From contig NZ_CP047602.1 of the NCBI RefSeq assembly GCF_009905255.1, positions 992,001-1,056,000 of the forward strand: a stretch of 64,000 nt of DNA, written 5' to 3'. Source of the stretch: Thermoanaerobacterium aotearoense. GTDB lineage: Bacteria; Bacillota; Thermoanaerobacteria; Thermoanaerobacterales; Thermoanaerobacteraceae. Positions 1 to 64,000 of this stretch are shown in pieces (position 1 is the stretch's first letter; each line of letters starts with the position of its first letter). The translations under genes and the position numbers were made by a program. The notes beneath the pieces are model-generated. The model saw nothing but the letters and a program-made list of their open reading frames with translations. It had not been told where the DNA came from and searched no databases.

Positions 1-1
1 C

Positions 2-694
2 GAAAGCACAGTATTACAGCATGGCATGTACGAGTATCTTGAAAAAATAGAATTCAACAATAAAGAGGTTCTAGTAGGGAATTTAAGCAGCTATAAGCAG
101 TTGGAGGTAAATCTTAAATATAAATTTTACCATATACCGTATTCTGAAATCAGATCTTCTATTAAATATATAAAGTATGTAGCAATTGCTCAGACAAAAG
201 CAAAGGGCTTTGGTGATGATGCAGGCATAAGGTATTATGGTAAAGTAAAGAATTTTGAAATATTAAAGAGAAGCGAGATTAAGGAGATACCAAAGGATTC
301 GGATGAACTATATGTCAGATTTACGGTTGATAAATGGGAAAAATTAGATAAAAAGATTGACTTGGCAGGATATAGGGTGCGTCGCCGCTTTTATACGAAT
401 CTATTCCTTTTAAAAAATGCGAAAATTGTTTCAGATCTTTTGTTAAAGACGAAAGACGATTATAGATTGTATCTTGAGCTTAAAAGACTGGATAAAATAA
501 AAGTTGAACTAAATAAAGATGATGTAGACGATGATACAGCAATAAAAGGGATAGTATTCAAGAATCTTTACATTTGGTTAGTTGGTGATTCTTACCGTGT
601 TTACAAAAATTCGATTTTATTAGATAATATAAATGTAGATGATTTCAGAAAAAGACCTAATGTTGCGATAAAAAGAATTAAGAAATACATTTGA
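2..694 (+). CDS. Hypothetical protein, 5' end outside window
   Basis: The reading frame is open to the left edge, so the true start lies upstream; an internal ATG at 26 has no convincing ribosome site. About 231 codons are visible, rich in Lys, Asp and Tyr. The stretch with FYHIP, IKYI and RYYGKV, followed by YVRFTV and WEKL, recalls the C-terminal part of large DUF2357-like proteins associated with restriction or nuclease systems. That resemblance is from memory and weak. No signal peptide or membrane segment is visible. Confidence 0.6.
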   Translation, partial: ESTVLQHGMYEYLEKIEFNNKEVLVGNLSSYKQLEVNLKYKFYHIPYSEIRSSIKYIKYVAIAQTKAKGFGDDAGIRYYGKVKNFEILKRSEIKEIPKDSDELYVRFTVDKWEKLDKKIDLAGYRVRRRFYTNLFLLKNAKIVSDLLLKTKDDYRLYLELKRLDKIKVELNKDDVDDDTAIKGIVFKNLYIWLVGDSYRVYKNSILLDNINVDDFRKRPNVAIKRIKKYI

Positions 695-816
695 TGCTGT
701 GTAATATTGATGTAGGAGGCAGAAAAATGTTAAACCTGTTTACTATATAAGCTCAAATAAAGCATCATATGTGAAATTGTTTTTCTTATGATATAATCAA
801 AATAGGTGATGTAGAT

Positions 817-1377
817 ATGAGTAAAATAATAAAAAATAATTATACGGAAGTGGATTATGAAAACTGGCCAGAAGATGAAAGAGTTGAATTGATTGATGGA
901 CAGATATATGTGATGGCTCCGCCATCAAGGGTACATCAAGAAGTTTCAATGCAATTGTCAGTTTTAATATATAATTATATTGCTTCAAAGGGTGGAAGAT
1001 GCAAAGTTTATTCTGCACCGTTTGACGTCCGACTAAAAGACAAAAATAATAAAATAAGCAGAGTACAACCTGATATATCTATTGTATGTGATGAGAAAAA
1101 GCTAAATGATAAAGGGTGTGATGGTGCGCCTGATATGATAATAGAGGTAGCCTCACCATCTTCTTTGTCAAGAGATTATGTTGTAAAAGTGAATTTATAT
1201 CAAAACTCAGGTGTAAAAGAATACTGGATTGTGAATCCATATAAAAAAAGCATTATAGTTTTTAGAATGAACCAAAATGATGAATATAATGAGGTAGATC
1301 AATACAGCTTTGACGATACTATTAAAGTTGGCATATTTGAAGATTTAAAGATAGATTTTAAAAACATATCGATGTAA
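817..1377 (+). CDS. Uma2 family (DUF820) putative endonuclease-fold protein
   Basis: 186 residues, the usual size of the Uma2 family (restriction-endonuclease-like PD-(D/E)XK fold). Family hallmarks are visible in order: an N-terminal YENWPEDERVELIDG, then APPSRVHQ, VQPDISIVCD, the conserved PDMIIEVASPSS and a C-terminal KEYWIVNP. The Asp of QPDI and the Glu of IIEV are the expected metal-binding residues. The biological role of Uma2 proteins is unknown; they often occur as scattered, mobile single genes. It sits alone between a hypothetical gene and a sensor-kinase gene. Confidence 0.85.
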   Translation: MSKIIKNNYTEVDYENWPEDERVELIDGQIYVMAPPSRVHQEVSMQLSVLIYNYIASKGGRCKVYSAPFDVRLKDKNNKISRVQPDISIVCDEKKLNDKGCDGAPDMIIEVASPSSLSRDYVVKVNLYQNSGVKEYWIVNPYKKSIIVFRMNQNDEYNEVDQYSFDDTIKVGIFEDLKIDFKNISM

Positions 1378-1408
1378 AAATCAATTAGACATAATTGGAG
1401 ATGAAATT

Positions 1409-3103
1409 ATGTTAAACCTGCTTATTCTGTTGGCTGAAAGATTCAGCATGATAGGACTTCTGGCTTTTATCTTGTCAAAAGCAAACTTCTTTAAAAAGGT
1501 TATAAGCAATAATGTAAGTTATAAAGACCTATCTATACTGATAGCCATATTCAGCTTGATTGGCATCATAGGAACGTATGCAGGTATTCCTATAAATGGT
1601 GCTATTGCCAATTCAAGAGTCGTAGGACCTATGATAGCAGGCCTTTTAGGTGGACCTTTTATTGGGCTTATTGTGGGATTCATAGCTGGGTTTCACAGAT
1701 TTTTAATAGGTGGATTTACAGCTTTAGCTTGTGGAATATCGACAACAGCGGAAGGACTTATAGGCGGCATCATAAAGAAATACTACAAAAATACTGTCGA
1801 TTGGAAAGTAGCATTTTTAGCAGGCATAATCGGTGAGACACTGCAGATGATACTGATCCTTGCCATATCGAGGCCTTTTGCCAGTGCATTATCACTTGTA
1901 AAAGTGATTGGCGTACCTATGATATTGGTTAATTCAACTGGGATTGCCGTGTTTATGCTGATCATCAAATCAGTATTTGATGAGATTGACACGATACAGT
2001 CAAAGCAAGCCAAGATAATCCTTGATATTACGTCTAAGACAATACCATATATTAGAAACGGATTAAATATTGAGACAGCGAAAATTGTTTCTGAGATCAT
2101 ATATGAGGCGATTGATGCAGATGCTGTCGTCATAACCGATATGAAGACGATTTTGGCCTCTGTAGGATTAGATGGGGCGGATGAAAAATGGCATATATTT
2201 AAAAAGTCTGAAGTTAACGCATTCAGGTTTAAAAAAGTTTATGTAGAAAACAGCAAAAAAGGCCTGTGCCTTTTATCGTCTGTGACAGCACCGCTTTACT
2301 GTTACGATGAATTAGTAGGTACGCTCAAGATTTTTCGCAAGAATAAGTTTGTAAACAGCACAGATATAGAAGTTGCAAAAGGACTAAGCAATTTAATTTC
2401 GAACCAGCTTGAAATCGCTGATGCAGAAAATCAGAAAAGGATTGCCGATGAGATGAAGTTTAATGCACTGCAGGCGCAGATAAATCCTCATTTTCTCTTT
2501 AATGCGCTGAATACTGTCATTTCATTTATACAGTACAATCCTGATGGTGCCAGCAAACTTCTTATAACATTAAGCGAATATTTGAGAAACAATCTAAGAC
2601 ATGCTGGGAAATGGATAACCGTAGGCAAGGAAATCGAAAATATTGACGCCTACTTGTATATAGAAAAAGCACGCTTTGGCGAAAAGATAAATGTGATCAA
2701 GGATATTGACAGTGATATTTTAAATATGTACATTCCTGCTTTGTTGATACAGCCTATTGTGGAAAATGCTGTGAAACACGGCATTCTGCCGAAAGATAAT
2801 GGCGGCACTATAATAATAAGGGCCAAAAACAATAAAGATTTTATCAGGTTTTCGGTGGAAGACGACGGAGAGGGAATGGATAACCAGATGCGCTTGAAGA
2901 TCTTAAACGGTGAGTCAGAAAACAATGCAGGTATAGGTCTTCACAATGTGTATGAAAGGGTTAAAAGCATATATAAAAGTGCTTTTTTTAAGATAGATAG
3001 CAAAAAAGGATACGGTACAAAAGTTTCGTTTGATTTTCCGAAATTTTACGAAGAAAGGAAGGAGGAAGTTTTTGGTGGTCTTAAAGTCTCTAATAGTAGA
3101 TGA
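1409..3103 (+). CDS. LytS/BtsS-type sensor histidine kinase
   Basis: 564 residues. An N-terminal block of about six hydrophobic segments (residues 1-190) has the 5TM-LYT receptor character, including NSRVVGPMIAGLLGGP. A GAF-like region follows (about 200-340), then a HisKA_5TM dimerisation/phosphoacceptor segment INPHFLFNALN with His361, then an HATPase with N-box VENAVKHGI and G-box DDGEGM. It is a membrane sensor that phosphorylates the LytTR regulator immediately downstream. Proximity to a CstA transporter matches E. coli BtsSR-BtsT and YpdAB, where the signal is external pyruvate; that ligand assignment is inference. RBS GGAGATG lies 5' of the ATG. Confidence 0.9.
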   Translation: MLNLLILLAERFSMIGLLAFILSKANFFKKVISNNVSYKDLSILIAIFSLIGIIGTYAGIPINGAIANSRVVGPMIAGLLGGPFIGLIVGFIAGFHRFLIGGFTALACGISTTAEGLIGGIIKKYYKNTVDWKVAFLAGIIGETLQMILILAISRPFASALSLVKVIGVPMILVNSTGIAVFMLIIKSVFDEIDTIQSKQAKIILDITSKTIPYIRNGLNIETAKIVSEIIYEAIDADAVVITDMKTILASVGLDGADEKWHIFKKSEVNAFRFKKVYVENSKKGLCLLSSVTAPLYCYDELVGTLKIFRKNKFVNSTDIEVAKGLSNLISNQLEIADAENQKRIADEMKFNALQAQINPHFLFNALNTVISFIQYNPDGASKLLITLSEYLRNNLRHAGKWITVGKEIENIDAYLYIEKARFGEKINVIKDIDSDILNMYIPALLIQPIVENAVKHGILPKDNGGTIIIRAKNNKDFIRFSVEDDGEGMDNQMRLKILNGESENNAGIGLHNVYERVKSIYKSAFFKIDSKKGYGTKVSFDFPKFYEERKEEVFGGLKVSNSR

Positions 3104-3842
3104 TGAAATTCCTGCAATAGAAGGATTAAAGCGTCTTTTAGAAGATTATAAAAATACTTTAGAAGTCGCAGGGACAGCTACAAATGGCACAGAGGCATTT
3201 GAAAAGATCATAAGTTTAAAGCCAGATGTAGTTTTTTTAGATATAGACATACCAAAGATAAATGGCATCAATGTTGCAAGCAACATATCATCGCTTGAAA
3301 AAGTACCATTGGTCATATTTGTCACAGCGTACGATAGCTATGCAATAGATGCATTTGAGATTGGTGCTGTTGACTATCTTTTAAAACCTATAAATCCATG
3401 TAGATTAAGTAAGACAATCAATAAAATAGCTGGAATGATAGATAAACCGGATCAGTGGGAAAGCTATATAGACGACGAGGCGAAGTTCTTTGAAAAGCAG
3501 TTTAATAAGTTGCCTGTAGAGAAGTTTGGCAGGATCAGGCTTATAGATTTTGACGAAATCGTGTATGCGGAGGCGATGGAAGGTAAGGTGATGGTCAAGA
3601 CAAAAAACGACATCTTTGAATACAACGATACTATGAAGAATTTAGAGAGCCGACTTAAAGAGCCATTATTCTTAAGGGTGCAGAAAAGCTTCATAGTCAA
3701 TTTGAATAACGTTGTAGAGATACTGCCATGGTTTAAAGGGACTTATTGGCTTACAATGAATGACGATAAAAAGACTAAAATATCCGTCAGCAAAAACAAG
3801 ATAAAAGAACTTAAAACGATATTAGGTCTTAGCAGAAATTAG
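3075..3842 (+). CDS. LytTR-type response regulator
   Basis: Start chosen at GTG 3075, placed 9 bases after AGGAGG (3060-3065); the resulting 255 residues begin right at the receiver domain. Receiver motifs: acidic DDE at 9-11, phosphoacceptor Asp56 in FLDIDIP, conserved VTAYDSYA and Lys in YLLKP. The C-terminal LytTR DNA-binding domain (about 150-255) contains LFLRVQKSFIVNL. The gene overlaps the kinase 3' end by 29 bases, indicating translational coupling. It probably activates the following cstA-like gene. Confidence 0.88.
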   Translation: MVLKSLIVDDEIPAIEGLKRLLEDYKNTLEVAGTATNGTEAFEKIISLKPDVVFLDIDIPKINGINVASNISSLEKVPLVIFVTAYDSYAIDAFEIGAVDYLLKPINPCRLSKTINKIAGMIDKPDQWESYIDDEAKFFEKQFNKLPVEKFGRIRLIDFDEIVYAEAMEGKVMVKTKNDIFEYNDTMKNLESRLKEPLFLRVQKSFIVNLNNVVEILPWFKGTYWLTMNDDKKTKISVSKNKIKELKTILGLSRN

Positions 3843-3862
3843 AAATGTAAACATTTCTTTTT
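3841..3862 (+). terminator. Short terminator hairpin after the regulator gene
   Basis: AGAAATG pairs with CATTTCT around a TAAA loop, followed by five T residues. It begins within the stop codon of the response regulator gene and separates it from the cstA-like gene, which therefore likely has its own promoter in 3863-3965. Confidence 0.6.
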
Positions 3863-3980
3863 GATAACGTATATTTCTTTTTAACCCTTTATCGTTTACT
3901 TTCATGGCATAATCGATGAATTTTATTCACCTTTATTTTATACTCCTTATAGAATCAAAAATATAAGGAGGTCTTAATTT

Positions 3981-5777
3981 ATGAGCGCAATAGTATTAGT
4001 TGTTGCTGCTGCATGTATATTTGCATTGGCATACCGTTTTTATGGCGCATTTATAGCATCAAAAGTTTTAATGCTGGATGAAACAAGAAAAACACCTGCA
4101 TACGCATTGGAAAATGGTTATGACTACGTGCCGACAAATAAGTGGGTACTTTTTGGTCACCATTTTGCAGCTATAGCGGGAGCAGGTCCATTGGTAGGTC
4201 CGGTTCTTGCTGCACAGTTTGGATACTTGCCAGGCACACTTTGGATATTGATAGGTGCGGTTTTAGCAGGTGCAGTGCATGATATAGTTATCTTGTTTGC
4301 ATCTGTGCGGCATGAGGGCAAATCCCTGGCAGAGATTGCAAGAGCAGAAGTAGGAAAATTTTCAGGTTTCGCTGCAACGATGGCTGTGATATTCATTTTG
4401 CTTATTACCGTCGCAGGACTTGCAATCGTTGTCGTGAATTCTCTATTCAATAGTTCTTGGGGTACTTTTACTGTAGGTGCTACGATACCTATCGCGCTGT
4501 TTATGGCCATCTACATGAGATGGATAAGACCTAATAAAGTATCTGAAGCCACTATAATCGGTGTGGCACTAATGATTATATCAGTTGTATCTGGCCCTGC
4601 TATTCAACATTCAGCATTAGCACCATATCTGACATTTAATCAACACCAGATGACGATTATTATAGCTGTCTACGGACTTGTAGCTGCAGTTTTGCCAGTA
4701 TGGCTGCTTTTGACACCGAGGGATTATTTAAGCACTTATATGAAGATAGGCGTTATATCTTTATTGGCAATCGGCGTAATATTTGTTAATCCTATGATAA
4801 GGATGCCTTTGACTACAAAATTTATACATGGCGGTGGTCCTATAATACCCGGTAAAGTATGGCCGTATGTATTTATAACTATAGCATGTGGAGCACTATC
4901 AGGATTCCATTCTCTTATAGCTACAGGTACAACGCCTAAGATGATTAAAAGCGAAAAAGACATTTTGCCTATAGGATATGGCGCGATGCTTGTAGAAGGG
5001 TTTGTATCTATAATGGCGCTTATTGCTGCTACAAGCTTGCATCCTGGTGATTATTTTGCCATAAATGTACCGCCACAGGTATTTGCACATCTTGGAATGA
5101 ATACTGTTGATCTTTCAGCGCTTTCAAAAGCTGTTGGAGAGACTTTGGCAGGAAGGACTGGCGGTGCAGTTACTTTAGGCGTAGGTATGTCGTATATATT
5201 TTCATCTATTCCAGGCTTTAAAGAATTGATGTCATATTTGTATCATTTTTCAATACTATTTGAGGCCTTGTTTATACTGACGACTGTCGATGCAGGCACA
5301 AGAATTGGAAGGTATGTCTTGCAAGAAGCTGGCGGATATATATACAAGCCATTGAAAAATAAGAATTGGTGGCCAGGTATCATAATCACAAGCGTTGTAT
5401 TTACATCTGCGTGGGGCTATCTGGTGTACAATGGCAGTATATCTACAATATGGCCTTTATTTGGTACATCAAATCAGCTTTTGGCATCAATTGCATTAGC
5501 AATCGGTACGACAATGCTTTTAAAAAGAGGAAAGGCAAAGTACATTGCCATAACAGCAGTGCCTTTTGCATTTATGATAGTTACAACAGTTACAGCGGCG
5601 TATTTGAATATCGTGACGAATTATCTGCCATCAGGCAATACAGTTTTAATAGTTTTCTCAATAATAATTTTACTGTTAGCTGTGGCTATAAGCATCGATT
5701 GTGTGACGAAGTGGATCAAGATATACAGGGAAATGCATTCACAAGATATAGCTGCAAATTTAGAAACATCCAATTAA
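3981..5777 (+). CDS. cstA: CstA-family carbon starvation transporter
   Basis: 598 residues with about 16 hydrophobic segments. Family landmarks: an N-terminal RFYGAFIASKVL, the HHFAAIAGAGPLVGPVLAAQFGYLPG block, the HDIVILFASVRHEGKS loop and the C-terminal GTSNQLLASIAL. Family members are H+-coupled peptide or pyruvate transporters (CstA, BtsT, YjiY) in the cytoplasmic membrane. It is about 100 residues shorter than E. coli CstA at the C terminus, as is common in Firmicutes. RBS AAGGAGG sits 9 bases before the ATG. Linkage to the LytS/LytTR pair suggests induction by an external metabolite such as pyruvate. Confidence 0.92.
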   Translation: MSAIVLVVAAACIFALAYRFYGAFIASKVLMLDETRKTPAYALENGYDYVPTNKWVLFGHHFAAIAGAGPLVGPVLAAQFGYLPGTLWILIGAVLAGAVHDIVILFASVRHEGKSLAEIARAEVGKFSGFAATMAVIFILLITVAGLAIVVVNSLFNSSWGTFTVGATIPIALFMAIYMRWIRPNKVSEATIIGVALMIISVVSGPAIQHSALAPYLTFNQHQMTIIIAVYGLVAAVLPVWLLLTPRDYLSTYMKIGVISLLAIGVIFVNPMIRMPLTTKFIHGGGPIIPGKVWPYVFITIACGALSGFHSLIATGTTPKMIKSEKDILPIGYGAMLVEGFVSIMALIAATSLHPGDYFAINVPPQVFAHLGMNTVDLSALSKAVGETLAGRTGGAVTLGVGMSYIFSSIPGFKELMSYLYHFSILFEALFILTTVDAGTRIGRYVLQEAGGYIYKPLKNKNWWPGIIITSVVFTSAWGYLVYNGSISTIWPLFGTSNQLLASIALAIGTTMLLKRGKAKYIAITAVPFAFMIVTTVTAAYLNIVTNYLPSGNTVLIVFSIIILLLAVAISIDCVTKWIKIYREMHSQDIAANLETSN

Positions 5778-5787
5778 AAGCAATAAA

Positions 5788-5811
5788 AAGGACAGGTGAA
5801 GGCCTGTCCTT
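5788..5811. terminator. Bidirectional terminator
   Basis: AAGGACAGG pairs perfectly with CCTGTCCTT around a six-base loop. It lies between the convergent cstA-like gene and the ferritin-like gene and can serve both. Confidence 0.75.
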
Positions 5812-5816
5812 ATGTA

Positions 5817-6305
5817 TTAATATTCTTCTTTTCTTACACCAAATTCAGCGGATTCAACCCATTCATAAGAGTGGTTCAATAATGCTATTATGTCTTCGAT
5901 TATCTCATAATGTTCTTCTTCTTGCTTTATAAGGTATTTGAAGATTTCACTTTCTTCTACATCATTGCTGCCATTTAAAAGCCTTTTATATAGATCTATG
6001 CTTTCCTTTTCTTTATCTAAAATCAGCCTGTATCCTTCAATCTGTCCCGGTATGTCTTTTATATTGGTTTTAAAATTTTTTGCGCTAAAAAATATGTTTT
6101 TAGCCTTTTTCAAATTCCTATCATCTTTTAATTCAAATGTAATTTCATTCATTTTATTTTTTAGTATTTCTGCATGTGTCATTTCATCTTTTGCCATCTC
6201 TTTAAATACGTTGTAAAGTTCGTTGTCTTTATTTAATTCAGCTTGTTCATTATAGTAATTTACACCATCAAGTTCCATTTTGATTGCATACTCTAAAGGA
6301 TTCAT
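5817..6305 (-). CDS. Ferritin-like (rubrerythrin-fold) protein
   Basis: 162 residues, all helical, with two ExxH-type diiron motifs: EMTHAEIL near residue 41 and EEEHYEII near residue 130, plus Glu residues in the first and third helices. This is the pattern of the ferritin-like/rubrerythrin superfamily. There is no C-terminal rubredoxin domain (no CxxC pairs). It probably acts in iron storage or peroxide reduction in the cytoplasm. The gene is convergent with the cstA-like gene and stands alone. Confidence 0.8.
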   Translation of the reverse strand: MNPLEYAIKMELDGVNYYNEQAELNKDNELYNVFKEMAKDEMTHAEILKNKMNEITFELKDDRNLKKAKNIFFSAKNFKTNIKDIPGQIEGYRLILDKEKESIDLYKRLLNGSNDVEESEIFKYLIKQEEEHYEIIEDIIALLNHSYEWVESAEFGVRKEEY

Positions 6306-6471
6306 ATAATCATCTCCATTATCAATAAATAATAATTTTCTTTTAATAACATTATAACATTATTTGCTAATTAATTAAATAGGGAAATGGAAATATTTCT
6401 TTATAAATTCTTTATAATTTGATTTTATAATACAAACAACAAATAAAAAGATGGAAGAAAGGGAGTATATT

Positions 6472-7170
6472 ATGGAATATATACTTGAAACGAAAAATTT
6501 AAAAAAGTCTTATGGTAAACACTTAGTTGTAGATGACATTTCATTAAAAGTTCCTAGAGGATCTATATATGGGCTTCTTGGACCTAATGGCGCCGGTAAA
6601 TCTACTACATTAAAGATGTTAACTGGCCTATTGCATCCAACATCAGGTGAAATATTTGTGTTTGGAGAGAGGTGGCGAAGAGAACATCTTGATAGAATTG
6701 GTGCACTTATTGAGTCGCCTGCTCTATATGGGAATTTGACGGCGTATGAAAATCTTTTGGTTCATGCAAGATTGATTGGAATTGCTGATGAGAGGATTAA
6801 AGAAGTTTTAGAAATTGTAGATTTAAATGGTACAGGTAAAAAACTAGTATCGCAATTTTCTACAGGCATGAAACAGAGATTAGGGATTGCAATTGCTTTA
6901 TTAGGAAATCCAGATTTGTTAATACTTGATGAGCCATCCAATGGTTTAGATCCTATAGGTATACAGAATCTTCGAGAATTAATAAAGTCTTTTCACGAAA
7001 TGGGGATTACGGTAATATTATCAAGCCATATTTTAACAGAAGTTTCAAAGCTTGTTGATACAATATGTATTATAAGTAACGGCAAACTTAAATACCAAGG
7101 AACAATAGATGAAAAGCAAGACGTTGAACAGTTATTTTTCACTGTAGTGAGAGGTGAAAAAAATGATTAA
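6472..7170 (+). CDS. Lantibiotic-immunity-type ABC transporter ATPase
   Basis: Start chosen at ATG 6472, after GAAAGGGAG; 232 residues. Walker A GPNGAGKST, Q-loop region with TLKMLTGLLHPTSGE, signature FSTGMKQRLG, Walker B LLILDEPSNGLDP and an H-loop SSHIL are all intact. Sequence style is that of BcrA/LanF ATPases (bacitracin and lantibiotic export). Two permease genes of about 250 residues follow with tiny or overlapping junctions, giving the LanF-LanE-LanG architecture. The role is probably removal of a membrane-active peptide from the cell envelope. Confidence 0.88.
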   Translation: MEYILETKNLKKSYGKHLVVDDISLKVPRGSIYGLLGPNGAGKSTTLKMLTGLLHPTSGEIFVFGERWRREHLDRIGALIESPALYGNLTAYENLLVHARLIGIADERIKEVLEIVDLNGTGKKLVSQFSTGMKQRLGIAIALLGNPDLLILDEPSNGLDPIGIQNLRELIKSFHEMGITVILSSHILTEVSKLVDTICIISNGKLKYQGTIDEKQDVEQLFFTVVRGEKND

Positions 7171-7921
7171 TATTTTAAAATCAGAGAATTTAAAGTACAG
7201 AAGGACTTTTATGAGAAAACTTATTATATTTGCGCCGTTATTTTTTGTGCTGTATGCACTGCCACAGAAGATATTTATGCCTGCAAATTATCTTATGCCA
7301 TGGCAGCTTCTTATTGATTTGGTGTACAATTGGTGTCCAGTAATTTTTATACCGATTGGCTTGGCACTTTATGCATCGCTGGTAGCTTTGCATGAGAAAA
7401 AATCTGGCGAATATCGAAGTATAAAAAGCCGAAATGTTCCTCTACACAAAATATGGATAGGTAAAATATTGATAATGGCCTTTTATACATTTTTGTCAAC
7501 ATTGGTTTTGATTATTGCTATTATTATAACAGGATCAATAACGGCAGGTGGAGATATTCCTTGGGGTAAAATAATTGCAGGAGGATTTTTTACATGGGTT
7601 ACATCGCTTGCTCTTATTCCTTTGGAATTATGGTTGGCGACTTTGAAAGGAACATTTTATAGCATTGTGTTAGGGTTTGTAGGACTTATTATCGGTGTGA
7701 TTGGAGCTTCGAAATCATATTGGATTTATATTCCATGGAGCTGGCCAATAAGGCTTATGTGCCCAATAATAGGTGTTCATCCTAACGGTACATTATTACA
7801 GATTAATGACTCTTTAAGGGATCCATCGGCAATTCCGATAGGCGTTATTGTATCAGTTTTAGCGTTTTTGATATTCTCAATTTTTACTATGATTTGGTTT
7901 CAAAGGAGAGATTTAAATTGA
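7163..7921 (+). CDS. Lantibiotic immunity ABC permease, MutE/EpiE type
   Basis: Start at ATG 7163 behind GAGAGGTG, overlapping the ATPase gene by 8 bases; 252 residues. Six membrane segments are predictable. The N-terminal LKSENLKYRRTF and the conserved WIYIPWSWPIRLMCP near the C terminus are typical of the MutE/EpiE permease family. It forms the membrane channel with the next gene product. The stop codon overlaps the next start (TGATG-like junction), implying coupled translation. Confidence 0.8.
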   Translation: MINILKSENLKYRRTFMRKLIIFAPLFFVLYALPQKIFMPANYLMPWQLLIDLVYNWCPVIFIPIGLALYASLVALHEKKSGEYRSIKSRNVPLHKIWIGKILIMAFYTFLSTLVLIIAIIITGSITAGGDIPWGKIIAGGFFTWVTSLALIPLELWLATLKGTFYSIVLGFVGLIIGVIGASKSYWIYIPWSWPIRLMCPIIGVHPNGTLLQINDSLRDPSAIPIGVIVSVLAFLIFSIFTMIWFQRRDLN

Positions 7922-8685
7922 TGAAGATATTGTATTCTGAAATAATAAAGACGAAGCGTACACCTTTAAGATATATTACATTTTTGCTTCCGGTATTGTT
8001 TTCATCTGCATTCCTATGGTACTCATCAGTAAGATCTTTATCTGTTTTTTATATACATCAAGACTTTTTTGAAATCTGGACAGCATTGTTTGTTCCAGTT
8101 ATGGCTGGCTTATTATTTGGTTTGGCTGCAAATCAGGAGGAGAATGCTGGAGGTTTTATAAACATGTTTTGCAATAATTTTGAAAGGAGCAATTTATACA
8201 TTGGCAAATTCATATTTATAGCATTATCAATGCAGATAAGTATGATAATTTCAATATTTATTTTTGGAATTGGGTTTGACTTAATATTACGCGGGAATTT
8301 TCCGTGGGTCATCTATATAGCGTCTTTTATTTTAGAATCAATCGGCGCATTATCATTATTGTCTATGTATATGTGGATTAGTTTTGCATGGGGATTGGGA
8401 GCATCAATTGGATTTGGGGGTTTTGGCATGTTAGTTGCTGCGCTTATGTCTACAAACTTAGGCAATAGTATATGGATGTATATTCCATGGGCATGGCCTG
8501 TGAGGTTATCAGAACTTCCTGGTGCATATCTTCTTTTTACATATCAGCCTAAAATAATATCGTCGGGAGAATTGATTAATCAAATAGTAAGTGGAGTCAT
8601 ATTTGCTTCATTGTTTTTTATATTTATGATTGTTGGTGGTATAATATGGTTTAAAAGATGGGAAGGCAGGAAAATGTATGAGTAA
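7921..8685 (+). CDS. Lantibiotic immunity ABC permease, MutG/EpiG type
   Basis: Start at ATG 7921, sharing its A with the preceding stop; 254 residues. It is a paralogue of the previous gene, with the matching WMYIPWAWPVRLSELPGA motif and six hydrophobic segments. Together with the ATPase and MutE-like subunit it should form one exporter. It overlaps the response regulator gene by 8 bases, so exporter and regulators appear to be one operon. Confidence 0.8.
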   Translation: MKILYSEIIKTKRTPLRYITFLLPVLFSSAFLWYSSVRSLSVFYIHQDFFEIWTALFVPVMAGLLFGLAANQEENAGGFINMFCNNFERSNLYIGKFIFIALSMQISMIISIFIFGIGFDLILRGNFPWVIYIASFILESIGALSLLSMYMWISFAWGLGASIGFGGFGMLVAALMSTNLGNSIWMYIPWAWPVRLSELPGAYLLFTYQPKIISSGELINQIVSGVIFASLFFIFMIVGGIIWFKRWEGRKMYE

Positions 8686-9373
8686 AATATTAATTATTGA
8701 TGACGAGAAAGAGATAGCCGATTTGTTAAAAGATTCGCTTGAAAGAAAGGGCAATACTGTTCTGACAGCCTATAATGGCAAGGAAGGAATTGAAAAAGCT
8801 AAAGATATGCCGGATCTTATAGTGCTTGATATAATGATGCCTGATATTGATGGGTATGAAGTTTGCAGCAAGATAATGGATACTGTAATTTGTCCCATCG
8901 TATTTTTAAGTGCAAAACAAAGCGAAATGGACAGGATAAAGGGATTTGCCTTAGGTGGTGATGATTATGTTGTAAAACCATTTAGCTTAAAGGAATTGTT
9001 AGCAAGGATAGATGCACATTTGCGAAGGGAAAAGCGAGCAATTTTATTAAATGAAGAAGGAAAAAGGGCTTTATTAAATTTTAAAAACATTTCAATAGAT
9101 TTAAAATCGCGTGAAGTGATGGTGAAGGGGGCTCCTATTGAGCTTACTAAAAAAGAATTTGATGTTTTAGAGCTTTTGTCGCTTCATCCCGGTCAAGTAT
9201 TTTCAAAAGAACAGATCTATGAAAAAGTATGGGGTTTTGATGCAGAAGGCGACACTACTACAGTTACAGAGCATATTAAAAATATAAGAGCAAAAATTGA
9301 GAACTTTGACCCTGATACAGAATATATTAAGACAGTGTGGGGAATAGGTTATAAATGGGAGAAGGTTTTATGA
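8678..9373 (+). CDS. OmpR-family response regulator
   Basis: 231 residues: receiver domain (1-115) with DDE at 8-10, phosphoacceptor Asp51 in VLDIMMP and VKPFSLKEL, then a winged-helix DNA-binding domain (about 130-230) with ELTKKEFDVLELL and the recognition region TTVTEHIKNIRAKI. The cognate kinase overlaps its end. It is likely the autoregulator of the upstream exporter genes in response to the peptide the exporter removes. Confidence 0.92.
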   Translation: MSKILIIDDEKEIADLLKDSLERKGNTVLTAYNGKEGIEKAKDMPDLIVLDIMMPDIDGYEVCSKIMDTVICPIVFLSAKQSEMDRIKGFALGGDDYVVKPFSLKELLARIDAHLRREKRAILLNEEGKRALLNFKNISIDLKSREVMVKGAPIELTKKEFDVLELLSLHPGQVFSKEQIYEKVWGFDAEGDTTTVTEHIKNIRAKIENFDPDTEYIKTVWGIGYKWEKVL

Positions 9374-10821
9374 TATTTAAAAATAAACCGCTAAAGACAC
9401 AGTTTATTATATCTTTTGTTTCTATATTGATATTAAGCATACTGGCAACGATAGTGACGTATTATATAGGATATCTATTGTTTTTAAATATTCAGTATAA
9501 AAAGGTTTATCCGGCCAATTACTATGAGAAGATGATTCCTTCAATCGAAAGCAAGATTAGAGGTTATGGGCCGGATATATTAAATATTGATAATAAAAGT
9601 AAAATTGACAAAATCATACCAAAAGAAGGTATTAAGTATCAGGTAATGAATCAAAGTGGCGGTAAAATATATGGCACTGATAATCAGAAGCTAATTAGGA
9701 ATAGAGATGAGCTGTATAAAATTATAAATACGACATTTGGTATAAAAGGTAGCTATTATAAAATCATACCAATAATAAATAGGCAAGGTACGATAGAAGG
9801 TGCTGTTTCACTGTCCTATACATTAACGCCTTATTTTATTAATAAGGTAGACAGAATTTTATATGAGCCATTATTTATAATAATAGTATTTTCGCCGTTT
9901 ATTTACATTGCTTTATTTACAATAATTTTTTCTCTAGAATTTACTAAAAATATAAGAAAGCCTTTAAATTTGATTATTGAGGCGTCAAAAAAAATAAAAG
10001 AAAGAGATCTCAATTTTGACATTGATTATAAAGCAGATAATGAACTTGGTAATCTCTGTGTAGCATTTAACGATATGAAGGATGAATTAAAAAATTCTCT
10101 TAATGCTCAGTGGAAAATCGAACAGGAAAGGCACGAAATGGTAGAATCCCTCGCCCATGATTTGAAGACACCTATTTCAATAATCAAAGGATATGCTGAA
10201 TCACTGCTTGATGATTGTATAGACGACAAGTTAAAATTTAAAAAGTATTTAGATGTGATTCTTGAGAATACTGATAAATGTATAAAGATTGTGAAGCTGA
10301 TGCTTTTTATGACTGAATTAGATGATTCACCAGCCAATCTGAATTTTAGTCAAATAAATATAAAAGATTTTTTAACACGTAAAATAGATGAGTATAAACA
10401 AATTTCAAAAGACAAAAGTTTAAATTTCGATTTGGATATTCAAGACCAAAGGCATGATAAATCAATAGTATATATTGATGTTCAAAAGTTTGAAAGGGTA
10501 ATGGATAACATCGTCATTAACAGTATAAGATATACACCTAAATTAGGAATGATAAAGATAAGATGTAATATCGATGAAAATAAAATTTATGTAACAGTTT
10601 GTGATTCAGGAAGTGGATTCAATCAGAGAGACTTAACACATGTCTTTGAAAGGTTTTACAGGGGAGATGTATCTAGGTCATCAGAAGATGGACACGTTGG
10701 TCTGGGACTTTACATTGCAAAGAAGTTGGTAGAGATTCATGGCGGGAAAATAGAAGCTTATAATAGAGAGGGCGGAGGTGCTTGTATTAAGTTTGATTTA
10801 AAGTATGAGAAGAGTGTGTAA
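9370..10821 (+). CDS. Sensor histidine kinase of the exporter operon
   Basis: Start chosen at ATG 9370 rather than 9355 because GGGAGAAGG sits at the right distance; 483 residues. Two membrane segments (about 12-38 and 168-190) flank an extracytoplasmic loop of about 130 residues, followed by HAMP, HisKA with LAHDLKTP (His263) and HATPase with N-box DNIVINSIRYTP and G boxes CDSGSGF and GLGLYIAKKLV. The loop is larger than in BceS-type intramembrane sensors, so it may bind ligand directly. It pairs with the OmpR regulator it overlaps. Confidence 0.9.
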   Translation: MIFKNKPLKTQFIISFVSILILSILATIVTYYIGYLLFLNIQYKKVYPANYYEKMIPSIESKIRGYGPDILNIDNKSKIDKIIPKEGIKYQVMNQSGGKIYGTDNQKLIRNRDELYKIINTTFGIKGSYYKIIPIINRQGTIEGAVSLSYTLTPYFINKVDRILYEPLFIIIVFSPFIYIALFTIIFSLEFTKNIRKPLNLIIEASKKIKERDLNFDIDYKADNELGNLCVAFNDMKDELKNSLNAQWKIEQERHEMVESLAHDLKTPISIIKGYAESLLDDCIDDKLKFKKYLDVILENTDKCIKIVKLMLFMTELDDSPANLNFSQINIKDFLTRKIDEYKQISKDKSLNFDLDIQDQRHDKSIVYIDVQKFERVMDNIVINSIRYTPKLGMIKIRCNIDENKIYVTVCDSGSGFNQRDLTHVFERFYRGDVSRSSEDGHVGLGLYIAKKLVEIHGGKIEAYNREGGGACIKFDLKYEKSV

Positions 10822-10886
10822 AATCCTAACGATAATCTTGACATAGGATATATAATAAAAATGATGTTGTAAATTTTACATAGAAG

Positions 10887-11354
10887 GTGTCAAGATTGAA
10901 TAGAGGTTATATCTACCTTATCGTAACGGTGCTGTTCTTTAGTACTTACGAAGTAGTAGGAAGAACATTGACAGGCATTATAAATCCGCTTCAGATAAAT
11001 TTCATCAGGTTTTTTATAGGCGGACTCATATTACTTCCTGTTGCTATAAAAAATATTAAAAGCAAAAATTTACATATCGCGTTAAAAGATTTTTGGTTGT
11101 TAGTATTGATAGGGCTTACTAATGTGGTATTCAGCATGTCCCCTTTTGCAGATAGGGATAAACATGACATCCGCCAGCCTTTCTGCTGTAATATTTAGCT
11201 CAAATCCCCTTTTTGTAATGATTGCAGCTTCAATACTGTTAAATGAAAAATTAAATCCCGCCAAAATTTATGGTTTGATACTTGGTGTAATAGTCTGTAT
11301 TTAACTGTATTTGTCACAGGTATTGCATATTACACTTATTTCTTAGGATTTTAG
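10887..11354 (+). pseudogene. Broken EamA/DMT-family transporter
   Basis: The N-terminal half (likely TTG start at 10896) reads as an EamA domain with NRGYIYLIVTVLFFSTYEVVGR. A frameshift near 11140 moves the continuation SASLSAVIFSSNPLFVMIAA and LNEKLNP to another frame, which stops at 11304. A last piece, VTGIAYYTYFLG, typical of the second EamA repeat, appears at 11309-11354. The middle of the second domain is missing. So the gene carries at least one frameshift and one internal deletion. Confidence 0.8.
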
Positions 11355-11385
11355 CAATAAAAATGCAGATGAAAAGATGTATTGA

Positions 11386-11410
11386 GGGCCTCAATGTGGT
11401 TTAGAGGCCC
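11386..11410. terminator. Bidirectional terminator
   Basis: GGGCCTC pairs with GAGGCCC around an 11-base loop. It lies between the EamA pseudogene and the convergent permease gene; the minus strand continues with A-rich and T-rich flanks. Confidence 0.6.
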
Positions 11411-11417
11411 TTAGGTT

Positions 11418-12776
11418 TTATACGTCCAAATTTTCTACCTTTTTCTTGAAGACGAATTTAAGTATGATGTAATATATTATACCGATTCCGATCCATGATG
11501 CTCCAAGAATTTTTGCGTGGTTGTTTAAGTTTATCCATACGTAAAAGATAACTAAAAAACCTAAAACTGGTGATACAATGTGTTTCCATATATTTAATGA
11601 TTTATTTTTAATGAAATGAACTATTACCGTTATATGAAGGACTAAGAATGATGTCAAAGCACCAAAGTTTATTACTGACGTGAGATCGGCTATTTTATTG
11701 CTGTAAATTATAACGAGAACAGCTGAAAGCACTGCCATAAATATAGTTGCAATGTAAGGTGTCTTATATTTTGGATGAACTTTTGATAAAAAAGAAGGTA
11801 AATTTTTATCTCTTGCCATACTAAAAAGCACTCTTGATACTGCTGCTTGAGCTGCCAAGGAATTTGCAATGCCCCATGCAAAAGCAGTAGACAGCGAAGT
11901 GGTTAGCATTAACCATGTACCACCTGCTCTTTTCGCAACGTCGTAAAAAGCAGTGTTAAGGTCACTGAAAGATTTATAATCAGGCCATATCATAGAAGCG
12001 ACCCAAGTCTGAAGTATGAAAAGTGCTCCAGCAAATAAAAGCGCTAATACAGTTGCTCTTCCGACTGTTTTTTTGCCTCCTACTGTTTCTTCAGCTAGTG
12101 TGCTTATTCCATCGAAGCCTAAAAAACTTAGAACTGCTATAGAAACTGCACTCATGACTAAACCTAGGCTAAAGTTTTGTGGATCGTAGAAAGCTTTAAA
12201 TGAAAATTGTGCTCCTCCAACGCCTTGGGATATAGCTACAATACCGACAACTATGAATAATGCCAAAACGATCAATTCAAGTATCAGGACTATTTTATTA
12301 AATTTAGCAGTAAATTCAATGCCCAATATATTAATGATTGTATTAATGATTATGAATATTAATGCCCATACCACAACTGGAATAACCGGGAATATGCTGC
12401 TTAATGCTGCAGCACTAACGACATACAAGAGTGCAGGTACTAAAAGATAGTCTAATAATATAGCCCATCCTGTGAAAAAACCAATGACCTTGTTTAAACC
12501 ATTTGTTGCATAAGAGTAAACAGAACCGGCTATTGGAAATGCCTCAGACATTGAAGCATAGCTAAAGGCAGTGAATATCATACCGATAATGCCTATTAGA
12601 TATGCCAAAGCGACCATTCCTTTTGATATGTCAGCAACGAAGCCGTAGATACCAAAAGGAGCAATTGGAACCATGAATATGAGGCCGTAAATGATGAGAT
12701 CCCATACAGATAGAGCCCTTTTTAACTCTTGCTTATAACCAAAATTTTCAAGAGTGCTGTCGCTTTTGTTATTCAT
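11418..12776 (-). CDS. APC-family amino acid permease
   Basis: 452 residues with 12 predictable membrane segments. The N-terminal VWDLIIYGLIFMVPIAPFGIYG and the FDGISTLAEETVGGKKTVGRA loop are typical of the amino acid/polyamine/organocation (APC) superfamily. RBS GGGAGG precedes the ATG. It is transcribed with the amidase gene 16 bases upstream; the pairing suggests uptake of an amide or amino acid that yields ammonia. The exact substrate cannot be read from sequence. Confidence 0.88.
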   Translation of the reverse strand: MNNKSDSTLENFGYKQELKRALSVWDLIIYGLIFMVPIAPFGIYGFVADISKGMVALAYLIGIIGMIFTAFSYASMSEAFPIAGSVYSYATNGLNKVIGFFTGWAILLDYLLVPALLYVVSAAALSSIFPVIPVVVWALIFIIINTIINILGIEFTAKFNKIVLILELIVLALFIVVGIVAISQGVGGAQFSFKAFYDPQNFSLGLVMSAVSIAVLSFLGFDGISTLAEETVGGKKTVGRATVLALLFAGALFILQTWVASMIWPDYKSFSDLNTAFYDVAKRAGGTWLMLTTSLSTAFAWGIANSLAAQAAVSRVLFSMARDKNLPSFLSKVHPKYKTPYIATIFMAVLSAVLVIIYSNKIADLTSVINFGALTSFLVLHITVIVHFIKNKSLNIWKHIVSPVLGFLVIFYVWINLNNHAKILGASWIGIGIIYYIILKFVFKKKVENLDV

Positions 12777-12792
12777 AGAATATACCTCCCAA

Positions 12793-13689
12793 TTAAAATA
12801 TTATTCCATACTCCTCCAAGATCCAGTTTGGCATAGAGAAGCGTGCTGTCTTAAGTGGGTCGACAACTTGCGATATTTGAACATTTCCAGATATACTGAA
12901 AAGAGTCGAAATTTCTTCTATCGACAGGTCAGTGTACTTCTGGAAGAGTTTTGCCATATCATTTACTGCTGTTTCTATGGCTTTTTCTATTGATTCATTT
13001 GATGCGATCGCGGCAGTTACTTCATTTGTCCTTACAAGTGGATTATTGAGCTTTAAGTTTTTTAAAACTCTAAGCTCGACTGTAACGGCACCGCTTACTT
13101 CTACACCTGATACGCCTATTTCTCCATCGCCCATTACAGCGTGTAAGTCTCCTAATGCAAAAAGTGCGCCATCGACAAATACAGGCAAATAAAGCTTAGA
13201 GCCTTCCTCGATAAGCTTCGTATCCATGTTCCCTCCATGTGGACCAGGTGTACCGCAGTTTATTTCGCCTTCCTTTGGTGCAACTCCAATTACACCTATC
13301 ATTGGTTTTACAGGAAATGAGAGCTTTTCATTGAAAATGACTTTGCCATCATTTATTTCAACTACTTTTGAATATAATTCATTCATCATATGACCTAAAA
13401 CTCCCAGATTCTTTCCTGTCGCAACGACACCTTTATCATCAATGCCGATTTTTTTTATTGTCACTTCAAGTGTGTCGCTTTCTTCTGCACCATTGATGTA
13501 GATTGGACCTGTTGCGGGATTTACTTTATCCCAATCCATGGTTTCCAATTTGTCATCATTTGTTTTAATTTGACCTGAAAAACAGTCTAAAGTCTTTATC
13601 TTCACCTCCTCTCCGTCATTTACGAAAAGTACGGGATCGTTGTGCTTTGAAAAACTAAAAATGCACTTCTCATCTGTCAATTCATACAT
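12793..13689 (-). CDS. Formamidase/acetamidase (FmdA/AmdA family)
   Basis: Start chosen at the ATG ending at 13689, preceded by AAGGAGATG; a longer reading to 13758 lacks a ribosome site. 298 residues, normal for the family. Visible family features: NPATGPIYINGAEESDTLEVTI, PKEGEINCGTPGPHGGNMD and LGDLHAVMGDGEIGVSGVE. It hydrolyses short amides to the acid and ammonia in the cytoplasm. It is first gene of a two-gene unit with the APC permease, and so a nitrogen-scavenging unit, though no antitermination element was seen upstream. Confidence 0.9.
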   Translation of the reverse strand: MYELTDEKCIFSFSKHNDPVLFVNDGEEVKIKTLDCFSGQIKTNDDKLETMDWDKVNPATGPIYINGAEESDTLEVTIKKIGIDDKGVVATGKNLGVLGHMMNELYSKVVEINDGKVIFNEKLSFPVKPMIGVIGVAPKEGEINCGTPGPHGGNMDTKLIEEGSKLYLPVFVDGALFALGDLHAVMGDGEIGVSGVEVSGAVTVELRVLKNLKLNNPLVRTNEVTAAIASNESIEKAIETAVNDMAKLFQKYTDLSIEEISTLFSISGNVQISQVVDPLKTARFSMPNWILEEYGIIF

Positions 13690-13890
13690 ATTCCAGCATC
13701 TCCTTTTTATGTAAACTATACTTAAATTCATTATATCTCTAATTAAGATATCATTCAATAAAAATGTATTTTATCGATTAAAATATTTTTATAATTTCAA
13801 AAAAGATCTACTAAAGTTTAAATATAGAGACGAGAAAACATTGTGGAACAAATTAGATTATAAATATTGTTGAGGTTAAAAAATTTTTGC

Positions 13891-14010
13891 TTAACTTTTT
13901 TTAAAAAAAATATATAATGTAATTGGGATCAAAAATAAGATCTTCCTCTTTCTTAATTAATTAAATGCAATAACAGCTCTATGAGCTGTTATTGCATTTA
14001 GAGTCTTTTT
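13891..14010 (+). ncRNA. Possible short transcript ending in a strong 17-bp hairpin
   Basis: A possible promoter TTAACT-16-TATAAT (13891-13918) precedes AAATGCAATAACAGCTC (13963-13979), which pairs perfectly with 13983-13999 around the triloop TAT and is followed by TCTTTTT. Nothing coding follows. It could be a leader whose gene was lost, a small RNA, or the terminator of some other transcript. The remainder of 13690-15033 contains no convincing coding sequence, only AT-rich DNA. Confidence 0.4.
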
Positions 14011-14070
14011 ATAAAAGTTTTTGTTGATTATTGGTTGAAATATAATAAAATATATATATGAGATAATTTT

Positions 14071-14131
14071 AGGGGAGATACTACGTATGCAACTGTGTAC
14101 GAATTTTTTTTCCCTCTGTGAGGGTATTTTT
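14071..14131 (+). terminator. Attenuator-like terminator hairpin
   Basis: CCCTC-TGT-GAGGG (14112-14124) followed by a run of T residues looks like an intrinsic terminator. An upstream AGGGGA (14071-14076) could pair with TTCCCT (14110-14115) and prevent it, so an attenuation switch is possible. No gene follows until 15034. The minus strand of 14110-14210 has a decayed-looking protein-like stretch (MMKAIIEAID then a stop), unidentified. Confidence 0.4.
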
Positions 14132-14791
14132 TTCTTTGTCCCTTTAATATTTCCACTAACTCCTAGTCAATAGCCTCAATTATAGCTTTCATCATGGGCC
14201 GTCATGGTTTCAAAACAGTATAATAAACTTCTTGTTTAGAGATTTTGTATTTGAAAATTTTTAGAGCGATAAGCTTGATGATTTATATAGTTTAACGAAG
14301 CGTAGCTAGCAATATGTGATTTTCCGTTTTTTACTGGAAACTAAAGAAAAAATTGCATGATAAAAACATCATTTTTATAATAGTTTTACTACAAAAAACA
14401 TAAAATTGTGTAGAGTTAACTTAGAAAAAATTAAAATTTCATGAGATAGGGGAAAGTGTAACTATTTTTGACATCCAATTGAATTTGTTATTACCATATA
14501 TTAAACTAGATGTAAAATATTGAAACACTAGTAAAAATAAATTTTTCACTGGAATTTTAACACGAAATAATGCTTTTTGTTTTAACGTCTTGAAATCTAT
14601 AACATCTTTAAACAACTATTATTAAGCATAGTCACCACTTTGTAAATTCTTTTGTAAATTATACAAGATGATTATGCTCTTGCCTATCCGAATTATAGGA
14701 TAGCTTATTTATTTGCCAACTATAATTTTACTCTAAGATAAAGGAAATTAAGTTTATATTATCAATATATAAAAAATAAATATCGTAAATA

Positions 14792-14820
14792 TTGATTTTT
14801 TAAAGTTTATAGTATATAAT
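14792..14820 (+). promoter_or_regulatory. Promoter of the LacI-family regulator
   Basis: TTGATT, 17 bases, TATAAT. The expected transcription start (about 14827) falls immediately before the operator at 14830, which suits repression by occlusion. Confidence 0.7.
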
Positions 14821-14829
14821 AATTATTAG

Positions 14830-14843
14830 TAAACACGTGTTTA
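14830..14843. promoter_or_regulatory. LacI-type operator TAAACACGTGTTTA
   Basis: Perfect 14-base palindrome with a central CG, the classic form of LacI/CcpA-family operators. The identical sequence occurs at 16111. It lies at the predicted transcription start of the regulator gene, suggesting autorepression. Confidence 0.8.
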
Positions 14844-15033
14844 TAAAATTATTAGTTTGTACTAATATATTGGGGGTAGTTATATTAGAATTTCAAATTA
14901 TTTATATTAATATTAATATAAATTTTTAAATTTTATAGATCATATTAAAAAATTAAACACTTGAAACAGTATTTTATTTGATGTAAAATTAACACGAATT
15001 ATCGAAAAAATATATGTAATAAGGAGTTAAAAA

Positions 15034-16092
15034 ATGAATAGTAAAGAAATTGCGAAAATTGCTGGAGTATCACGGAGTACTGTTTCAAGGGTAATAAACA
15101 ATTATCCAAATGTACCTCTAGAAACGAGGGAAAAGGTTTTAAAAGTAATAAAAGAATATAATTACGTGCCGCATGCATCAGCAAGAATGCTGCGAGGCAA
15201 AATGTCAAATACAATTGGACTTGTGATTGTTGATCTAAATAGAAAAATTGATATTCACAAAGTTTACGACAATGTATATTTTGGACCATTTACAACTGCT
15301 GTTATTGATTTCGCAAATGAACGTGGATATAACGTTCTTGTTATTACGGTTTATAAGAGTAAAGATTTTAAGAAAGTGAAAGAAGTTTTTTATAATAAAA
15401 CTATTAGTGGGGCTATATTTATTGGTGTTAAAAATAATGACCCAGATATAAAATATCTAATTGATGCAGGCTTAAAAGTTGTAATAATAGATCAGGAAAT
15501 AAAAGATGATTTTAATAATTGTATTATTGTAAATGCAGATAATTTTAATGGTGCATACGAAGCTACGAAACATCTTATAAAATTAGGGCATAAAAAAATT
15601 GCACATATATCTGGAGACATGGATAAACTATCAGGAATTGAAAGATTTGAAGGCTACAAAAAGGCTTTAAAAGAAACGAAATTAACTTATAATAATAGCC
15701 TTGTTGTAAAAGGAAATTTCATAGAAGAAGGTGGTTATGAAGCAATAATAAAACTATTTAAAAAGTCAAGACCAACTGCAATTTTTATTTCTAATGATCA
15801 AATGGCTATAGGGGCAATGAAGGCACTTAATGATCTAGGTTATTCTATACCGGATGATATTTCTATAATTGGATTTGACGATATTGCTATATCGCGGTAT
15901 TTAAAACCTTCTTTGACTACAATGAAAGTATCACTTTTACAGATGGCTGAAATTGCGGTAAATAATCTAATCAAGTCTATTGAAGATGAAATAATAATTA
16001 CGGCAAAATTCATTGTACCTGTTGAACTTATTGAGAGAGAATCTTGTAAAGTATTTGAAGATAAAAATAATAATAGTGGAATAAAGGCTTAG
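15034..16092 (+). CDS. LacI-family transcriptional regulator
   Basis: 352 residues. N-terminal helix-turn-helix SKEIAKIAGVSRSTVSRVINN with hinge helix SARMLRG, then a periplasmic-binding-protein-like sensor domain ending in DDISIIGFDDIAISRYLKPSLTT. It should repress the sugar importer that follows and its own gene through the two identical palindromes at 14830 and 16111; inducer is unknown, probably the imported oligosaccharide. RBS AAGGAG precedes the ATG. A small hairpin with the stop codon in its loop (16081-16101) ends the gene. Confidence 0.92.
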   Translation: MNSKEIAKIAGVSRSTVSRVINNYPNVPLETREKVLKVIKEYNYVPHASARMLRGKMSNTIGLVIVDLNRKIDIHKVYDNVYFGPFTTAVIDFANERGYNVLVITVYKSKDFKKVKEVFYNKTISGAIFIGVKNNDPDIKYLIDAGLKVVIIDQEIKDDFNNCIIVNADNFNGAYEATKHLIKLGHKKIAHISGDMDKLSGIERFEGYKKALKETKLTYNNSLVVKGNFIEEGGYEAIIKLFKKSRPTAIFISNDQMAIGAMKALNDLGYSIPDDISIIGFDDIAISRYLKPSLTTMKVSLLQMAEIAVNNLIKSIEDEIIITAKFIVPVELIERESCKVFEDKNNNSGIKA

Positions 16093-16110
16093 AGCCTTTA
16101 TTATATAAAT

Positions 16111-16124
16111 TAAACACGTGTTTA
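16111..16124. promoter_or_regulatory. Second LacI-type operator TAAACACGTGTTTA
   Basis: Identical to the palindrome at 14830. It lies 22 bases before the binding-protein start codon, so it probably controls readthrough or a local promoter for the importer operon. Confidence 0.8.
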
Positions 16125-16146
16125 CAAAATATAAGGGGGTTTTTAA

Positions 16147-17529
16147 ATGTTTAAAAAAATTATTGTCACAGTGCTTGCAGTAATTTTGACAATTGGAGCA
16201 TTAACAGGATGTTCATCTTCTACTAATAGTAGTGGTAGTAGTAACACTCAATTGAATGAGCAAAATGGTACTAAAGAAAAAGTTACTTTAAATGTCTGGA
16301 TAATGCCTAATAGTCCGTCACCTGACAAAGATTTTTTAGATGTTGTGAAACCATTTACAGACACTCATCCTAATATAAACGTAAAGGTTACAGTTATTGA
16401 TTGGGGATCTGCATGGACTAAAATAACGACAGCAGCAACAAGTGGAGAAGCTCCGGACGTAGTTCAACTTGGTACAACATGGGTTGCAGCAATTTCTTCA
16501 ATGGGTGCTCTTGAAGATTTAACTTCGAAAATTTCTGAAGTGGGTGGTGCATCGGTGTTTTTACCTTCAGCATGGACAACGACAGGTATAAAAAATTCAG
16601 GTGTTACAACTGCAATACCATGGTTTGTTGATACAAGAGGAATATTTTACAGGAAAGATGTATTTGAAAAAGCTGGAATTGATCCAAAGCAAGGACTTAA
16701 TACATGGGATTCAATGCTTGAGACAGCAAAAAAAATCAATAACATAGATATTAATGGGAAAAAAATTGCGGCATTAGGTATACCTGGCAAAAATGATTGG
16801 AATGTTTTACACAATGTAGCTCCATGGATTTGGGAAGCAGGGGGAGACTTGTTAACACCTGATGATCAACAAGCAGCTTTTAACAATGATACAGCATTAA
16901 AAGGGCTTGACTTTTATACAAATTTCGCAGTTGAAGGGCTTGTACCAAAGGCTACACTTGAAAAAAATACAGCAGATATCGAAAGTAATTTTGCAAATGG
17001 TGACTATGCAATGATAATAGATGGACCATGGATGATAAAAAATTTTGAAACACCATCAGACAAGGGAGGGATGGGTGATTCACCAATTGCTAAAGATTAT
17101 GGTGTTGTACCACTTCCTCAAGGTCCTGCTGGTAGATTTTCTTACTTTGGAGGTAGCGATTTAGCAATTTTTAAATCATCAAAAAACAAAAATGAGGCTT
17201 TTGAATTAATTAAATATCTTGTTTCAAAAGAGGCACAAGTAGCATATTCTAAAGTGTCTGGACAGCTACCTGCAGTAAAAGAAGCTTTTAATGATCCATT
17301 CATTGCAAATGATCCAAATAGGTCAGTATTTAAGGAGATAGCAGAATATGGTCGTTCATACCCTGCTATTCCGGCATGGGGTTCTATTGAAAATATAATG
17401 GTTAAGCATATAGGTACGGTTTGGGATGATGTTGCTGGTGTTAATGGTAAATTTAATCCCAATATGATAAAAAATGAAATGGATAGAGCTGCAGAGGAAG
17501 TAAACGGTGCTCTAAAACAATCTCAATAA
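16147..17529 (+). CDS. Sugar ABC transporter substrate-binding lipoprotein
   Basis: 460 residues. An N-terminal signal peptide ends in lipobox LTGC (Cys22), followed by a Ser/Asn linker, then a family 1 extracellular solute-binding domain (TLNVWIMPNSP, GEAPDVVQLGTTW, GDYAMIIDGPWMI, FGGSDLAIFKSSKNKNEAFELIKYL). It captures an oligosaccharide on the outer face of the membrane for the two permeases that follow. A dedicated ATPase is absent; as in many Firmicutes a shared MsmK/MalK-type ATPase elsewhere is likely. Confidence 0.93.
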   Translation: MFKKIIVTVLAVILTIGALTGCSSSTNSSGSSNTQLNEQNGTKEKVTLNVWIMPNSPSPDKDFLDVVKPFTDTHPNINVKVTVIDWGSAWTKITTAATSGEAPDVVQLGTTWVAAISSMGALEDLTSKISEVGGASVFLPSAWTTTGIKNSGVTTAIPWFVDTRGIFYRKDVFEKAGIDPKQGLNTWDSMLETAKKINNIDINGKKIAALGIPGKNDWNVLHNVAPWIWEAGGDLLTPDDQQAAFNNDTALKGLDFYTNFAVEGLVPKATLEKNTADIESNFANGDYAMIIDGPWMIKNFETPSDKGGMGDSPIAKDYGVVPLPQGPAGRFSYFGGSDLAIFKSSKNKNEAFELIKYLVSKEAQVAYSKVSGQLPAVKEAFNDPFIANDPNRSVFKEIAEYGRSYPAIPAWGSIENIMVKHIGTVWDDVAGVNGKFNPNMIKNEMDRAAEEVNGALKQSQ

Positions 17530-17539
17530 TAAATGAAAA

Positions 17540-17578
17540 GCATGTCATTACAAATACATAGTTTTTGTAATGACATGC
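17540..17578 (+). other. Intercistronic hairpin
   Basis: GCATGTCATTACAAA pairs perfectly with its complement at 17564-17578 around a 9-base loop, with no T tail. Located between the binding-protein and permease genes, it probably stabilises the upstream mRNA end so the binding protein is made in excess. Confidence 0.7.
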
Positions 17579-17604
17579 AATACCAGTAGGGAGGTTTTTA
17601 AGTT

Positions 17605-18537
17605 ATGGAATTTTTGAAGCAAAATTTTAAGAAAAATAGGTTAGCATATATACTGATACTTCCTGCAATCGTTGCAATGCTTATGATTCATTTTGTCCCA
17701 ATGATAGAAGGTCTATATATATCATTACTTAATTTAAATCAGTATACTTTATTAAAATTTTTACACGCACCATTTGTAGGATTTCAAAATTTTTATAAAA
17801 TTTTGTTTGATCCTACAAGCACTTTGAGAATAGGCTTTTTAGATGCAGTAAGAAATACTATTATCTATACGATTGTTGTTAATTTTGGAGTACTTGTTAT
17901 TGGCATGTTACTTGCATTGGTATTAAATCAAGAGTTTAAGGGAAGGGGTATAGCAAGAACAATGCTTTTACTTCCATGGGTTGTTCCATCATATGTTGTT
18001 GGAATTTTGTGGGGATTTATGTGGCAGCAAGATAATGGCATTATAAACAAAATACTTGTAAATTATTTACATTTATTGTCTTATAAGCCATTTTGGCTCA
18101 TAGGCTCAAATGTAATTGTAGCAATAATAATTCCTACAATTTGGCGTTCTTTTCCAATGACTATGATAATGCTTTTAGCAGGTTTACAGTCCATATCAAG
18201 TGATTTTTACGAAGCTGCAGAAATAGATGGTGCTACAGGATGGCAAAAATTTTACTATGTCACTCTTCCATTTTTAAGACCAGTTATAGGAACACTTTTA
18301 TTATTTGGAATGATTGGTAGTATCTATTCCTATAACATAGTTGCAATGATGTTTGGAAATGGTTCAGGATTTCCTGGAGAGTGGGGAGACTTAATTATGA
18401 CAAATATAACTAGGAATTCATTCAATATGTGGCAATTTGGAACTGGTGCTGCTGCATCTGTTTTATTAATGATTACTGTTTTAATGTTAACCGGGATATG
18501 GTATAAAATTTTTAAAGATTCTTTAACAATGAATTGA
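17605..18537 (+). CDS. Sugar ABC transporter permease (MalF/UgpA type)
   Basis: 310 residues, six membrane segments. The EAA loop that contacts the ATPase is visible as YEAAEIDGATGWQKFYYVTLPFLRP. The N-terminal RLAYILILPAIVAMLMIHFVPM is typical of family 1 sugar permeases. It forms a heterodimer with the next gene product, which begins within a few bases. Confidence 0.92.
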   Translation: MEFLKQNFKKNRLAYILILPAIVAMLMIHFVPMIEGLYISLLNLNQYTLLKFLHAPFVGFQNFYKILFDPTSTLRIGFLDAVRNTIIYTIVVNFGVLVIGMLLALVLNQEFKGRGIARTMLLLPWVVPSYVVGILWGFMWQQDNGIINKILVNYLHLLSYKPFWLIGSNVIVAIIIPTIWRSFPMTMIMLLAGLQSISSDFYEAAEIDGATGWQKFYYVTLPFLRPVIGTLLLFGMIGSIYSYNIVAMMFGNGSGFPGEWGDLIMTNITRNSFNMWQFGTGAAASVLLMITVLMLTGIWYKIFKDSLTMN

Positions 18538-18551
18538 AGGGGGAATCTTGT

Positions 18552-19451
18552 TTGATTAAAGAAGACGTTGTAACTAAAAGAAAATCAATATTGAAATTTA
18601 ATTATAGAGAAAAGAAAAAAATTAAAAAAATAATTTCTTTATTATGTTTGTGGATATTTGTTGCATTTACAGTTTTCCCAATTATATGGATGGTTATATC
18701 TTCAACAACAAATCAACAAGATTTACTTAGTGGTGATATAAGGCCGAGTTTTAAAAATATATTAGCTAACTATCATGATATGTGGACAAATATAAATTTT
18801 GGGATGTATTTTAAGAACAGTGTTATAATCGTTTCATGTACGACAATTTTAGCTTTGTCTATTGCAATACTTGCGGGTTATGCACTTGCTAGATTCAAGT
18901 TTATAGGTTCGAATTTGTTTGGTATTGCAACGCTTGGAACACAGATGATACCAGGGATACTATTTTTATTACCTCTATATTTAATATTTATACAAATGCA
19001 GCAAACTTTTGGAATAAAAATGGTTAATACATATCATGGGATAATATTAACTTATTCGGCTTTTTATATACCATTCAGCATATGGATTTTAAGAGGTTTT
19101 TTTGCATCTATTCCGATGGAAATAGAAGAAGCTGCAAGAATTGATGGGTGTACTCAGTTTAGTGCATTTTTAAGAGTGATATTGCCTTTAGCAATACCTG
19201 GAATCGTTGCAACCGCGATATATATATTTCTTATGGCATGGGATGAATTATTATTTGCTTGGGTACTTACTACTTCAGCAGATGTTCAAACTATTCCTGT
19301 TGGTATAAGACTTTTTGTAGGCCAATATCAGAACAGATACGATTTGCTTATGGCGGCATCTACTGTAGTTACTATACCAATTGCTCTTATGTTTTTCTTG
19401 TTGCAGAAATATTTTATTAGTGGAATGACAGCAGGTGCTGTAAAAGGATAA
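18552..19451 (+). CDS. Sugar ABC transporter permease (MalG type)
   Basis: Start chosen at TTG 18552 behind GGGGGAA; 299 residues. Six membrane segments and the EAA loop IEEAARIDGCTQFSAFLRVILPLAIPG. Completes the importer with the upstream permease and binding protein. The ATPase gene is not adjacent. Immediately after it lies a ruined beta-glycosidase gene, probably once the enzyme for the imported sugar. Confidence 0.92.
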   Translation: MIKEDVVTKRKSILKFNYREKKKIKKIISLLCLWIFVAFTVFPIIWMVISSTTNQQDLLSGDIRPSFKNILANYHDMWTNINFGMYFKNSVIIVSCTTILALSIAILAGYALARFKFIGSNLFGIATLGTQMIPGILFLLPLYLIFIQMQQTFGIKMVNTYHGIILTYSAFYIPFSIWILRGFFASIPMEIEEAARIDGCTQFSAFLRVILPLAIPGIVATAIYIFLMAWDELLFAWVLTTSADVQTIPVGIRLFVGQYQNRYDLLMAASTVVTIPIALMFFLLQKYFISGMTAGAVKG

Positions 19452-19466
19452 AAATGAGTGGTTTCA

Positions 19467-19999
19467 TTGAAAAAATTTAAAGATGATTTCATCTGGGAAC
19501 TCTTACATAAGCATATCAGATAGAAGGTGCGTATGATGAAGATGGAACTATTCCATCTATAAGGGATACATTTCCAAAAACTGAAGGAAAGGTATATGAT
19601 TACAATATTGGTGATTTTGCATGTGACTATTATCTTTTTGTAAGGATGATATAAAATTATTAAAAGATATATGTGTAAAGACGTACAGATTTTATATTCA
19701 TGACCGAGGATTTTCATGGAGATTGATATTTGATCCAAATGGTATGAATTTCCATGAAAAGATTATTGAGAACTTAAAAAATGATATTTTACCTATTTAA
19801 CAATTTATAATTGGTGTATGACATAATGAGTATGGCACGGGAGGATGACCAAATATAGGCAGTAAATTGGTATTTAAGATATGATATAAAATTATTTGAT
19901 GAGTTTTGCGATTCAATATTACAGTGGATAACACATAATGACCATGGTACCTCTATTTTAAGTTATGCATTAGGTGGGCATGCGCTGGACCATAAAATG
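19467..19999 (+). pseudogene. Decayed GH1 beta-glucosidase-type gene
   Basis: Fragments of an N-terminal GH1 domain are recognisable across several frames: KKFKDDFIW, then IEGAYDEDG with PSIRDTF and [41 protein letters not shown], and FDEF with QWITHND, the last matching the GH1 ITHNEP acid/base region with the Glu changed. Multiple frameshifts and stops interrupt it and the catalytic C-terminal half is absent. It follows the sugar importer directly, so the operon once encoded import plus hydrolysis of a beta-glucoside. Confidence 0.8.
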
Positions 20000-20340
20000 G
20001 AAAATGGAAAGTGGTATTAAAAAGTAATAATGGAAAATACACATGAATAGTACGATGAGTATAAAAGTTTTTAATGTCTGTATAATGGGGTTAAATACCT
20101 CAGCTTAAGTTGAAACCTGTAGGTCAACAAAATAAATATTCACTTCTAGTGAAAAATAGATATGAGCATAATTAAAAAATCGATCAAAAATAAAAACCAG
20201 AATAGGTAGGTAATGTAAATGATAAAGGCTAAAAAATATACTTGAACATTTAAAACTAAATAAAAGAAAAAAAAGAGCTGAAAAAGGGCATAAAAATCCT
20301 GTAGATAATTGATGGCAAAAATTGAGAACTAAAACATATA
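20000..20340. other. Non-coding, decayed DNA
   Basis: AT-rich stretch between the GH1 remnant and the transposase gene. I see no intact reading frame, no tRNA and no clear IS terminus; it may hold remnants of further elements. Confidence 0.5.
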
Positions 20341-20344
20341 AAAA

Positions 20345-21622
20345 TTAAGCTAAACGCTTTAAACCATCAAGAGATTTAATTTTATCGATATTACCTGATT
20401 TATATGCAACAATAGCAAGTGTCAATAAAGTAATATGGCCAAAAGTATTTAAATTACTTACAGAATCAATGTTTCTAACGTATGCCCTTTCAAAATCTAA
20501 AGCTTTAAAGCGGGAATTATATCTTTCTGATTCTGTCCTTAATTTATATTTGGATTTGAAATATATAGAATTTCTATCAATTGAAGACCTGTAATCAGTA
20601 GATATAGAAGTATATTTAATGCAACCCCTGTACTTTTTGCCATTAAAGTATTTGGGATGATGGCATGGGCAAAGAGAATCATTTTTAGACTTATAGTATT
20701 TACAACGATGTTTTTGCTTAATAAAACCATCGAAATACTCTTTACCATCTTTAATCATTGGAATACCTGCATCACAGACAACATGACCATCATCAGTTAA
20801 TTTATGCGTTTTAGAGCCTCTCTTATTAAGAGGAATAAAACAATGACCATGGAGGGTGTCTCTCACAAAACTATAGACTTTCTTAACATCATAGCCTTTG
20901 TCAGCAATAAAATTGACACCTTCAAGATTAAACCAATTGTTGGTTTCAGATAAAAGAGGGATTGCAGCATCAAAATCGGGGATATTAGCAGGAGTGGTTA
21001 CTTCAGCAATAGGAAGACCAGACAAAGAATCAATAATAATATGGTTTTTATATCCCCAATAAAATTCAAAATTTTTATTAGAAGAATCATTAGAAGCAGT
21101 ATGAACACCAAGTCTACAATCCTTGTCAGACTTAGGCTGATTATCTTTAGAGAATTTATTTTTAGAAAAACACTTAGGATTATTGAACTTAGTATTAGCC
21201 TTAATAGGAGTAGAATCCAAAGAAATAGATTCACCAGAAATAAGGCCGAAATCCTTAAGAATATTAACTTGATTCTGCATAACATAAGACAAATATTTAT
21301 GATCAAAATTTTTAAGGAAACGATCAAAAGTCCAATAAGAGGGCAACTTTTTAGTAATATCAAAACCGCAGAGGTGAGCAATAATAAGATTATTATTAAG
21401 ATAATCAATGAGATCAGAAATCTCACCGAATTTCTCAGCTTTCATAACAATGATGGCTCTAAAGAGGGCATGACGAGAATAACCTCTAGGGCCAAATTTA
21501 GAAGGCGGGAATTCAGGAATGGAAGACAAATCAAGATTGCTAAATAAAGAAGTATAAAAATCAATTTTAGGTTGAGAAGTAAAAAGGTCAATAATGTTTA
21601 AAACTTGTTGAAGCTGGTACAT
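20345..21622 (-). CDS. IS1182/IS5-like transposase
   Basis: 425 residues, apparently intact. DDE features: N-terminal FGPRGYSRHALFRAIIVMKAE, SLDSTPIKAN with the first Asp, NFIADKGYD with the second, and a C-terminal TESERYNSRFKALDFERAYVRN with the Glu. A Cys-rich insertion (HRCKYYKSKNDSLCPCHH) is typical of IS1182-type transposases. The gene probably represents a full or nearly full element, but I could not define matching terminal repeats. A hairpin upstream of its start pairs TGTAGG (21627) with CCTACA (21691). Confidence 0.85.
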   Translation of the reverse strand: MYQLQQVLNIIDLFTSQPKIDFYTSLFSNLDLSSIPEFPPSKFGPRGYSRHALFRAIIVMKAEKFGEISDLIDYLNNNLIIAHLCGFDITKKLPSYWTFDRFLKNFDHKYLSYVMQNQVNILKDFGLISGESISLDSTPIKANTKFNNPKCFSKNKFSKDNQPKSDKDCRLGVHTASNDSSNKNFEFYWGYKNHIIIDSLSGLPIAEVTTPANIPDFDAAIPLLSETNNWFNLEGVNFIADKGYDVKKVYSFVRDTLHGHCFIPLNKRGSKTHKLTDDGHVVCDAGIPMIKDGKEYFDGFIKQKHRCKYYKSKNDSLCPCHHPKYFNGKKYRGCIKYTSISTDYRSSIDRNSIYFKSKYKLRTESERYNSRFKALDFERAYVRNIDSVSNLNTFGHITLLTLAIVAYKSGNIDKIKSLDGLKRLA

Positions 21623-21812
21623 GTAGGGTTTCCTCCTTTAATGTTTAATGATGCTAATAATACAATAATTCGACATAAAAGGCAGGAAATCCTACATATC
21701 AGATAAAAAATTTTCAGGGTGATAAGAAAAAAGCATATCTTAAAAATGGCTAAAATCAAGGCTTTTGAGATATGCACAAGTCTAAGTGAAAAATAAACTA
21801 GAGGTGATAAAT

Positions 21813-22226
21813 ATGCAAAATTATAGAAAGTCGTCGCATGCTACGTATGATCTAAAATATCATGTAATATGGATAATAAAATACAGAAAACCTGTATTGG
21901 CCGGAAAAATAGCAGAAAGGACAAGAGAACTAATAAGAATGGTATGCAAAAATAACGAAGTAGAAATATTATCAGGGCATGTGTCAAAAGATCATATACA
22001 CATACTAGTGTCAGCACCACCACATTTGTCAGTAAGTAAGGTAGTACAATATATAAAAGGATACAGTTCAATAAAGCTTCTGATGGAAAATAAGGAGCTT
22101 AACAAACAATTTTGGGGACAACATACGTGGGCATGAGGATACTTTGTAGCAAGTAGTGGCAATGTAACAGATGAAGTGATAATAGTATATATGCAAAATC
22201 AAGACATTAAAACTCAATATCCTTAA
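21813..22226 (+). pseudogene. IS200/IS605-type TnpA transposase with in-frame stop
   Basis: The protein follows the small Y1 transposase pattern: SSHATYDLKYHVIWIIKYRKPVL, the HUH-containing VSKDHIHILVSAPP and VVQYIKGYSS. At 22134 a TGA stands where the family has Arg (WARGYF). The frame then continues as GYFVASSGNVTDEVIIVYMQNQ to 22226. The lost tail contains the probable catalytic Tyr (VYMQNQ). A single C-to-T change would explain it. No tnpB gene is adjacent. Confidence 0.85.
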
Positions 22227-22274
22227 GATTTTGGGTTTTAAAAAAATAAAATAAATTAAAGGAGGTCATATAAA

Positions 22275-25200
22275 ATGAGCAAGATAGCGAGACAGATAAT
22301 AACTGTTTTCGTGACCCTTGTACTGGCAGTATATTCTATCCCTATTATTGGGGCAACCAGTAAGCAAAGTTATGAGACTGAAAAGTATCCATACTTACTT
22401 GGAAATGATAATGTAAAAAAACCATCTGTAGCAGGAGCTTTACAAGTTGTCGAAAAGAATGGACGGAAAATACTTGCAGATGAGAATGGAGATCCAATAC
22501 AACTTCGTGGCATGAGCTCTCATGGATTGCAGTGGTTTCCGCAAATTATTAATGATAATGCCTTCGCAGCACTTTCTAAAGATTGGGAGGCAAATGTAAT
22601 ACGACTTGCAATGTATGTTGGCGAAGGAGGATATGCTACAGATTCAAGTGTTAAAGATAAGGTAATACAAGGTATCGATTTGGCTATTAAGAATGACATG
22701 TATGTTATTGTTGACTGGCATGTACTTAATCCTGGCGATCCAAATGCAGATATATATAGCGGAGCTTTGGATTTTTTCAAAGAGATAGCGCAAAAATATC
22801 CAAACGATAAGCATATTATTTACGAATTGGCAAATGAGCCTAATTCAAATGCTCCAGGTGTTACAAATGATCTGGATGGCTGGGAAAAAGTAAAATCTTA
22901 CGCAGAACCTATCATCAAAATGCTAAGAGATACGGGAAATCAAAATATTGTAATTGTCGGCAGTCCAAATTGGAGTCAGCGTCCAGATTTGGCAGTGGAA
23001 GATCCTATTAATGATAAAAATACTATGTATTCAGTGCATTTTTATACAGGTACTCATCTTACGGAAGAGGATGGCAAACCAGGATATGTTTTTGGTAACA
23101 TGGTATATGCAATTGAACATGGCCTTCCTGTTTTTGTAACGGAGTGGGGTACAAGTGATGCAAGCGGAAATGGTGGACCTTATTTAGATGAGGCTGATAA
23201 GTGGCTTAATTACTTAAATGAAAACAATATCAGCTGGGTCAATTGGTCACTTTCTAACAAAAATGAGAGTTCTGCAGCTTTTACACCTTATGTGGCAGGA
23301 GAAACTGAAGCAACTAATTTAGACCCAGGACCTGATCAAGTATGGAGCATCCCAGAGCTTAGTGTTTCTGGAGAATATGTTCGTGCACGCATAAAAGGAA
23401 TTCCGTATCAACCAATTGATCGTTCAAAAAAACCATATAAAACAGTAGTATGGGATTTTAACGATGGAACGACTCAAGGGTTTGTTGTAAATAAAGATAG
23501 TCCTATACAAAGCATCAAATTGTCAAATGAAAATAACATGTTAAAAATTGATGGTATGAAGGATAGTAAAGATGTTTCTGAAGGAAATTTTTGGGCGAAT
23601 GTACGTATTTCGGCTGATGAGGCAACTATAAAGCCAGATATATTTGGAGCAGGTGAGTTGATGATAGATGTAGTTGTTTTAGAGCCTACTACTGTGTCAA
23701 TTGCTGCTGTTCCGCAGAGTACCAATCATGGATGGGCTAACCCTAATCGTGCTGTCATAGCTACTCCGGATGATTTTGCGTTACAGTTGGATGGCACATA
23801 TGAAGCTACTTTGATTATAACTAAAGACGATGCTCCAAATCTTGAAGCTATTGCAACAGATACGAGTGACAATACTTTGACTAATATTATTCTTTTTGTT
23901 GGTGTAGAAAATGAAGATACTGTTTATATAGATAATATTACAGTGTCAGGAAATCGTACAGTTGTTGAGCAGCCGGTTAAAAATGATCCATTGGGGACTG
24001 CGATGTTACCATCAGATTTTGAGGATATGACTCGTCAAGGCTGGGATTGGGATCAATCATCAGGAGTAAAAAGTGCACTTACTATACAAGAATCAAATGG
24101 TTCCCATGCCTTATCATGGGAAGTTCAATACCCTGATGTAAAACCTATTGATAATTGGGCTTCTGCGCCTCGTCTAATTCTTCGAAACATTAATGCTACC
24201 AGAGGTGATAATAAGTATTTGGCATTTGATTTTTACCTTAATCCAAGCCGTGCAAATAAAGGTTCGCTGGCGATTAATTTGGCTTTTGCACCTCCAAGTT
24301 TAGGTTATTGGGCTCAAGAATCTGACACATATAATATACCGTTAGAATCGCTATCTCAGCTTTCGAAAACGAATGATGGATTGTATCACTTTAAAGTTAG
24401 CTTTGACCTTGATAAAATTGCGGATAATAAAGCAATTGCACCAGATACTGTTTTACGCGATATAATCATAGTCGTTGCTGATGAGAACAGTGACTTTATT
24501 GGTAGAATGTATTTAGACAATGTAAAATTTGAGGTAGATAACCAATCACAAAATGGTAATAGTAGTTCAAATGTATCTGCATCTTCATCGTATACATCAA
24601 ATTCAGTCAATGAAAAGCAACAAGATGTAATAATAATATCTGGTAACAGTGTATCAAAAATTGATGAAGATAGTATAATGAATGATATAAAAGATACGAG
24701 CACAAATGAAATAGTTTTTGATCTTACAAAAGTTGGAGATAGTAATCAAAAAGTTCTTGAAGTGCCAGTAAGTATTTTGGTTTTAGCATATGAAAACAAT
24801 AAGAACATAGTAGTAAACTCTGGTGAAATGAAATTTGAATTAGCAAGACAATCTATAAAATTAGATGGGTTAAGCGATTCTGTAAAATTTCATATAACTA
24901 ATAATGAAAATAGTAATAATGGTGAACTTATGCCTATTACAAATTCATACATCATAAAAATAACTTCAGGTGACAAAGATGTAGAGATGACGTTACCAAT
25001 TATTTTGTCATTAAATGTAAATAGAGCAAAAGATATAAGAAAAATAGGAATTTACAGCTATGATGAATCGAATGGTCAGTGGAAATATTTAGGTGGAAGT
25101 GTAGATAAAAGTACGAAGACAATAACATATGATGCGATATCATCGTCGGTTTATGCAGTATTTGAATTAGAAAAGAACTTTAAAGATGTTAATAGTGATT

Positions 25201-25721
25201 TTTGGGCTGAAGATGTAATAAGCGTACTTGCAGCAAAGCACATTGTAAGTGGAGAAAACAGCAATAATTTTGCACCTAATGACAAGATTACAAGAGCTGA
25301 ATTTGCATCAATGGCTGTAAGAGCATTAGGAATTTCTGAAACATCGTATAAAGGAGAATTTAACGATGTAAAAGGTGACTCATGGTATGCGGGTGCTATA
25401 CAAGCTGCATATGGTGCAGGCATTATAAGTGGTGATGGTAAACAAATAAGACCTGATGACCCATTGACAAGAGAGGAAATGGCTGCTATTGCAATGAGAA
25501 TATATGAGAAATTAACTCAGTATAGTGACATAAATGGAAATACTTCTTTCACTGATGATAATGAGATAAGTATTTGGGCAAAAAATGCAGTTTTAAAAGC
25601 CATGAAGCTTCAAATTATCGAAGGAGAGCCGGGCAACAAATTTAAACCTAAAAATGAAGCTACAAGAGCGGAAGCAGCAGCGGTTATATATAGTGTTTTG
25701 GATAAAGTAGGTAATATATAA
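22275..25721 (+). CDS. S-layer-anchored GH5 endoglucanase with two CBM17/28-type modules
   Basis: 1148 residues. Signal peptide (1-30); GH5 catalytic domain about 60-360 with acid/base Glu188 in YELANEPN and nucleophile Glu290 in VFVTEWGTS; two carbohydrate-binding modules of CBM17/28 character (about 378-560, starting [13 protein letters not shown], and about 571-755, starting [17 protein letters not shown]); a Ser/Asn-rich linker; a beta-rich domain (about 790-955); three SLH repeats (965-1148) each with the ITRAEF-like motif. It hydrolyses beta-1,4-glucans at the cell surface while held by the SLH domains on pyruvylated wall polymer. RBS AAAGGAGG. IS remnants on both sides suggest an acquired or unstable locus. 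Confidence 0.92.
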
Positions 25722-25867
25722 GTATGCTAATATTTAATAAATTTATATTAATTGTGAGTTATATGTTATATGTAGATGCATAATAGCATCTTTTTTTTGC
25801 CAAGGAAAATAGATAAAGCAAATATTTCTGATTTTAGTAAATGCATATTTGGATAAAAATATAAAGA

Positions 25868-26937
25868 AACTATAGATGAGAAAATTAGAATTGTCTCGGT
25901 ACCTAATTCAGTATCAGTACAAATAAATGCAATGTAGAGCATTCTCATTTTTAAAAGCTTTCTCAGGCCAGCACAATACTACTACAGCATTATCTATGCC
26001 ATTTAAGGCTCCTTCATAACGATATACCCAGTACCTAGAAGTGTTCACTGTAACAAGGTGAACTTCGTCCTTTTCGATATATTGGGCAAAATCTTTTATC
26101 TGAATTCTGATGCCTTGTGGATAGATAATTCTGTTAGTTTTTAGTGCTCCTATGAGATGGTATCCTCTTTCAAAATGTGCTTCTATTACTTTTTTGTTTA
26201 TGTACCATGAATCACATAGTCCATATGCTAGCCCTTTAGGTATTGGAAGCATAGATACCATTTCACATATTCTTTCGATTTTGCTTTTGCCACCTTTTTC
26301 ATAGCGTTCAATGTAGTAAGGCAATACTACTTTGCCGCAGGATAGCATCATGGTAAGAAGTTGATGTCCCCAAACTTGTTTCCCTTTTAGATGTGATTGA
26401 TGGAATCCTGTTGCCTGGATAGAATGCTTAGCCTGTGACGAAGGCTTCGTCTTTTCAGCAATAGTATCATCAAAAATCACAAATATCGGCTTGTTGCTAA
26501 TTTGGGATAATTCAAATATAATACGAATAACTTCTCGCCTTATAGCTTTCCATGCATATTCTATATTCCAAACACCTTGGCTTAAAAATTTGCCAAAGGT
26601 AGTTCTATGGCAATTAGCAAAGCTTAAATTAACTACATCAGTAACAGTATCACTATAACCCTTTTGAGTGGCAGCAATTATAAATTCTAAAATATGGCGA
26701 ATAACAGGCTTAGAGAAATATAATGCAAAATTTATTTTCATTAAGTACTAGATTATTGATGAAATTTCTGTTATTCTTTTATTATGAGACATTTGCTCCA
26801 CTCCTATGATTAATATTGTTTTGGTACAGCAATATATTAATACCATAGAAACGAGCATTTGTCTCTATTTTTTATTAAATTTTTTCATGTAAGTTTATTA
26901 TGGTAATTTATGTTAGTGATTTTTCTCATCTATAGTT
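25868..26937. mobile_element. Internally deleted IS with perfect 17-bp terminal inverted repeats
   Basis: AACTATAGATGAGAAAA at 25868-25884 has its exact reverse complement at 26921-26937. Between them lies a truncated DDE transposase gene. The transposase C terminus and its third catalytic residue are missing, so the element is non-autonomous but retains both ends. No convincing target-site duplication is visible in the flanks. Confidence 0.8.
25914..26741 (-). pseudogene. Truncated, frameshifted DDE transposase (IS701-like)
   Basis: 275 residues are open. The first catalytic Asp region FVIFDDTIAEKTKPSSQAKHSIQATGFHQSHLKGKQVWGHQLL and the second GLCDSWYINKKVIEAHFERGYHLIGALKTNR fit the IS701/DDE_5 group. 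Near 25925 the frame shifts: NENALHC continues in another frame as AFICTDTELGTETI, after which family sequence stops short of the left terminus at 25868. The region with the catalytic Glu is gone. Confidence 0.8.
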
Positions 26938-27011
26938 AGTATATTTATTATGCTATAATATAGTAATATAAGAATTATTTACAATACTCTTGTTATTAGG
27001 AGATGATAAAA

Positions 27012-27563
27012 TTGGCATTTACAGAAATATCAATCAGAAAAGCATTTACATTTCTTGAGCCGGGACCTGTTATACTTGTTACGACAAGGGAAGGTGACAA
27101 AAATAATATAATGACTATATCATGGCACATGGTTACGGATTTTATCCCGCACATTGCAATATCAACAGGAGCGTGGAATCATTCATTTACAACGATGATG
27201 AAGACGAAGGAATGTGTGATAGCAATTCCTGGTGATGATATGATTGAGAAAGTCGTAAGAATTGGTACGGTATCAGGTACGGAAGTTGATAAGTTTAAGG
27301 AATTTGGACTGACACCATTGCCTGCAAAAAGTGTAAAGGCACCTCTTATAGAAGAATGTATTGCATGTATAGAGTGTAAAGTCGAGGATTATATTGAAAA
27401 ACATGGGATTGTTGTACTGGAAGGGATTTGCCTGTGGGTAGATCAAGACAAAAAAGGGAAATATACATTTCATGCCAATGGCGATGGTACTTTTACAGTA
27501 GATAGTGATAAGGTGCTAAATTACAGAAGTATGATGGAAAAATGGATTCCTGAGGGTGTGTGA
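27012..27563 (+). CDS. Flavin reductase-like, FMN-binding split-barrel protein
   Basis: Start probably TTG 27012, about 7 bases after AGGAG; the ATG at 27003 directly abuts the ribosome site. About 183 residues. The pattern EPGPVILVTTREGDKNNIMTISWHMVTDFIPHIAIS, with SFTTMMKTKECVIAIP and a CIACIECKVEDYIEKHG segment, matches the flavin reductase/split-barrel family. It probably uses FMN in electron transfer; substrate unknown. It stands just upstream of an ABC exporter gene. Confidence 0.85.
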   Translation: MAFTEISIRKAFTFLEPGPVILVTTREGDKNNIMTISWHMVTDFIPHIAISTGAWNHSFTTMMKTKECVIAIPGDDMIEKVVRIGTVSGTEVDKFKEFGLTPLPAKSVKAPLIEECIACIECKVEDYIEKHGIVVLEGICLWVDQDKKGKYTFHANGDGTFTVDSDKVLNYRSMMEKWIPEGV

Positions 27564-27601
27564 GAGAGTAATAATCGGACTTAATAGACGGGGGGATTTT
27601 T

Positions 27602-29335
27602 TTGAGGCTTATAAAAAGGTTTGCGTCGTATTACAAGCCGCATATATGGCTATTTATACTTGACATGACCTGTGCATTTTTCATATCAGCGTCGGATCTC
27701 GTCTTTCCAATGGTGACGAGAAATGTAATAAACAATGTTATACCAAATAAAGAATTTAACCTTATATACAGATTTGCAATACTATTAGCAATTATGTACT
27801 TTGGAAGGATGATACTTGAATACATAGTTGGATACTACGGACATGTTTTAGGTGTAAACATAGAGTACGATATGAGAAAGGATGCTTTTGCACATCTTCA
27901 GAAACTGTCTATGAATTACTATGACAATACAAAGACAGGCTATATAATGTCAAGGGTTGTCAATGACTTAAATGAGATAGCAGAAGTAGCACATCATGGT
28001 CCAGAGGATCTTTTTTTGTCTATCATAAGGATAATAGGTACATTCATACTTTTGCTTACAATTGATGTGAGACTGACATTGGTTGTATTCACCATAATAC
28101 CTTTTATGTTTATATACATGTATATTTACAACAATAAGTTTGAAGTTATATGGAAGAATGTCCGTGAGACGCAGGCACAGATGAATGCTACATTGGAAGA
28201 AAGCATTACAGGAATAAGGGTCGTCAAATCATTTGTAAGGGAAAAATTTGAAAAGCTTAAATTTGACAATAAAAGCTCTATGTACAAAAGCGCCAGGTCA
28301 AAAGCAGTTAAGCATATTGGCATATTTGATTCCAGTGTAAATTTTCTTTCTAATATATCAGTTGTGATTACTCTTGCAGCAGGTGGTTATTTCATATCAA
28401 AAGGACTTATAAATACAGGTGATTTGGTGGCATATATCATATACATAAGCCAGTTTTTGCAGCCTTTGACTGTGCTTTTAAGATTCGTAGAGCAATATCA
28501 ACAGGGAATGGCTGGATTTAGGCGGTTTGTGGAGCTTATGGATACAGAGCCAGAGATAGCTGACAAAAAAGGTGCGATAGAGTTAAAAGATGTGAAAGGC
28601 AATATTGAGTTTGACAATGTCACATTTAGCTACGACAACAAAAAAGAAGTTTTATCTGGAATAAACCTTAAGATAAAACACGGGGAGACGGTTGCGATAG
28701 TAGGGCCGTCAGGTGCAGGTAAGACCACACTTCTAAGCCTTATACCGAGGTTTTATGAGATAGATGCTGGCTCCATAAAAATTGACGGTATAGATATAAG
28801 GGATGTGAAGCTTTCATCATTGAGAGAAAATATAGGCATTGTCCAGCAGGATGTATTTTTGTTTTCGGGCACAATAAAAGAAAACATCTCATACGGTAAA
28901 TTAGATGCTAGTGACGAAGAAATAATAAATGCGGCCAAAGCTGCAAATGCTCACGACTTCATAATGGAGCTAAAAGATGGCTATGATACGTATATTGGAG
29001 AAAGAGGCGTTAAATTATCTGGTGGGCAAAAGCAGAGAATATCTATTGCAAGGATGTTTTTAAAAAATCCTCCGATACTTATACTTGATGAAGCAACATC
29101 GTCACTTGATAACAAAAGTGAATCGATTATCCAGCAGTCTATTGATAATCTATCGAAAAACAGGACTACCCTCATAATCGCTCACAGGTTAGGAACTATA
29201 AGAAATGCTAAACGGATAATCGTACTTACTGAAAATGGAATAGAAGAAGAGGGCACGCATGAAGAGCTTATGAATCGAAAAGGTGTATATTATAATCTGT
29301 ACAACTACCAGCAGGAAAATTTGACAATAGTTTAA
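27602..29335 (+). CDS. ABC half-transporter (ABCB/MsbA-like exporter)
   Basis: 577 residues, TTG start behind a GGGGGGA run. Transmembrane domain with six segments (1-320), then the ATPase: Walker A VGPSGAGKTT, signature LSGGQKQRIS, Walker B ILILDEATSSLD, H-loop IAHRLGTI. Single-gene homodimeric exporter for lipid, peptide or drug; the substrate cannot be inferred. The 3' end of this gene is partly duplicated at 29755-29780, after the HicA-like gene. Confidence 0.92.
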   Translation: MRLIKRFASYYKPHIWLFILDMTCAFFISASDLVFPMVTRNVINNVIPNKEFNLIYRFAILLAIMYFGRMILEYIVGYYGHVLGVNIEYDMRKDAFAHLQKLSMNYYDNTKTGYIMSRVVNDLNEIAEVAHHGPEDLFLSIIRIIGTFILLLTIDVRLTLVVFTIIPFMFIYMYIYNNKFEVIWKNVRETQAQMNATLEESITGIRVVKSFVREKFEKLKFDNKSSMYKSARSKAVKHIGIFDSSVNFLSNISVVITLAAGGYFISKGLINTGDLVAYIIYISQFLQPLTVLLRFVEQYQQGMAGFRRFVELMDTEPEIADKKGAIELKDVKGNIEFDNVTFSYDNKKEVLSGINLKIKHGETVAIVGPSGAGKTTLLSLIPRFYEIDAGSIKIDGIDIRDVKLSSLRENIGIVQQDVFLFSGTIKENISYGKLDASDEEIINAAKAANAHDFIMELKDGYDTYIGERGVKLSGGQKQRISIARMFLKNPPILILDEATSSLDNKSESIIQQSIDNLSKNRTTLIIAHRLGTIRNAKRIIVLTENGIEEEGTHEELMNRKGVYYNLYNYQQENLTIV

Positions 29336-29426
29336 GGAGGTTGTCAAATCATCATTATATGATTTCATTTTGTCATATATAGGTATGCGCTTAATAACGC
29401 ATATCTATATATATTTTCGATTTTCT

Positions 29427-29684
29427 TTAAGTCCCTTGCTTAATAAATAAATTATATATTGATTTAAGCTGGTGCCCTCTTCGTCTGCAGCTTTCACTAA
29501 TATAAGGTCTTTTATATGGTATAGTTATAGTCAAGTTTTCAAAATGATATGTATAATGGCTAGAGCCTTTTGAAGGTTGGGTTCGAACAAAGCCAACATC
29601 TAATAAAATTTTATCAATTTCTTCAAAACGCACTGTTTTAGGATTGTTTTTAATTTTCTCGATTAACTTTTCTTTTTTGGACAT
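29427..29684 (-). CDS. HicA-like toxin-fold protein
   Basis: 85 residues of the small dsRBD-like HicA type: IDKILLDVGFVRTQPSKGSSHYTYHFENLTITIPYKRPYI, where the family His in the GSHH(I/Y) motif appears as SSHYTY. HicA toxins are mRNA interferases paired with a HicB antitoxin. No hicB follows on this strand, so it may be an orphan or have another role. A perfect palindrome GACATTATATATAATGTC (29721-29738) lies upstream of its start as a possible operator. Confidence 0.65.
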   Translation of the reverse strand: MSKKEKLIEKIKNNPKTVRFEEIDKILLDVGFVRTQPSKGSSHYTYHFENLTITIPYKRPYISESCRRRGHQLKSIYNLFIKQGT

Positions 29685-29720
29685 AAGCTATCATCTCCAA
29701 ACTTCTACGATATTATATAT

Positions 29721-29738
29721 GACATTATATATAATGTC
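29721..29738. promoter_or_regulatory. Palindrome upstream of the HicA-like gene
   Basis: An 18-base perfect palindrome 37 bases upstream of the HicA-like start codon, overlapping AT-rich promoter-like DNA. Toxin-antitoxin operons are commonly autoregulated at such sites; the binding protein is unknown. Confidence 0.5.
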
Positions 29739-29848
29739 AATAGAACAAAGTTATTGTACAATTACCAGCAGGAAAATTTGGTGATAGAGTGAAATATCCT
29801 GTACAAGTCAGATAATTTGTGTTAAAATAAAGTAAAAGTAAATATTTT

Positions 29849-29950
29849 TGTCTGGGGAGCTGGGGTGATAGCCCGGCTGAGAGTTAGCAGCTATTTCTGC
29901 TATGACCCATAAACCTGATCTGGATAATGCCGGTGTAGGGAGTACATTGG
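29849..29950 (+). ncRNA. TPP riboswitch (THI box)
   Basis: The conserved core is visible: GGGGAGCTGGGGTGATAGCC, GGCTGAGAG, then GACCCATAAACCTGATCTGG and ATAATGCCGGTGTAGGGA. It senses thiamine pyrophosphate and controls the thiamine genes that follow. A terminator (29956-29982) is just downstream, so regulation is by premature transcription termination. Confidence 0.96.
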
Positions 29951-29955
29951 ACTTT

Positions 29956-29982
29956 AAGTGTGCTTATCCAGCACACTTTTTT
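29956..29982 (+). terminator. Riboswitch-controlled terminator
   Basis: AAGTGTGCT pairs with AGCACACTT around a five-base loop, followed by T residues. It is the expression platform of the TPP riboswitch. Confidence 0.85.
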
Positions 29983-30023
29983 CATTTTTATTTCCTTAAG
30001 GCAGACAAAAAGGAGGAATTGAT

Positions 30024-30833
30024 GTGAAGAAGTTACTTACAATTGCAGGCTCAGACAGCATTGGCGGTGCTGGCATAGAGGCAGATTTAAAGACGTTTTG
30101 TGCCCTTGGAGTATACGGCATGTGCGTCATTACGGCAGTGACGGCACAGAATACTGTAGGTGTTTTTGATGTGAGGGAGATGGATGCAGATATCATAAAG
30201 AAGCAGATTGATTGCGTATTTGATGATACAGAGGTGGATGCCGTAAAGATCGGCATGGTATCAAGCCAAGAGATCATTGACGCCATTGCATCATCTCTTA
30301 AAAGATGGAATCCGAAGAATGTCGTATTAGACCCTGTAATGATATCGAAAAGTGGGTATTACCTTCTTAAGAAGGATGCCATAGACGCTTTAAAGACAAA
30401 ACTTTTGCCTATGGCAGATATAATAACGCCAAATATACCAGAAGCATGTGAACTCACCGGAATGAATATTGAGGGAATTGAAGACATGAAGGAGGCTGCA
30501 AAGAAAATCATCGACATGGGTGTAAAAGCTGTCGTTGTAAAAGGCGGTCATTCTGTAGAAAATGCTACTGATGTATTTTACGATGGAAATGAATTTTTAA
30601 TCCTGCCACAGGAGAGGATCGATACTAAAAACATACATGGGACAGGATGCACGTACTCTTCTGCTATTGCTGCATACCTAGGCAAAGGATTAAATTTAAA
30701 AGATGCAGTTAAGAGTGCAAAAAGCTACATAACAGAAGCTATTAAAAATTCTCTTGAGGTAGGGAAAGGTGTAGGACCTGTTGGACATTTAGTAGATCTT
30801 TACAGGAAAGCAGGCATAGACTATGAAGATTAA
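30024..30833 (+). CDS. thiD: Hydroxymethylpyrimidine/phosphomethylpyrimidine kinase
   Basis: 269 residues, GTG start behind AAAGGAGG. Ribokinase fold with the ThiD signatures LTIAGSDSIGGAGIEADLKTF, VVLDPVMISKSG and the anion-hole/catalytic NIHGTGCTYSSAIAA. It phosphorylates HMP twice to HMP-PP for thiamine synthesis. First gene of the riboswitch-controlled operon, followed by an overlapping permease gene. Confidence 0.95.
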   Translation: MKKLLTIAGSDSIGGAGIEADLKTFCALGVYGMCVITAVTAQNTVGVFDVREMDADIIKKQIDCVFDDTEVDAVKIGMVSSQEIIDAIASSLKRWNPKNVVLDPVMISKSGYYLLKKDAIDALKTKLLPMADIITPNIPEACELTGMNIEGIEDMKEAAKKIIDMGVKAVVVKGGHSVENATDVFYDGNEFLILPQERIDTKNIHGTGCTYSSAIAAYLGKGLNLKDAVKSAKSYITEAIKNSLEVGKGVGPVGHLVDLYRKAGIDYED

Positions 30834-32004
30834 AAACTCGACGTTATTTTTGATATGGGCAGGTGCGGCAATATCCATTGCTGAGGTTTATACAGGTTCA
30901 TTGTTTGCACCATTAGGCTTTACAAAAGGGCTTTTAACTATCTTTCTAGGTCACATAATCGGTACGTTGTTTTTTGCGCTGGGAGGACTTATGTCCTATA
31001 AGGTTAAAGAGCCTGCAATAGAATCAACTAAGGTCGTTCTAGGAGACAGAGGCATGATCTTTATAGGATTTTTAAACGTGCTTCAGTTGATTGGTTGGAC
31101 GGCTGTTATGATATTACAATCTGCAAAGGCTTTCAATGGTGCTATTGGCATGTCTACTTCTTTAGGGATTTTTATTGTAGGTGTATCTGTTTTGATATGG
31201 ACTTTATTCTTTGACAGCGAAGCTTACTGGATAAACAATATTGCTGTTGTACTTCTGTTTATCTTGACTATTTTCGTAGTTGTATTTTTAAAAGGCGGGA
31301 AAATAGCGGAAGTAACGGGAGACATGAGCTTCAGCGGTGCAGTGGAGCTTGCTGTTGCTATGCCTGTATCATGGCTTCCACTGGTAGGGGATTACACTAT
31401 GAACAGTAAAGATGGAAAGTCAAGCTTTATATATACATTTGCAGGTTACTTCATAGCAAGCTGTTTCATGTATTTTATAGGTTTATATGTTGCGCTAAAA
31501 ACAGGCGGCAAAGATATAATTTCATACTTTGCATCAATAAAAACAGGTGTTGTACCGCTGCTTATAATACTTTTGTCGACGGTTACTACGACTTTTATGG
31601 ATGTTTATTCTGCTGCTGTTTCCACATTGTCCATTGTCAAAGCAAGATTAAGCAGAAAAAATTTACTTGTAATATATTCAATAGTAGGTTTGATTGCAGC
31701 ATATCTATTTCCAATGGACAACTACCAAAACTTCTTGTATGCCATAGGAAGCGTGTTTATCCCGGCGTATACTGTGGTATTTGAGGATTTCTTCTTGATG
31801 AATAGTAAAAGCAATAGGCTTCTTAATGTACCTGCAACTATTTCATTTATCGTTGGAGCTTTAACGTATAATTACCTTACATACTACGGCACAAACCTTT
31901 CAAAGTGGTTTATAACGCCAACGATAGGAACGATAATTTTGACTGCTGTAATATATCCAGTAATTAAGTCTTTAAATAAGAGAGAGGAGAAAATTTATGA
32001 TTGA
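30823..32004 (+). CDS. cytX: Putative hydroxymethylpyrimidine transporter CytX (NCS1 family)
   Basis: 393 residues, about 12 membrane segments, overlapping thiD by 11 bases. NCS1 (cytosine permease-like) features include IWAGAAISIAEVYTGSLFAPLG, MPVSWLPLVGDYTM and a helix with TTFMDVYSAAVS. Location inside a TPP-riboswitch operon between thiD and thiM is the known context of CytX, the HMP salvage permease. Confidence 0.88.
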   Translation: MKIKNSTLFLIWAGAAISIAEVYTGSLFAPLGFTKGLLTIFLGHIIGTLFFALGGLMSYKVKEPAIESTKVVLGDRGMIFIGFLNVLQLIGWTAVMILQSAKAFNGAIGMSTSLGIFIVGVSVLIWTLFFDSEAYWINNIAVVLLFILTIFVVVFLKGGKIAEVTGDMSFSGAVELAVAMPVSWLPLVGDYTMNSKDGKSSFIYTFAGYFIASCFMYFIGLYVALKTGGKDIISYFASIKTGVVPLLIILLSTVTTTFMDVYSAAVSTLSIVKARLSRKNLLVIYSIVGLIAAYLFPMDNYQNFLYAIGSVFIPAYTVVFEDFFLMNSKSNRLLNVPATISFIVGALTYNYLTYYGTNLSKWFITPTIGTIILTAVIYPVIKSLNKREEKIYD

Positions 32005-32797
32005 AGAAGCAATAAAAGTTTTAGAAAAATTAAAAAGAGAAGTACCGCTTGTTCACGCAATAACAAATTACGTCGTAATAAACGACAATGCCAATGCGCT
32101 ACTTAGTATCGGGGCATCTCCTGCAATGGTGATGTCACCAGACGAAGCGTATAATTTTACAGCAATTTCAAATGCTTTGTATGTAAATATAGGCACTATA
32201 AATAATGAGACTAAAGAGACAATAATCAATTCTGTAATATCAGCAAAAGACCACAAAAAACCAGTTGTCCTAGATCCTGTAGGCTGTGCTGCCATAAAAA
32301 GCAGAGTTGACTTTGTAAATATGCTTTTGAAAATAGGAGAAATAAGCATTATTAAGGGAAACGGCGGAGAAATAAAGGCTCTATCAGGTGAAAGCGCAAA
32401 TGTCAAAGGTGTAGACTCCCTTGATGACAGCGGAAATGTTGATTCTTGTGTAAAACTTGCAAAACATACAAAGACGGTTGTTGTATCGACAGGAAAAGAA
32501 GATTATATAAGCGACGGCAGGAGAGTGGTAAAAGTAAATAACGGTGCAAATCTATTTACAAAAATAACAGGGGCAGGATGTACTTTAGGTGCAATAATGG
32601 CCGCTACTTCAGCTTGCAGCGATGACAAAGTGATATCATCATTAGCAGCACTTCTTATTATGAATATATCTGGTGAGTTGGCGGAAAAAGAGTGCAATGC
32701 CCCCGGATCATTTAGGACAAAATTTATAGATTATCTATACATTCTAGACTCTGACATGATAAGGAAATACGCTGATATTGAAGTATTGGAGGCGTAA
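31997..32797 (+). CDS. thiM: Hydroxyethylthiazole kinase
   Basis: 266 residues, overlapping cytX by 8 bases. ThiM signatures: PLVHAITNYVVINDNANALLSIGASPAM near the N terminus, PVVLDPVGCAAIK and TKITGAGCTLGAIMAA with the catalytic Cys. It phosphorylates thiazole alcohol (THZ) for salvage. The operon thus salvages both thiamine halves. Confidence 0.95.
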   Translation: MIEEAIKVLEKLKREVPLVHAITNYVVINDNANALLSIGASPAMVMSPDEAYNFTAISNALYVNIGTINNETKETIINSVISAKDHKKPVVLDPVGCAAIKSRVDFVNMLLKIGEISIIKGNGGEIKALSGESANVKGVDSLDDSGNVDSCVKLAKHTKTVVVSTGKEDYISDGRRVVKVNNGANLFTKITGAGCTLGAIMAATSACSDDKVISSLAALLIMNISGELAEKECNAPGSFRTKFIDYLYILDSDMIRKYADIEVLEA

Positions 32798-32799
32798 GC

Positions 32800-33429
32800 A
32801 TGAAAGATTTTGACATATCTCTTTATTTGGTTACTGACAGAAAGCTTTTGAAGGCTGGTAGAGATTTTTACGATGCTGTAGAAGAGGCACTAAAAAACGG
32901 CGTTACTATGCTGCAGCTTAGGGAAAAGGATGTTTCATCGAAGGAATTTTATGAGATTGCTAAGAGATTAAAAGATATTGCAGCAAAATACAGCATTCCG
33001 TTTATAATTAATGACAGAATCGATATAGCTCTGTCTGTTGATGCAGACGGCGTTCATCTAGGTCAAGAAGATCTGCCATGCAGCATTGCAAGAAAGATCT
33101 TGGGAGATGATAAGATAATCGGCATATCTGCTGGATGCGTAGATGAGGCGGTAAAAGCAGAAAAAGACGGTGCTGATTATATAGGGGCAGGTGCTGTATT
33201 CTATACAGGCACAAAGAAAGACATAGGCGAAGCAATAGGGCTTTTGAATTTAGAGAAAATTAAAAAGGCAGTGAATATACCTGTTGTCGCCATCGGAGGT
33301 ATAAAATACAGCAATGCACAAGATGTGATGAAGACAGGCGTTGATGGAATATCAGTTGTATCAGAGATCATGGCATCAGATGATATAGGTTTTGCCACAA
33401 GGCGATTAAAAGATGCTATATCAAAGTAG
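32800..33429 (+). CDS. thiE: Thiamine-phosphate synthase
   Basis: 209 residues, the usual size. TIM-barrel motifs LYLVTDRKLL, MLQLREKDVSSKEF, INDRIDIALSVDADGVHLGQEDLP and GISAGCVDEAVKAEKDGADYIGAGAVFYTGTK are present. It joins HMP-PP and THZ-P to give thiamine phosphate. Last gene of the thiamine operon; a bidirectional terminator follows. Confidence 0.96.
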   Translation: MKDFDISLYLVTDRKLLKAGRDFYDAVEEALKNGVTMLQLREKDVSSKEFYEIAKRLKDIAAKYSIPFIINDRIDIALSVDADGVHLGQEDLPCSIARKILGDDKIIGISAGCVDEAVKAEKDGADYIGAGAVFYTGTKKDIGEAIGLLNLEKIKKAVNIPVVAIGGIKYSNAQDVMKTGVDGISVVSEIMASDDIGFATRRLKDAISK

Positions 33430-33434
33430 GTATG

Positions 33435-33467
33435 AAAAGCACATTCTTGTAAATAGGATGTGCTTTT
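33435..33467. terminator. Bidirectional terminator
   Basis: AAAAGCACAT pairs with ATGTGCTTTT. It sits between thiE and the convergent modB and is symmetrical with T runs on both strands. Confidence 0.8.
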
Positions 33468-34240
33468 TAAATTTTGCCAGCATCTTTTTTTATCATAAAC
33501 CTGCAAAGGTAGATCATGATAAGAGAGCACATGACCATTATAACAGAAAGGCTTAAAGCGTAATTTAAGTCACTTTGCATTGCAGTGTATATGGCTAGCG
33601 GCATTGTTCTCGTCTTTCCCTCTAGATTGCCGGCAAAGATTATAGTTGCTCCGAATTCGCCAATAGCTCTTGCCCATGTGCTTATAAGTCCAGTTATGAG
33701 AAATCTCTTTGTTATCGGGATGTATATGGCTGTCATCAGCTTAAAATCGCTGACACCAATTAGTTGTGATTCTTCCCATATTGTTCTATCGACAGCCATA
33801 AATGAAGAATAAGCTGCTTTGATGTAGTATGTGGATGATATGAAAATCTGTGCTAATATTACGGCTATCACTGTAAATGATATTTGTATGCCTATTGAAC
33901 TCAAAAATTTTCCTATGATGCCTTCTCTACCAAATGCCATCAAAAGGGCAATTCCTGCAACTGCAGGTGGTAAAATTGCAGGTATGTCGACAAGGTATTC
34001 GGTAAATGTAGATATCTTTCCTTTCTTAAATGCAATATAGTATGCAAGAGGTGTTCCAAATAAAAATGTGATGACGACGGTCACACTAGATGATATGATA
34101 CTAAGGAGTAGTGCATTGATTGCAGGACAAGATGTGATTTCAGTTACTATTATATTTAAAGGAGTTCTAATTATCAGCGAAATAAAAGGTATTAATAAGA
34201 AAAAAATCAAAATTGATATGGTTAAATAAATATACGTCAT
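33467..34240 (-). CDS. modB: Molybdate ABC transporter permease (nif-linked)
   Basis: Start chosen at the ATG ending at 34240, behind AGAGGTG; 257 residues. Five to six membrane segments and the ModB/CysT EAA loop IWEESQLIGVSDFKLMTAIYIPITKR, with RAIGEFGATIIFAGN. Supplies molybdate for the nitrogenase cofactor. It closes the leftward nifB operon; no modC follows, so the ATPase may come from the second mod cluster at 52911. Confidence 0.88.
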   Translation of the reverse strand: MTYIYLTISILIFFLLIPFISLIIRTPLNIIVTEITSCPAINALLLSIISSSVTVVITFLFGTPLAYYIAFKKGKISTFTEYLVDIPAILPPAVAGIALLMAFGREGIIGKFLSSIGIQISFTVIAVILAQIFISSTYYIKAAYSSFMAVDRTIWEESQLIGVSDFKLMTAIYIPITKRFLITGLISTWARAIGEFGATIIFAGNLEGKTRTMPLAIYTAMQSDLNYALSLSVIMVMCSLIMIYLCRFMIKKDAGKI

Positions 34241-34263
34241 TTGAAACACCTCTTTAATGATTA

Positions 34264-35049
34264 TCATTTCATTATAAATCCGTAATCCTTTAGTATTTTC
34301 TTTCCATCTCCATTTAATAAAAAATCTAGAAATTTCGACGATAAAGTCTTGTATTTAGTATTTTTAACGATAGCAGCAGGATATGTTGCAATGACATTGT
34401 ATTTATCAGGTATGTTAATAACTTTTATTTTGCCAGAAAATGGCTTTGCATCAGTAATATAAACAATGCCAGCGTCTGCTTCACCCATTGCAACCTTTTG
34501 TGCAACATCTGTGACAGTTACTTCTTTTGTAACGACATTTTTCAGTGTTGCTTCCTTGAACCCTTTATAGTCAGCATCGATTTTTGACAGCATATCAAGC
34601 GCATATTTACCGGCTGGGACAGATTCATCTGCAAGAGCTAATTTCACTCCGGAATTTTTTATATCCATAAAGCTATTTATACTGCTATCTTTATATGCAA
34701 TGACAATAAGCTTGTTATATAATAATGTTTTAGGTTTCTCTACAAGTTTTTCGGTGTAAAGTGGCGTCATGTTTCTTTCATCAGCAGAAATAAATATGTC
34801 AGCGTATGCTCCTTGCTCTATTTGTGCCCTCAATGTTTGGCTTCCAGCAGAATTTAAGATTATTTTGACATCTGGATTTAATTTTTCAAACTGCTTGATA
34901 ACTGTATCCATAGAATCTTTTAAGCTTGCAGCAACAAAAACTGTCAAGGATTTATTGCCGCTTTCACTGGCGTTTATATCGCATCCTGTTACCATTAAAA
35001 TGATTAGAAAGATAGACATAAGGAGCCAAATTATCTTTTGGTCTTTCAT
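34264..35049 (-). CDS. modA: Molybdate-binding lipoprotein (nif-linked)
   Basis: 261 residues. Signal peptide with lipobox VTGC, then the ModA fold: SLTVFVAASLKDSMDTVIKQFEKLNPDVKIILNSAGSQTLRAQIEQGAYADIFISA, and LADESVPAGKYALDML. It binds molybdate outside the membrane for modB. Its ATG overlaps the stop of the NifX-like gene, so modAB is cotranscribed with nifB. Confidence 0.93.
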   Translation of the reverse strand: MKDQKIIWLLMSIFLIILMVTGCDINASESGNKSLTVFVAASLKDSMDTVIKQFEKLNPDVKIILNSAGSQTLRAQIEQGAYADIFISADERNMTPLYTEKLVEKPKTLLYNKLIVIAYKDSSINSFMDIKNSGVKLALADESVPAGKYALDMLSKIDADYKGFKEATLKNVVTKEVTVTDVAQKVAMGEADAGIVYITDAKPFSGKIKVINIPDKYNVIATYPAAIVKNTKYKTLSSKFLDFLLNGDGKKILKDYGFIMK

Positions 35050-35387
35050 TGTTTATCACCCTCAAAATTTATCAAATAATCTTTCAGCACATCTTCTATA
35101 ATGCCGGGATTTACGCATGCTTTGATTCCTCTTTCTTTGAGCCTCATTATGGCTGCATTTCCTATCATGCATACGAAGACTGCCTCGCAATCTTTGATTT
35201 TGTCTATTACAATATTCATTCTGTCGTAAAAATCATCACCACCACATGCATTAATACATTCTCTGACTTCACGGACAAAATAATTTCCATCATCATATAA
35301 ATCAACGATGATAAATCTTTTTGCGTGTCCAAAATGTTCGTTAACCATCTTACCATCTCTTGATGCGATAGCAATTCTATGCATCAT
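35046..35387 (-). CDS. NifX/NifB-C-terminal-like cofactor-binding protein
   Basis: 113 residues forming a single dinitrogenase iron-molybdenum cofactor domain: RIAIASRDGKMVNEHFGHAKRFIIVDL, CINACGG and CEAVFVCMIGNAAIMRLKERGI. This is the domain fused to the C terminus of NifB in many diazotrophs and found free as NifX/NafY; it carries NifB-co or FeMo-co. Here it is a separate gene overlapping nifB by four bases. Start could be either of two adjacent ATG codons. Confidence 0.9.
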   Translation of the reverse strand: MMHRIAIASRDGKMVNEHFGHAKRFIIVDLYDDGNYFVREVRECINACGGDDFYDRMNIVIDKIKDCEAVFVCMIGNAAIMRLKERGIKACVNPGIIEDVLKDYLINFEGDKQ

Positions 35388-36205
35388 ATATCATCACCTA
35401 AAAGTCCTGCAGCATCAGCTCTGCACTGCCTGCAGTGGTACATCTGACTTATAATTTTTGAATTTTGAAGCCTTACTTTTTCAAGTTCATTGCACTTGGG
35501 AGCTTTTAAATGTGAAAATTCAGCTTGTGGAATAAGAGGCATTATATTCATGATGGCAACACCAAGTTCCTTTATTTTTTTTGCTATATCATCTATGTGC
35601 TTATCGTTTATACCAGGTATTAAGACAGTATTGACCTTTACAAGTAAGCCGTTGTCACAAGCAGCTTCTATGCCTTCTAGCTGTTTTTCTATAAGTAATT
35701 TTGCTGCATTTATTCCTTTGTACGTATTATCTTTATAGATTGCATAATCGTATATTTCTTTACCTATGTTAGGATCTATAGCATTTATTGTCACTGTTAT
35801 TGTGCTTACACCACAGTTTATTAAAAGAGGTAGCTTATCGCTTAAAAGCAATCCATTTGTGCTTAAGCATTTGATCATATCTTTAAATTCTAAGGAAATC
35901 AATTTAAAAGTTAAGAATGTCTCATCGTTGTAAAGTGGGTCACCGGGGCCTGCTATTCCTATGACAGAAATGCGAGGCTCTTTTTTTAACATCTTTTTAG
36001 CATATAATATTGCTTCATACGGATCCATAATTTTAGTTGTTACGCCGGGTCTGTTTTCATTTACGCACCCTGTCTTTCTGTCGCAGTATTTGCACTTTAT
36101 ATTGCACTTAGGTGCTACAGGCAAATGCACCCTGCCGTGATATAAAGTCGCATCAGGATTAAAACATGGGTGTCCAAAACCTACCGTATTAAATTCTTTA
36201 TTCAT
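35384..36205 (-). CDS. nifB: Nitrogenase cofactor maturase NifB (radical SAM)
   Basis: 273 residues, short form without the NifX domain. HPCFNPDA near the N terminus, SAM-cluster motif CNIKCKYC (Cys34, Cys38, Cys41), GIAGPGDPL, STNGLLL, and the C-terminal CRQCRADAAG that ligates a further cluster. It builds the 8Fe-9S-C core (NifB-co) of FeMo-co in the cytoplasm. First gene of the leftward operon nifB-nifX-like-modA-modB, headed by a tandem antitermination leader. Confidence 0.95.
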   Translation of the reverse strand: MNKEFNTVGFGHPCFNPDATLYHGRVHLPVAPKCNIKCKYCDRKTGCVNENRPGVTTKIMDPYEAILYAKKMLKKEPRISVIGIAGPGDPLYNDETFLTFKLISLEFKDMIKCLSTNGLLLSDKLPLLINCGVSTITVTINAIDPNIGKEIYDYAIYKDNTYKGINAAKLLIEKQLEGIEAACDNGLLVKVNTVLIPGINDKHIDDIAKKIKELGVAIMNIMPLIPQAEFSHLKAPKCNELEKVRLQNSKIISQMYHCRQCRADAAGLLGDDI

Positions 36206-36231
36206 TTTATCCTCTCCTTATAAAAAATTTT

Positions 36232-36268
36232 GGAGCCTTTAATCGACTGATTAAAGGCTCCAGTGCCT
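36232..36268 (-). promoter_or_regulatory. ANTAR-type antitermination element 2 of the nifB leader
   Basis: On the minus strand, AGGC-ACTGGA-GCCT (36255-36268 in plus coordinates) is a 4-bp stem with a hexaloop having A at position 1 and G at 4. Its 3' side is also the 5' arm of the terminator GGAGCCTTTAATC/GATTAAAGGCTCC (36232-36261, perfect 13 bp), followed by AAAATTTTTT. The two folds exclude each other. It is the element nearest nifB. Confidence 0.75.
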
Positions 36269-36272
36269 AAAA

Positions 36273-36310
36273 AAGTCTTTAACCGAATGGCTAAAGACTT
36301 CCTCGTCTTT
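36273..36310 (-). promoter_or_regulatory. ANTAR-type antitermination element 1 of the nifB leader
   Basis: On the minus strand, AAAGAC-GAGGAA-GTCTTT is a 6-bp stem with a hexaloop (G at position 1 rather than A; G at 4). Its 3' half overlaps the 5' arm of the terminator AAGTCTTTA/TTAAAGACTT, which is followed by six T residues. It stands in tandem 5' of the second element. Confidence 0.65.
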
Positions 36311-36341
36311 TATTTTTTTGTTTATGAAAATTATTGAAAAT

Positions 36342-36370
36342 ATAATAGCATAGTATGTTTTTAATGTCAA
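36342..36370 (-). promoter_or_regulatory. nifB promoter
   Basis: Reading leftward: TTGACA, 17 bases, TATTAT. A consensus housekeeping promoter, consistent with control by termination rather than by an activator. Confidence 0.75.
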
Positions 36371-36392
36371 TACTTTATTTTTGTAAAGTATT
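36369..36392. promoter_or_regulatory. Inverted repeat between the divergent nif promoters
   Basis: AATACTTTA and TAAAGTATT, perfect 9-base arms with a 6-base spacer, sit between the divergent -35 boxes and touch that of nifB. It could be an operator acting on both promoters. No binding protein can be named. Confidence 0.5.
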
Positions 36393-36404
36393 AAAATTTT
36401 TTGC

Positions 36405-36433
36405 TTGACATTTAATAAAAATACTGATATCAT
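36405..36433 (+). promoter_or_regulatory. Candidate nifH promoter
   Basis: TTGACA, 17 bases, TATCAT. Transcription from it would give a leader of about 320 bases containing both antitermination elements. Another TTGACA at 36482 lacks a good -10 box. Confidence 0.65.
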
Positions 36434-36573
36434 TTTAACAACAATAAATTTTTGCTAGACTTTCCTAATACATAATTTTATTTGACATATCTATTTTGCT
36501 TTATTCCAAAAGACAGCCATTTTTAAGTTCATGACTAAAATAAAAATGAATATTAAATTTATAATATTGTAAT

Positions 36574-36615
36574 AAGCAAAGGCGCTTTTCTAAAATGAAA
36601 AGCGCTTTTTGTTTT
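36574..36615 (+). promoter_or_regulatory. ANTAR-type antitermination element 1 of the nifH leader
   Basis: AAGC-AAAGGC-GCTT (36574-36587), hexaloop with A1 and G4. The 3' side overlaps the terminator GCGCTTTTC/GAAAAGCGC (36582-36605, perfect 9 bp), followed by TTTTTGTTTT. Default state is termination; stabilising the small hairpin would permit readthrough to nifH. Confidence 0.78.
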
Positions 36616-36672
36616 GGCAATGGAGCCATGTATATATATTTTCACTGTATATATACATGGCGTTATTTTGTT
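36615..36672 (+). promoter_or_regulatory. ANTAR-type antitermination element 2 of the nifH leader
   Basis: TGGC-AATGGA-GCCA (36615-36628), hexaloop with A1 and G4. Its 3' GCCA starts the terminator GCCATGTATATATA (36625-36638) pairing perfectly over 14 bp with 36648-36661, followed by GTTATTTTGTT. It begins in the T tail of element 1, giving two switches in series. Confidence 0.75.
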
Positions 36673-36712
36673 AGGGGGTGATGATTTTGGTGTTATTGTA
36701 AATTTGATCTAG

Positions 36713-37582
<870 letters not shown>

Positions 37583-37601
37583 TTTGAAAGGGGGTCTATA
37601 A

Positions 37602-39209
37602 ATGATCGAAAGAAATCATACGCAAGATTATATGATGGAGAGTCCAGTTGAAAAAAACAAGAAATTGATTGAAGACATTACAGATTCTTATCCTAAAAAG
37701 GTTAGTAAAGAGAGGAAAACGCACCTTGTAGTGATAGATCCAAGCGAGGAACAGCATATAATGGCAGACGTTGCAACAATTCCGGGGATTATGACAAACA
37801 GAGGATGTAGCTATGCAGGCGCAAAAGGTGTCGTTTTTGGACCTGTAAAAGACATTCTTCATTTGACACATGGACCAATTGGATGTGGATACTATACATG
37901 GAACACTAGAAGAAATCTTGCAGAGCCAGAAGAAGGCTATAACTATTTCATAAAAAATTGCTTTTCTACTAATATGCAGGAAAAAGACGTAGTCTTCGGT
38001 GGCGAGAAAAAACTTTATGGCGCTATAAAAGAAGCGTATGAGATATTTAAGCCGAAAGTTATAGGTATATATGCTACATGTCCTGTGGGACTTATTGGCG
38101 ATGACATAAAAGCCGTTGCCAAAAGAGCCGAAGAAGAGCTTGGAATAAAAGTAATTACTGTAAGCTGTGAAGGTTATAAAGGTGTCAGCCAATCTGCCGG
38201 GCATCATCTTGCCAGCAATACTCTTATTATGGATATAGTTGGGACGGAGGAACTAGAAGACCCGACACCGTACGATATCAACATATTCGGCGAATACAAT
38301 ATTGGCGGCGATGTGTGGTTAGTGAAAGATCTGCTTCAAAAGATAGGATATCGTGTTGTAAGTGTATTTACAGGAGACTCAAAATACGATGACCTTGCAA
38401 AGGCTCACAGGGCAAAACTTTCAATATTGATGTGCCACAGATCTATAAACTATACAAACCGCATGATGGAAGAAAAATTTGGAGTTCCATGGCTTAAAGT
38501 AAATTATATAGGCATATCTTCCACAATAGAATCATTAAGGGAAATGGCTAAATTTTTCGACGATCCGATGATATACGAAAACACTGAAAAAGTTATTGAA
38601 GAAGAGCTTAAGAAGATAAAACCTAGACTTGACTATTATAAGGAAAGGCTTAAAGGCAAAAAAGCAATACTTTTTGTTGGCGGTTCTCGTGCACATCATT
38701 ATCAAGACTTGCTGAAAGACATCGGCATGGAGACAATTGTTGCAGGATATGAGTTTGCTCATCGGGATGATTACGAAGGACGCAAAATAATACCTGAGAT
38801 AAAAGAAGCACCTCATCATAAGATACTTGACACGTATCATTTTGAGAGAGTGACAGAACCAGCATATCCTCAAGAAAAAATAGAAGAAATGAAGAGTAAG
38901 ATGCCTGATCACTTCATGAATTATGAAGGAATGATGGTTCATATGGAAGAAGGTTCCATCGTCATTGATGATTTCAATCATCATGAGACTGAAGAGCTTA
39001 TAAAAGCTTTGAAGCCTGATATATTTTTATCAGGTATTAAAGACAGATATGTATTTCAAAAGATGGGGGTTCCTTCAAGACAGATACATTCATATGACTA
39101 CAGTGGGCCTTACAGTTCATTTGAAGGTGCTGTAAATTTTGCAAGAGATATGGATATGGCTATAAACAATCCAATTTGGAAAGAGGTGACTCCACCTTGG
39201 AAAAAATAG
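37602..39209 (+). CDS. nifD: Nitrogenase molybdenum-iron protein alpha chain
   Basis: 535 residues. P-cluster ligands Cys69, Cys95 and Cys160; active-site Gln197 and His201 in GVSQSAGHHLASN; FeMo-co ligand Cys in ILMCHRSINY; second cofactor ligand His in RQIHSYDYSGPY. An insertion of roughly 50 residues around KEAPHHKILDTYHFERVTEPAYPQEKI is typical of clostridial NifD. It reduces N2 with NifK in the cytoplasm. No anfG/vnfG gene lies between D and K, arguing against an alternative nitrogenase. Confidence 0.96.
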   Translation: MIERNHTQDYMMESPVEKNKKLIEDITDSYPKKVSKERKTHLVVIDPSEEQHIMADVATIPGIMTNRGCSYAGAKGVVFGPVKDILHLTHGPIGCGYYTWNTRRNLAEPEEGYNYFIKNCFSTNMQEKDVVFGGEKKLYGAIKEAYEIFKPKVIGIYATCPVGLIGDDIKAVAKRAEEELGIKVITVSCEGYKGVSQSAGHHLASNTLIMDIVGTEELEDPTPYDINIFGEYNIGGDVWLVKDLLQKIGYRVVSVFTGDSKYDDLAKAHRAKLSILMCHRSINYTNRMMEEKFGVPWLKVNYIGISSTIESLREMAKFFDDPMIYENTEKVIEEELKKIKPRLDYYKERLKGKKAILFVGGSRAHHYQDLLKDIGMETIVAGYEFAHRDDYEGRKIIPEIKEAPHHKILDTYHFERVTEPAYPQEKIEEMKSKMPDHFMNYEGMMVHMEEGSIVIDDFNHHETEELIKALKPDIFLSGIKDRYVFQKMGVPSRQIHSYDYSGPYSSFEGAVNFARDMDMAINNPIWKEVTPPWKK

Positions 39210-39226
39210 CGAGAGGAGAATCAAAA

Positions 39227-40573
39227 ATGGAATGTAATAATACTGAACGCAAATACCTTACGGTAAATCCTCTAAAGACGTGTCAGCCCCTTGGAGCAGT
39301 TTGGGCGTGCCTCGGTATACACCAATGCATGCCACACAGCCATGGTTCACAGGGTTGCACATCGTATTTAAGGATGCAGCTTACCCGTCATTTTAGGGAA
39401 TTTATACCGACAACAACAAGCTCTTTTTCAGAAGCACAAGTTGTCTTTGGCGGTGTAGGAAATCTAAAGCAGGCGATACGAAACATATTAAGCATTTACA
39501 AACCAAAAGTAATCGGAATATCCACAACTTGTTCAGCGGAAACTATCGGCGACGATGTTCCTGGCACAATAAATGAAATGCGAGCAAGTGGCGATATACC
39601 AGAAGATGTCAAAGTATTTACAGCAAGTACACCAAGCTACGTAGGCTCACATGTAACAGGTTTTTCTAATATGGTTAAATCAGCTGTAGAGACTTTTGCC
39701 AAAAAAAGCTCACCAAATGGAAAAATAAACATCATTCCTGGATTGTTAAGCCCGGGTGATTTGCGGGAAATCAAAAGAATATTAAAAATAATGGGGATTG
39801 ATGCAATCATTCTACCAGATATCTCTGATGTTTTAGATGCACCTATGACAGGCGAGATACACCTGTATCAGAAGGGAGGCACCACCATATCTGAAATAGA
39901 AGATATGGGAAATTCGATAGCTACTGTAGTTTTAGGAAGGGAAGCAGGAATCGCCCCTGCAGAATCTTTAAAAGAAATGTACGATGTACCGTATGAGGTA
40001 CTTCCACTGCCTATCGGCATAAGTAATGTGGACAAATTTATTATGAAGTTAAGTGAAATAACAAGTAAGCCTATACCTTACGAACTTGAAGAAGAACGAG
40101 GAAGGCTTGTAGATATGATGCTAGACGCACATGCCCATTGGTACAATAAAAAGGCTGCAGTATTTGGTGATCCCGATATCGTTGAAGCTATAGTTGGATA
40201 TGCAAATGATTTAGGAATAAATGTTTTGTATGCTTTGACAGGGAGTTACAGCAGTGAATGGGAAAAAACAGTAAAATCTATGGTTCCAGATGCATATGTT
40301 TCATCAGATAACGACTTATGGTATCTAAAAGAGCAACTTGATAAAAAGCCTGTTGATATGCTATTTGGCAATAGCCATGGAAAATATCTTGCAAAAGAGT
40401 ACGATCTGCCGCTTTTAAGAGTTGGCTTCCCAATTCTAGATAGAGCCAATCTTCAACATTTTCCAATTGTAGGATATAAAGGGACAGCATGGCTTGTTGA
40501 AAGGACAGGAAACACTCTTCTTGACTACAAGGATGCTAAATCGCCAGAACATCTCCTGGAACTTATAATGTAG
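39227..40573 (+). CDS. nifK: Nitrogenase molybdenum-iron protein beta chain
   Basis: Start chosen at ATG 39227, behind GAGAGGAGA; an upstream frame overlaps nifD but has no ribosome site. 448 residues, lacking the N-terminal extension of proteobacterial NifK, as in clostridia. P-cluster ligands are visible in KTCQPLGA, GSQGCTSY and STTCSAETIGDD. C-terminal VGFPILDRANLQHFPIVGYKG matches the family. Partner of NifD in the alpha2-beta2 enzyme. Confidence 0.95.
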   Translation: MECNNTERKYLTVNPLKTCQPLGAVWACLGIHQCMPHSHGSQGCTSYLRMQLTRHFREFIPTTTSSFSEAQVVFGGVGNLKQAIRNILSIYKPKVIGISTTCSAETIGDDVPGTINEMRASGDIPEDVKVFTASTPSYVGSHVTGFSNMVKSAVETFAKKSSPNGKINIIPGLLSPGDLREIKRILKIMGIDAIILPDISDVLDAPMTGEIHLYQKGGTTISEIEDMGNSIATVVLGREAGIAPAESLKEMYDVPYEVLPLPIGISNVDKFIMKLSEITSKPIPYELEEERGRLVDMMLDAHAHWYNKKAAVFGDPDIVEAIVGYANDLGINVLYALTGSYSSEWEKTVKSMVPDAYVSSDNDLWYLKEQLDKKPVDMLFGNSHGKYLAKEYDLPLLRVGFPILDRANLQHFPIVGYKGTAWLVERTGNTLLDYKDAKSPEHLLELIM

Positions 40574-40592
40574 ATTTGAAGAGGTGAATATC

Positions 40593-40931
40593 ATGATTAA
40601 GCTGTCAGATGAGGCATTATCACAGTTAAGAAAAATTTTAAATAATTTACCTAATAAAAATGAAACTACAGGTTTTAAAATATATACAGTTCCAACAGAA
40701 GAAGGATTTCTAGCCGGTTTTGCGGTTGCCGATAATTTTAAAGAAAATGATGAGATCTTAGAGTATGACGATGTGTATATCTATATTGATAAATCAGATC
40801 TTAATTATCTGAAGTACAGCGTGATTGAATATGATGACAAGTACAATAGATTTTTCATAAATATGCCACATAGTTTTAATCTGCTGTGTTCAACATGTGA
40901 CAGATATAGCGATTGTAATTATATTAATTGA
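40593..40931 (+). CDS. HesB/IscA-like small protein in the nif operon
   Basis: Start at ATG 40593 behind GAAGAGG; 112 residues. The opening IKLSDEALSQLRKIL and the beta-rich middle recall HesB/IscA (A-type Fe-S carrier) proteins, but the canonical CGCG tail is replaced by CSTCDRYSDC. HesB-like proteins are common in clostridial nif clusters. A role in Fe-S supply to nitrogenase is plausible but unproven. It sits between nifK and nifI1, cotranscribed. Confidence 0.65.
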   Translation: MIKLSDEALSQLRKILNNLPNKNETTGFKIYTVPTEEGFLAGFAVADNFKENDEILEYDDVYIYIDKSDLNYLKYSVIEYDDKYNRFFINMPHSFNLLCSTCDRYSDCNYIN

Positions 40932-40945
40932 AAGGGGATAATCAT

Positions 40946-41263
40946 ATGAAAATGGTACGTGCCATAATAAGGCCAGAAAAAGAGAAGCAAGTTGTTGAAG
41001 CTCTTGATAAAAATGGATACAGCTCCATGACGAAAATGCACATATTTGGACGTGGTAAACAAAAGGGAATACAAGTAGGTCCTATTGTATATGACGAATT
41101 ACCAAAAATTTTGCTTATGATTGTAGCAAAAGATGAGGATGTATCAAAGATAGTTAACCTGATAGAAAGCAATGCTCGAACAGGAAACATAGGTGATGGC
41201 AAGATATTTATAAGTGAAGTAGATGAAGTATACACGATTAGAACTGGTAATAAAGAGTTATGA
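40946..41263 (+). CDS. nifI1: Nitrogenase-specific PII protein NifI1
   Basis: Start chosen at ATG 40946 behind GAAAGGGG; 105 residues, GlnB fold. MVRAIIRPEKEKQVVEALDKNGYSSMTKMHIFGRGKQKGIQVG, then GNIGDGKIFISEVDEVYTIRTG, the PII signature region. NifI1 and NifI2 form a complex that inhibits NifDK when fixed nitrogen is plentiful and releases it with 2-oxoglutarate and ATP. Unusually, the pair lies after nifK, not between nifH and nifD. Confidence 0.92.
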   Translation: MKMVRAIIRPEKEKQVVEALDKNGYSSMTKMHIFGRGKQKGIQVGPIVYDELPKILLMIVAKDEDVSKIVNLIESNARTGNIGDGKIFISEVDEVYTIRTGNKEL

Positions 41264-41275
41264 GGAGGATTACTT

Positions 41276-41644
41276 ATGAAGGAGATTGTAGCAATCATCA
41301 GGAGACAGAAACTACATGAAACAAAAACGGCTCTGGATGGACTTGGCTTTTCACCTATGTCGATACTGAGTGTAAGTGGCAGAGGCAAGCAAAAAGGATT
41401 TATTGGAGAAGTCGATCCAGTGATGGATGAATTTATGCTGGATGAAGCAGACGTAGATGTAAGGTTTATTCCTAAAAGATTGATTTCGATTGTTGCAGAT
41501 GATGCTGATGTTCCTAAAATTGTTGAAACTATAATAAAGACAAATAATACAGGCTATCCAGGTGATGGGAAGATTTTCATTTTGCCAATGACTGATGCAA
41601 TTCGCATAAGAACATCTGAAATTGGCTTAAGCGCAATAAAGTAA
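41276..41644 (+). CDS. nifI2: Nitrogenase-specific PII protein NifI2
   Basis: 122 residues, start behind GAGGAGG. GlnB fold with the longer T-loop of NifI2 (GRGKQKGFIGEVDPVMDEFMLDEADVDVRFIPKR) and the signature GYPGDGKIFILPMTDAIRIRTSE. Works with NifI1 as the post-translational switch of nitrogenase. A terminator hairpin follows, before nifE. Confidence 0.92.
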   Translation: MKEIVAIIRRQKLHETKTALDGLGFSPMSILSVSGRGKQKGFIGEVDPVMDEFMLDEADVDVRFIPKRLISIVADDADVPKIVETIIKTNNTGYPGDGKIFILPMTDAIRIRTSEIGLSAIK

Positions 41645-41650
41645 AATTAT

Positions 41651-41680
41651 GAGAAGCCTTTTTATAGGCTTCTCTATTTT
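41651..41680 (+). terminator. Internal terminator between nifI2 and nifE
   Basis: GAGAAGCCT pairs with AGGCTTCTC around a six-base loop, followed by TATTTT. It lies within the nif operon and would lower nifEN expression relative to nifHDK. No hexaloop element precedes it. Confidence 0.75.
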
Positions 41681-41697
41681 AAAAAGGTGGTGGCATT

Positions 41698-43056
41698 ATG
41701 GAACTCAGACTTGACATACCTGAAAGAGAAAAATTTATTAAGATGAAGGGAAAACATCATAAGAAGGAATTTATATGTAATACTGATAGCGTTGCAGGTA
41801 GTGTAAGTCAGAGAGCATGTGTATACAGTGGTGCAAGAGTCGTATTAAATCCTATAGAAGATGCTGTACATCTGGTCCATGGTCCTATCGGCTGCGCCAG
41901 TTATACGTGGGACATAAGAGGAAGTCTGTCAAGCGGCTCAGAGCTTTTCAGAAATAGCTTTTCATCTGATTTAAAAGAAAGCGATGTGATTTTTGGAGGA
42001 GAAGAAAAGCTATCTAAGTGCATAGATGAAATATACGAAAAATATAAGCCGAAGCTTATTTTCGTATATTCAACATGTATTGCCGGCGTAATTGGCGATG
42101 ACATAAAAGCAGTGTGCAAAGAATCATCAAATAAGTACAATATATATGTTGTGCCTGTAGAATCCAGTGGTTTTATCGGAAATAAAGCTGCAGGCTATAA
42201 AGCTGCCTGCAATTCACTTTTAGAGTTAATTAAAGAATTTCCCGTATTAAAAAAGGAACCTTTAAGTATAAACTACATGGGTGATTTTAACCTTGCAGGT
42301 GAAGCGTGGATAATAAAAGGTTATCTTAATCAAATGGGTCTAAAAGTGAATACAATATTTACCGGTGATTCAAATTTTGAATCATTGAAAAAAGCAACAG
42401 CTTCCAGTTTAAATATCGTTCAATGCGCAGGCTCTATGACGTATCTTGCCAAGAAGTTTGAAGAAACTTTTGGCATACCGTATATGAAAGTATCATTTTT
42501 AGGTATTGAAGATACTTCAAATTCTCTTAGGAAAATTGCAGAATTTTTTAATGATAAGGATGTTATGTTAAAAACAGAAAAATTAATAGAAGAGAAAACT
42601 AAAATGGCAAAACATATAATAGAAAAATATAAAAGTTATTTAAAGGGCAAGAAGGCTGCAATTTTTGTTGGAGGTGGATTCAAGGCAATATCCCTTATTA
42701 AGCAGTTTAGAGAACTGGGCATAGATGTAGTCGTAATTGGTACGCAAAACGGACAAAAGGACGAGTATGAAAAGATTGAGGAGATAGCAGATTATGGCAC
42801 TGTCATACTAGATGATGCAAACCCATCAGAACTTGAAAAATTTATGGTTGAAAAGGGAGCAGATATTTTAGCTGGCGGTGTTAAAGAGAGATTTCTATCA
42901 TACAAGATGGGTATATCTTTTATCGATCACAATCACGACAGAAAACACCCCTTAAGCGGTTATGAAGGTGCAATCAATTTTGCTGAAGAAGTCTATACAA
43001 CAGCATGCTCGCCGGTATGGAAATATGTGAAAGATGGGGTGAAAAGATATGTATGA
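41698..43056 (+). CDS. nifE: FeMo-cofactor scaffold subunit NifE
   Basis: 452 residues, ATG behind AAAAAGGTGGTGG. NifD-like fold with cluster ligands in QRACVYSGAR, GPIGCASYTWD and YSTCIAGVIGDD. NifE and NifN form the scaffold on which NifB-co matures into FeMo-co. Absence of the NifD cofactor-binding CHRS motif (AQCAGSMTY-like here) separates it from nifD. Overlaps nifN by 8 bases. Confidence 0.94.
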   Translation: MELRLDIPEREKFIKMKGKHHKKEFICNTDSVAGSVSQRACVYSGARVVLNPIEDAVHLVHGPIGCASYTWDIRGSLSSGSELFRNSFSSDLKESDVIFGGEEKLSKCIDEIYEKYKPKLIFVYSTCIAGVIGDDIKAVCKESSNKYNIYVVPVESSGFIGNKAAGYKAACNSLLELIKEFPVLKKEPLSINYMGDFNLAGEAWIIKGYLNQMGLKVNTIFTGDSNFESLKKATASSLNIVQCAGSMTYLAKKFEETFGIPYMKVSFLGIEDTSNSLRKIAEFFNDKDVMLKTEKLIEEKTKMAKHIIEKYKSYLKGKKAAIFVGGGFKAISLIKQFRELGIDVVVIGTQNGQKDEYEKIEEIADYGTVILDDANPSELEKFMVEKGADILAGGVKERFLSYKMGISFIDHNHDRKHPLSGYEGAINFAEEVYTTACSPVWKYVKDGVKRYV

Positions 43057-44401
43057 AACGTATAAAAGCGTAAATGAAAATCCATGTAATATGTGTATGC
43101 CTTTAGGCGGTATAATCGCATTTAAGGGAATCGAAAAATCTATGGTATTGTTGCACGGCTCTCAGGGCTGTGCGACATATATGAGGAGACACATCGCTGA
43201 ACACTACCATGAGCCAATTGACGTTGCATCATCATCGCTGAACGAGAAAGGAACGGTGTACGGTGGCGAAAAAAACCTTATTAAAGCTCTCGATAATGTG
43301 GTTAAAGTATACAATCCGGACTGCATAGGTATACTTACAACATGCCTTGCAGAAACAATAGGTGAGGATATAGACAGAATAAAGTCAGAATATAAAGCAT
43401 CTAGGAATATAAGTATACCAATAATAACGGCACCAACCCCTGGATATGGTGGAACACACAGTGAAGGATTTGTAAAAACATCATACAGGATAGTTGAGGA
43501 GCTTTCGACAAACAAAGAAAGACATGACAGAATAAACGTAATTGTACCGAATATAAGCACAGCAGATTTAAGAGAGATAAAGAGACTTCTTGAACTTATG
43601 AAAATACCGTACATTCTATTTCCTGATTATTCTGATACTTTAGATAGTCCTTTTAATTTCCCTTACAAAAAAATTCCTGATGGTGGCACAAAAATATCTG
43701 ATGTAATGTCTATGGGAGGATCTATTGCAACAATTGAAATAGGTGTAAATTATGAAGAAACGCCGGGTAAATATCTTCAGGATAGATTTAATGTGCCGCT
43801 TTATAAAGTGCCGATACCAATAGGACTAAGAAACACAGACGTGTTTTTGAAATTGTTAAAGGAAATTACAGGTAATCCAATACCAAAATCTATAGAAATG
43901 GAAAGAAGCAGACTTCTTGATGGAATGATAGATTCGCATAAATACAATTTTGAAGGAAGATGCATTATCTTTGGAGATCCTGAAATGGTGTATTCTGTAT
44001 TTACTACATGCATGGAAAATGGGATACATCCTCTTTTAATTGCAACCGGAAGTAAGGCTCAAAGATTAAAAGAATTAGTTATCAGTGAAGATAATCCATT
44101 AAATGTTGACATTACAATTATCGATGAAACTGATTTTAGCCACATATTGAAATTATCAGAAGAAAAGGAAGTAAATATCGCCATAGGACCATCTGACGGA
44201 AAATATCTAACCGAAAAGGGTGGTATACCGCTTGTACGATTAGGATTCCCTATACTTGATAGAGTCGGAGGACAGAGAATATTATCTGTAGGTTACACTG
44301 GAACATTAAATTTTCTTGATAGAATTACAAATACGCTACTAGAAAATAAATATAAGACTTACAGGAAGGATATGTATGAGAAATATTATAAGGCAATGTA
44401 A
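43049..44401 (+). CDS. nifN: FeMo-cofactor scaffold subunit NifN
   Basis: 450 residues, overlapping nifE by 8 bases. NifK-like fold: NPCNMCMPLGGIIAFKGIEKSMVLLHGSQGCATYMRRH, LTTCLAETIGEDIDRI, and VRLGFPILDRVGGQRILSVGYTG. No NifB domain is fused to it, unlike in some clostridia. Last gene of the operon; nifV, nifU and nifS are not in the window. Confidence 0.92.
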   Translation: MYETYKSVNENPCNMCMPLGGIIAFKGIEKSMVLLHGSQGCATYMRRHIAEHYHEPIDVASSSLNEKGTVYGGEKNLIKALDNVVKVYNPDCIGILTTCLAETIGEDIDRIKSEYKASRNISIPIITAPTPGYGGTHSEGFVKTSYRIVEELSTNKERHDRINVIVPNISTADLREIKRLLELMKIPYILFPDYSDTLDSPFNFPYKKIPDGGTKISDVMSMGGSIATIEIGVNYEETPGKYLQDRFNVPLYKVPIPIGLRNTDVFLKLLKEITGNPIPKSIEMERSRLLDGMIDSHKYNFEGRCIIFGDPEMVYSVFTTCMENGIHPLLIATGSKAQRLKELVISEDNPLNVDITIIDETDFSHILKLSEEKEVNIAIGPSDGKYLTEKGGIPLVRLGFPILDRVGGQRILSVGYTGTLNFLDRITNTLLENKYKTYRKDMYEKYYKAM

Positions 44402-44442
44402 GAAGCAATATTTCAATATCACTTAAAAAGATAGTCTATATA

Positions 44443-44471
44443 TTGACATAATCAATAAAGAGATGTATAAT
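44443..44471 (+). promoter_or_regulatory. ald promoter
   Basis: TTGACA, 17 bases, TATAAT: a perfect consensus promoter. A strong constitutive promoter upstream of a terminator is what antitermination control requires. Confidence 0.85.
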
Positions 44472-44510
44472 TTTAGTAAGTTAAAAGAGTAAATTGTATA
44501 TTTAAAAATA

Positions 44511-44631
44511 AAGCGATGAAGCTTATAAGTGTGTTATGCATTTGTAAGCTTTTATTAATTGAAATCAAGTGTTTATTTTAGGTAGGCAAGGGTGCCCGTT
44601 CTATCATGAATTGGGCACCCTATATATTTTT
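44511..44631 (+). promoter_or_regulatory. ANTAR-type leader of ald
   Basis: P1-like hairpin AAGC-GATGAA-GCTT (44511-44524; loop G1, G4) precedes P2 GGC-AAGGGT-GCC (44585-44596; loop A1, G4). P2 overlaps the terminator GGGTGCCC/GGGCACCC (44590-44620), followed by TATATATTTTT. A longer hairpin AAGCTTA/TAAGCTT starting at 44518 could compete with P1. Confidence 0.7.
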
Positions 44632-44647
44632 AGAAAGGGTGACATAA

Positions 44648-45766
44648 ATGAAGATTGGTGTACCAAAGGAAATAAAAATAGGTGAAGAAAGAGTAGCTAT
44701 AACACCAGCGGGAGTTGAATCATTTTGTTCTAATGGTCATACCGTGTATATTGAAAAAAATGCAGGTATTGGGAGTGGCATTGAGGATGAAGAATATATA
44801 AAGGCAGGTGCTGAAATTGTTGAGACTTCTTACGAAGTATTTCAAAACTCGGATATGATAATAAAGGTAAAAGAGCCACAACCATCTGAATATGATTATT
44901 TTAAAGAAGGTCAAATACTATTTACATATCTACATTTAGCACCAAATATTGAATTAACAAAAGCACTTCTAAAGAAAAAGATTATCGGTATTGCATATGA
45001 GACTGTACAAAATGAAGATGGATCACTTCCATTATTGGTTCCCATGAGTGAAGTTGCAGGTAGAATGTCTGTAATAATCGGAGCATACTTATTAGAAAAT
45101 ATAAATAAAGGGAGAGGTGTTCTACTAAGCGGAGTACCTGGTGTTGAGCAGGCAGAGGTGGTAATTATAGGAGGTGGAACTGTAGGTACAAATGCTGCAA
45201 AAATAGCTTCAGGTATGGGAGCACATGTAACAATACTTGACCTCAATGCTCAAAGACTTGCATATCTTGATGACATATTTGGTGGCAAGATAACAACATT
45301 GATGTCAAATAGTTATAATATTGCAGAGAGTGTGAAAAAAGCAGATCTTTTAATAGGTGCTGTATTGATTCCAGGTTCAAAAACACCAAAGCTTGTTACA
45401 GAAAATATGGTCAAAAGTATGAAGAAAGGTTCTGTTATAGTTGATGTAGCAATAGATCAAGGGGGATCTGTTGAGACAATTGATATGATAACCACACATG
45501 AAAATCCATATTTTATTAAGTATGGTGTTGTACATTATTCTGTAGCGAATATACCAGGAGCAGTTCCTAGGACTTCTACATTTGCATTAACAAATGTTAC
45601 AATTCCGTATGCGATTGATATTGCGAATAAAGGTTATAAGAAAGCATTATTAGAAAACAAATCACTTTTACATGGTTTGAATATATATTATGATAACGTG
45701 ACATATAAGGCAGTGGCAGATGCACATGGATTTAAATATGTCGATCCTTATGAAGTATTGAAATAG
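44648..45766 (+). CDS. ald: Alanine dehydrogenase
   Basis: 372 residues, the standard length. N-terminal [23 protein letters not shown], substrate region [22 protein letters not shown], catalytic His in TYLHLA, Rossmann motif [20 protein letters not shown] and IDQGGSVET. It interconverts alanine and pyruvate plus ammonia with NAD. Under antitermination control with the nif and ammonium transport genes, it may assimilate ammonia or release it from alanine; direction cannot be read from sequence. Confidence 0.95.
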
Positions 45767-45886
45767 CTTAAATTTTATCAAATTCTTGTTATCAAATTGA
45801 TGCGCATCAATTAATTTTATTATTATTGACATTAATAAAAATTCCAAAATAAGGTTAATAAAATATTTTATAAAAGGAGGTAAATT

Positions 45887-47068
45887 ATGTCAAAGTCATT
45901 TAAATTTACATCATTTATCATTGCTGTATTAATGATAGCTGTGATATTTTCAGGTTGTTCAAAAAGCAATTCAACATCTACATCATCAGATACCATAAAA
46001 GTTGGAGCGCTTTTTGAGCTGACAGGTAGTGTTGCAACATATGGAACATCGGCGCTTAATGGAGCCAAATTGTACATTGATGAAGTGAATAAAAATGGTG
46101 GTGTGCTTGGTAAAAAAATTGTTTTGGTGAAAGCAGACAATAAATCGCAAAGTGATGAATCAATAAATCAAGCTACAAAACTTATACAACAAGACAAAGT
46201 TATAGCTATTTTAGGACCTAGCACATCGACTAACACAATAGCAGCATCATCTGTCGCAGTGCAAAACCATATACCATTGATAACAGGTTTTGCTACTGCT
46301 GTAAGTGTTACAGTCGATCCTAACACAAACAAGGTCAAAAACGAAATATTCAGAGCTTGCTTTATAGATCCATACCAAGGTAGTGTTATGGCACAATTTG
46401 CATCAGAAAAGCTGAATGCGAAAACAGCAGTTGTGTATATGGATGATAAGAGTGACTATAGCAAAGGTCTTGCACAAAGCTTCAAAGATCAGTTTGAGAA
46501 GCTTGGTGGGAAAGTTATTGATACAGAAGCGTATGTAGCAGGTGATCAAGATTTTAAAGCAACTCTTACAAAGATAAAGGGTTTAAATCCTGATGTCATA
46601 TTTATACCGGGATACTATCAAGAAACAGGGAAAATAGCTAAACAGGCAAGGGATATGGGTATAAATACGCCTTTACTTGGTGGTGACGGTTGGGATTCTC
46701 CAGATCTATTAAAGATAGCAGGAGCATCTGCATTAAACAACGTTTATTACAGCAACCACTTTATATCGACAGATCCCGATCCAACTGTTCAAGACTTCAT
46801 AAAGAAGTATAAAGATGCTTACGGCACAGAACCCGATGCGTCGGCAGCACTTGTATATGATGCAGCAGGCATGTTGGTGCAGGCAATAAAGGATGCCAAC
46901 TCAACAGAACCTGCAAAGATTATTGATGCTTTATCAAAGCTTAAAGATTTTAAAGGTGTTACAGGCACAATAACAATAAATAGTGAGCATAATCCAGTCA
47001 AATCTGCTGTTATCATAGAATTAAAAGACGGTAAGCAGAACTTGGTTGAAAAAGTAGCAGCACAGTAA
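45887..47068 (+). CDS. livJ: Branched-chain amino acid-binding lipoprotein
   Basis: 393 residues. Signal peptide with lipobox FSGC, then the LivJ/periplasmic-binding type I fold: IKVGALFELTGSVATYGTSALNGAKLYIDEVNKNGGVLGKK, AILGPSTSTNTIAASSVA and NPDVIFIPGYYQETGKIAKQARDMGI. It delivers Leu/Ile/Val or related compounds to LivHMGF. RBS AAAAGGAGG. A palindrome AATTGATGCGCATCAATT (45795-45812) lies upstream and may be regulatory. An antitermination element separates it from livH. Confidence 0.9.
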   Translation: MSKSFKFTSFIIAVLMIAVIFSGCSKSNSTSTSSDTIKVGALFELTGSVATYGTSALNGAKLYIDEVNKNGGVLGKKIVLVKADNKSQSDESINQATKLIQQDKVIAILGPSTSTNTIAASSVAVQNHIPLITGFATAVSVTVDPNTNKVKNEIFRACFIDPYQGSVMAQFASEKLNAKTAVVYMDDKSDYSKGLAQSFKDQFEKLGGKVIDTEAYVAGDQDFKATLTKIKGLNPDVIFIPGYYQETGKIAKQARDMGINTPLLGGDGWDSPDLLKIAGASALNNVYYSNHFISTDPDPTVQDFIKKYKDAYGTEPDASAALVYDAAGMLVQAIKDANSTEPAKIIDALSKLKDFKGVTGTITINSEHNPVKSAVIIELKDGKQNLVEKVAAQ

Positions 47069-47161
47069 AGTAAAATTGTAAATTGTTGCTTATGAAGTAA
47101 ACAGACACTTAAGAAAAAAGTAAGTGCTGAATAAAAATCGTAAGATAACTTTAGAAAAACA

Positions 47162-47200
47162 TGGCAATGCGGTCACCTTGTGGCCGCATATATTTTAATA
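47162..47200 (+). promoter_or_regulatory. ANTAR-type element between livJ and livH
   Basis: TGGC-AATGCG-GTCA (47162-47175; one G-U pair), hexaloop A1 and G4. It overlaps the terminator ATGCGGTCAC/GTGGCCGCAT (47167-47189, one G-U pair), followed by ATATTTTAAT. It would uncouple permease from binding-protein expression. Confidence 0.7.
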
Positions 47201-47223
47201 TATTTAAACTTGAGGTGATGTTG

Positions 47224-48108
47224 ATGAAGACATTTATTGAACAGCTTATAAATGGTCTATCTTTAGGCAGCATATACGCACTCATTGCCCTTGGATATAC
47301 CATGGTTTACGGCATAATGAAATTAATAAATTTCGCTCATGGTGATATATACATGGTAGGTGCATTTACAGGATTCTTCGCATCCACATACTTTCACCTT
47401 GGATTTATACCATCTCTCCTTTTGGCAATGCTGGTAAGCCTTTTGCTTGGTGTGACAATTGAAAGAGTCGCATACAGGCCATTAAGAGATAAGTCAAAAA
47501 TCTCTATATTGATTACAGCCATCGGCGTCTCCCTTTTACTGGAAAACGGAGGCATAATCATTCTATCGCCACAAGTCAGGACATATCCACAAATTTTCAA
47601 GCAGCACATGTACTCATTTTTCAACGGAATAATCACCATATCAAACCAGCAGATCGTCATATTTGTCGTATCCATAATCATGATGGTAGGACTTCAGCTA
47701 ATAATATACAAGACAAAGATGGGAAAAGCCATGAGGGCTGTCTCAACTGACGCAGATGCGGCAAGGCTTATGGGAGTAAATGTAGATAGGACCGTTTCAT
47801 TTACATTTGCAATAGGCTCTGCCCTTGCTGCTGTTGCAGGCGTATTAGTCGGAATATACTACAACTCAATAGATCCCCTAATGGGTATAATGCCAGGCTT
47901 AAAAGCGTTCATCGCAGCAGTCTTAGGCGGAATAGGAATAATCCCAGGTGCTATGGTAGGAGGCCTTTTGATGGGCGTCATAGAAGCACTTGTCTCAGGT
48001 TATGGCAGCTCACTATACAGAGATGGCGTTTCATTCGCAATACTCATAATCATATTGCTAATCAAGCCAGCGGGACTCTTTGGCAAAAACGTAAGAGAGA
48101 AAGTGTAG
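47224..48108 (+). CDS. livH: Branched-chain amino acid ABC permease LivH
   Basis: Start chosen at ATG 47224, behind GAGGTG; an in-frame extension to 47161 runs through the leader hairpin and is unlikely to be translated. 294 residues, eight membrane segments. LivH features: FIEQLINGLSLGSIYALIALGYTMVYGIMKLINFAHGDIYMVG and AAVLGGIGIIPGAMVGGLLMGVIEAL. Forms the channel with LivM. Confidence 0.92.
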   Translation: MKTFIEQLINGLSLGSIYALIALGYTMVYGIMKLINFAHGDIYMVGAFTGFFASTYFHLGFIPSLLLAMLVSLLLGVTIERVAYRPLRDKSKISILITAIGVSLLLENGGIIILSPQVRTYPQIFKQHMYSFFNGIITISNQQIVIFVVSIIMMVGLQLIIYKTKMGKAMRAVSTDADAARLMGVNVDRTVSFTFAIGSALAAVAGVLVGIYYNSIDPLMGIMPGLKAFIAAVLGGIGIIPGAMVGGLLMGVIEALVSGYGSSLYRDGVSFAILIIILLIKPAGLFGKNVREKV

Positions 48109-48117
48109 GTGATAAAG

Positions 48118-49074
48118 TTGAAGCAGATATTGAAAAACAGATTACTTATATTCTTAGGGCTGTTGGCTTTTTACGGTATAATACAAATCTTACTGTCTAC
48201 AAACATATTAAACGACTATTACGAAATAAACATCGTTCTCATGGGTATAAACGTAATACTTGCTGTAAGCCTTAACCTTATAAATGGATTTACTGGACAG
48301 TTCTCCTTAGGACATGCAGGATTCATGTCAATCGGTGCATACACATCAGCCATCATAACGTACAAATTAGGGCTTCCATTTCCTCTGGCAATACTAATAG
48401 GAGGCATATCAGCAGGAATAACCGGAATATTGATAGGCATCCCATCTCTAAGATTAAAAGGCGACTACCTCGCCATAACAACACTTGGATTCGGAGAAAT
48501 AATAAGGGTAATATTTTTAAACACTGAATACGTAGGTGGAGCAAGTGGCCTATCCGGAATACCAAAGTACACAAACTGGACGTGGGTATTCTGGATAGCA
48601 GTTATAACTGTCGTCCTAATAAAAAACTTCATAAACTCCAGTTACGGCAGATGCTGTGTTGCAATCAGAGAAGATGAGACAGCAGCCGAATCAATGGGCA
48701 TAAACACAACGTACTACAAGACATTGGCGTTCACAATAGGTGCATTCTTCGCAGGAATAGGCGGTGCCCTTTACGCCCACAACTTCTACATCATACAGCC
48801 AGAGACATTCAACTTCATGAAGTCATTCGATATCTTGACAATGGTTGTATTAGGCGGACTTGGCAGCATAACAGGATCAATACTATCAGCAATCTTCCTC
48901 ACATTCGTATACGCAGTGCTGCAGGATTATGCTGCACTAAGAATGGTCATATACTCACTCCTCTTAATTGTCGTAATGCTATTCAGACCAGAAGGATTGA
49001 TGGGTACAAAAGAATTTTCCCTCAAAAAATTATTTAAGAAAGGGGAGAAAAGCAGTGAGTTTACTGTCAATTAA
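48118..49074 (+). CDS. livM: Branched-chain amino acid ABC permease LivM
   Basis: TTG 48118 behind AGGTGA is preferred over GTG 48109; about 318 residues. LivM features: NLINGFTGQFSLGHAGFMSIGAY, GIPSLRLKGDYLAITTLGFGEIIR and LTMVVLGGLGSITGSILSA. Overlaps livG by 20 bases. Confidence 0.92.
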   Translation: MKQILKNRLLIFLGLLAFYGIIQILLSTNILNDYYEINIVLMGINVILAVSLNLINGFTGQFSLGHAGFMSIGAYTSAIITYKLGLPFPLAILIGGISAGITGILIGIPSLRLKGDYLAITTLGFGEIIRVIFLNTEYVGGASGLSGIPKYTNWTWVFWIAVITVVLIKNFINSSYGRCCVAIREDETAAESMGINTTYYKTLAFTIGAFFAGIGGALYAHNFYIIQPETFNFMKSFDILTMVVLGGLGSITGSILSAIFLTFVYAVLQDYAALRMVIYSLLLIVVMLFRPEGLMGTKEFSLKKLFKKGEKSSEFTVN

Positions 49075-49855
49075 AGACGTATCTATAGACTTCGGCGGCA
49101 TAAAAGCCTTGATAGACGTCAATATAGAACTGGAAAAAGGCTCTCTTACAGGACTTATAGGGCCTAATGGTGCAGGAAAATCAACAGTATTCAATATAAT
49201 AACAGGGATATACAAACCAACATCAGGCAAAGTAACATTTAACGGAAAAACCATATCTCAAAAACCGTACAACAACACGAAACTTGGCATAGCAAGAACA
49301 TTTCAAAACATACGTCTATTTAAAAACTTAACTGTCCTTGACAATGTAAAAATAGCCCAGCACATTCACGTGCAATACAGGCTTTTAAGCTCCTTTCTGC
49401 AGTACAAAAAATACTTAGATGGAGAAAAATCTCAAGACAAACAAGCGATGGACCTCCTTAAAATCTTCAATCTTGACAAACACGCTTTAAACCTTGCTAA
49501 AAATCTGCCATACGGTGAGCAGAGAAGGCTGGAAATAGCAAGAGCACTGGCAACAAAGCCAAAGCTATTACTTTTAGATGAGCCTGCAGCAGGAATGAAT
49601 CCACAAGAGACAAAAGAACTTACAGACACAATAAGATTCGTAAGGGACAAATTTGACATAACAATACTCTTGATTGAACACGACATGTCGCTGGTGATGG
49701 ATCTTTGCGAAGACATATACGTCATGAACTACGGGAAAATAATCGCACATGGCACACCAGATGAAATCAAGAGAAATCCAGAAGTAATAGCAGCATACCT
49801 TGGAGAAGAAGACATTGATGAAAAAGAAATTTTATCAATAGAAGGAGGTGTTTAA
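49055..49855 (+). CDS. livG: Branched-chain amino acid ABC ATPase LivG
   Basis: 266 residues, GTG start behind GGGGAG. Walker A GPNGAGKSTV, LivG-type GIARTFQNIRLFKNLTVLDNV, signature LPYGEQRRLEIARAL and Walker B LLLLDEPAAGMNP. ATPase subunit paired with LivF. Confidence 0.93.
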   Translation: MSLLSIKDVSIDFGGIKALIDVNIELEKGSLTGLIGPNGAGKSTVFNIITGIYKPTSGKVTFNGKTISQKPYNNTKLGIARTFQNIRLFKNLTVLDNVKIAQHIHVQYRLLSSFLQYKKYLDGEKSQDKQAMDLLKIFNLDKHALNLAKNLPYGEQRRLEIARALATKPKLLLLDEPAAGMNPQETKELTDTIRFVRDKFDITILLIEHDMSLVMDLCEDIYVMNYGKIIAHGTPDEIKRNPEVIAAYLGEEDIDEKEILSIEGGV

Positions 49856-49856
49856 T

Positions 49857-50558
49857 GTGTTAGAAATAAAAGATCTCAACGTCTCCTACGGAATGGTAAA
49901 CGCCTTAAAAGGCATAGACTTAAAAGTAAATGACGGTGAAATTGTGACAATAATAGGTGCAAATGGCGCAGGCAAAAGCACAACTTTAATGACGATATCA
50001 GGCATATTGAAGCCAAAAAAAGGCTACATCAAATTCAACGATGTAGACATAACGAAAAAACCTGCCCAAAACATAGTGGATATGGGCATCTGCCAAGTGC
50101 CAGAAGGAAGAAGAATATTTGCCAACATGACTGTAATGGAAAACCTTGAGATGGGAGCATACCTCAGGAAAGACAAAATGGTAAAAAGCGACATGGAAAA
50201 AGTGTTTCACCTATTTCCACGTCTAAAAGAAAGACACAAACAGATTGCCGGTACATTAAGCGGTGGTGAACAGCAGATGCTAGCCATAGGAAGAGCATTG
50301 ATGTCAAAGCCAAAGGTGCTTTTATTAGACGAACCATCGATGGGGCTTGCGCCGATTGTAGTACAAGACATATTCAAGACAATAAAAAATATAAATGAAG
50401 ACGGCACAACCATCCTTTTAGTAGAACAAAACGCTAAAATGGCACTATCTATTGCAGATAGGGCATACGTCCTTGAAACAGGCAATATCTCTCTTGAAGG
50501 TACTGCATCTGTCTTAAAAGACGATGAAAGGGTTAAAAAGTCATACTTAGGAGGATAA
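49857..50558 (+). CDS. livF: Branched-chain amino acid ABC ATPase LivF
   Basis: GTG 49857, 8 bases after AAGGAGG, is preferred; 233 residues. Walker A GANGAGKST, GICQVPEGRRIFANMTVMENLEMG, signature LSGGEQQMLAIGRALM, Walker B LLLDEPSMGLAP. Only 8 bases separate its stop from the following molybdate-binding protein gene, so liv and the second mod cluster are probably one transcript. Confidence 0.93.
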   Translation: MLEIKDLNVSYGMVNALKGIDLKVNDGEIVTIIGANGAGKSTTLMTISGILKPKKGYIKFNDVDITKKPAQNIVDMGICQVPEGRRIFANMTVMENLEMGAYLRKDKMVKSDMEKVFHLFPRLKERHKQIAGTLSGGEQQMLAIGRALMSKPKVLLLDEPSMGLAPIVVQDIFKTIKNINEDGTTILLVEQNAKMALSIADRAYVLETGNISLEGTASVLKDDERVKKSYLGG

Positions 50559-50566
50559 AAGATAGA

Positions 50567-51379
50567 ATGAGAAATATGAAACATTTTCCCATGTTGATAT
50601 TTATATTATTAATTCTATTATTATTTGGAGGTTGTGGACAGGAAAAGGAAAATATGTCATCTAATAAAACGGAAAATACAAAAAACATTATGGTATTTGC
50701 AGGAGCAGGACTTAAGGATGCACTTCCAGAAGTAGCAAAAAAATATAACCGACTTCATCCAGATATAAAAATTTCTTTTAATTTTGCAGGTCTTGGTGTG
50801 CTCCAGCAACAAATTGAACAAGGAGCCTCCTGCGATATACTTTTAGGTCCCGGAGAAAAGCAATGGAATACTCTAAGAAGTGAAAATTTAATTGATAAAT
50901 TAACAGAAAAAAAGATTCTATCTGATAAAATGGTTCTTGTTACGCCAAAAGAAAGCCAAAAGGTTAAAAGCTTTCAGGACCTTACTTTACCTGATGTAGA
51001 TAAAATTGCTATTGGAGATCCTGCTCTTGTTCCCGGAGGTGAGTGGGCTAAAGATGTATTAACAAATTTAGGACTTTGGGACAAAGTAAGTTCTAAAATT
51101 ATTCTGGCAAAAGATGTTCAGGAAATCAGAGGCTATATAGAAACAGGAAATGTAGACGCTGGTTTGCTTTGGAAATCAAATACTACAAATAATAATAAGA
51201 TTAGGATTGTTGCAGATGCACCCGAAAATTCTTGCCCTCCAATTTTCTTTAGAGGAGCAGTTATAAATAGCAGCCAAGAAAAAGAAACGGCTCTTGATTT
51301 TTTAAACTACCTTAAAAGTCAGGAAGCATCACAGGTTTTTAAAAAATATGGATATGTACCTTTAGACCAGAAACAATAA
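50567..51379 (+). CDS. modA: Molybdate/tungstate-binding lipoprotein, second system
   Basis: 270 residues. Lipobox FGGC, then ModA-like IMVFAGAGLKDALPEVAKKYNRLHPDIKISFNFAGLGVLQQQIEQGASCDILLGPG and DPALVPGGEWAKDVL. Distinct from the nif-linked ModA (few identical stretches beyond the family core), so it may prefer another oxyanion such as tungstate. It sits 8 bases after livF and starts a modA-modB-DUF364-modC group. Confidence 0.88.
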   Translation: MRNMKHFPMLIFILLILLLFGGCGQEKENMSSNKTENTKNIMVFAGAGLKDALPEVAKKYNRLHPDIKISFNFAGLGVLQQQIEQGASCDILLGPGEKQWNTLRSENLIDKLTEKKILSDKMVLVTPKESQKVKSFQDLTLPDVDKIAIGDPALVPGGEWAKDVLTNLGLWDKVSSKIILAKDVQEIRGYIETGNVDAGLLWKSNTTNNNKIRIVADAPENSCPPIFFRGAVINSSQEKETALDFLNYLKSQEASQVFKKYGYVPLDQKQ

Positions 51380-51406
51380 ATTCAAGGTTAAAAAGGTGTG
51401 AGATAA

Positions 51407-52087
51407 ATGATATATCCTATATTCTTGTCAATAAAAGTAGCTATTATAGCTACTCTTATATCATTTGTAGTTGGTATCTTTTTTGCTCGCCTGTTTTTTG
51501 TAAAAAACTTTCCTGGGAAAGAAGCTATTGAAGCCATTTTTTTTCTACCAATGGTTTTACCACCAACAGTTACGGGTTTTATTCTCCTGATTCTTTTTGG
51601 TAAACATGGACCTTTAGGTTTTCTCATTAGAAAAATATTTAACAGTCAATTATTGTTTACATGGTGGGCTGCTGTAATTGCTTCTTCTGTGGTCGCATTT
51701 CCTTTGATGTATCAAAGTGCCAAAGCAGCTTTTGAAAGCGTTGATATAAAGCAGGAGCGGGCTGCTCGTATTTTAGGTGCAAACGAGTTGCGGGTTTTTT
51801 GTACTATTACGATGCCTCTTGCTTGGCCTGGTATTTTATCGGGTGTTGTTCTTTCCTTTGCAAGAGCTATTGGTGAGTTTGGAGCAACATTGATGACTGC
51901 GGGTAATATCCCAGGAAAGACACAAACAATTCCTATGGTAATTTATTTTGCGGTGGAAAGTGGGGATTACAAAACTGCTATCTACTTAGTTGTTGTGATT
52001 ATACTATTTTCTTTTGGAATGATTTTTTGGCTAAATTGGTTATCAAGGAAAAAAGTTTTGAAGTATACAAAAAAACAAAGGCAATAA
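51407..52087 (+). CDS. modB: Molybdate ABC permease, second system
   Basis: 226 residues, five to six membrane segments. IFFLPMVLPPTVTGFILLILFGKHGPLG and the EAA loop QERAARILGANELRVFCTITMPLAWPG with RAIGEFGATLMTAGN are ModB signatures. Partner of the ModC encoded at 52911. Confidence 0.93.
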   Translation: MIYPIFLSIKVAIIATLISFVVGIFFARLFFVKNFPGKEAIEAIFFLPMVLPPTVTGFILLILFGKHGPLGFLIRKIFNSQLLFTWWAAVIASSVVAFPLMYQSAKAAFESVDIKQERAARILGANELRVFCTITMPLAWPGILSGVVLSFARAIGEFGATLMTAGNIPGKTQTIPMVIYFAVESGDYKTAIYLVVVIILFSFGMIFWLNWLSRKKVLKYTKKQRQ

Positions 52088-52141
52088 AAGGTGCTAAATC
52101 GTTAGGTATACATTATTTAATAGATACAGGAGGAATCAGTT

Positions 52142-52870
52142 ATGAGTTTTTATGATAATTTAAAGTCTGTGTTTAGAAAAATCGTTGACGAAAATGGGCT
52201 ATTAAAAGAAAGTATAGAAGTTAAAGCCTCTATACTTTCTCCTAAGGATGCTCTTGGTGCGACGAAACGTACAGACTATGTGCTTCTGAAAGGCAAAGAA
52301 AGACTTATGCAGGCAGAATTTAAAGGGTCCTATGGACAGGCATTTACTGATTCATTAAATGATTTTCATGGTTCTATTGGGGAGATACTGGAACTTCCAC
52401 TTAAAAACAATTATGAAAGAGCTATTTTTATTTCCTCCTTAAATGCAATTATGCGACATCTGCGTTTGGCTGATCACACCGTACACTGCAAAAACAATGA
52501 TTTAGAAAACTGTGCTCAAAAAATAGCCTATTTCATTGTTGAAAAATATGGACAACCGCGTATATGTTTTGTAGGGCTACAACCTGCTTTAGTAGAAACA
52601 TGTGCCTCCAAATTTTCCGTTAAAGTGCTTGACCTGGATAAAGACAACATAGGCAAAGAAAAAAGTGGTGTTTTGATACTGGATGGAGAGAAAGATTATA
52701 ATGATGCAATAGAATGGTGTGATATAGCATTAGTGACAGGGAGTGTTATTGTTAATGGAACGATTGAAAATATTTTAAAAGTTCAAAAACCATTGATCTT
52801 TTTTGGAACAACTGCCGCCGGGACTGCTAAGTTAATGGGATGGGAAAGATTTTGCCCTTGTTCTTATTGA
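52142..52870 (+). CDS. DUF364/DUF4213-family protein (putative metal chelation)
   Basis: 242 residues. An N-terminal DUF4213-like half (KGSYGQAFTDSLNDFHGSIGEILELP) and a C-terminal Rossmann-like DUF364 half ending GTTAAGTAKLMGWERFCPCS. Proteins of this family are called putative heavy-metal chelators and repeatedly neighbour molybdate, iron or nitrogenase-related genes. Its place between modB and modC suggests a role in handling the imported oxyanion or a metal; the biochemical function is unknown. Confidence 0.8.
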   Translation: MSFYDNLKSVFRKIVDENGLLKESIEVKASILSPKDALGATKRTDYVLLKGKERLMQAEFKGSYGQAFTDSLNDFHGSIGEILELPLKNNYERAIFISSLNAIMRHLRLADHTVHCKNNDLENCAQKIAYFIVEKYGQPRICFVGLQPALVETCASKFSVKVLDLDKDNIGKEKSGVLILDGEKDYNDAIEWCDIALVTGSVIVNGTIENILKVQKPLIFFGTTAAGTAKLMGWERFCPCSY

Positions 52871-52910
52871 GGATATAGAACCCACAATATAGACAAAAAG
52901 GTGATGAAAG

Positions 52911-53576
52911 ATGCTTAAAGCAAAATTTGTAAAAAAGCTTCCTGATTTTGTTCTTAAAGTAGACTTATTTGTTGATAAAGAAATTTTGGTTCTTATTGGA
53001 CCTTCAGGATCTGGTAAAACAACTGTTTTAGAATGTATTTCAGGACTTCAAAAGCCGGATTCGGGGGAGATAATATTGGGAGAGAAAGTTCTTTTTTCCT
53101 CATCGAGGCGAATCAATCTTCCTTCATACAAACGTGGTATTGGGTATATATTTCAAGAATATGCACTTTTTAATCACTTAACAGTAAAAGATAACATTCT
53201 TTATGGGGCAAAAAATTTATTAAAAGAAGAAAAAGAAAAGCAGCTCAATGAAATACTTAAACAATTTAATATATCTCATCTGGCTGAAAGATATCCAGTT
53301 CAGCTTTCAGGTGGTGAAAGACAACGAGTAGCTATGGCAAGGACACTTATAACAAAGCCTCATTTGTTATTGTTAGATGAACCGCTTTCAGCTATGGATA
53401 GGAAATTAAGAGAAAGATTGCGAAAGGAAATAAAAGAACTTCATAAACAGTGGAATATACCCTTTGTTTTGGTTACACACTGCCGATGTGAGGCAGAACT
53501 TGGTGATAAGGTCTTTAAGGCAGAAAAAGATGAAAATAAAGGAGAAACTATAATGTGGTTTTGTCAAAGTGCTTGA
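52911..53576 (+). CDS. modC: Molybdate ABC ATPase lacking the regulatory domain
   Basis: 221 residues. Walker A GPSGSGKTT, GYIFQEYALFNHLTVKDNI, signature LSGGERQRVAMARTL, Walker B LLLLDEPLSAMDRK, H-loop LVTHC. Typical ModC proteins have about 350 residues with a C-terminal molybdate-binding TOBE domain; that domain is absent, so feedback inhibition of uptake by molybdate should be missing. It may also energise the nif-linked ModAB, which has no ATPase. Confidence 0.9.
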   Translation: MLKAKFVKKLPDFVLKVDLFVDKEILVLIGPSGSGKTTVLECISGLQKPDSGEIILGEKVLFSSSRRINLPSYKRGIGYIFQEYALFNHLTVKDNILYGAKNLLKEEKEKQLNEILKQFNISHLAERYPVQLSGGERQRVAMARTLITKPHLLLLDEPLSAMDRKLRERLRKEIKELHKQWNIPFVLVTHCRCEAELGDKVFKAEKDENKGETIMWFCQSA

Positions 53577-53646
53577 CGGACAATGCTATTGAAGTATATT
53601 AAAAAATTATGGATAAAATTAATGATAATAGAGGTGGAGATAACAT

Positions 53647-54765
53647 ATGAAATTTAACTTTTTTATACCAACAAGGATTATTTTTGGTGAAAATTGCATT
53701 AAAGAAAACAGCAATTTGATGTGTATAGGTAAAAAAGCATTGATAGTTACAGGTAAAAGTTCTAAAAAAAATGGTTCACTTGATGATGTGTTATCGGTAC
53801 TTACAGATAATGGCGTAAAATACGAGATTTTTAATCGTGTTAAATCCAATCCGGACATAGAAAATGTATTAGATGGTGCTGATGTTGCCAGAAAAGTCGA
53901 AGCTGATTTTATAATCGGCATTGGTGGTGGTTCTCCACTTGATGCATCAAAATCCATTGCAACCTTAGCCACAAATTCAATTAAACCTGAAGAGCTTTTT
54001 GCTAACATGATTAAAAAAAGGCCTTTGCCTATAATAGCTATTCCGACAACAGCAGGTACAGGAAGCGAGGTTACACCATATTCAATTTTGACGTATGACA
54101 AAGTTGGAAGTAAAAAGAGCTTTTTTAGCCCATTGATATTTCCTAAAGTAGCTTTTTTAGATGCCAGGTATACCATGAGTTTATCATATAATGTTACTGT
54201 GGATACTATGCTGGATGCGTTGTCACATTTGATAGAAGGATTTCTATCAGTTAAGTATAATAATTTTTATGAATATCTTGTTGTTAATGGATTAAACAGT
54301 TTGAAGACATGTTATAAGAATGTGTTAGATGCAAGTACTGATATTAAAAAACTTGATTTTGAAACAAGAGAATTATTACTTTATTCTTCAACACTAGGTG
54401 GTATGTTAATAGCACATACAGGGACATCTGTTGTTCACGCTATGGGTTATTCTCTCACATATTATAAGGAGATTCCGCACGGCAGGGCAAATGGGATATT
54501 GCTTGCAAATTATTTGAAATTTAATTATGACAGTGAAGAATATAAAATTAATACGGTCCTAAAGTTGTTGGGGATTAAAGATATTTATGAATTTGAGAAA
54601 ATTTTAAATGAACTGATATATAGAGAAGGTAAAATACCTGAAATATCAATAGATGAGTTGATTAAATACTCGTCTATAGCCATAAAAGCTAGTAATATAG
54701 CTAATAATAAAAAATCAGTTACACAAGATGATCTGTTAGACATTTACAAGAAGAGCATATTCTAG
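53647..54765 (+). CDS. Iron-containing alcohol dehydrogenase
   Basis: 372 residues. NAD-binding IGIGGGSPLDASKSIA and IPTTAGTGSEVTPYSIL, and metal-binding residues within DTMLDALSHLIEGFLS and the C-terminal HAMGYSLTYYKEIPHGRANGILL, define the type III Fe-ADH family. Substrate unknown; family members act on butanol, 1,3-propanediol, lactaldehyde and others. It lies between the mod cluster and the pucR-like gene; functional link unclear. Confidence 0.9.
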   Translation: MKFNFFIPTRIIFGENCIKENSNLMCIGKKALIVTGKSSKKNGSLDDVLSVLTDNGVKYEIFNRVKSNPDIENVLDGADVARKVEADFIIGIGGGSPLDASKSIATLATNSIKPEELFANMIKKRPLPIIAIPTTAGTGSEVTPYSILTYDKVGSKKSFFSPLIFPKVAFLDARYTMSLSYNVTVDTMLDALSHLIEGFLSVKYNNFYEYLVVNGLNSLKTCYKNVLDASTDIKKLDFETRELLLYSSTLGGMLIAHTGTSVVHAMGYSLTYYKEIPHGRANGILLANYLKFNYDSEEYKINTVLKLLGIKDIYEFEKILNELIYREGKIPEISIDELIKYSSIAIKASNIANNKKSVTQDDLLDIYKKSIF

Positions 54766-54828
54766 AAGATTTCCGGCAATGGTGGCACACTATTGTTTTT
54801 TTACCTTTTGAAAAGGGAATGGTTATAT

Positions 54829-56043
54829 ATGAGTATAAAGTGCAGAGATATACTAATGCTTCCATCTTTGAAAAAGTTTAGATTAGTTGGTGGGAAAAAT
54901 GGGCTTGACAGGAATTTAAGCTGGGTGCATGTTGTAGATGTTCCTGATGTTTCCAAATGGGTTCATGGAGGTGAGCTGCTCTTTACAACAGGCATAAGCA
55001 TAAAAGATAATGTTGATATTCTAATGAAAATTATTGAAGAAATAGATTCGAAGAACCTGGCAGGGCTTGTGATAAATGTGGGACCTTATATCAAGAATAT
55101 TCCGAAAGAAGCTATTTCATTAGCCGATAGGCTTGATTTTCCGCTTTTTGAGCTTCCTTGGGAGGTTAAACTTGTTGATGTTACAGAGATAATATGTAAT
55201 TTTATTATAAAAAAGTCAATTGAGGAAAAATCAATAGGAGAATTTTTAGAAAACATACTTTTTACAGATTTTAAATCTGAAGAGGTTTTTGTAAGCAGGG
55301 CAGAATATCATGGCTTTAACATCAGTCATCAAAACTGTGTTATGATTACAGATATAGATAAATTTGGACAATATATAAATAAGAGCAACATAAAAGACGA
55401 AAAGAAGATAATGGATATAAAATTTTCTTTGCAACAGATTGTAAACAATACATTAGAAAAAAACGGCAAGAAACCGCTTTCTTTAATTCGTGGTGATTCT
55501 GTTATATCTCTCATATCTAAAAAGGAAGCAGAAGATGAAAGCTTAGTAGTAGGAATTGCAGAAGAAATAAGGAAAAGTGTTATGAAGCAGATGTCTCCAT
55601 TAAAAGTTAGCATTGGAATAGGACGATATTATTCTAATTTAAAAGATATAAAAAATAGTTTAAAGGAAGCTGAAAGAGCTTTAAAGCTGGCTTATAAAAT
55701 AATGGGAGGCAATTCAGTTTATAGTTATACTGAAGCGGGGATTTTCCGACTGTTATTTGAAATGAAGGATAAAAGTGAAATGATTTCTTTTTTCAATGAA
55801 TTGATGGAACCAATGATGAAATATGATGAAAGCTCAAGTGCTGAGCTCATTAATACACTGGAGGTATTTTTGCAAAACAATGGTAATTTCGTAAAAACCG
55901 CTAAAGATCTCTTTATACATCGCAGTACTTTAAACTATAGAATAAAAAAAATTGAGGAAATTCTTAATGTGGATTTATCTGATTGGGAAACCAAATTTAA
56001 TTTACAGATAGCATTGGCTATTGGAAAATTTCTCAAATATTGA
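54829..56043 (+). CDS. PucR-family transcriptional regulator
   Basis: Start chosen at ATG 54829 behind AAAAGGG; 404 residues. N-terminal PucR sensor domain (CRDILMLPSLKKFRLVGGKNGLDRNLSWVHVVDVPDV), a GGDEF-like middle (VSIGIGRYYSNLKDIKNSLKEAERAL), and C-terminal helix-turn-helix FVKTAKDLFIHRSTLNYRIKKIEEI. PucR controls purine and ureide degradation in Bacillus. The following aminotransferase, NCS1 permease remnant and amidohydrolase fit that role. Confidence 0.9.
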   Translation: MSIKCRDILMLPSLKKFRLVGGKNGLDRNLSWVHVVDVPDVSKWVHGGELLFTTGISIKDNVDILMKIIEEIDSKNLAGLVINVGPYIKNIPKEAISLADRLDFPLFELPWEVKLVDVTEIICNFIIKKSIEEKSIGEFLENILFTDFKSEEVFVSRAEYHGFNISHQNCVMITDIDKFGQYINKSNIKDEKKIMDIKFSLQQIVNNTLEKNGKKPLSLIRGDSVISLISKKEAEDESLVVGIAEEIRKSVMKQMSPLKVSIGIGRYYSNLKDIKNSLKEAERALKLAYKIMGGNSVYSYTEAGIFRLLFEMKDKSEMISFFNELMEPMMKYDESSSAELINTLEVFLQNNGNFVKTAKDLFIHRSTLNYRIKKIEEILNVDLSDWETKFNLQIALAIGKFLKY

Positions 56044-56088
56044 ATCAATTGTATTAAAATTTATGAAAATAATGCTACATAATGTAGG

Positions 56089-56226
56089 ATGACATTTTAT
56101 TAATTATTATGTAAAATTTATTTAAGTCTTAAAGATGAGACTAAAAAATTAATATACTAAATAAAGTAGCAATGGTGCTAATTAAAGGTACGAAAAATGC
56201 CTTACAATTAGCACCATTTCTGTTTT
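56089..56226 (+). promoter_or_regulatory. Promoter and two-hairpin ANTAR-type leader of the aminotransferase gene
   Basis: Promoter ATGACA-17-TAAAAT (56089-56117). P1: AGTCTT-AAAGAT-GAGACT (56125-56142), loop A1, G4. P2: TAGC-AATGGT-GCTA (56167-56180), loop A1, G4. P2 overlaps the terminator ATGGTGCTAATT/AATTAGCACCAT (56172-56217, perfect 12 bp), followed by TTCTGTTTT. This is the clearest complete P1-P2-terminator arrangement in the window. Confidence 0.82.
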
Positions 56227-56255
56227 ACATGGTATTCTAAGTGAGGAGGGCTAAA

Positions 56256-57617
56256 ATGTTAGTTAAAGAAGATGATGAAATTTTTATGGATGAAGACAGT
56301 ATAAGGGAATATGACAAGAGATACAATTTACATTCTTGGAGTGCTCAGAAAAATCTTAATCCATTGGTTATTACAAAAGCAGAAGGAATTTATTTTTGGG
56401 ATATTAATGGGAAAAGGTATTTTGATATGTCTTCTCAGCTAGTAAATGTAAATGTAGGACATGGAAATAAAGAGATTATAAATGCGATAAAAGAGCAAGC
56501 GGAAAGGCTTCCTTTTATCGGACCAAGCTATGCTGTTGATGTTAGATCAAAATTGGCTGCAAAAGTAATAGAAAAGGCTCCAGATAATATGGGTAAGGTA
56601 TTTTTTACATTAGGTGGAGCGGATGCCAACGAAAATGCGATAAAAATAGCAAGGATGTTTACAGGAAGGCAAAAAATATTTTCAAGATATCGATCATACC
56701 ATGGAGCTAGCTTTGGAGCCGCAAATCTAAGCGGAGAACCAAGGAGATATACTTGTGAGCCGGGATTGACTGGGTTTATTAAATTCTTTGATCCATATAT
56801 TTATCGTGAAAAAATAGAATTTAAGAGTGAAGAGGATGCAAGTAGGTATTACTTGGATAAGCTTAAGGAACAAATTATTTATGAAGGTGCAGATAATGTT
56901 GCGGCGATTTTTCTTGAAACAGTGACTGGAAGTAACGGAGTAATTATCCCACCTAAGGGATATTTACAAGGAATAAGGGACATATGTGATGAATTTGGGA
57001 TACTTATGGTGTGTGATGAGGTCATGACAGGATGGGGTAGAACAGGAGAATGGTTTGCATGTGATAATTGGAATGTGAAACCAGATATTATAACATTTGC
57101 AAAAGGAATTACTTGTGGGTATGTGCCTTTAGGTGGTGTTATTGTAGACAAAAAGATAGCAGAATATTTTGATGATAATGTTTTGATGTGTGGCTTAACA
57201 TATAATGCACATCCAATAGGTTGTGCTGCAGGATGTGCAACTATAGATGTATATGAAAAAGAAGGATTAATAGAAAATTCAAAGAAGATGGGGAAAGTTT
57301 TAGGTGCCGGATTGGAAAAGTTAAAAGAAAAACACGCATGCGTTGGTGATGTGAGATATATAGGACTTTTTTCAGCGGTAGAACTTGTTAAACATAAAGG
57401 TACAAAGGAACCTTTAGTTCCATATGGAAAAGACCCTGAAAAAATAATGCCAAGAATTATAGATAGCTTAAGAGAGAGAGGTTTTTCTACTTACTCTCAT
57501 GAAAACTGCATATTAGTGGCACCGCCTTTGATTATAAAGGAAGAGGAATTAAAGGAAGCATTATCAATTCTTGATGAGGTTTTAGATTTTGTAGATGAGT
57601 ATATTGAAAAAGCATGA
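56256..57617 (+). CDS. Class III PLP-dependent aminotransferase
   Basis: Start chosen at ATG 56256 behind GTGAGGAGGG; 453 residues. WDINGKRYFDMSSQLVNVNVGHGN, FTLGGADANENAIKIARMFTGRQKI, LMVCDEVMTGWGRTGEWFACDNW with the PLP-contacting Asp, and ITFAKGITCGYVPLGGVI with the Schiff-base Lys. Related to beta-alanine, taurine or 4-aminobutyrate:pyruvate aminotransferases. Next to ureide genes, an amino-acid end product of pyrimidine or purine catabolism is a reasonable substrate guess. Confidence 0.92.
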   Translation: MLVKEDDEIFMDEDSIREYDKRYNLHSWSAQKNLNPLVITKAEGIYFWDINGKRYFDMSSQLVNVNVGHGNKEIINAIKEQAERLPFIGPSYAVDVRSKLAAKVIEKAPDNMGKVFFTLGGADANENAIKIARMFTGRQKIFSRYRSYHGASFGAANLSGEPRRYTCEPGLTGFIKFFDPYIYREKIEFKSEEDASRYYLDKLKEQIIYEGADNVAAIFLETVTGSNGVIIPPKGYLQGIRDICDEFGILMVCDEVMTGWGRTGEWFACDNWNVKPDIITFAKGITCGYVPLGGVIVDKKIAEYFDDNVLMCGLTYNAHPIGCAAGCATIDVYEKEGLIENSKKMGKVLGAGLEKLKEKHACVGDVRYIGLFSAVELVKHKGTKEPLVPYGKDPEKIMPRIIDSLRERGFSTYSHENCILVAPPLIIKEEELKEALSILDEVLDFVDEYIEKA

Positions 57618-57670
57618 GGCGTTAAATTATCTATTACAACAATTAATATTGAAAAAAGGAGATGTTAATT

Positions 57671-57898
57671 ATGAAAGAGGAGATGTATGAACTTAGAACA
57701 GAAGATTTATCAAACAGCAAGCTTTACAATGAAGACCTTGCGCCTACAACAATAAAACAAAGGACATGGGATACTTATCACTTTTTATCTTTATGGGTGG
57801 GAATGTCATTTTCCATACCTACATTTATGCTGGCCAGTGGGCTGATTTCAATAGGTATGAATTGGGGATCTGCAGGCAAGAGCAGAATTCTGCAATAG
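57671..57898 (+). pseudogene. N-terminal remnant of an NCS1 (allantoin/purine-type) permease
   Basis: Only about 75 residues survive: NSKLYNEDLAPTTIKQRTWDTYHFLSLWVGMSFSIPTFMLASGLISIGMNW, the first 60 residues of an NCS1 transporter, then unrelated residues and a stop. Some 400 residues with the remaining membrane segments are missing. The junction (about 57860) leads straight into a 5'-truncated amidohydrolase. Confidence 0.88.
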
Positions 57899-57899
57899 A

Positions 57900-58982
57900 A
57901 TGAAAGTACTAGGTGCAGACATTGTGACAGATGATATGGCAAATATCTATGCGACCTTTAAAGGATCAGAAGATCTTCCGCGTATTGCAGTTGGATCACA
58001 TTGCGATTCGGTAGTACAAGGTGGAAACTATGATGGTATTTTAGGTGTAATAAGTGCGATGGAAGTAGCTGAAACGATTGTTACAAAGAAGATTCCACAT
58101 CGTCATCCAATTACGGTTATGATTTGGACCAATGAAGAAGGGGCTCGTTTTGACCCTGCCATGATGTCATCAGGTGTTATTACTGGTAAATTTGATAAAA
58201 ACAAGATGCTGGCCTCAAAGGATAAGGATGGAATAACGTTTGGTGAAGCTTTGGATGCAAGCGGATACAAGGGTGATGAGAAAAATAGAATGAATCCCAA
58301 GGAATATATGGCTTTTGTGGAACTGCACATTGAGCAAGGTCCAGTGCTTGAAGCTGCAAAAATGGATATCGGAGTTGTTGAAGGTGTCGTTGGAATGGTC
58401 AATTATGAGTTTGAATTTATCGGCCAGGCTGGTCATGCAGGAACTGTTCCGCAGAGAATGAGAAAAGATGCTCTCTATGCAGCTTCTGAGGCTATTCAGT
58501 ATCTTCACAGAGAGCTTGATAAGCTTGACAGTAAGTTGGTTTATACCACGGGTAGAATTATTTGCTCGCCAAATGTACATACAATTATACCGGATGATGT
58601 TAAGTTTACTTTGGATGCAAGACATCAAGATCCGAAAATTGTACAGCAGGTTGTTGATGTTATTGAAAACATTCCTAAAGAACTTGCAAAGTGCAAGGTT
58701 AGCTATCGGAAATTGTGGTCACGTAAGACTGTTGCCTTCAATGAAGATTTGGTCGATTTAGTAGAGAAGAATGCAAAAGAATATGGCTATTCCTGCATGA
58801 GAATGTATAGTGGTCCTGGGCATGATGCTCAGTTTGTTGCTGATATCCTGCCTACCACTATGATATTTGTTCCAAGTATTGGCGGACACAGTCATTGCGA
58901 AATAGAAAAAACATCTCTCGACAATTGCTGGAAGGGTGCCAATGTATTACTAAAAACGATATTAGATATTGATAAGAAATAG
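57900..58982 (+). CDS. M20-family ureide amidohydrolase, N-terminally truncated
   Basis: 360 residues from ATG 57900, but family similarity begins upstream in the same frame (GDLQARAEFCNRMKVLGADIV) until the deletion junction near 57860. Metal-site motifs GSHCDSVVQGGNYDG, WTNEEGARF, FVELHIEQGP, SGPGHDAQ and GGHSHCEIE identify the AllC/HyuC/N-carbamoyl amidohydrolase family (allantoate or N-carbamoyl-amino-acid hydrolysis releasing ammonia). Roughly 40 N-terminal residues are lost and no good ribosome site is evident, so activity is doubtful. Confidence 0.85.
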   Translation: MKVLGADIVTDDMANIYATFKGSEDLPRIAVGSHCDSVVQGGNYDGILGVISAMEVAETIVTKKIPHRHPITVMIWTNEEGARFDPAMMSSGVITGKFDKNKMLASKDKDGITFGEALDASGYKGDEKNRMNPKEYMAFVELHIEQGPVLEAAKMDIGVVEGVVGMVNYEFEFIGQAGHAGTVPQRMRKDALYAASEAIQYLHRELDKLDSKLVYTTGRIICSPNVHTIIPDDVKFTLDARHQDPKIVQQVVDVIENIPKELAKCKVSYRKLWSRKTVAFNEDLVDLVEKNAKEYGYSCMRMYSGPGHDAQFVADILPTTMIFVPSIGGHSHCEIEKTSLDNCWKGANVLLKTILDIDKK

Positions 58983-59148
58983 AAAGTAATATGTCGAGTT
59001 TTGCAAACGCCATATATCAGTAATATTGCCATAATAAGGAATGTAAAGTAAAGAACAATTGTACATCATAATTCCTTCAATTTTTTGCTTTTAGAAAAAT
59101 TATCGAAAAACATCTAATATTGCAAAACAAATGTATATGATAAAAATT

Positions 59149-59174
59149 AGGCATGATAATATCGTGCCTTTTTC
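59149..59174 (+). terminator. Terminator after the ureide genes
   Basis: AGGCATGAT pairs with ATCGTGCCT (one G-U) around AAT, followed by TTTTTC. A second small hairpin CTACTA/TAGTAG with T run follows near 59260-59290. The rest of 58983-59300 shows nothing else. Confidence 0.7.
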
Positions 59175-59302
59175 TATTATATAAAAATAAAAAAGCAATT
59201 AATCTGATATTATTAAAGTATTAAACCTTTATTTTGGGAGTATTGATGATATATAGACTTTATGCTACTATTGTAGTAGTCTTTTTTGTATAATAACCTG
59301 AC

Positions 59303-61265
59303 TTTTGCAGCAAAAAGGAATAAAAAAAGCCCCTGAAACCTTTAAAATGAAGGCTTTCGGGCTTTTTGCTTTTGTCAATAAGTTGTAGTGGAAATGTCAT
59401 TTTTTTACTTCTCCTAAAATTTTTTTAATTTCTCCTAACCTCATATATTTATGCCCAAATTCGATACCTAGTTCTTTGCCTATATCTTCAAGAACATCAT
59501 TATTAAAATCAAAAAGATAATAATTCTCCTGTATATAGCTGCAGGATGCTTTGGCTAGGCTTTCAAGTATAGCTGAAACAGAATATTTGCCTTTTAGTCT
59601 GTATTCAAGTATCCTTACAATTACAAGTGATATAAAGCATATCAGAAAATGAGCATCAATATGCTCTCTCAGTGATAAATACACTGGTCTGCTTTCAATA
59701 TCGCTTTTAGTTATCTTGAAAGCCTCTTCTATTTTCCATAAACCACGATACATTTCAATAATTTTATCATCAGATTCTTTGTATTCGCTAGTAACTATTG
59801 CATAATATCCATCAAATCTTTCTTCTTCTTTTAATTTTTCCTCATCAAATACTAGGTGTTGACGAGCACTTTCCAATATTTCGCCAGTTTCATCATCAAA
59901 AATAAGATTTTTTACATATTTGGAAGCACCGTAAGATGTAGCTTTATTATATTTCGCTGGATTTTTAATTAAATCTTTGGCTTTTTCTATTGCAGCGGCT
60001 CGTTCATATTTTGCTTTCAAAGCATATTCCTCACTATAGAAAACAACCTGCTTCTCATCAACTATCTTTTTCATCTTTCTTCCTTTAGTGGTAGTTACTA
60101 ATATTTCTCTTGGATAAAGTCTGGATTTTATCTTGAAGTTATCTCCTCTGTATTTATATCCATTTTCGTCAAGAACATATTTCTTAAATTCCTTATCCGC
60201 ACAACGAACAGAATAGCTGAATACATATCCATTACCAGCAGATAAAGTATACCAGATGTTATCACCAGTAATGATACTCTTATCAGCAACAACAATAATT
60301 CTTCCCAAAGAATAATCATGTTGTATTTTTCTTAACATAGGCATAAGTGTAGTTTTGTCTAGAGCATTACCAGGAAAAAGCTTATAGGTAATAGGTATAC
60401 CATTGGTGTCCATAAATAATCCCATCTGTACAATCGGATCTGGTCTGTGCTCTTTAGAAACGCCTTTTCTCCGTAATTCATCTTGTTCATCAATTTCAAA
60501 ATAATAGTTGGTAACATCATAATAAACTAAGCTAGTATTTCGATCATACAAAGACTTAACATGCTCATGAATCCAAAGTTGCAAAGCATCACTATGCTTG
60601 TTGAAAAAAGAGAGACATCTATAGACATCATCCAAAGAAAAATCAAACTTCTCAAAGAATATATCTTTATTCTCATAAGTCTTTTTCTTTGAGGCAGGAT
60701 ACAATAAACGTGAAAATACGAGAAGTTTCATAATAGCATTAGCATCATATTCTTCTTTTGAATGACGTTGTCTGTTTCTTAAAAATTTATCTAATTCAAG
60801 CTCATGATAAACTTTACTAAACGCAGCATAGCCAAAGTTTTTACGGTTATCTGTATTAACCGAAAGTTTTTCATCAGGAGAAAAACTAAGAGTAATCGGA
60901 ACCTTTTTCATAGCTTTTTGTTCGTTTAATTCTTTAACCTTTTGTTCGAAAAAAGCAATAGGATCGTCATATTGTTTTTGAAGTTCATCAAGGTAACCAA
61001 GAGATTTAATAGTAACAGTCCTTGTATGCCCTCTCTGTTTATCACGATAGCCATCTGCAATAGAGAGATAAATTCTTCCGGAACTGCGTTTACTTTTCTT
61101 TAAATACACCTTAAACTCCCCCAATAAAATTCAATATGGTTATATTATACCATAATCCATAATAATCCGCAACCAAAATATGACAAAATTTTAAAATAAA
61201 TTTACCCGAAATCATCAGTAAAATAAATGGTTTCGGATTATGCTATCTTAAAATTTGCTGCAAAA
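59303..61265. mobile_element. IS1634-like insertion sequence
   Basis: TTTTGCAGCAAA at 59303-59314 has its reverse complement TTTGCTGCAAAA at 61254-61265, flanking a single intact transposase gene. Similarity of the ends extends a few bases outward (CCTGAC versus CTAGGG). Exact termini and target duplication are not certain. It lies between the ureide genes and the ammonium transporter. Confidence 0.75.
59397..61124 (-). CDS. IS1634-family (IS4 superfamily) transposase
   Basis: 575 residues, apparently intact. Opening YLKKSKRSSGRIYLSIADGYRD and DDE features: LVYYDVTNYYFEIDE with the first Asp, GRIIVVADKSIITGDN with the second, and a C-terminal YRGLWKIEEAFKITKSD containing the YREK-like motif with the Glu. 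A terminator AGCCC...GGGCT (about 59329-59365) follows on the minus strand. Likely functional. Confidence 0.9.
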   Translation of the reverse strand: MGEFKVYLKKSKRSSGRIYLSIADGYRDKQRGHTRTVTIKSLGYLDELQKQYDDPIAFFEQKVKELNEQKAMKKVPITLSFSPDEKLSVNTDNRKNFGYAAFSKVYHELELDKFLRNRQRHSKEEYDANAIMKLLVFSRLLYPASKKKTYENKDIFFEKFDFSLDDVYRCLSFFNKHSDALQLWIHEHVKSLYDRNTSLVYYDVTNYYFEIDEQDELRRKGVSKEHRPDPIVQMGLFMDTNGIPITYKLFPGNALDKTTLMPMLRKIQHDYSLGRIIVVADKSIITGDNIWYTLSAGNGYVFSYSVRCADKEFKKYVLDENGYKYRGDNFKIKSRLYPREILVTTTKGRKMKKIVDEKQVVFYSEEYALKAKYERAAAIEKAKDLIKNPAKYNKATSYGASKYVKNLIFDDETGEILESARQHLVFDEEKLKEEERFDGYYAIVTSEYKESDDKIIEMYRGLWKIEEAFKITKSDIESRPVYLSLREHIDAHFLICFISLVIVRILEYRLKGKYSVSAILESLAKASCSYIQENYYLFDFNNDVLEDIGKELGIEFGHKYMRLGEIKKILGEVKK

Positions 61266-61315
61266 CTAGGGTGCTAATTAAAAATTTCTTGTAAAACTAG
61301 GGCAAAAATTTTATA

Positions 61316-61343
61316 TTGACATATTTGAAAAATATAGTATAAT
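61316..61343 (+). promoter_or_regulatory. amt1 promoter
   Basis: TTGACA, 16 bases, TATAAT. It lies about 50 bases outside the right end of the IS1634-like element, so the IS did not remove it. Confidence 0.8.
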
Positions 61344-61377
61344 ATAACTAAAATAAATATTGTTACTTTAAATTGAC

Positions 61378-61433
61378 AGAGCAAAGGCGCTCTAATTCAT
61401 AGGTGATTCCTGTGTATTAGAGCGTTTTCTTTT
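61378..61433 (+). promoter_or_regulatory. ANTAR-type antitermination element of amt1
   Basis: AGAGC-AAAGGC-GCTCT (61378-61393), 5-bp stem, hexaloop A1 and G4, identical in loop to nifH element 1. It overlaps the terminator CGCTCTAAT/ATTAGAGCG (61388-61424, perfect 9 bp), followed by TTTTCTTTT. No P1 hairpin is clear in the short AT-rich leader. Confidence 0.78.
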
Positions 61434-61458
61434 GTTATTATTAAAAGGAGGAAACTAT

Positions 61459-62781
61459 ATGAAAAAAAGAATACTAATTCCAGCTATTATTGCACTATCA
61501 ATGTTGATACCAAATATAGCTTTTGCCGCAGCAGGAAAGATTGATACAGGAGATACCGCATTCATATTATTTTCGGCTGCTTTAGTCATGATCATGACGC
61601 CAGGATTAGCATTTTTCTATGGCGGTATGGTTAATGGGAAAAATGTCATAAGCATAATGATGCAAAGTTTTACTATTATTGCACTTATTTCTGTACAATG
61701 GGTATTATTTGGATTTTCATTATCTTTTAGTGGTGATATAAATCACTTGATAGGCAATTTACATTGGGCTGGACTTAATAACATCGGTCTTGGACCCGAC
61801 AGTACTTATTCATCTACGATACCACTTCTAGCGTTTATGGTATATCAATTGATGTTTGCTATAATAACACCTGCTTTAATAACTGGTGCATTTGCAGAAA
61901 GGATGAAATTTTCAGCATTTATAATATTTACATTGCTTTGGACGACTTTAGTATATGATCCGCTTGCACATTGGGTGTGGGGAAACGGCGGATGGCTTAG
62001 AGACTTAGGTGCATTGGATTTTGCAGGTGGCACCGTCGTTCACATAAGCTCTGGCGTATCAGGTCTTGTAGCAGCCTTAATTCTTGGTAAGAGAAAGAAT
62101 GCAAAGATGGTACCGCATCACATGCCGATGGTTTTGATGGGAGCAGCATTCTTGTGGTTTGGTTGGTTTGGATTTAATGCAGGGAGTGCTTTATCTGTAA
62201 ATGGCATAGCGGTTAATGCATTTGTTGTGACAAATACTGCTGCTGCTGCTGCATCCATAGGATGGGTATTAACTGAATGGAAAGTAAGCGGCAAACCGAC
62301 ACTACTAGGTGCTGTAAGCGGCGCTGTAGCAGGACTTGTTGCAATTACACCAGCGTCAGGTTATGTTACAGCCGTTTCAGCAATTGCAATAGGTGTTGTA
62401 TCAGGTATAATATGCTTTATATCTGTCAATTACATTAAACATAAGATTGGATATGATGATTCGCTTGACGCATTTGGAATACACGGTGTTGGAGGTACAT
62501 GGGGTGCATTGGCAACAGGTCTATTTGCTACGAAAGCTATAAATCCTGCAGGTGCAAATGGCTTATTTTACGGCAATCCGAATCAATTGCTTATTCAGCT
62601 TACAGGAGTTGTTGCGACTTACATCTTTGCAGGACTTATGTCATTCATAATACTGAAATTTATAAGCTTATTTATGGAGCTTAGAGTTACTAAAGAAGAA
62701 GAGGAATTAGGTCTTGACATAGTTGAACACGGTGAAGAAGCGTATAACATAGGCTTTAAAGCTATTGACTTTAATCAATAA
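61459..62781 (+). CDS. amt: Ammonium transporter
   Basis: Start chosen at ATG 61459 behind AAAAGGAGG; 440 residues with a cleavable signal peptide ending AFAAA and 11 membrane segments. Amt hallmarks: GLAFFYGGMVNGKNVISIMMQS, DFAGGTVVHISSGVSGLVAALILG with the first pore His, and DDSLDAFGIHGVGGTWGALATGLFA with the second. It takes up ammonium under nitrogen limitation and is usually gated by GlnK; no glnK follows here. Confidence 0.95.
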   Translation: MKKRILIPAIIALSMLIPNIAFAAAGKIDTGDTAFILFSAALVMIMTPGLAFFYGGMVNGKNVISIMMQSFTIIALISVQWVLFGFSLSFSGDINHLIGNLHWAGLNNIGLGPDSTYSSTIPLLAFMVYQLMFAIITPALITGAFAERMKFSAFIIFTLLWTTLVYDPLAHWVWGNGGWLRDLGALDFAGGTVVHISSGVSGLVAALILGKRKNAKMVPHHMPMVLMGAAFLWFGWFGFNAGSALSVNGIAVNAFVVTNTAAAAASIGWVLTEWKVSGKPTLLGAVSGAVAGLVAITPASGYVTAVSAIAIGVVSGIICFISVNYIKHKIGYDDSLDAFGIHGVGGTWGALATGLFATKAINPAGANGLFYGNPNQLLIQLTGVVATYIFAGLMSFIILKFISLFMELRVTKEEEELGLDIVEHGEEAYNIGFKAIDFNQ

Positions 62782-62812
62782 GTTAAGAGCTTTAAAATAA
62801 ATAATAAATGCT

Positions 62813-62856
62813 GCCAAATAAATATAATTTATTTAAAAATGAATAATTTATTTGGC
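62813..62856 (+). terminator. Inverted repeat after amt1
   Basis: GCCAAATAAAT pairs perfectly with ATTTATTTGGC over 11 bp with a 22-base loop; there is no T tail. It could stabilise or end the amt1 mRNA, or shape the following leader, whose inner TTATTT-AAAAAT-GAATAA resembles a P1 hairpin but has A at loop position 4. Confidence 0.5.
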
Positions 62857-62865
62857 AAATTTAAG

Positions 62866-62910
62866 AAGCAAAGGTGCTTAATCTGTTAAGATATAAGCAC
62901 CTTTATTTTT
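62866..62910 (+). promoter_or_regulatory. ANTAR-type antitermination element before the second transporter unit
   Basis: AAGC-AAAGGT-GCTT (62866-62879), hexaloop A1 and G4. It overlaps the terminator AGGTGCTTA/TAAGCACCT (62872-62902, perfect 9 bp), followed by TTATTTTT. It controls the small membrane protein gene and amt2. Confidence 0.77.
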
Positions 62911-62930
62911 AGAAGGAGGTGATGATATAG

Positions 62931-63176
62931 GTGAAAAAAATGTCTATCATCATTTTATACACACTAAATACAATAATTTTAATTTTAAGTTTGGCGTTTA
63001 TATTGTACAGTATTTCAATGCATAATACAATATTAATTTTTTCAAATCACGTGCCAGCATTCATAATGGGATTGCCCATCGTCTACCTTGTATTAATTTA
63101 TTTTGTGAGAATTCGCAATCTTTCAAAAAGTATAAAAGACAAAAAGTTTTCAATCAGGAATTTTAAAAGAATATAA
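62931..63176 (+). CDS. Small membrane protein of unknown function
   Basis: 81 residues, GTG start 8 bases after AAGGAGGTGA. Two hydrophobic segments (about 5-28 and 40-62) and a basic C-terminal tail (RIRNLSKSIKDKKFSIRNFKRI). I recognise no family. It is cotranscribed with amt2 (26 bases apart) and shares its antitermination element, so it may assist or regulate ammonium transport. Confidence 0.7.
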   Translation: MKKMSIIILYTLNTIILILSLAFILYSISMHNTILIFSNHVPAFIMGLPIVYLVLIYFVRIRNLSKSIKDKKFSIRNFKRI

Positions 63177-63202
63177 AAATTAAAAATCTGGAGGTGCTTT
63201 TT

Positions 63203-64000
63203 ATGAAAAGGAAAATTGTAATAGGTATTGTAGTTGCATTACTTTTGGCAATGACAGTAGGGGTGGTATATGCTGCTGGTGGCGATCCAACGGGAGCGAA
63301 TCTTGGCACTGCAAAGGACATTACAAGCGCAGTTGCAGGTAAGCCTACACTAGAAGAAGTAGCTACACAGGTTGCAAAGAATAAGCTTGGGATTAACTTT
63401 GTATGGGTAATGTTGACTGCATTTTTGATATTCTTCTTTCAAGCTGGATTTGCACTTGTTGAAACAGGCTTTACACAGGCTAAAAATGCAATGCACACTA
63501 TGGCTATGAATCTTATGGTATTTTTAGTAGGTACTGTTGGATTTTTCCTAACAGGTTTTGCATTTATGATGGGAGGTTCAGGAGCCTTTTCAAGCCTTGG
63601 CGGTACAGCGCCTTTGAACCACGCACTAAGCATAGGAGGATGGAATTTACTAGGACTTAACGGATTCTTCTTATCAAGTGGCGGAACGTATGACGTAGGT
63701 GTGTATGCTTTGTTCTTCTTTGAGATGGTATTTATGGATACAACGGTAACCATTCCTACAGGAGCGATGGCGGAAAGAGTTAAATTTTTAGCGGTTGTTA
63801 TCGGGTCGTTTTTCGTTTCAATGGTGTATTATCCAATCTATGGTGGTTGGGTCTGGGGAGGAGGATGGCTTTCACAGCTTGGAGCCAAACTTGGACTCGG
63901 GAATGGAGTAATTGATTTTGCAGGTTCTGGTGTCGTTCATGCAATGGGGGGCATGATGGCACTTGCAGGAGCGATGGTCATAGGACCGAGGATAGGAAAA
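63203..64000 (+). CDS. amt: Second ammonium transporter, 3' end outside window
   Basis: ATG 63203 behind CTGGAGGTG; the frame stays open to the window edge (266 codons seen). Signal peptide, then an unusual extracellular N-terminal segment of about 50 residues (ITSAVAGKPTLEEVATQVAKNKLG) before the first Amt helix FFFQAGFALVETGFTQAKNAMHTM, then FFEMVFMDTTVTIPTGAMAERVKF and DFAGSGVVHAMGGMMALAGAM with the first pore His. Closer to the longer Amt/AmtB subgroup than to the upstream copy, so the two are not a recent duplication. Confidence 0.93.
   Translation, partial: MKRKIVIGIVVALLLAMTVGVVYAAGGDPTGANLGTAKDITSAVAGKPTLEEVATQVAKNKLGINFVWVMLTAFLIFFFQAGFALVETGFTQAKNAMHTMAMNLMVFLVGTVGFFLTGFAFMMGGSGAFSSLGGTAPLNHALSIGGWNLLGLNGFFLSSGGTYDVGVYALFFFEMVFMDTTVTIPTGAMAERVKFLAVVIGSFFVSMVYYPIYGGWVWGGGWLSQLGAKLGLGNGVIDFAGSGVVHAMGGMMALAGAMVIGPRIGK

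Follow-up and report, generated by a model that had tools for sequence, protein, structure and literature searches.

The closest described parallels to the leader analyzed here are the dual-hexaloop attenuators of the EutV/eut, NasR/nasF and AmiR/amiE systems (PMC3369931 and PMC8934654), with which it shares an A1/G4 hexaloop, a hairpin 3′ arm held in common with a terminator, an association with nitrogen genes and, as predicted here, antitermination by an ANTAR protein. ANTAR substrates need an A at loop position 1 and a G at loop position 4 (PMC3369931). According to Walshe et al. (PMC8934654), the contact is between one ANTAR dimer and one hexaloop, and in vivo EutV requires an upstream recruitment hairpin, P1 (PMC8934654; PMC3369931), besides P2, the hairpin that shares its 3′ arm with the 5′ arm of the terminator. 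Unlike in these attenuators, P1 is missing in the first nifH element (E1) and in most elements of the family described here, loop position 1 may be G (as in the first nifB element), and two complete elements stand in series.

Antitermination of nif genes by GnfR of Geobacter is an older case. Like the regulator proposed below, the gnfR product of Geobacter sulfurreducens is a nitrogen-fixation response regulator by name (PMC7962754), but it belongs to a different phylum. ANTAR regulons at nitrogenase were predicted in 2012 for Pelobacter carbinolicus and Desulfotomaculum acetoxidans, with elements before nitrogenase and ammonium genes as here (PMC3369931). For D. acetoxidans the same text gives 13 attenuators in six units or operons, i.e. 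more than two per unit on average, so series arrangements were already implied, and a serial arrangement at nifH is not singled out in the text consulted. Those elements, as described there, are dual hairpins found with a P1–P2 model, and the P1-less form would probably escape such a search. NitR of Clostridium saccharobutylicum is an ANTAR regulator that induces GS/GOGAT genes under nitrogen limitation; it resembles the present case in being tied to the glutamine synthetase genes of a clostridial anaerobe, and nif control is not reported for it in the review consulted (PMC6316151).

The original prediction, that tandem control of nifH by RNA antitermination is not a standard description of nif regulation, therefore overstated the novelty, as ANTAR control of nitrogenase was already predicted in 2012 (PMC3369931), but the finding that the series arrangement is common in Bacillota nifH leaders is new. 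We consider the novelty moderate; the additions are how often serial elements occur at nifH, the tolerance of either A or G at loop position 1 and the existence of a form without P1. How do anaerobic Gram-positive diazotrophs without nifA switch nitrogenase? This question has been described as open (PMC8209448), and attenuators, often in series, in most of the sampled Bacillota nifH leaders, together with an RNA-binding protein linked to glnA, make it directly testable.

Two hexaloop–terminator elements before nifH

Within the window (the whole 64,000-nucleotide stretch analyzed), the gap between nifB and nifH holds two divergent sigma-70-like promoters, and the two-element region lies ∼140 nt downstream of the nifH promoter (Table 1). 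In both E1 and E2, an A1/G4 hexaloop with a stem of 3 bp or more has its 3′ arm in common with the 5′ arm of an intrinsic terminator, such that the hexaloop and terminator folds are mutually exclusive. The claims that the second element starts inside the T tail of the first and that each has its own hexaloop hairpin and perfect terminator (9 bp and 14 bp) can be read directly from the sequence; the E2 hairpin begins on the tail's last T. The folding energy of the region is −47.3 kcal/mol (z = −7.1), a value reached by 0 of 200 shuffles. Without protein, the terminator is favored over the hexaloop fold by 12.0 kcal/mol in E1 and 6.2 kcal/mol in E2, and the default state would thus be OFF.

Table 1. 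Leader elements, promoters and associated genes in the window
Feature	Position	Strand	Remarks
nifB-like radical SAM gene, short form	35384..36205	−	TIGR01290, 319 bits, below the cut-off of 344
nifB leader element 2, AGGC[ACTGGA]GCCT	36231..36268	−	14-bp terminator 36262-36231
nifB leader element 1, AAAGAC[GAGGAA]GTCTTT	36293..36310	−	G1/G4; overlaps terminator 36300-36273
nifB promoter, sigma-70-like	36370-36342	−	divergent from nifH promoter
nifH promoter, sigma-70-like	36405..36433	+	TTGACA-17-TATCAT, TG before −10, 11/12; consensus match only
P1-position hairpin, AATATTA[AATTTA]TAATATT	36550..36569	+	7 bp, hexaloop, T at loop position 4; not a canonical P1
E1 antiterminator hairpin (P2-type), AAGC[AAAGGC]GCTT	36574..36587	+	A1/G4
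Terminator 1, GCGCTTTTC-TAAAAT-GAAAAGCGC	36582..36615	+	hairpin 36582-36605; 9 perfect bp, extendable to 13; tail TTTTTGTTTT, U tract 36606-36615
Candidate E2 P1, AAATGAAA[AGCGCT]TTTTGTTT	36593..36614	+	8 A/U and G/U pairs, A1/G4; weak evidence
E2 antiterminator hairpin, TGGC[AATGGA]GCCA	36615..36628	+	A1/G4
Terminator 2, GCCATGTATATATA...TATATATACATGGC	36625..36671	+	hairpin 36625-36661; 14 perfect bp; T-rich tail GTTATTTTGT, fair, not ideal
nifH, regulated gene	36764..37582	+	first in nif cluster: nifHDK, two PII-like nifI, nifE/N-like genes
Single element, GGC[AAGGGT]GCC + terminator	44585..44621	+	before alanine dehydrogenase (44648)
Probable element, TGGC[AATGCG]GTCA + terminator	47162..47188	+	between livK and livH
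Element, TAGC[AATGGT]GCTA + terminator	56167..56217	+	before aminotransferase/allantoate amidohydrolase genes
Element, AGAGC[AAAGGC]GCTCT + terminator	61378..61424	+	before amtB-1
Element, AAGC[AAAGGT]GCTT + terminator	62866..62905	+	before amtB-2/glnK; covariance model 35.3 bits

A blind scan of the whole window on both strands accepted any hexaloop hairpin with its 3′ arm inside the 5′ arm of a T-tailed hairpin, and matches scoring at least 14 were counted for each of the 16 possible base combinations at the first and fourth loop positions. There were seven AG matches, two GT (both within coding sequence), one GG and none of any other type; enrichment is confined to AG and GG. Forty single-strand shuffles, equivalent to 20 windows, gave one AG overlap, i.e. 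∼0.05 expected per window against the seven observed, every one of which sits before a nitrogen gene. Because loop identity was not used in finding the elements, the scan is a test of ANTAR specificity. The elements and their adjacency are far beyond chance.

The nitrogen regulon and its glnA-linked ANTAR protein

Besides the nifH leader, at least seven nitrogen-gene leaders of the genome carry the same predicted type of switch, among them that of the divergent nifB gene, with a second tandem pair of elements, and, outside the window, that of glnA, with one element. All elements detected stand before nitrogen genes. The amtB-2 element fell under the score cut of the blind count and was found with a covariance model; E1 reaches 59.9 bits, a score to be read with the fact that E1 is a seed of the same model. 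Covariance model R1 (hexaloop plus terminator) recovers the elements of amtB-1, amtB-2 and the aminotransferase leader along with nifH E1, but not those of glnA and ald or nifH E2, and those of its remaining genome matches that were inspected are plain terminators; for these reasons it was left out of the counts. Beyond the window, stretches around chosen genes and motif matches were examined, and among the matches listed for the core motif GCAMNGGNGY genome-wide (100 of 121), the out-of-window sites fetched held no convincing further element. Additionally, a long inverted repeat (GCCAAATAAAT...ATTTATTTGGC, 62800-62865) lies directly before the amtB-2 element, and a gene for an uncharacterized 115-residue protein without an NCBIfam match (40584-40931) separates nifK from the PII-like nifI pair.

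The genome encodes one ANTAR protein (67.8 bits), and its gene lies directly after glnA, as expected for a NitR-type REC-ANTAR regulator. Over its full length, the PDB entries that it matches best are Rv1626 and EutV (86 bits against EutV 6wsh). Compared at the EutV RNA-contact residues taken from PMC8934654, the protein has counterparts of R142, K143, K149, E160, Y164, R168 and M172 and differs at the backbone-contact positions N173, R175 and R177. The receiver keeps the Asp54, Thr and Lys positions, one acidic-pocket residue is replaced by Ser, and there is no kinase gene beside the ANTAR gene; given these features, a partner such as glutamine synthetase would be as likely an input as phosphorylation. 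Partner control of ANTAR proteins has precedents in AmiC–AmiR and NasS–NasT. In two related genomes (G016 C1:451280 and G008 C1:76567), second ANTAR matches are short open frames (63 and 77 residues) beside intact genes, which may reflect duplication with decay or an assembly effect.

Recurrence of tandem elements and the recruitment hairpin

Four same-genus leaders have both hexaloops unchanged, with drift in the terminator loops and at a few stem positions. Otherwise different nif leaders that again contain two elements are found in G001, G017 and G034, three more lineages of the order (NifH 69–72% identical), with loops spaced 45, 84 and 66 nt apart, respectively, and with a G1 loop in the second element of G034. 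Altogether, tandem pairs are present in the nif leaders of four lineages of the order, from the same genus to another family (NifH ∼69–100% identical), and the architecture recurs without sequence conservation. The glnA leaders carry one element in three families of the order, though not in every genome examined.

Across the phylum, at least one element was found in 24 of 30 Bacillota nifH leaders (a phylum sample of 27, to which three of the order were added) and at least two (two or three) in 13, counts that are lower bounds since the scan detects one of the two elements in leaders L008 and L020, against 2 of 66 non-Bacillota nifH leaders with an element. The Clostridium sensu stricto, Caldicellulosiruptor-like and non-Bacillota nifH leaders, which served as controls, had no or almost no elements. 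AG or GG loops make up 36 of the 44 hexaloop–terminator overlaps in nifH leaders (a 182-kb background has four such matches), with G at position 1 in 11 of the 36 phylum matches. From these distributions, this kind of switch, often paired before nifH, is very probably a main way in which these NifA-less bacteria control nitrogen fixation.

Several further leaders merit description. G1/G4 loops, often of the form GGC[GAAGGC]GCC, occur in L050, L051, L052, L062, L063, L067 and L069 as well as in the window (36293-36310, − strand), often adjoining A1/G4 elements within one leader, and may be recognized by the same or a different ANTAR protein. Nine nifH leaders of a Caldicellulosiruptor-like family (L011–L019), without an ANTAR element, share, within ∼330 nt upstream of nifH, a long-range hairpin (CAGGGGGAG...CTCCCCCTG) that is conserved, as are blocks upstream of it. 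This may be a different leader switch, although an ANTAR protein, its receiver devoid of the usual aspartates, is encoded in these genomes. L184 (G032 C2:392000-397700) has a second ANTAR gene ∼2.7 kb ahead of nifH and, further upstream, an element (CTCAAC[AAAGGC]GTTGAG) with a terminator; no element was detected at nifH itself.

What serves as the recruitment hairpin in these leaders? Neither nifH element fits the standard dual-hairpin form, in which an A1/G4 hexaloop stands ∼5–12 nt upstream of P2; E1 has a T4 hairpin only, kept in the four same-genus leaders, and E2 has an A/U-only candidate overlapping terminator 1. This candidate, built from the 3′ arm of terminator 1 and mutually exclusive with it, is kept in same-genus leaders; the G001 and G017 tandem leaders lack it, and E2 of G034 has a different, canonical P1. 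Of 21 elements of the order, 17 have no GC-bearing P1, compared with 10 of the 29 elements of phylum nifH leaders (Fisher p 0.0016), and in two of the four order elements with a P1 it is the tandem partner's own hexaloop. In the phylum sample, a second hexaloop (A or G at position 1, G at position 4, at least 4 bp) lies 2–10 nt upstream of 19 of 29 elements, and examples such as GATAC[ACAGTT]GTATC and GTAC[GACGAA]GTAC match the dual hairpin of the 2012 model. At glnA, the −10 box is ∼25 nt before the hexaloop, leaving little room for P1. Since most elements of the family have no P1, a single hexaloop would have to suffice here, unlike for EutV. By its anatomy, E1 would work like a canonical dual-hexaloop ANTAR RNA, but we do not class it as one. 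Such natural P1-less elements offer a test of the EutV recruitment-hairpin model, and covariance models that require two hairpins have probably missed them.

Readings of the tandem leader

Two ANTAR-type antitermination switches in series, as the original prediction had it, provide the best reading of the nifH leader, to which as a whole we assign a probability of about 0.8 on sequence evidence; loop specificity, the nitrogen-only regulon, the glnA-linked ANTAR protein and recurrence in unalignable nifH leaders all support it. By default, each terminator would form, and polymerase would be released after about 36612 with the rest released near 36670. Under scarcity of fixed nitrogen, the glnA-linked, NitR-like ANTAR protein would be active and would bind each A1/G4 hexaloop on its emergence, holding the short hairpin, which uses up the 5′ arm of the terminator, such that polymerase passes. 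As two passages would be required to reach nifH, readthrough would be approximately the product of two events, leak would be multiplied down across the two gates, and the shut-off might be tighter and the response steeper. Control would likewise be double at nifB, and single at the genes for ammonium transport and alanine dehydrogenase, at glnA and at other nitrogen genes. The lack of a P1 at E1, the only fair tail of terminator 2, the incomplete acidic pocket of the ANTAR receiver with no kinase gene adjoining, and the presence of RpoN and of the two NifI proteins described below count against this reading.

Is the pair instead one bipartite ANTAR substrate, with the E1 hexaloop as P1, the E2 hexaloop as P2 and an extra terminator over P1? 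The regular geometry speaks for such a single switch; in the nifH, nifB and G001 pairs, R1/G4 hexaloops stand at −36 to −39 nt relative to P2 (loop spacing 41 nt in nifH, 40 nt in nifB and 45 nt in G001), and an A1/G4 hairpin without its own terminator lies at the same distance in the aminotransferase leader. However, polymerase has to get past terminator 1 before it can transcribe E2, and thus E1 must act alone at least there. Additionally, glnA, amtB and ald are preceded by single elements that lack a P1, EutV does not tolerate a linker extended to 14 nt or by 20 nt whereas the gap here is ∼27 nt, and the G017 and G034 pairs are spaced far wider than that of nifH. We consider one bipartite switch unlikely.

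A related possibility, which we regard as quite unlikely, is that the first switch licenses the second, in that the 3′ arm and U tract released when terminator 1 opens would fold into AAAUGAAA[AGCGCU]UUUUGUUU as the P1 of E2. This hairpin adjoins the P2 of E2, and its A1/G4 is kept in the same-genus leader L005 despite a changed loop base, but it has no G–C pair, is partly a consequence of the self-complementary GCGC of terminator 1 and is not seen in the nifB tandem leader either. A long shot, likewise, is the combined proposal that NifA-less Bacillota control nitrogenase chiefly by chains of ANTAR attenuators ahead of nifH, that in the family around this genome the switch was reduced to one hexaloop and that the first opening supplies the recruitment hairpin of the second, making an ordered two-step gate.

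Returning to the two serial switches, could another ligand or protein (a riboswitch, a T-box or a PII-linked factor) drive them? The anatomy of a switch does not by itself name the binder, whose identity is deduced here, yet Rfam models give nothing near gathering score at the nifH leader (a permissive threshold adds chance matches only), the loop rule fits ANTAR specificity and the one ANTAR gene lies in the regulon's own glnA operon; we judge another binder very improbable. Two plain intrinsic terminators that insulate nifH, or a small-RNA gene, would account for two good terminators downstream of a divergent region and are highly implausible, as they leave unexplained the A1/G4 hexaloop at each 5′ arm (absent at other terminators), the restriction to nitrogen genes and the recurrence, and a pair between promoter and gene without release would silence nifH.

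Other control layers were also considered. Control of nifH by NifA and sigma-54 was rejected; no sigma-54-like (−24/−12) site was found in the nifB–nifH gap and no NifA over the curated cut-off in the genome. RpoN is present in the genome, and thus nif may have other layers of control. Among the products of the nif cluster are two PII-like NifI proteins, whose class acts post-translationally. A known Rfam riboswitch or cis-regulator at the site was set aside, as no covariance model matched there; the sole match in the window is a TPP riboswitch elsewhere (RF00059, 59.8 bits, 29843-29959), before a thiamine salvage operon.
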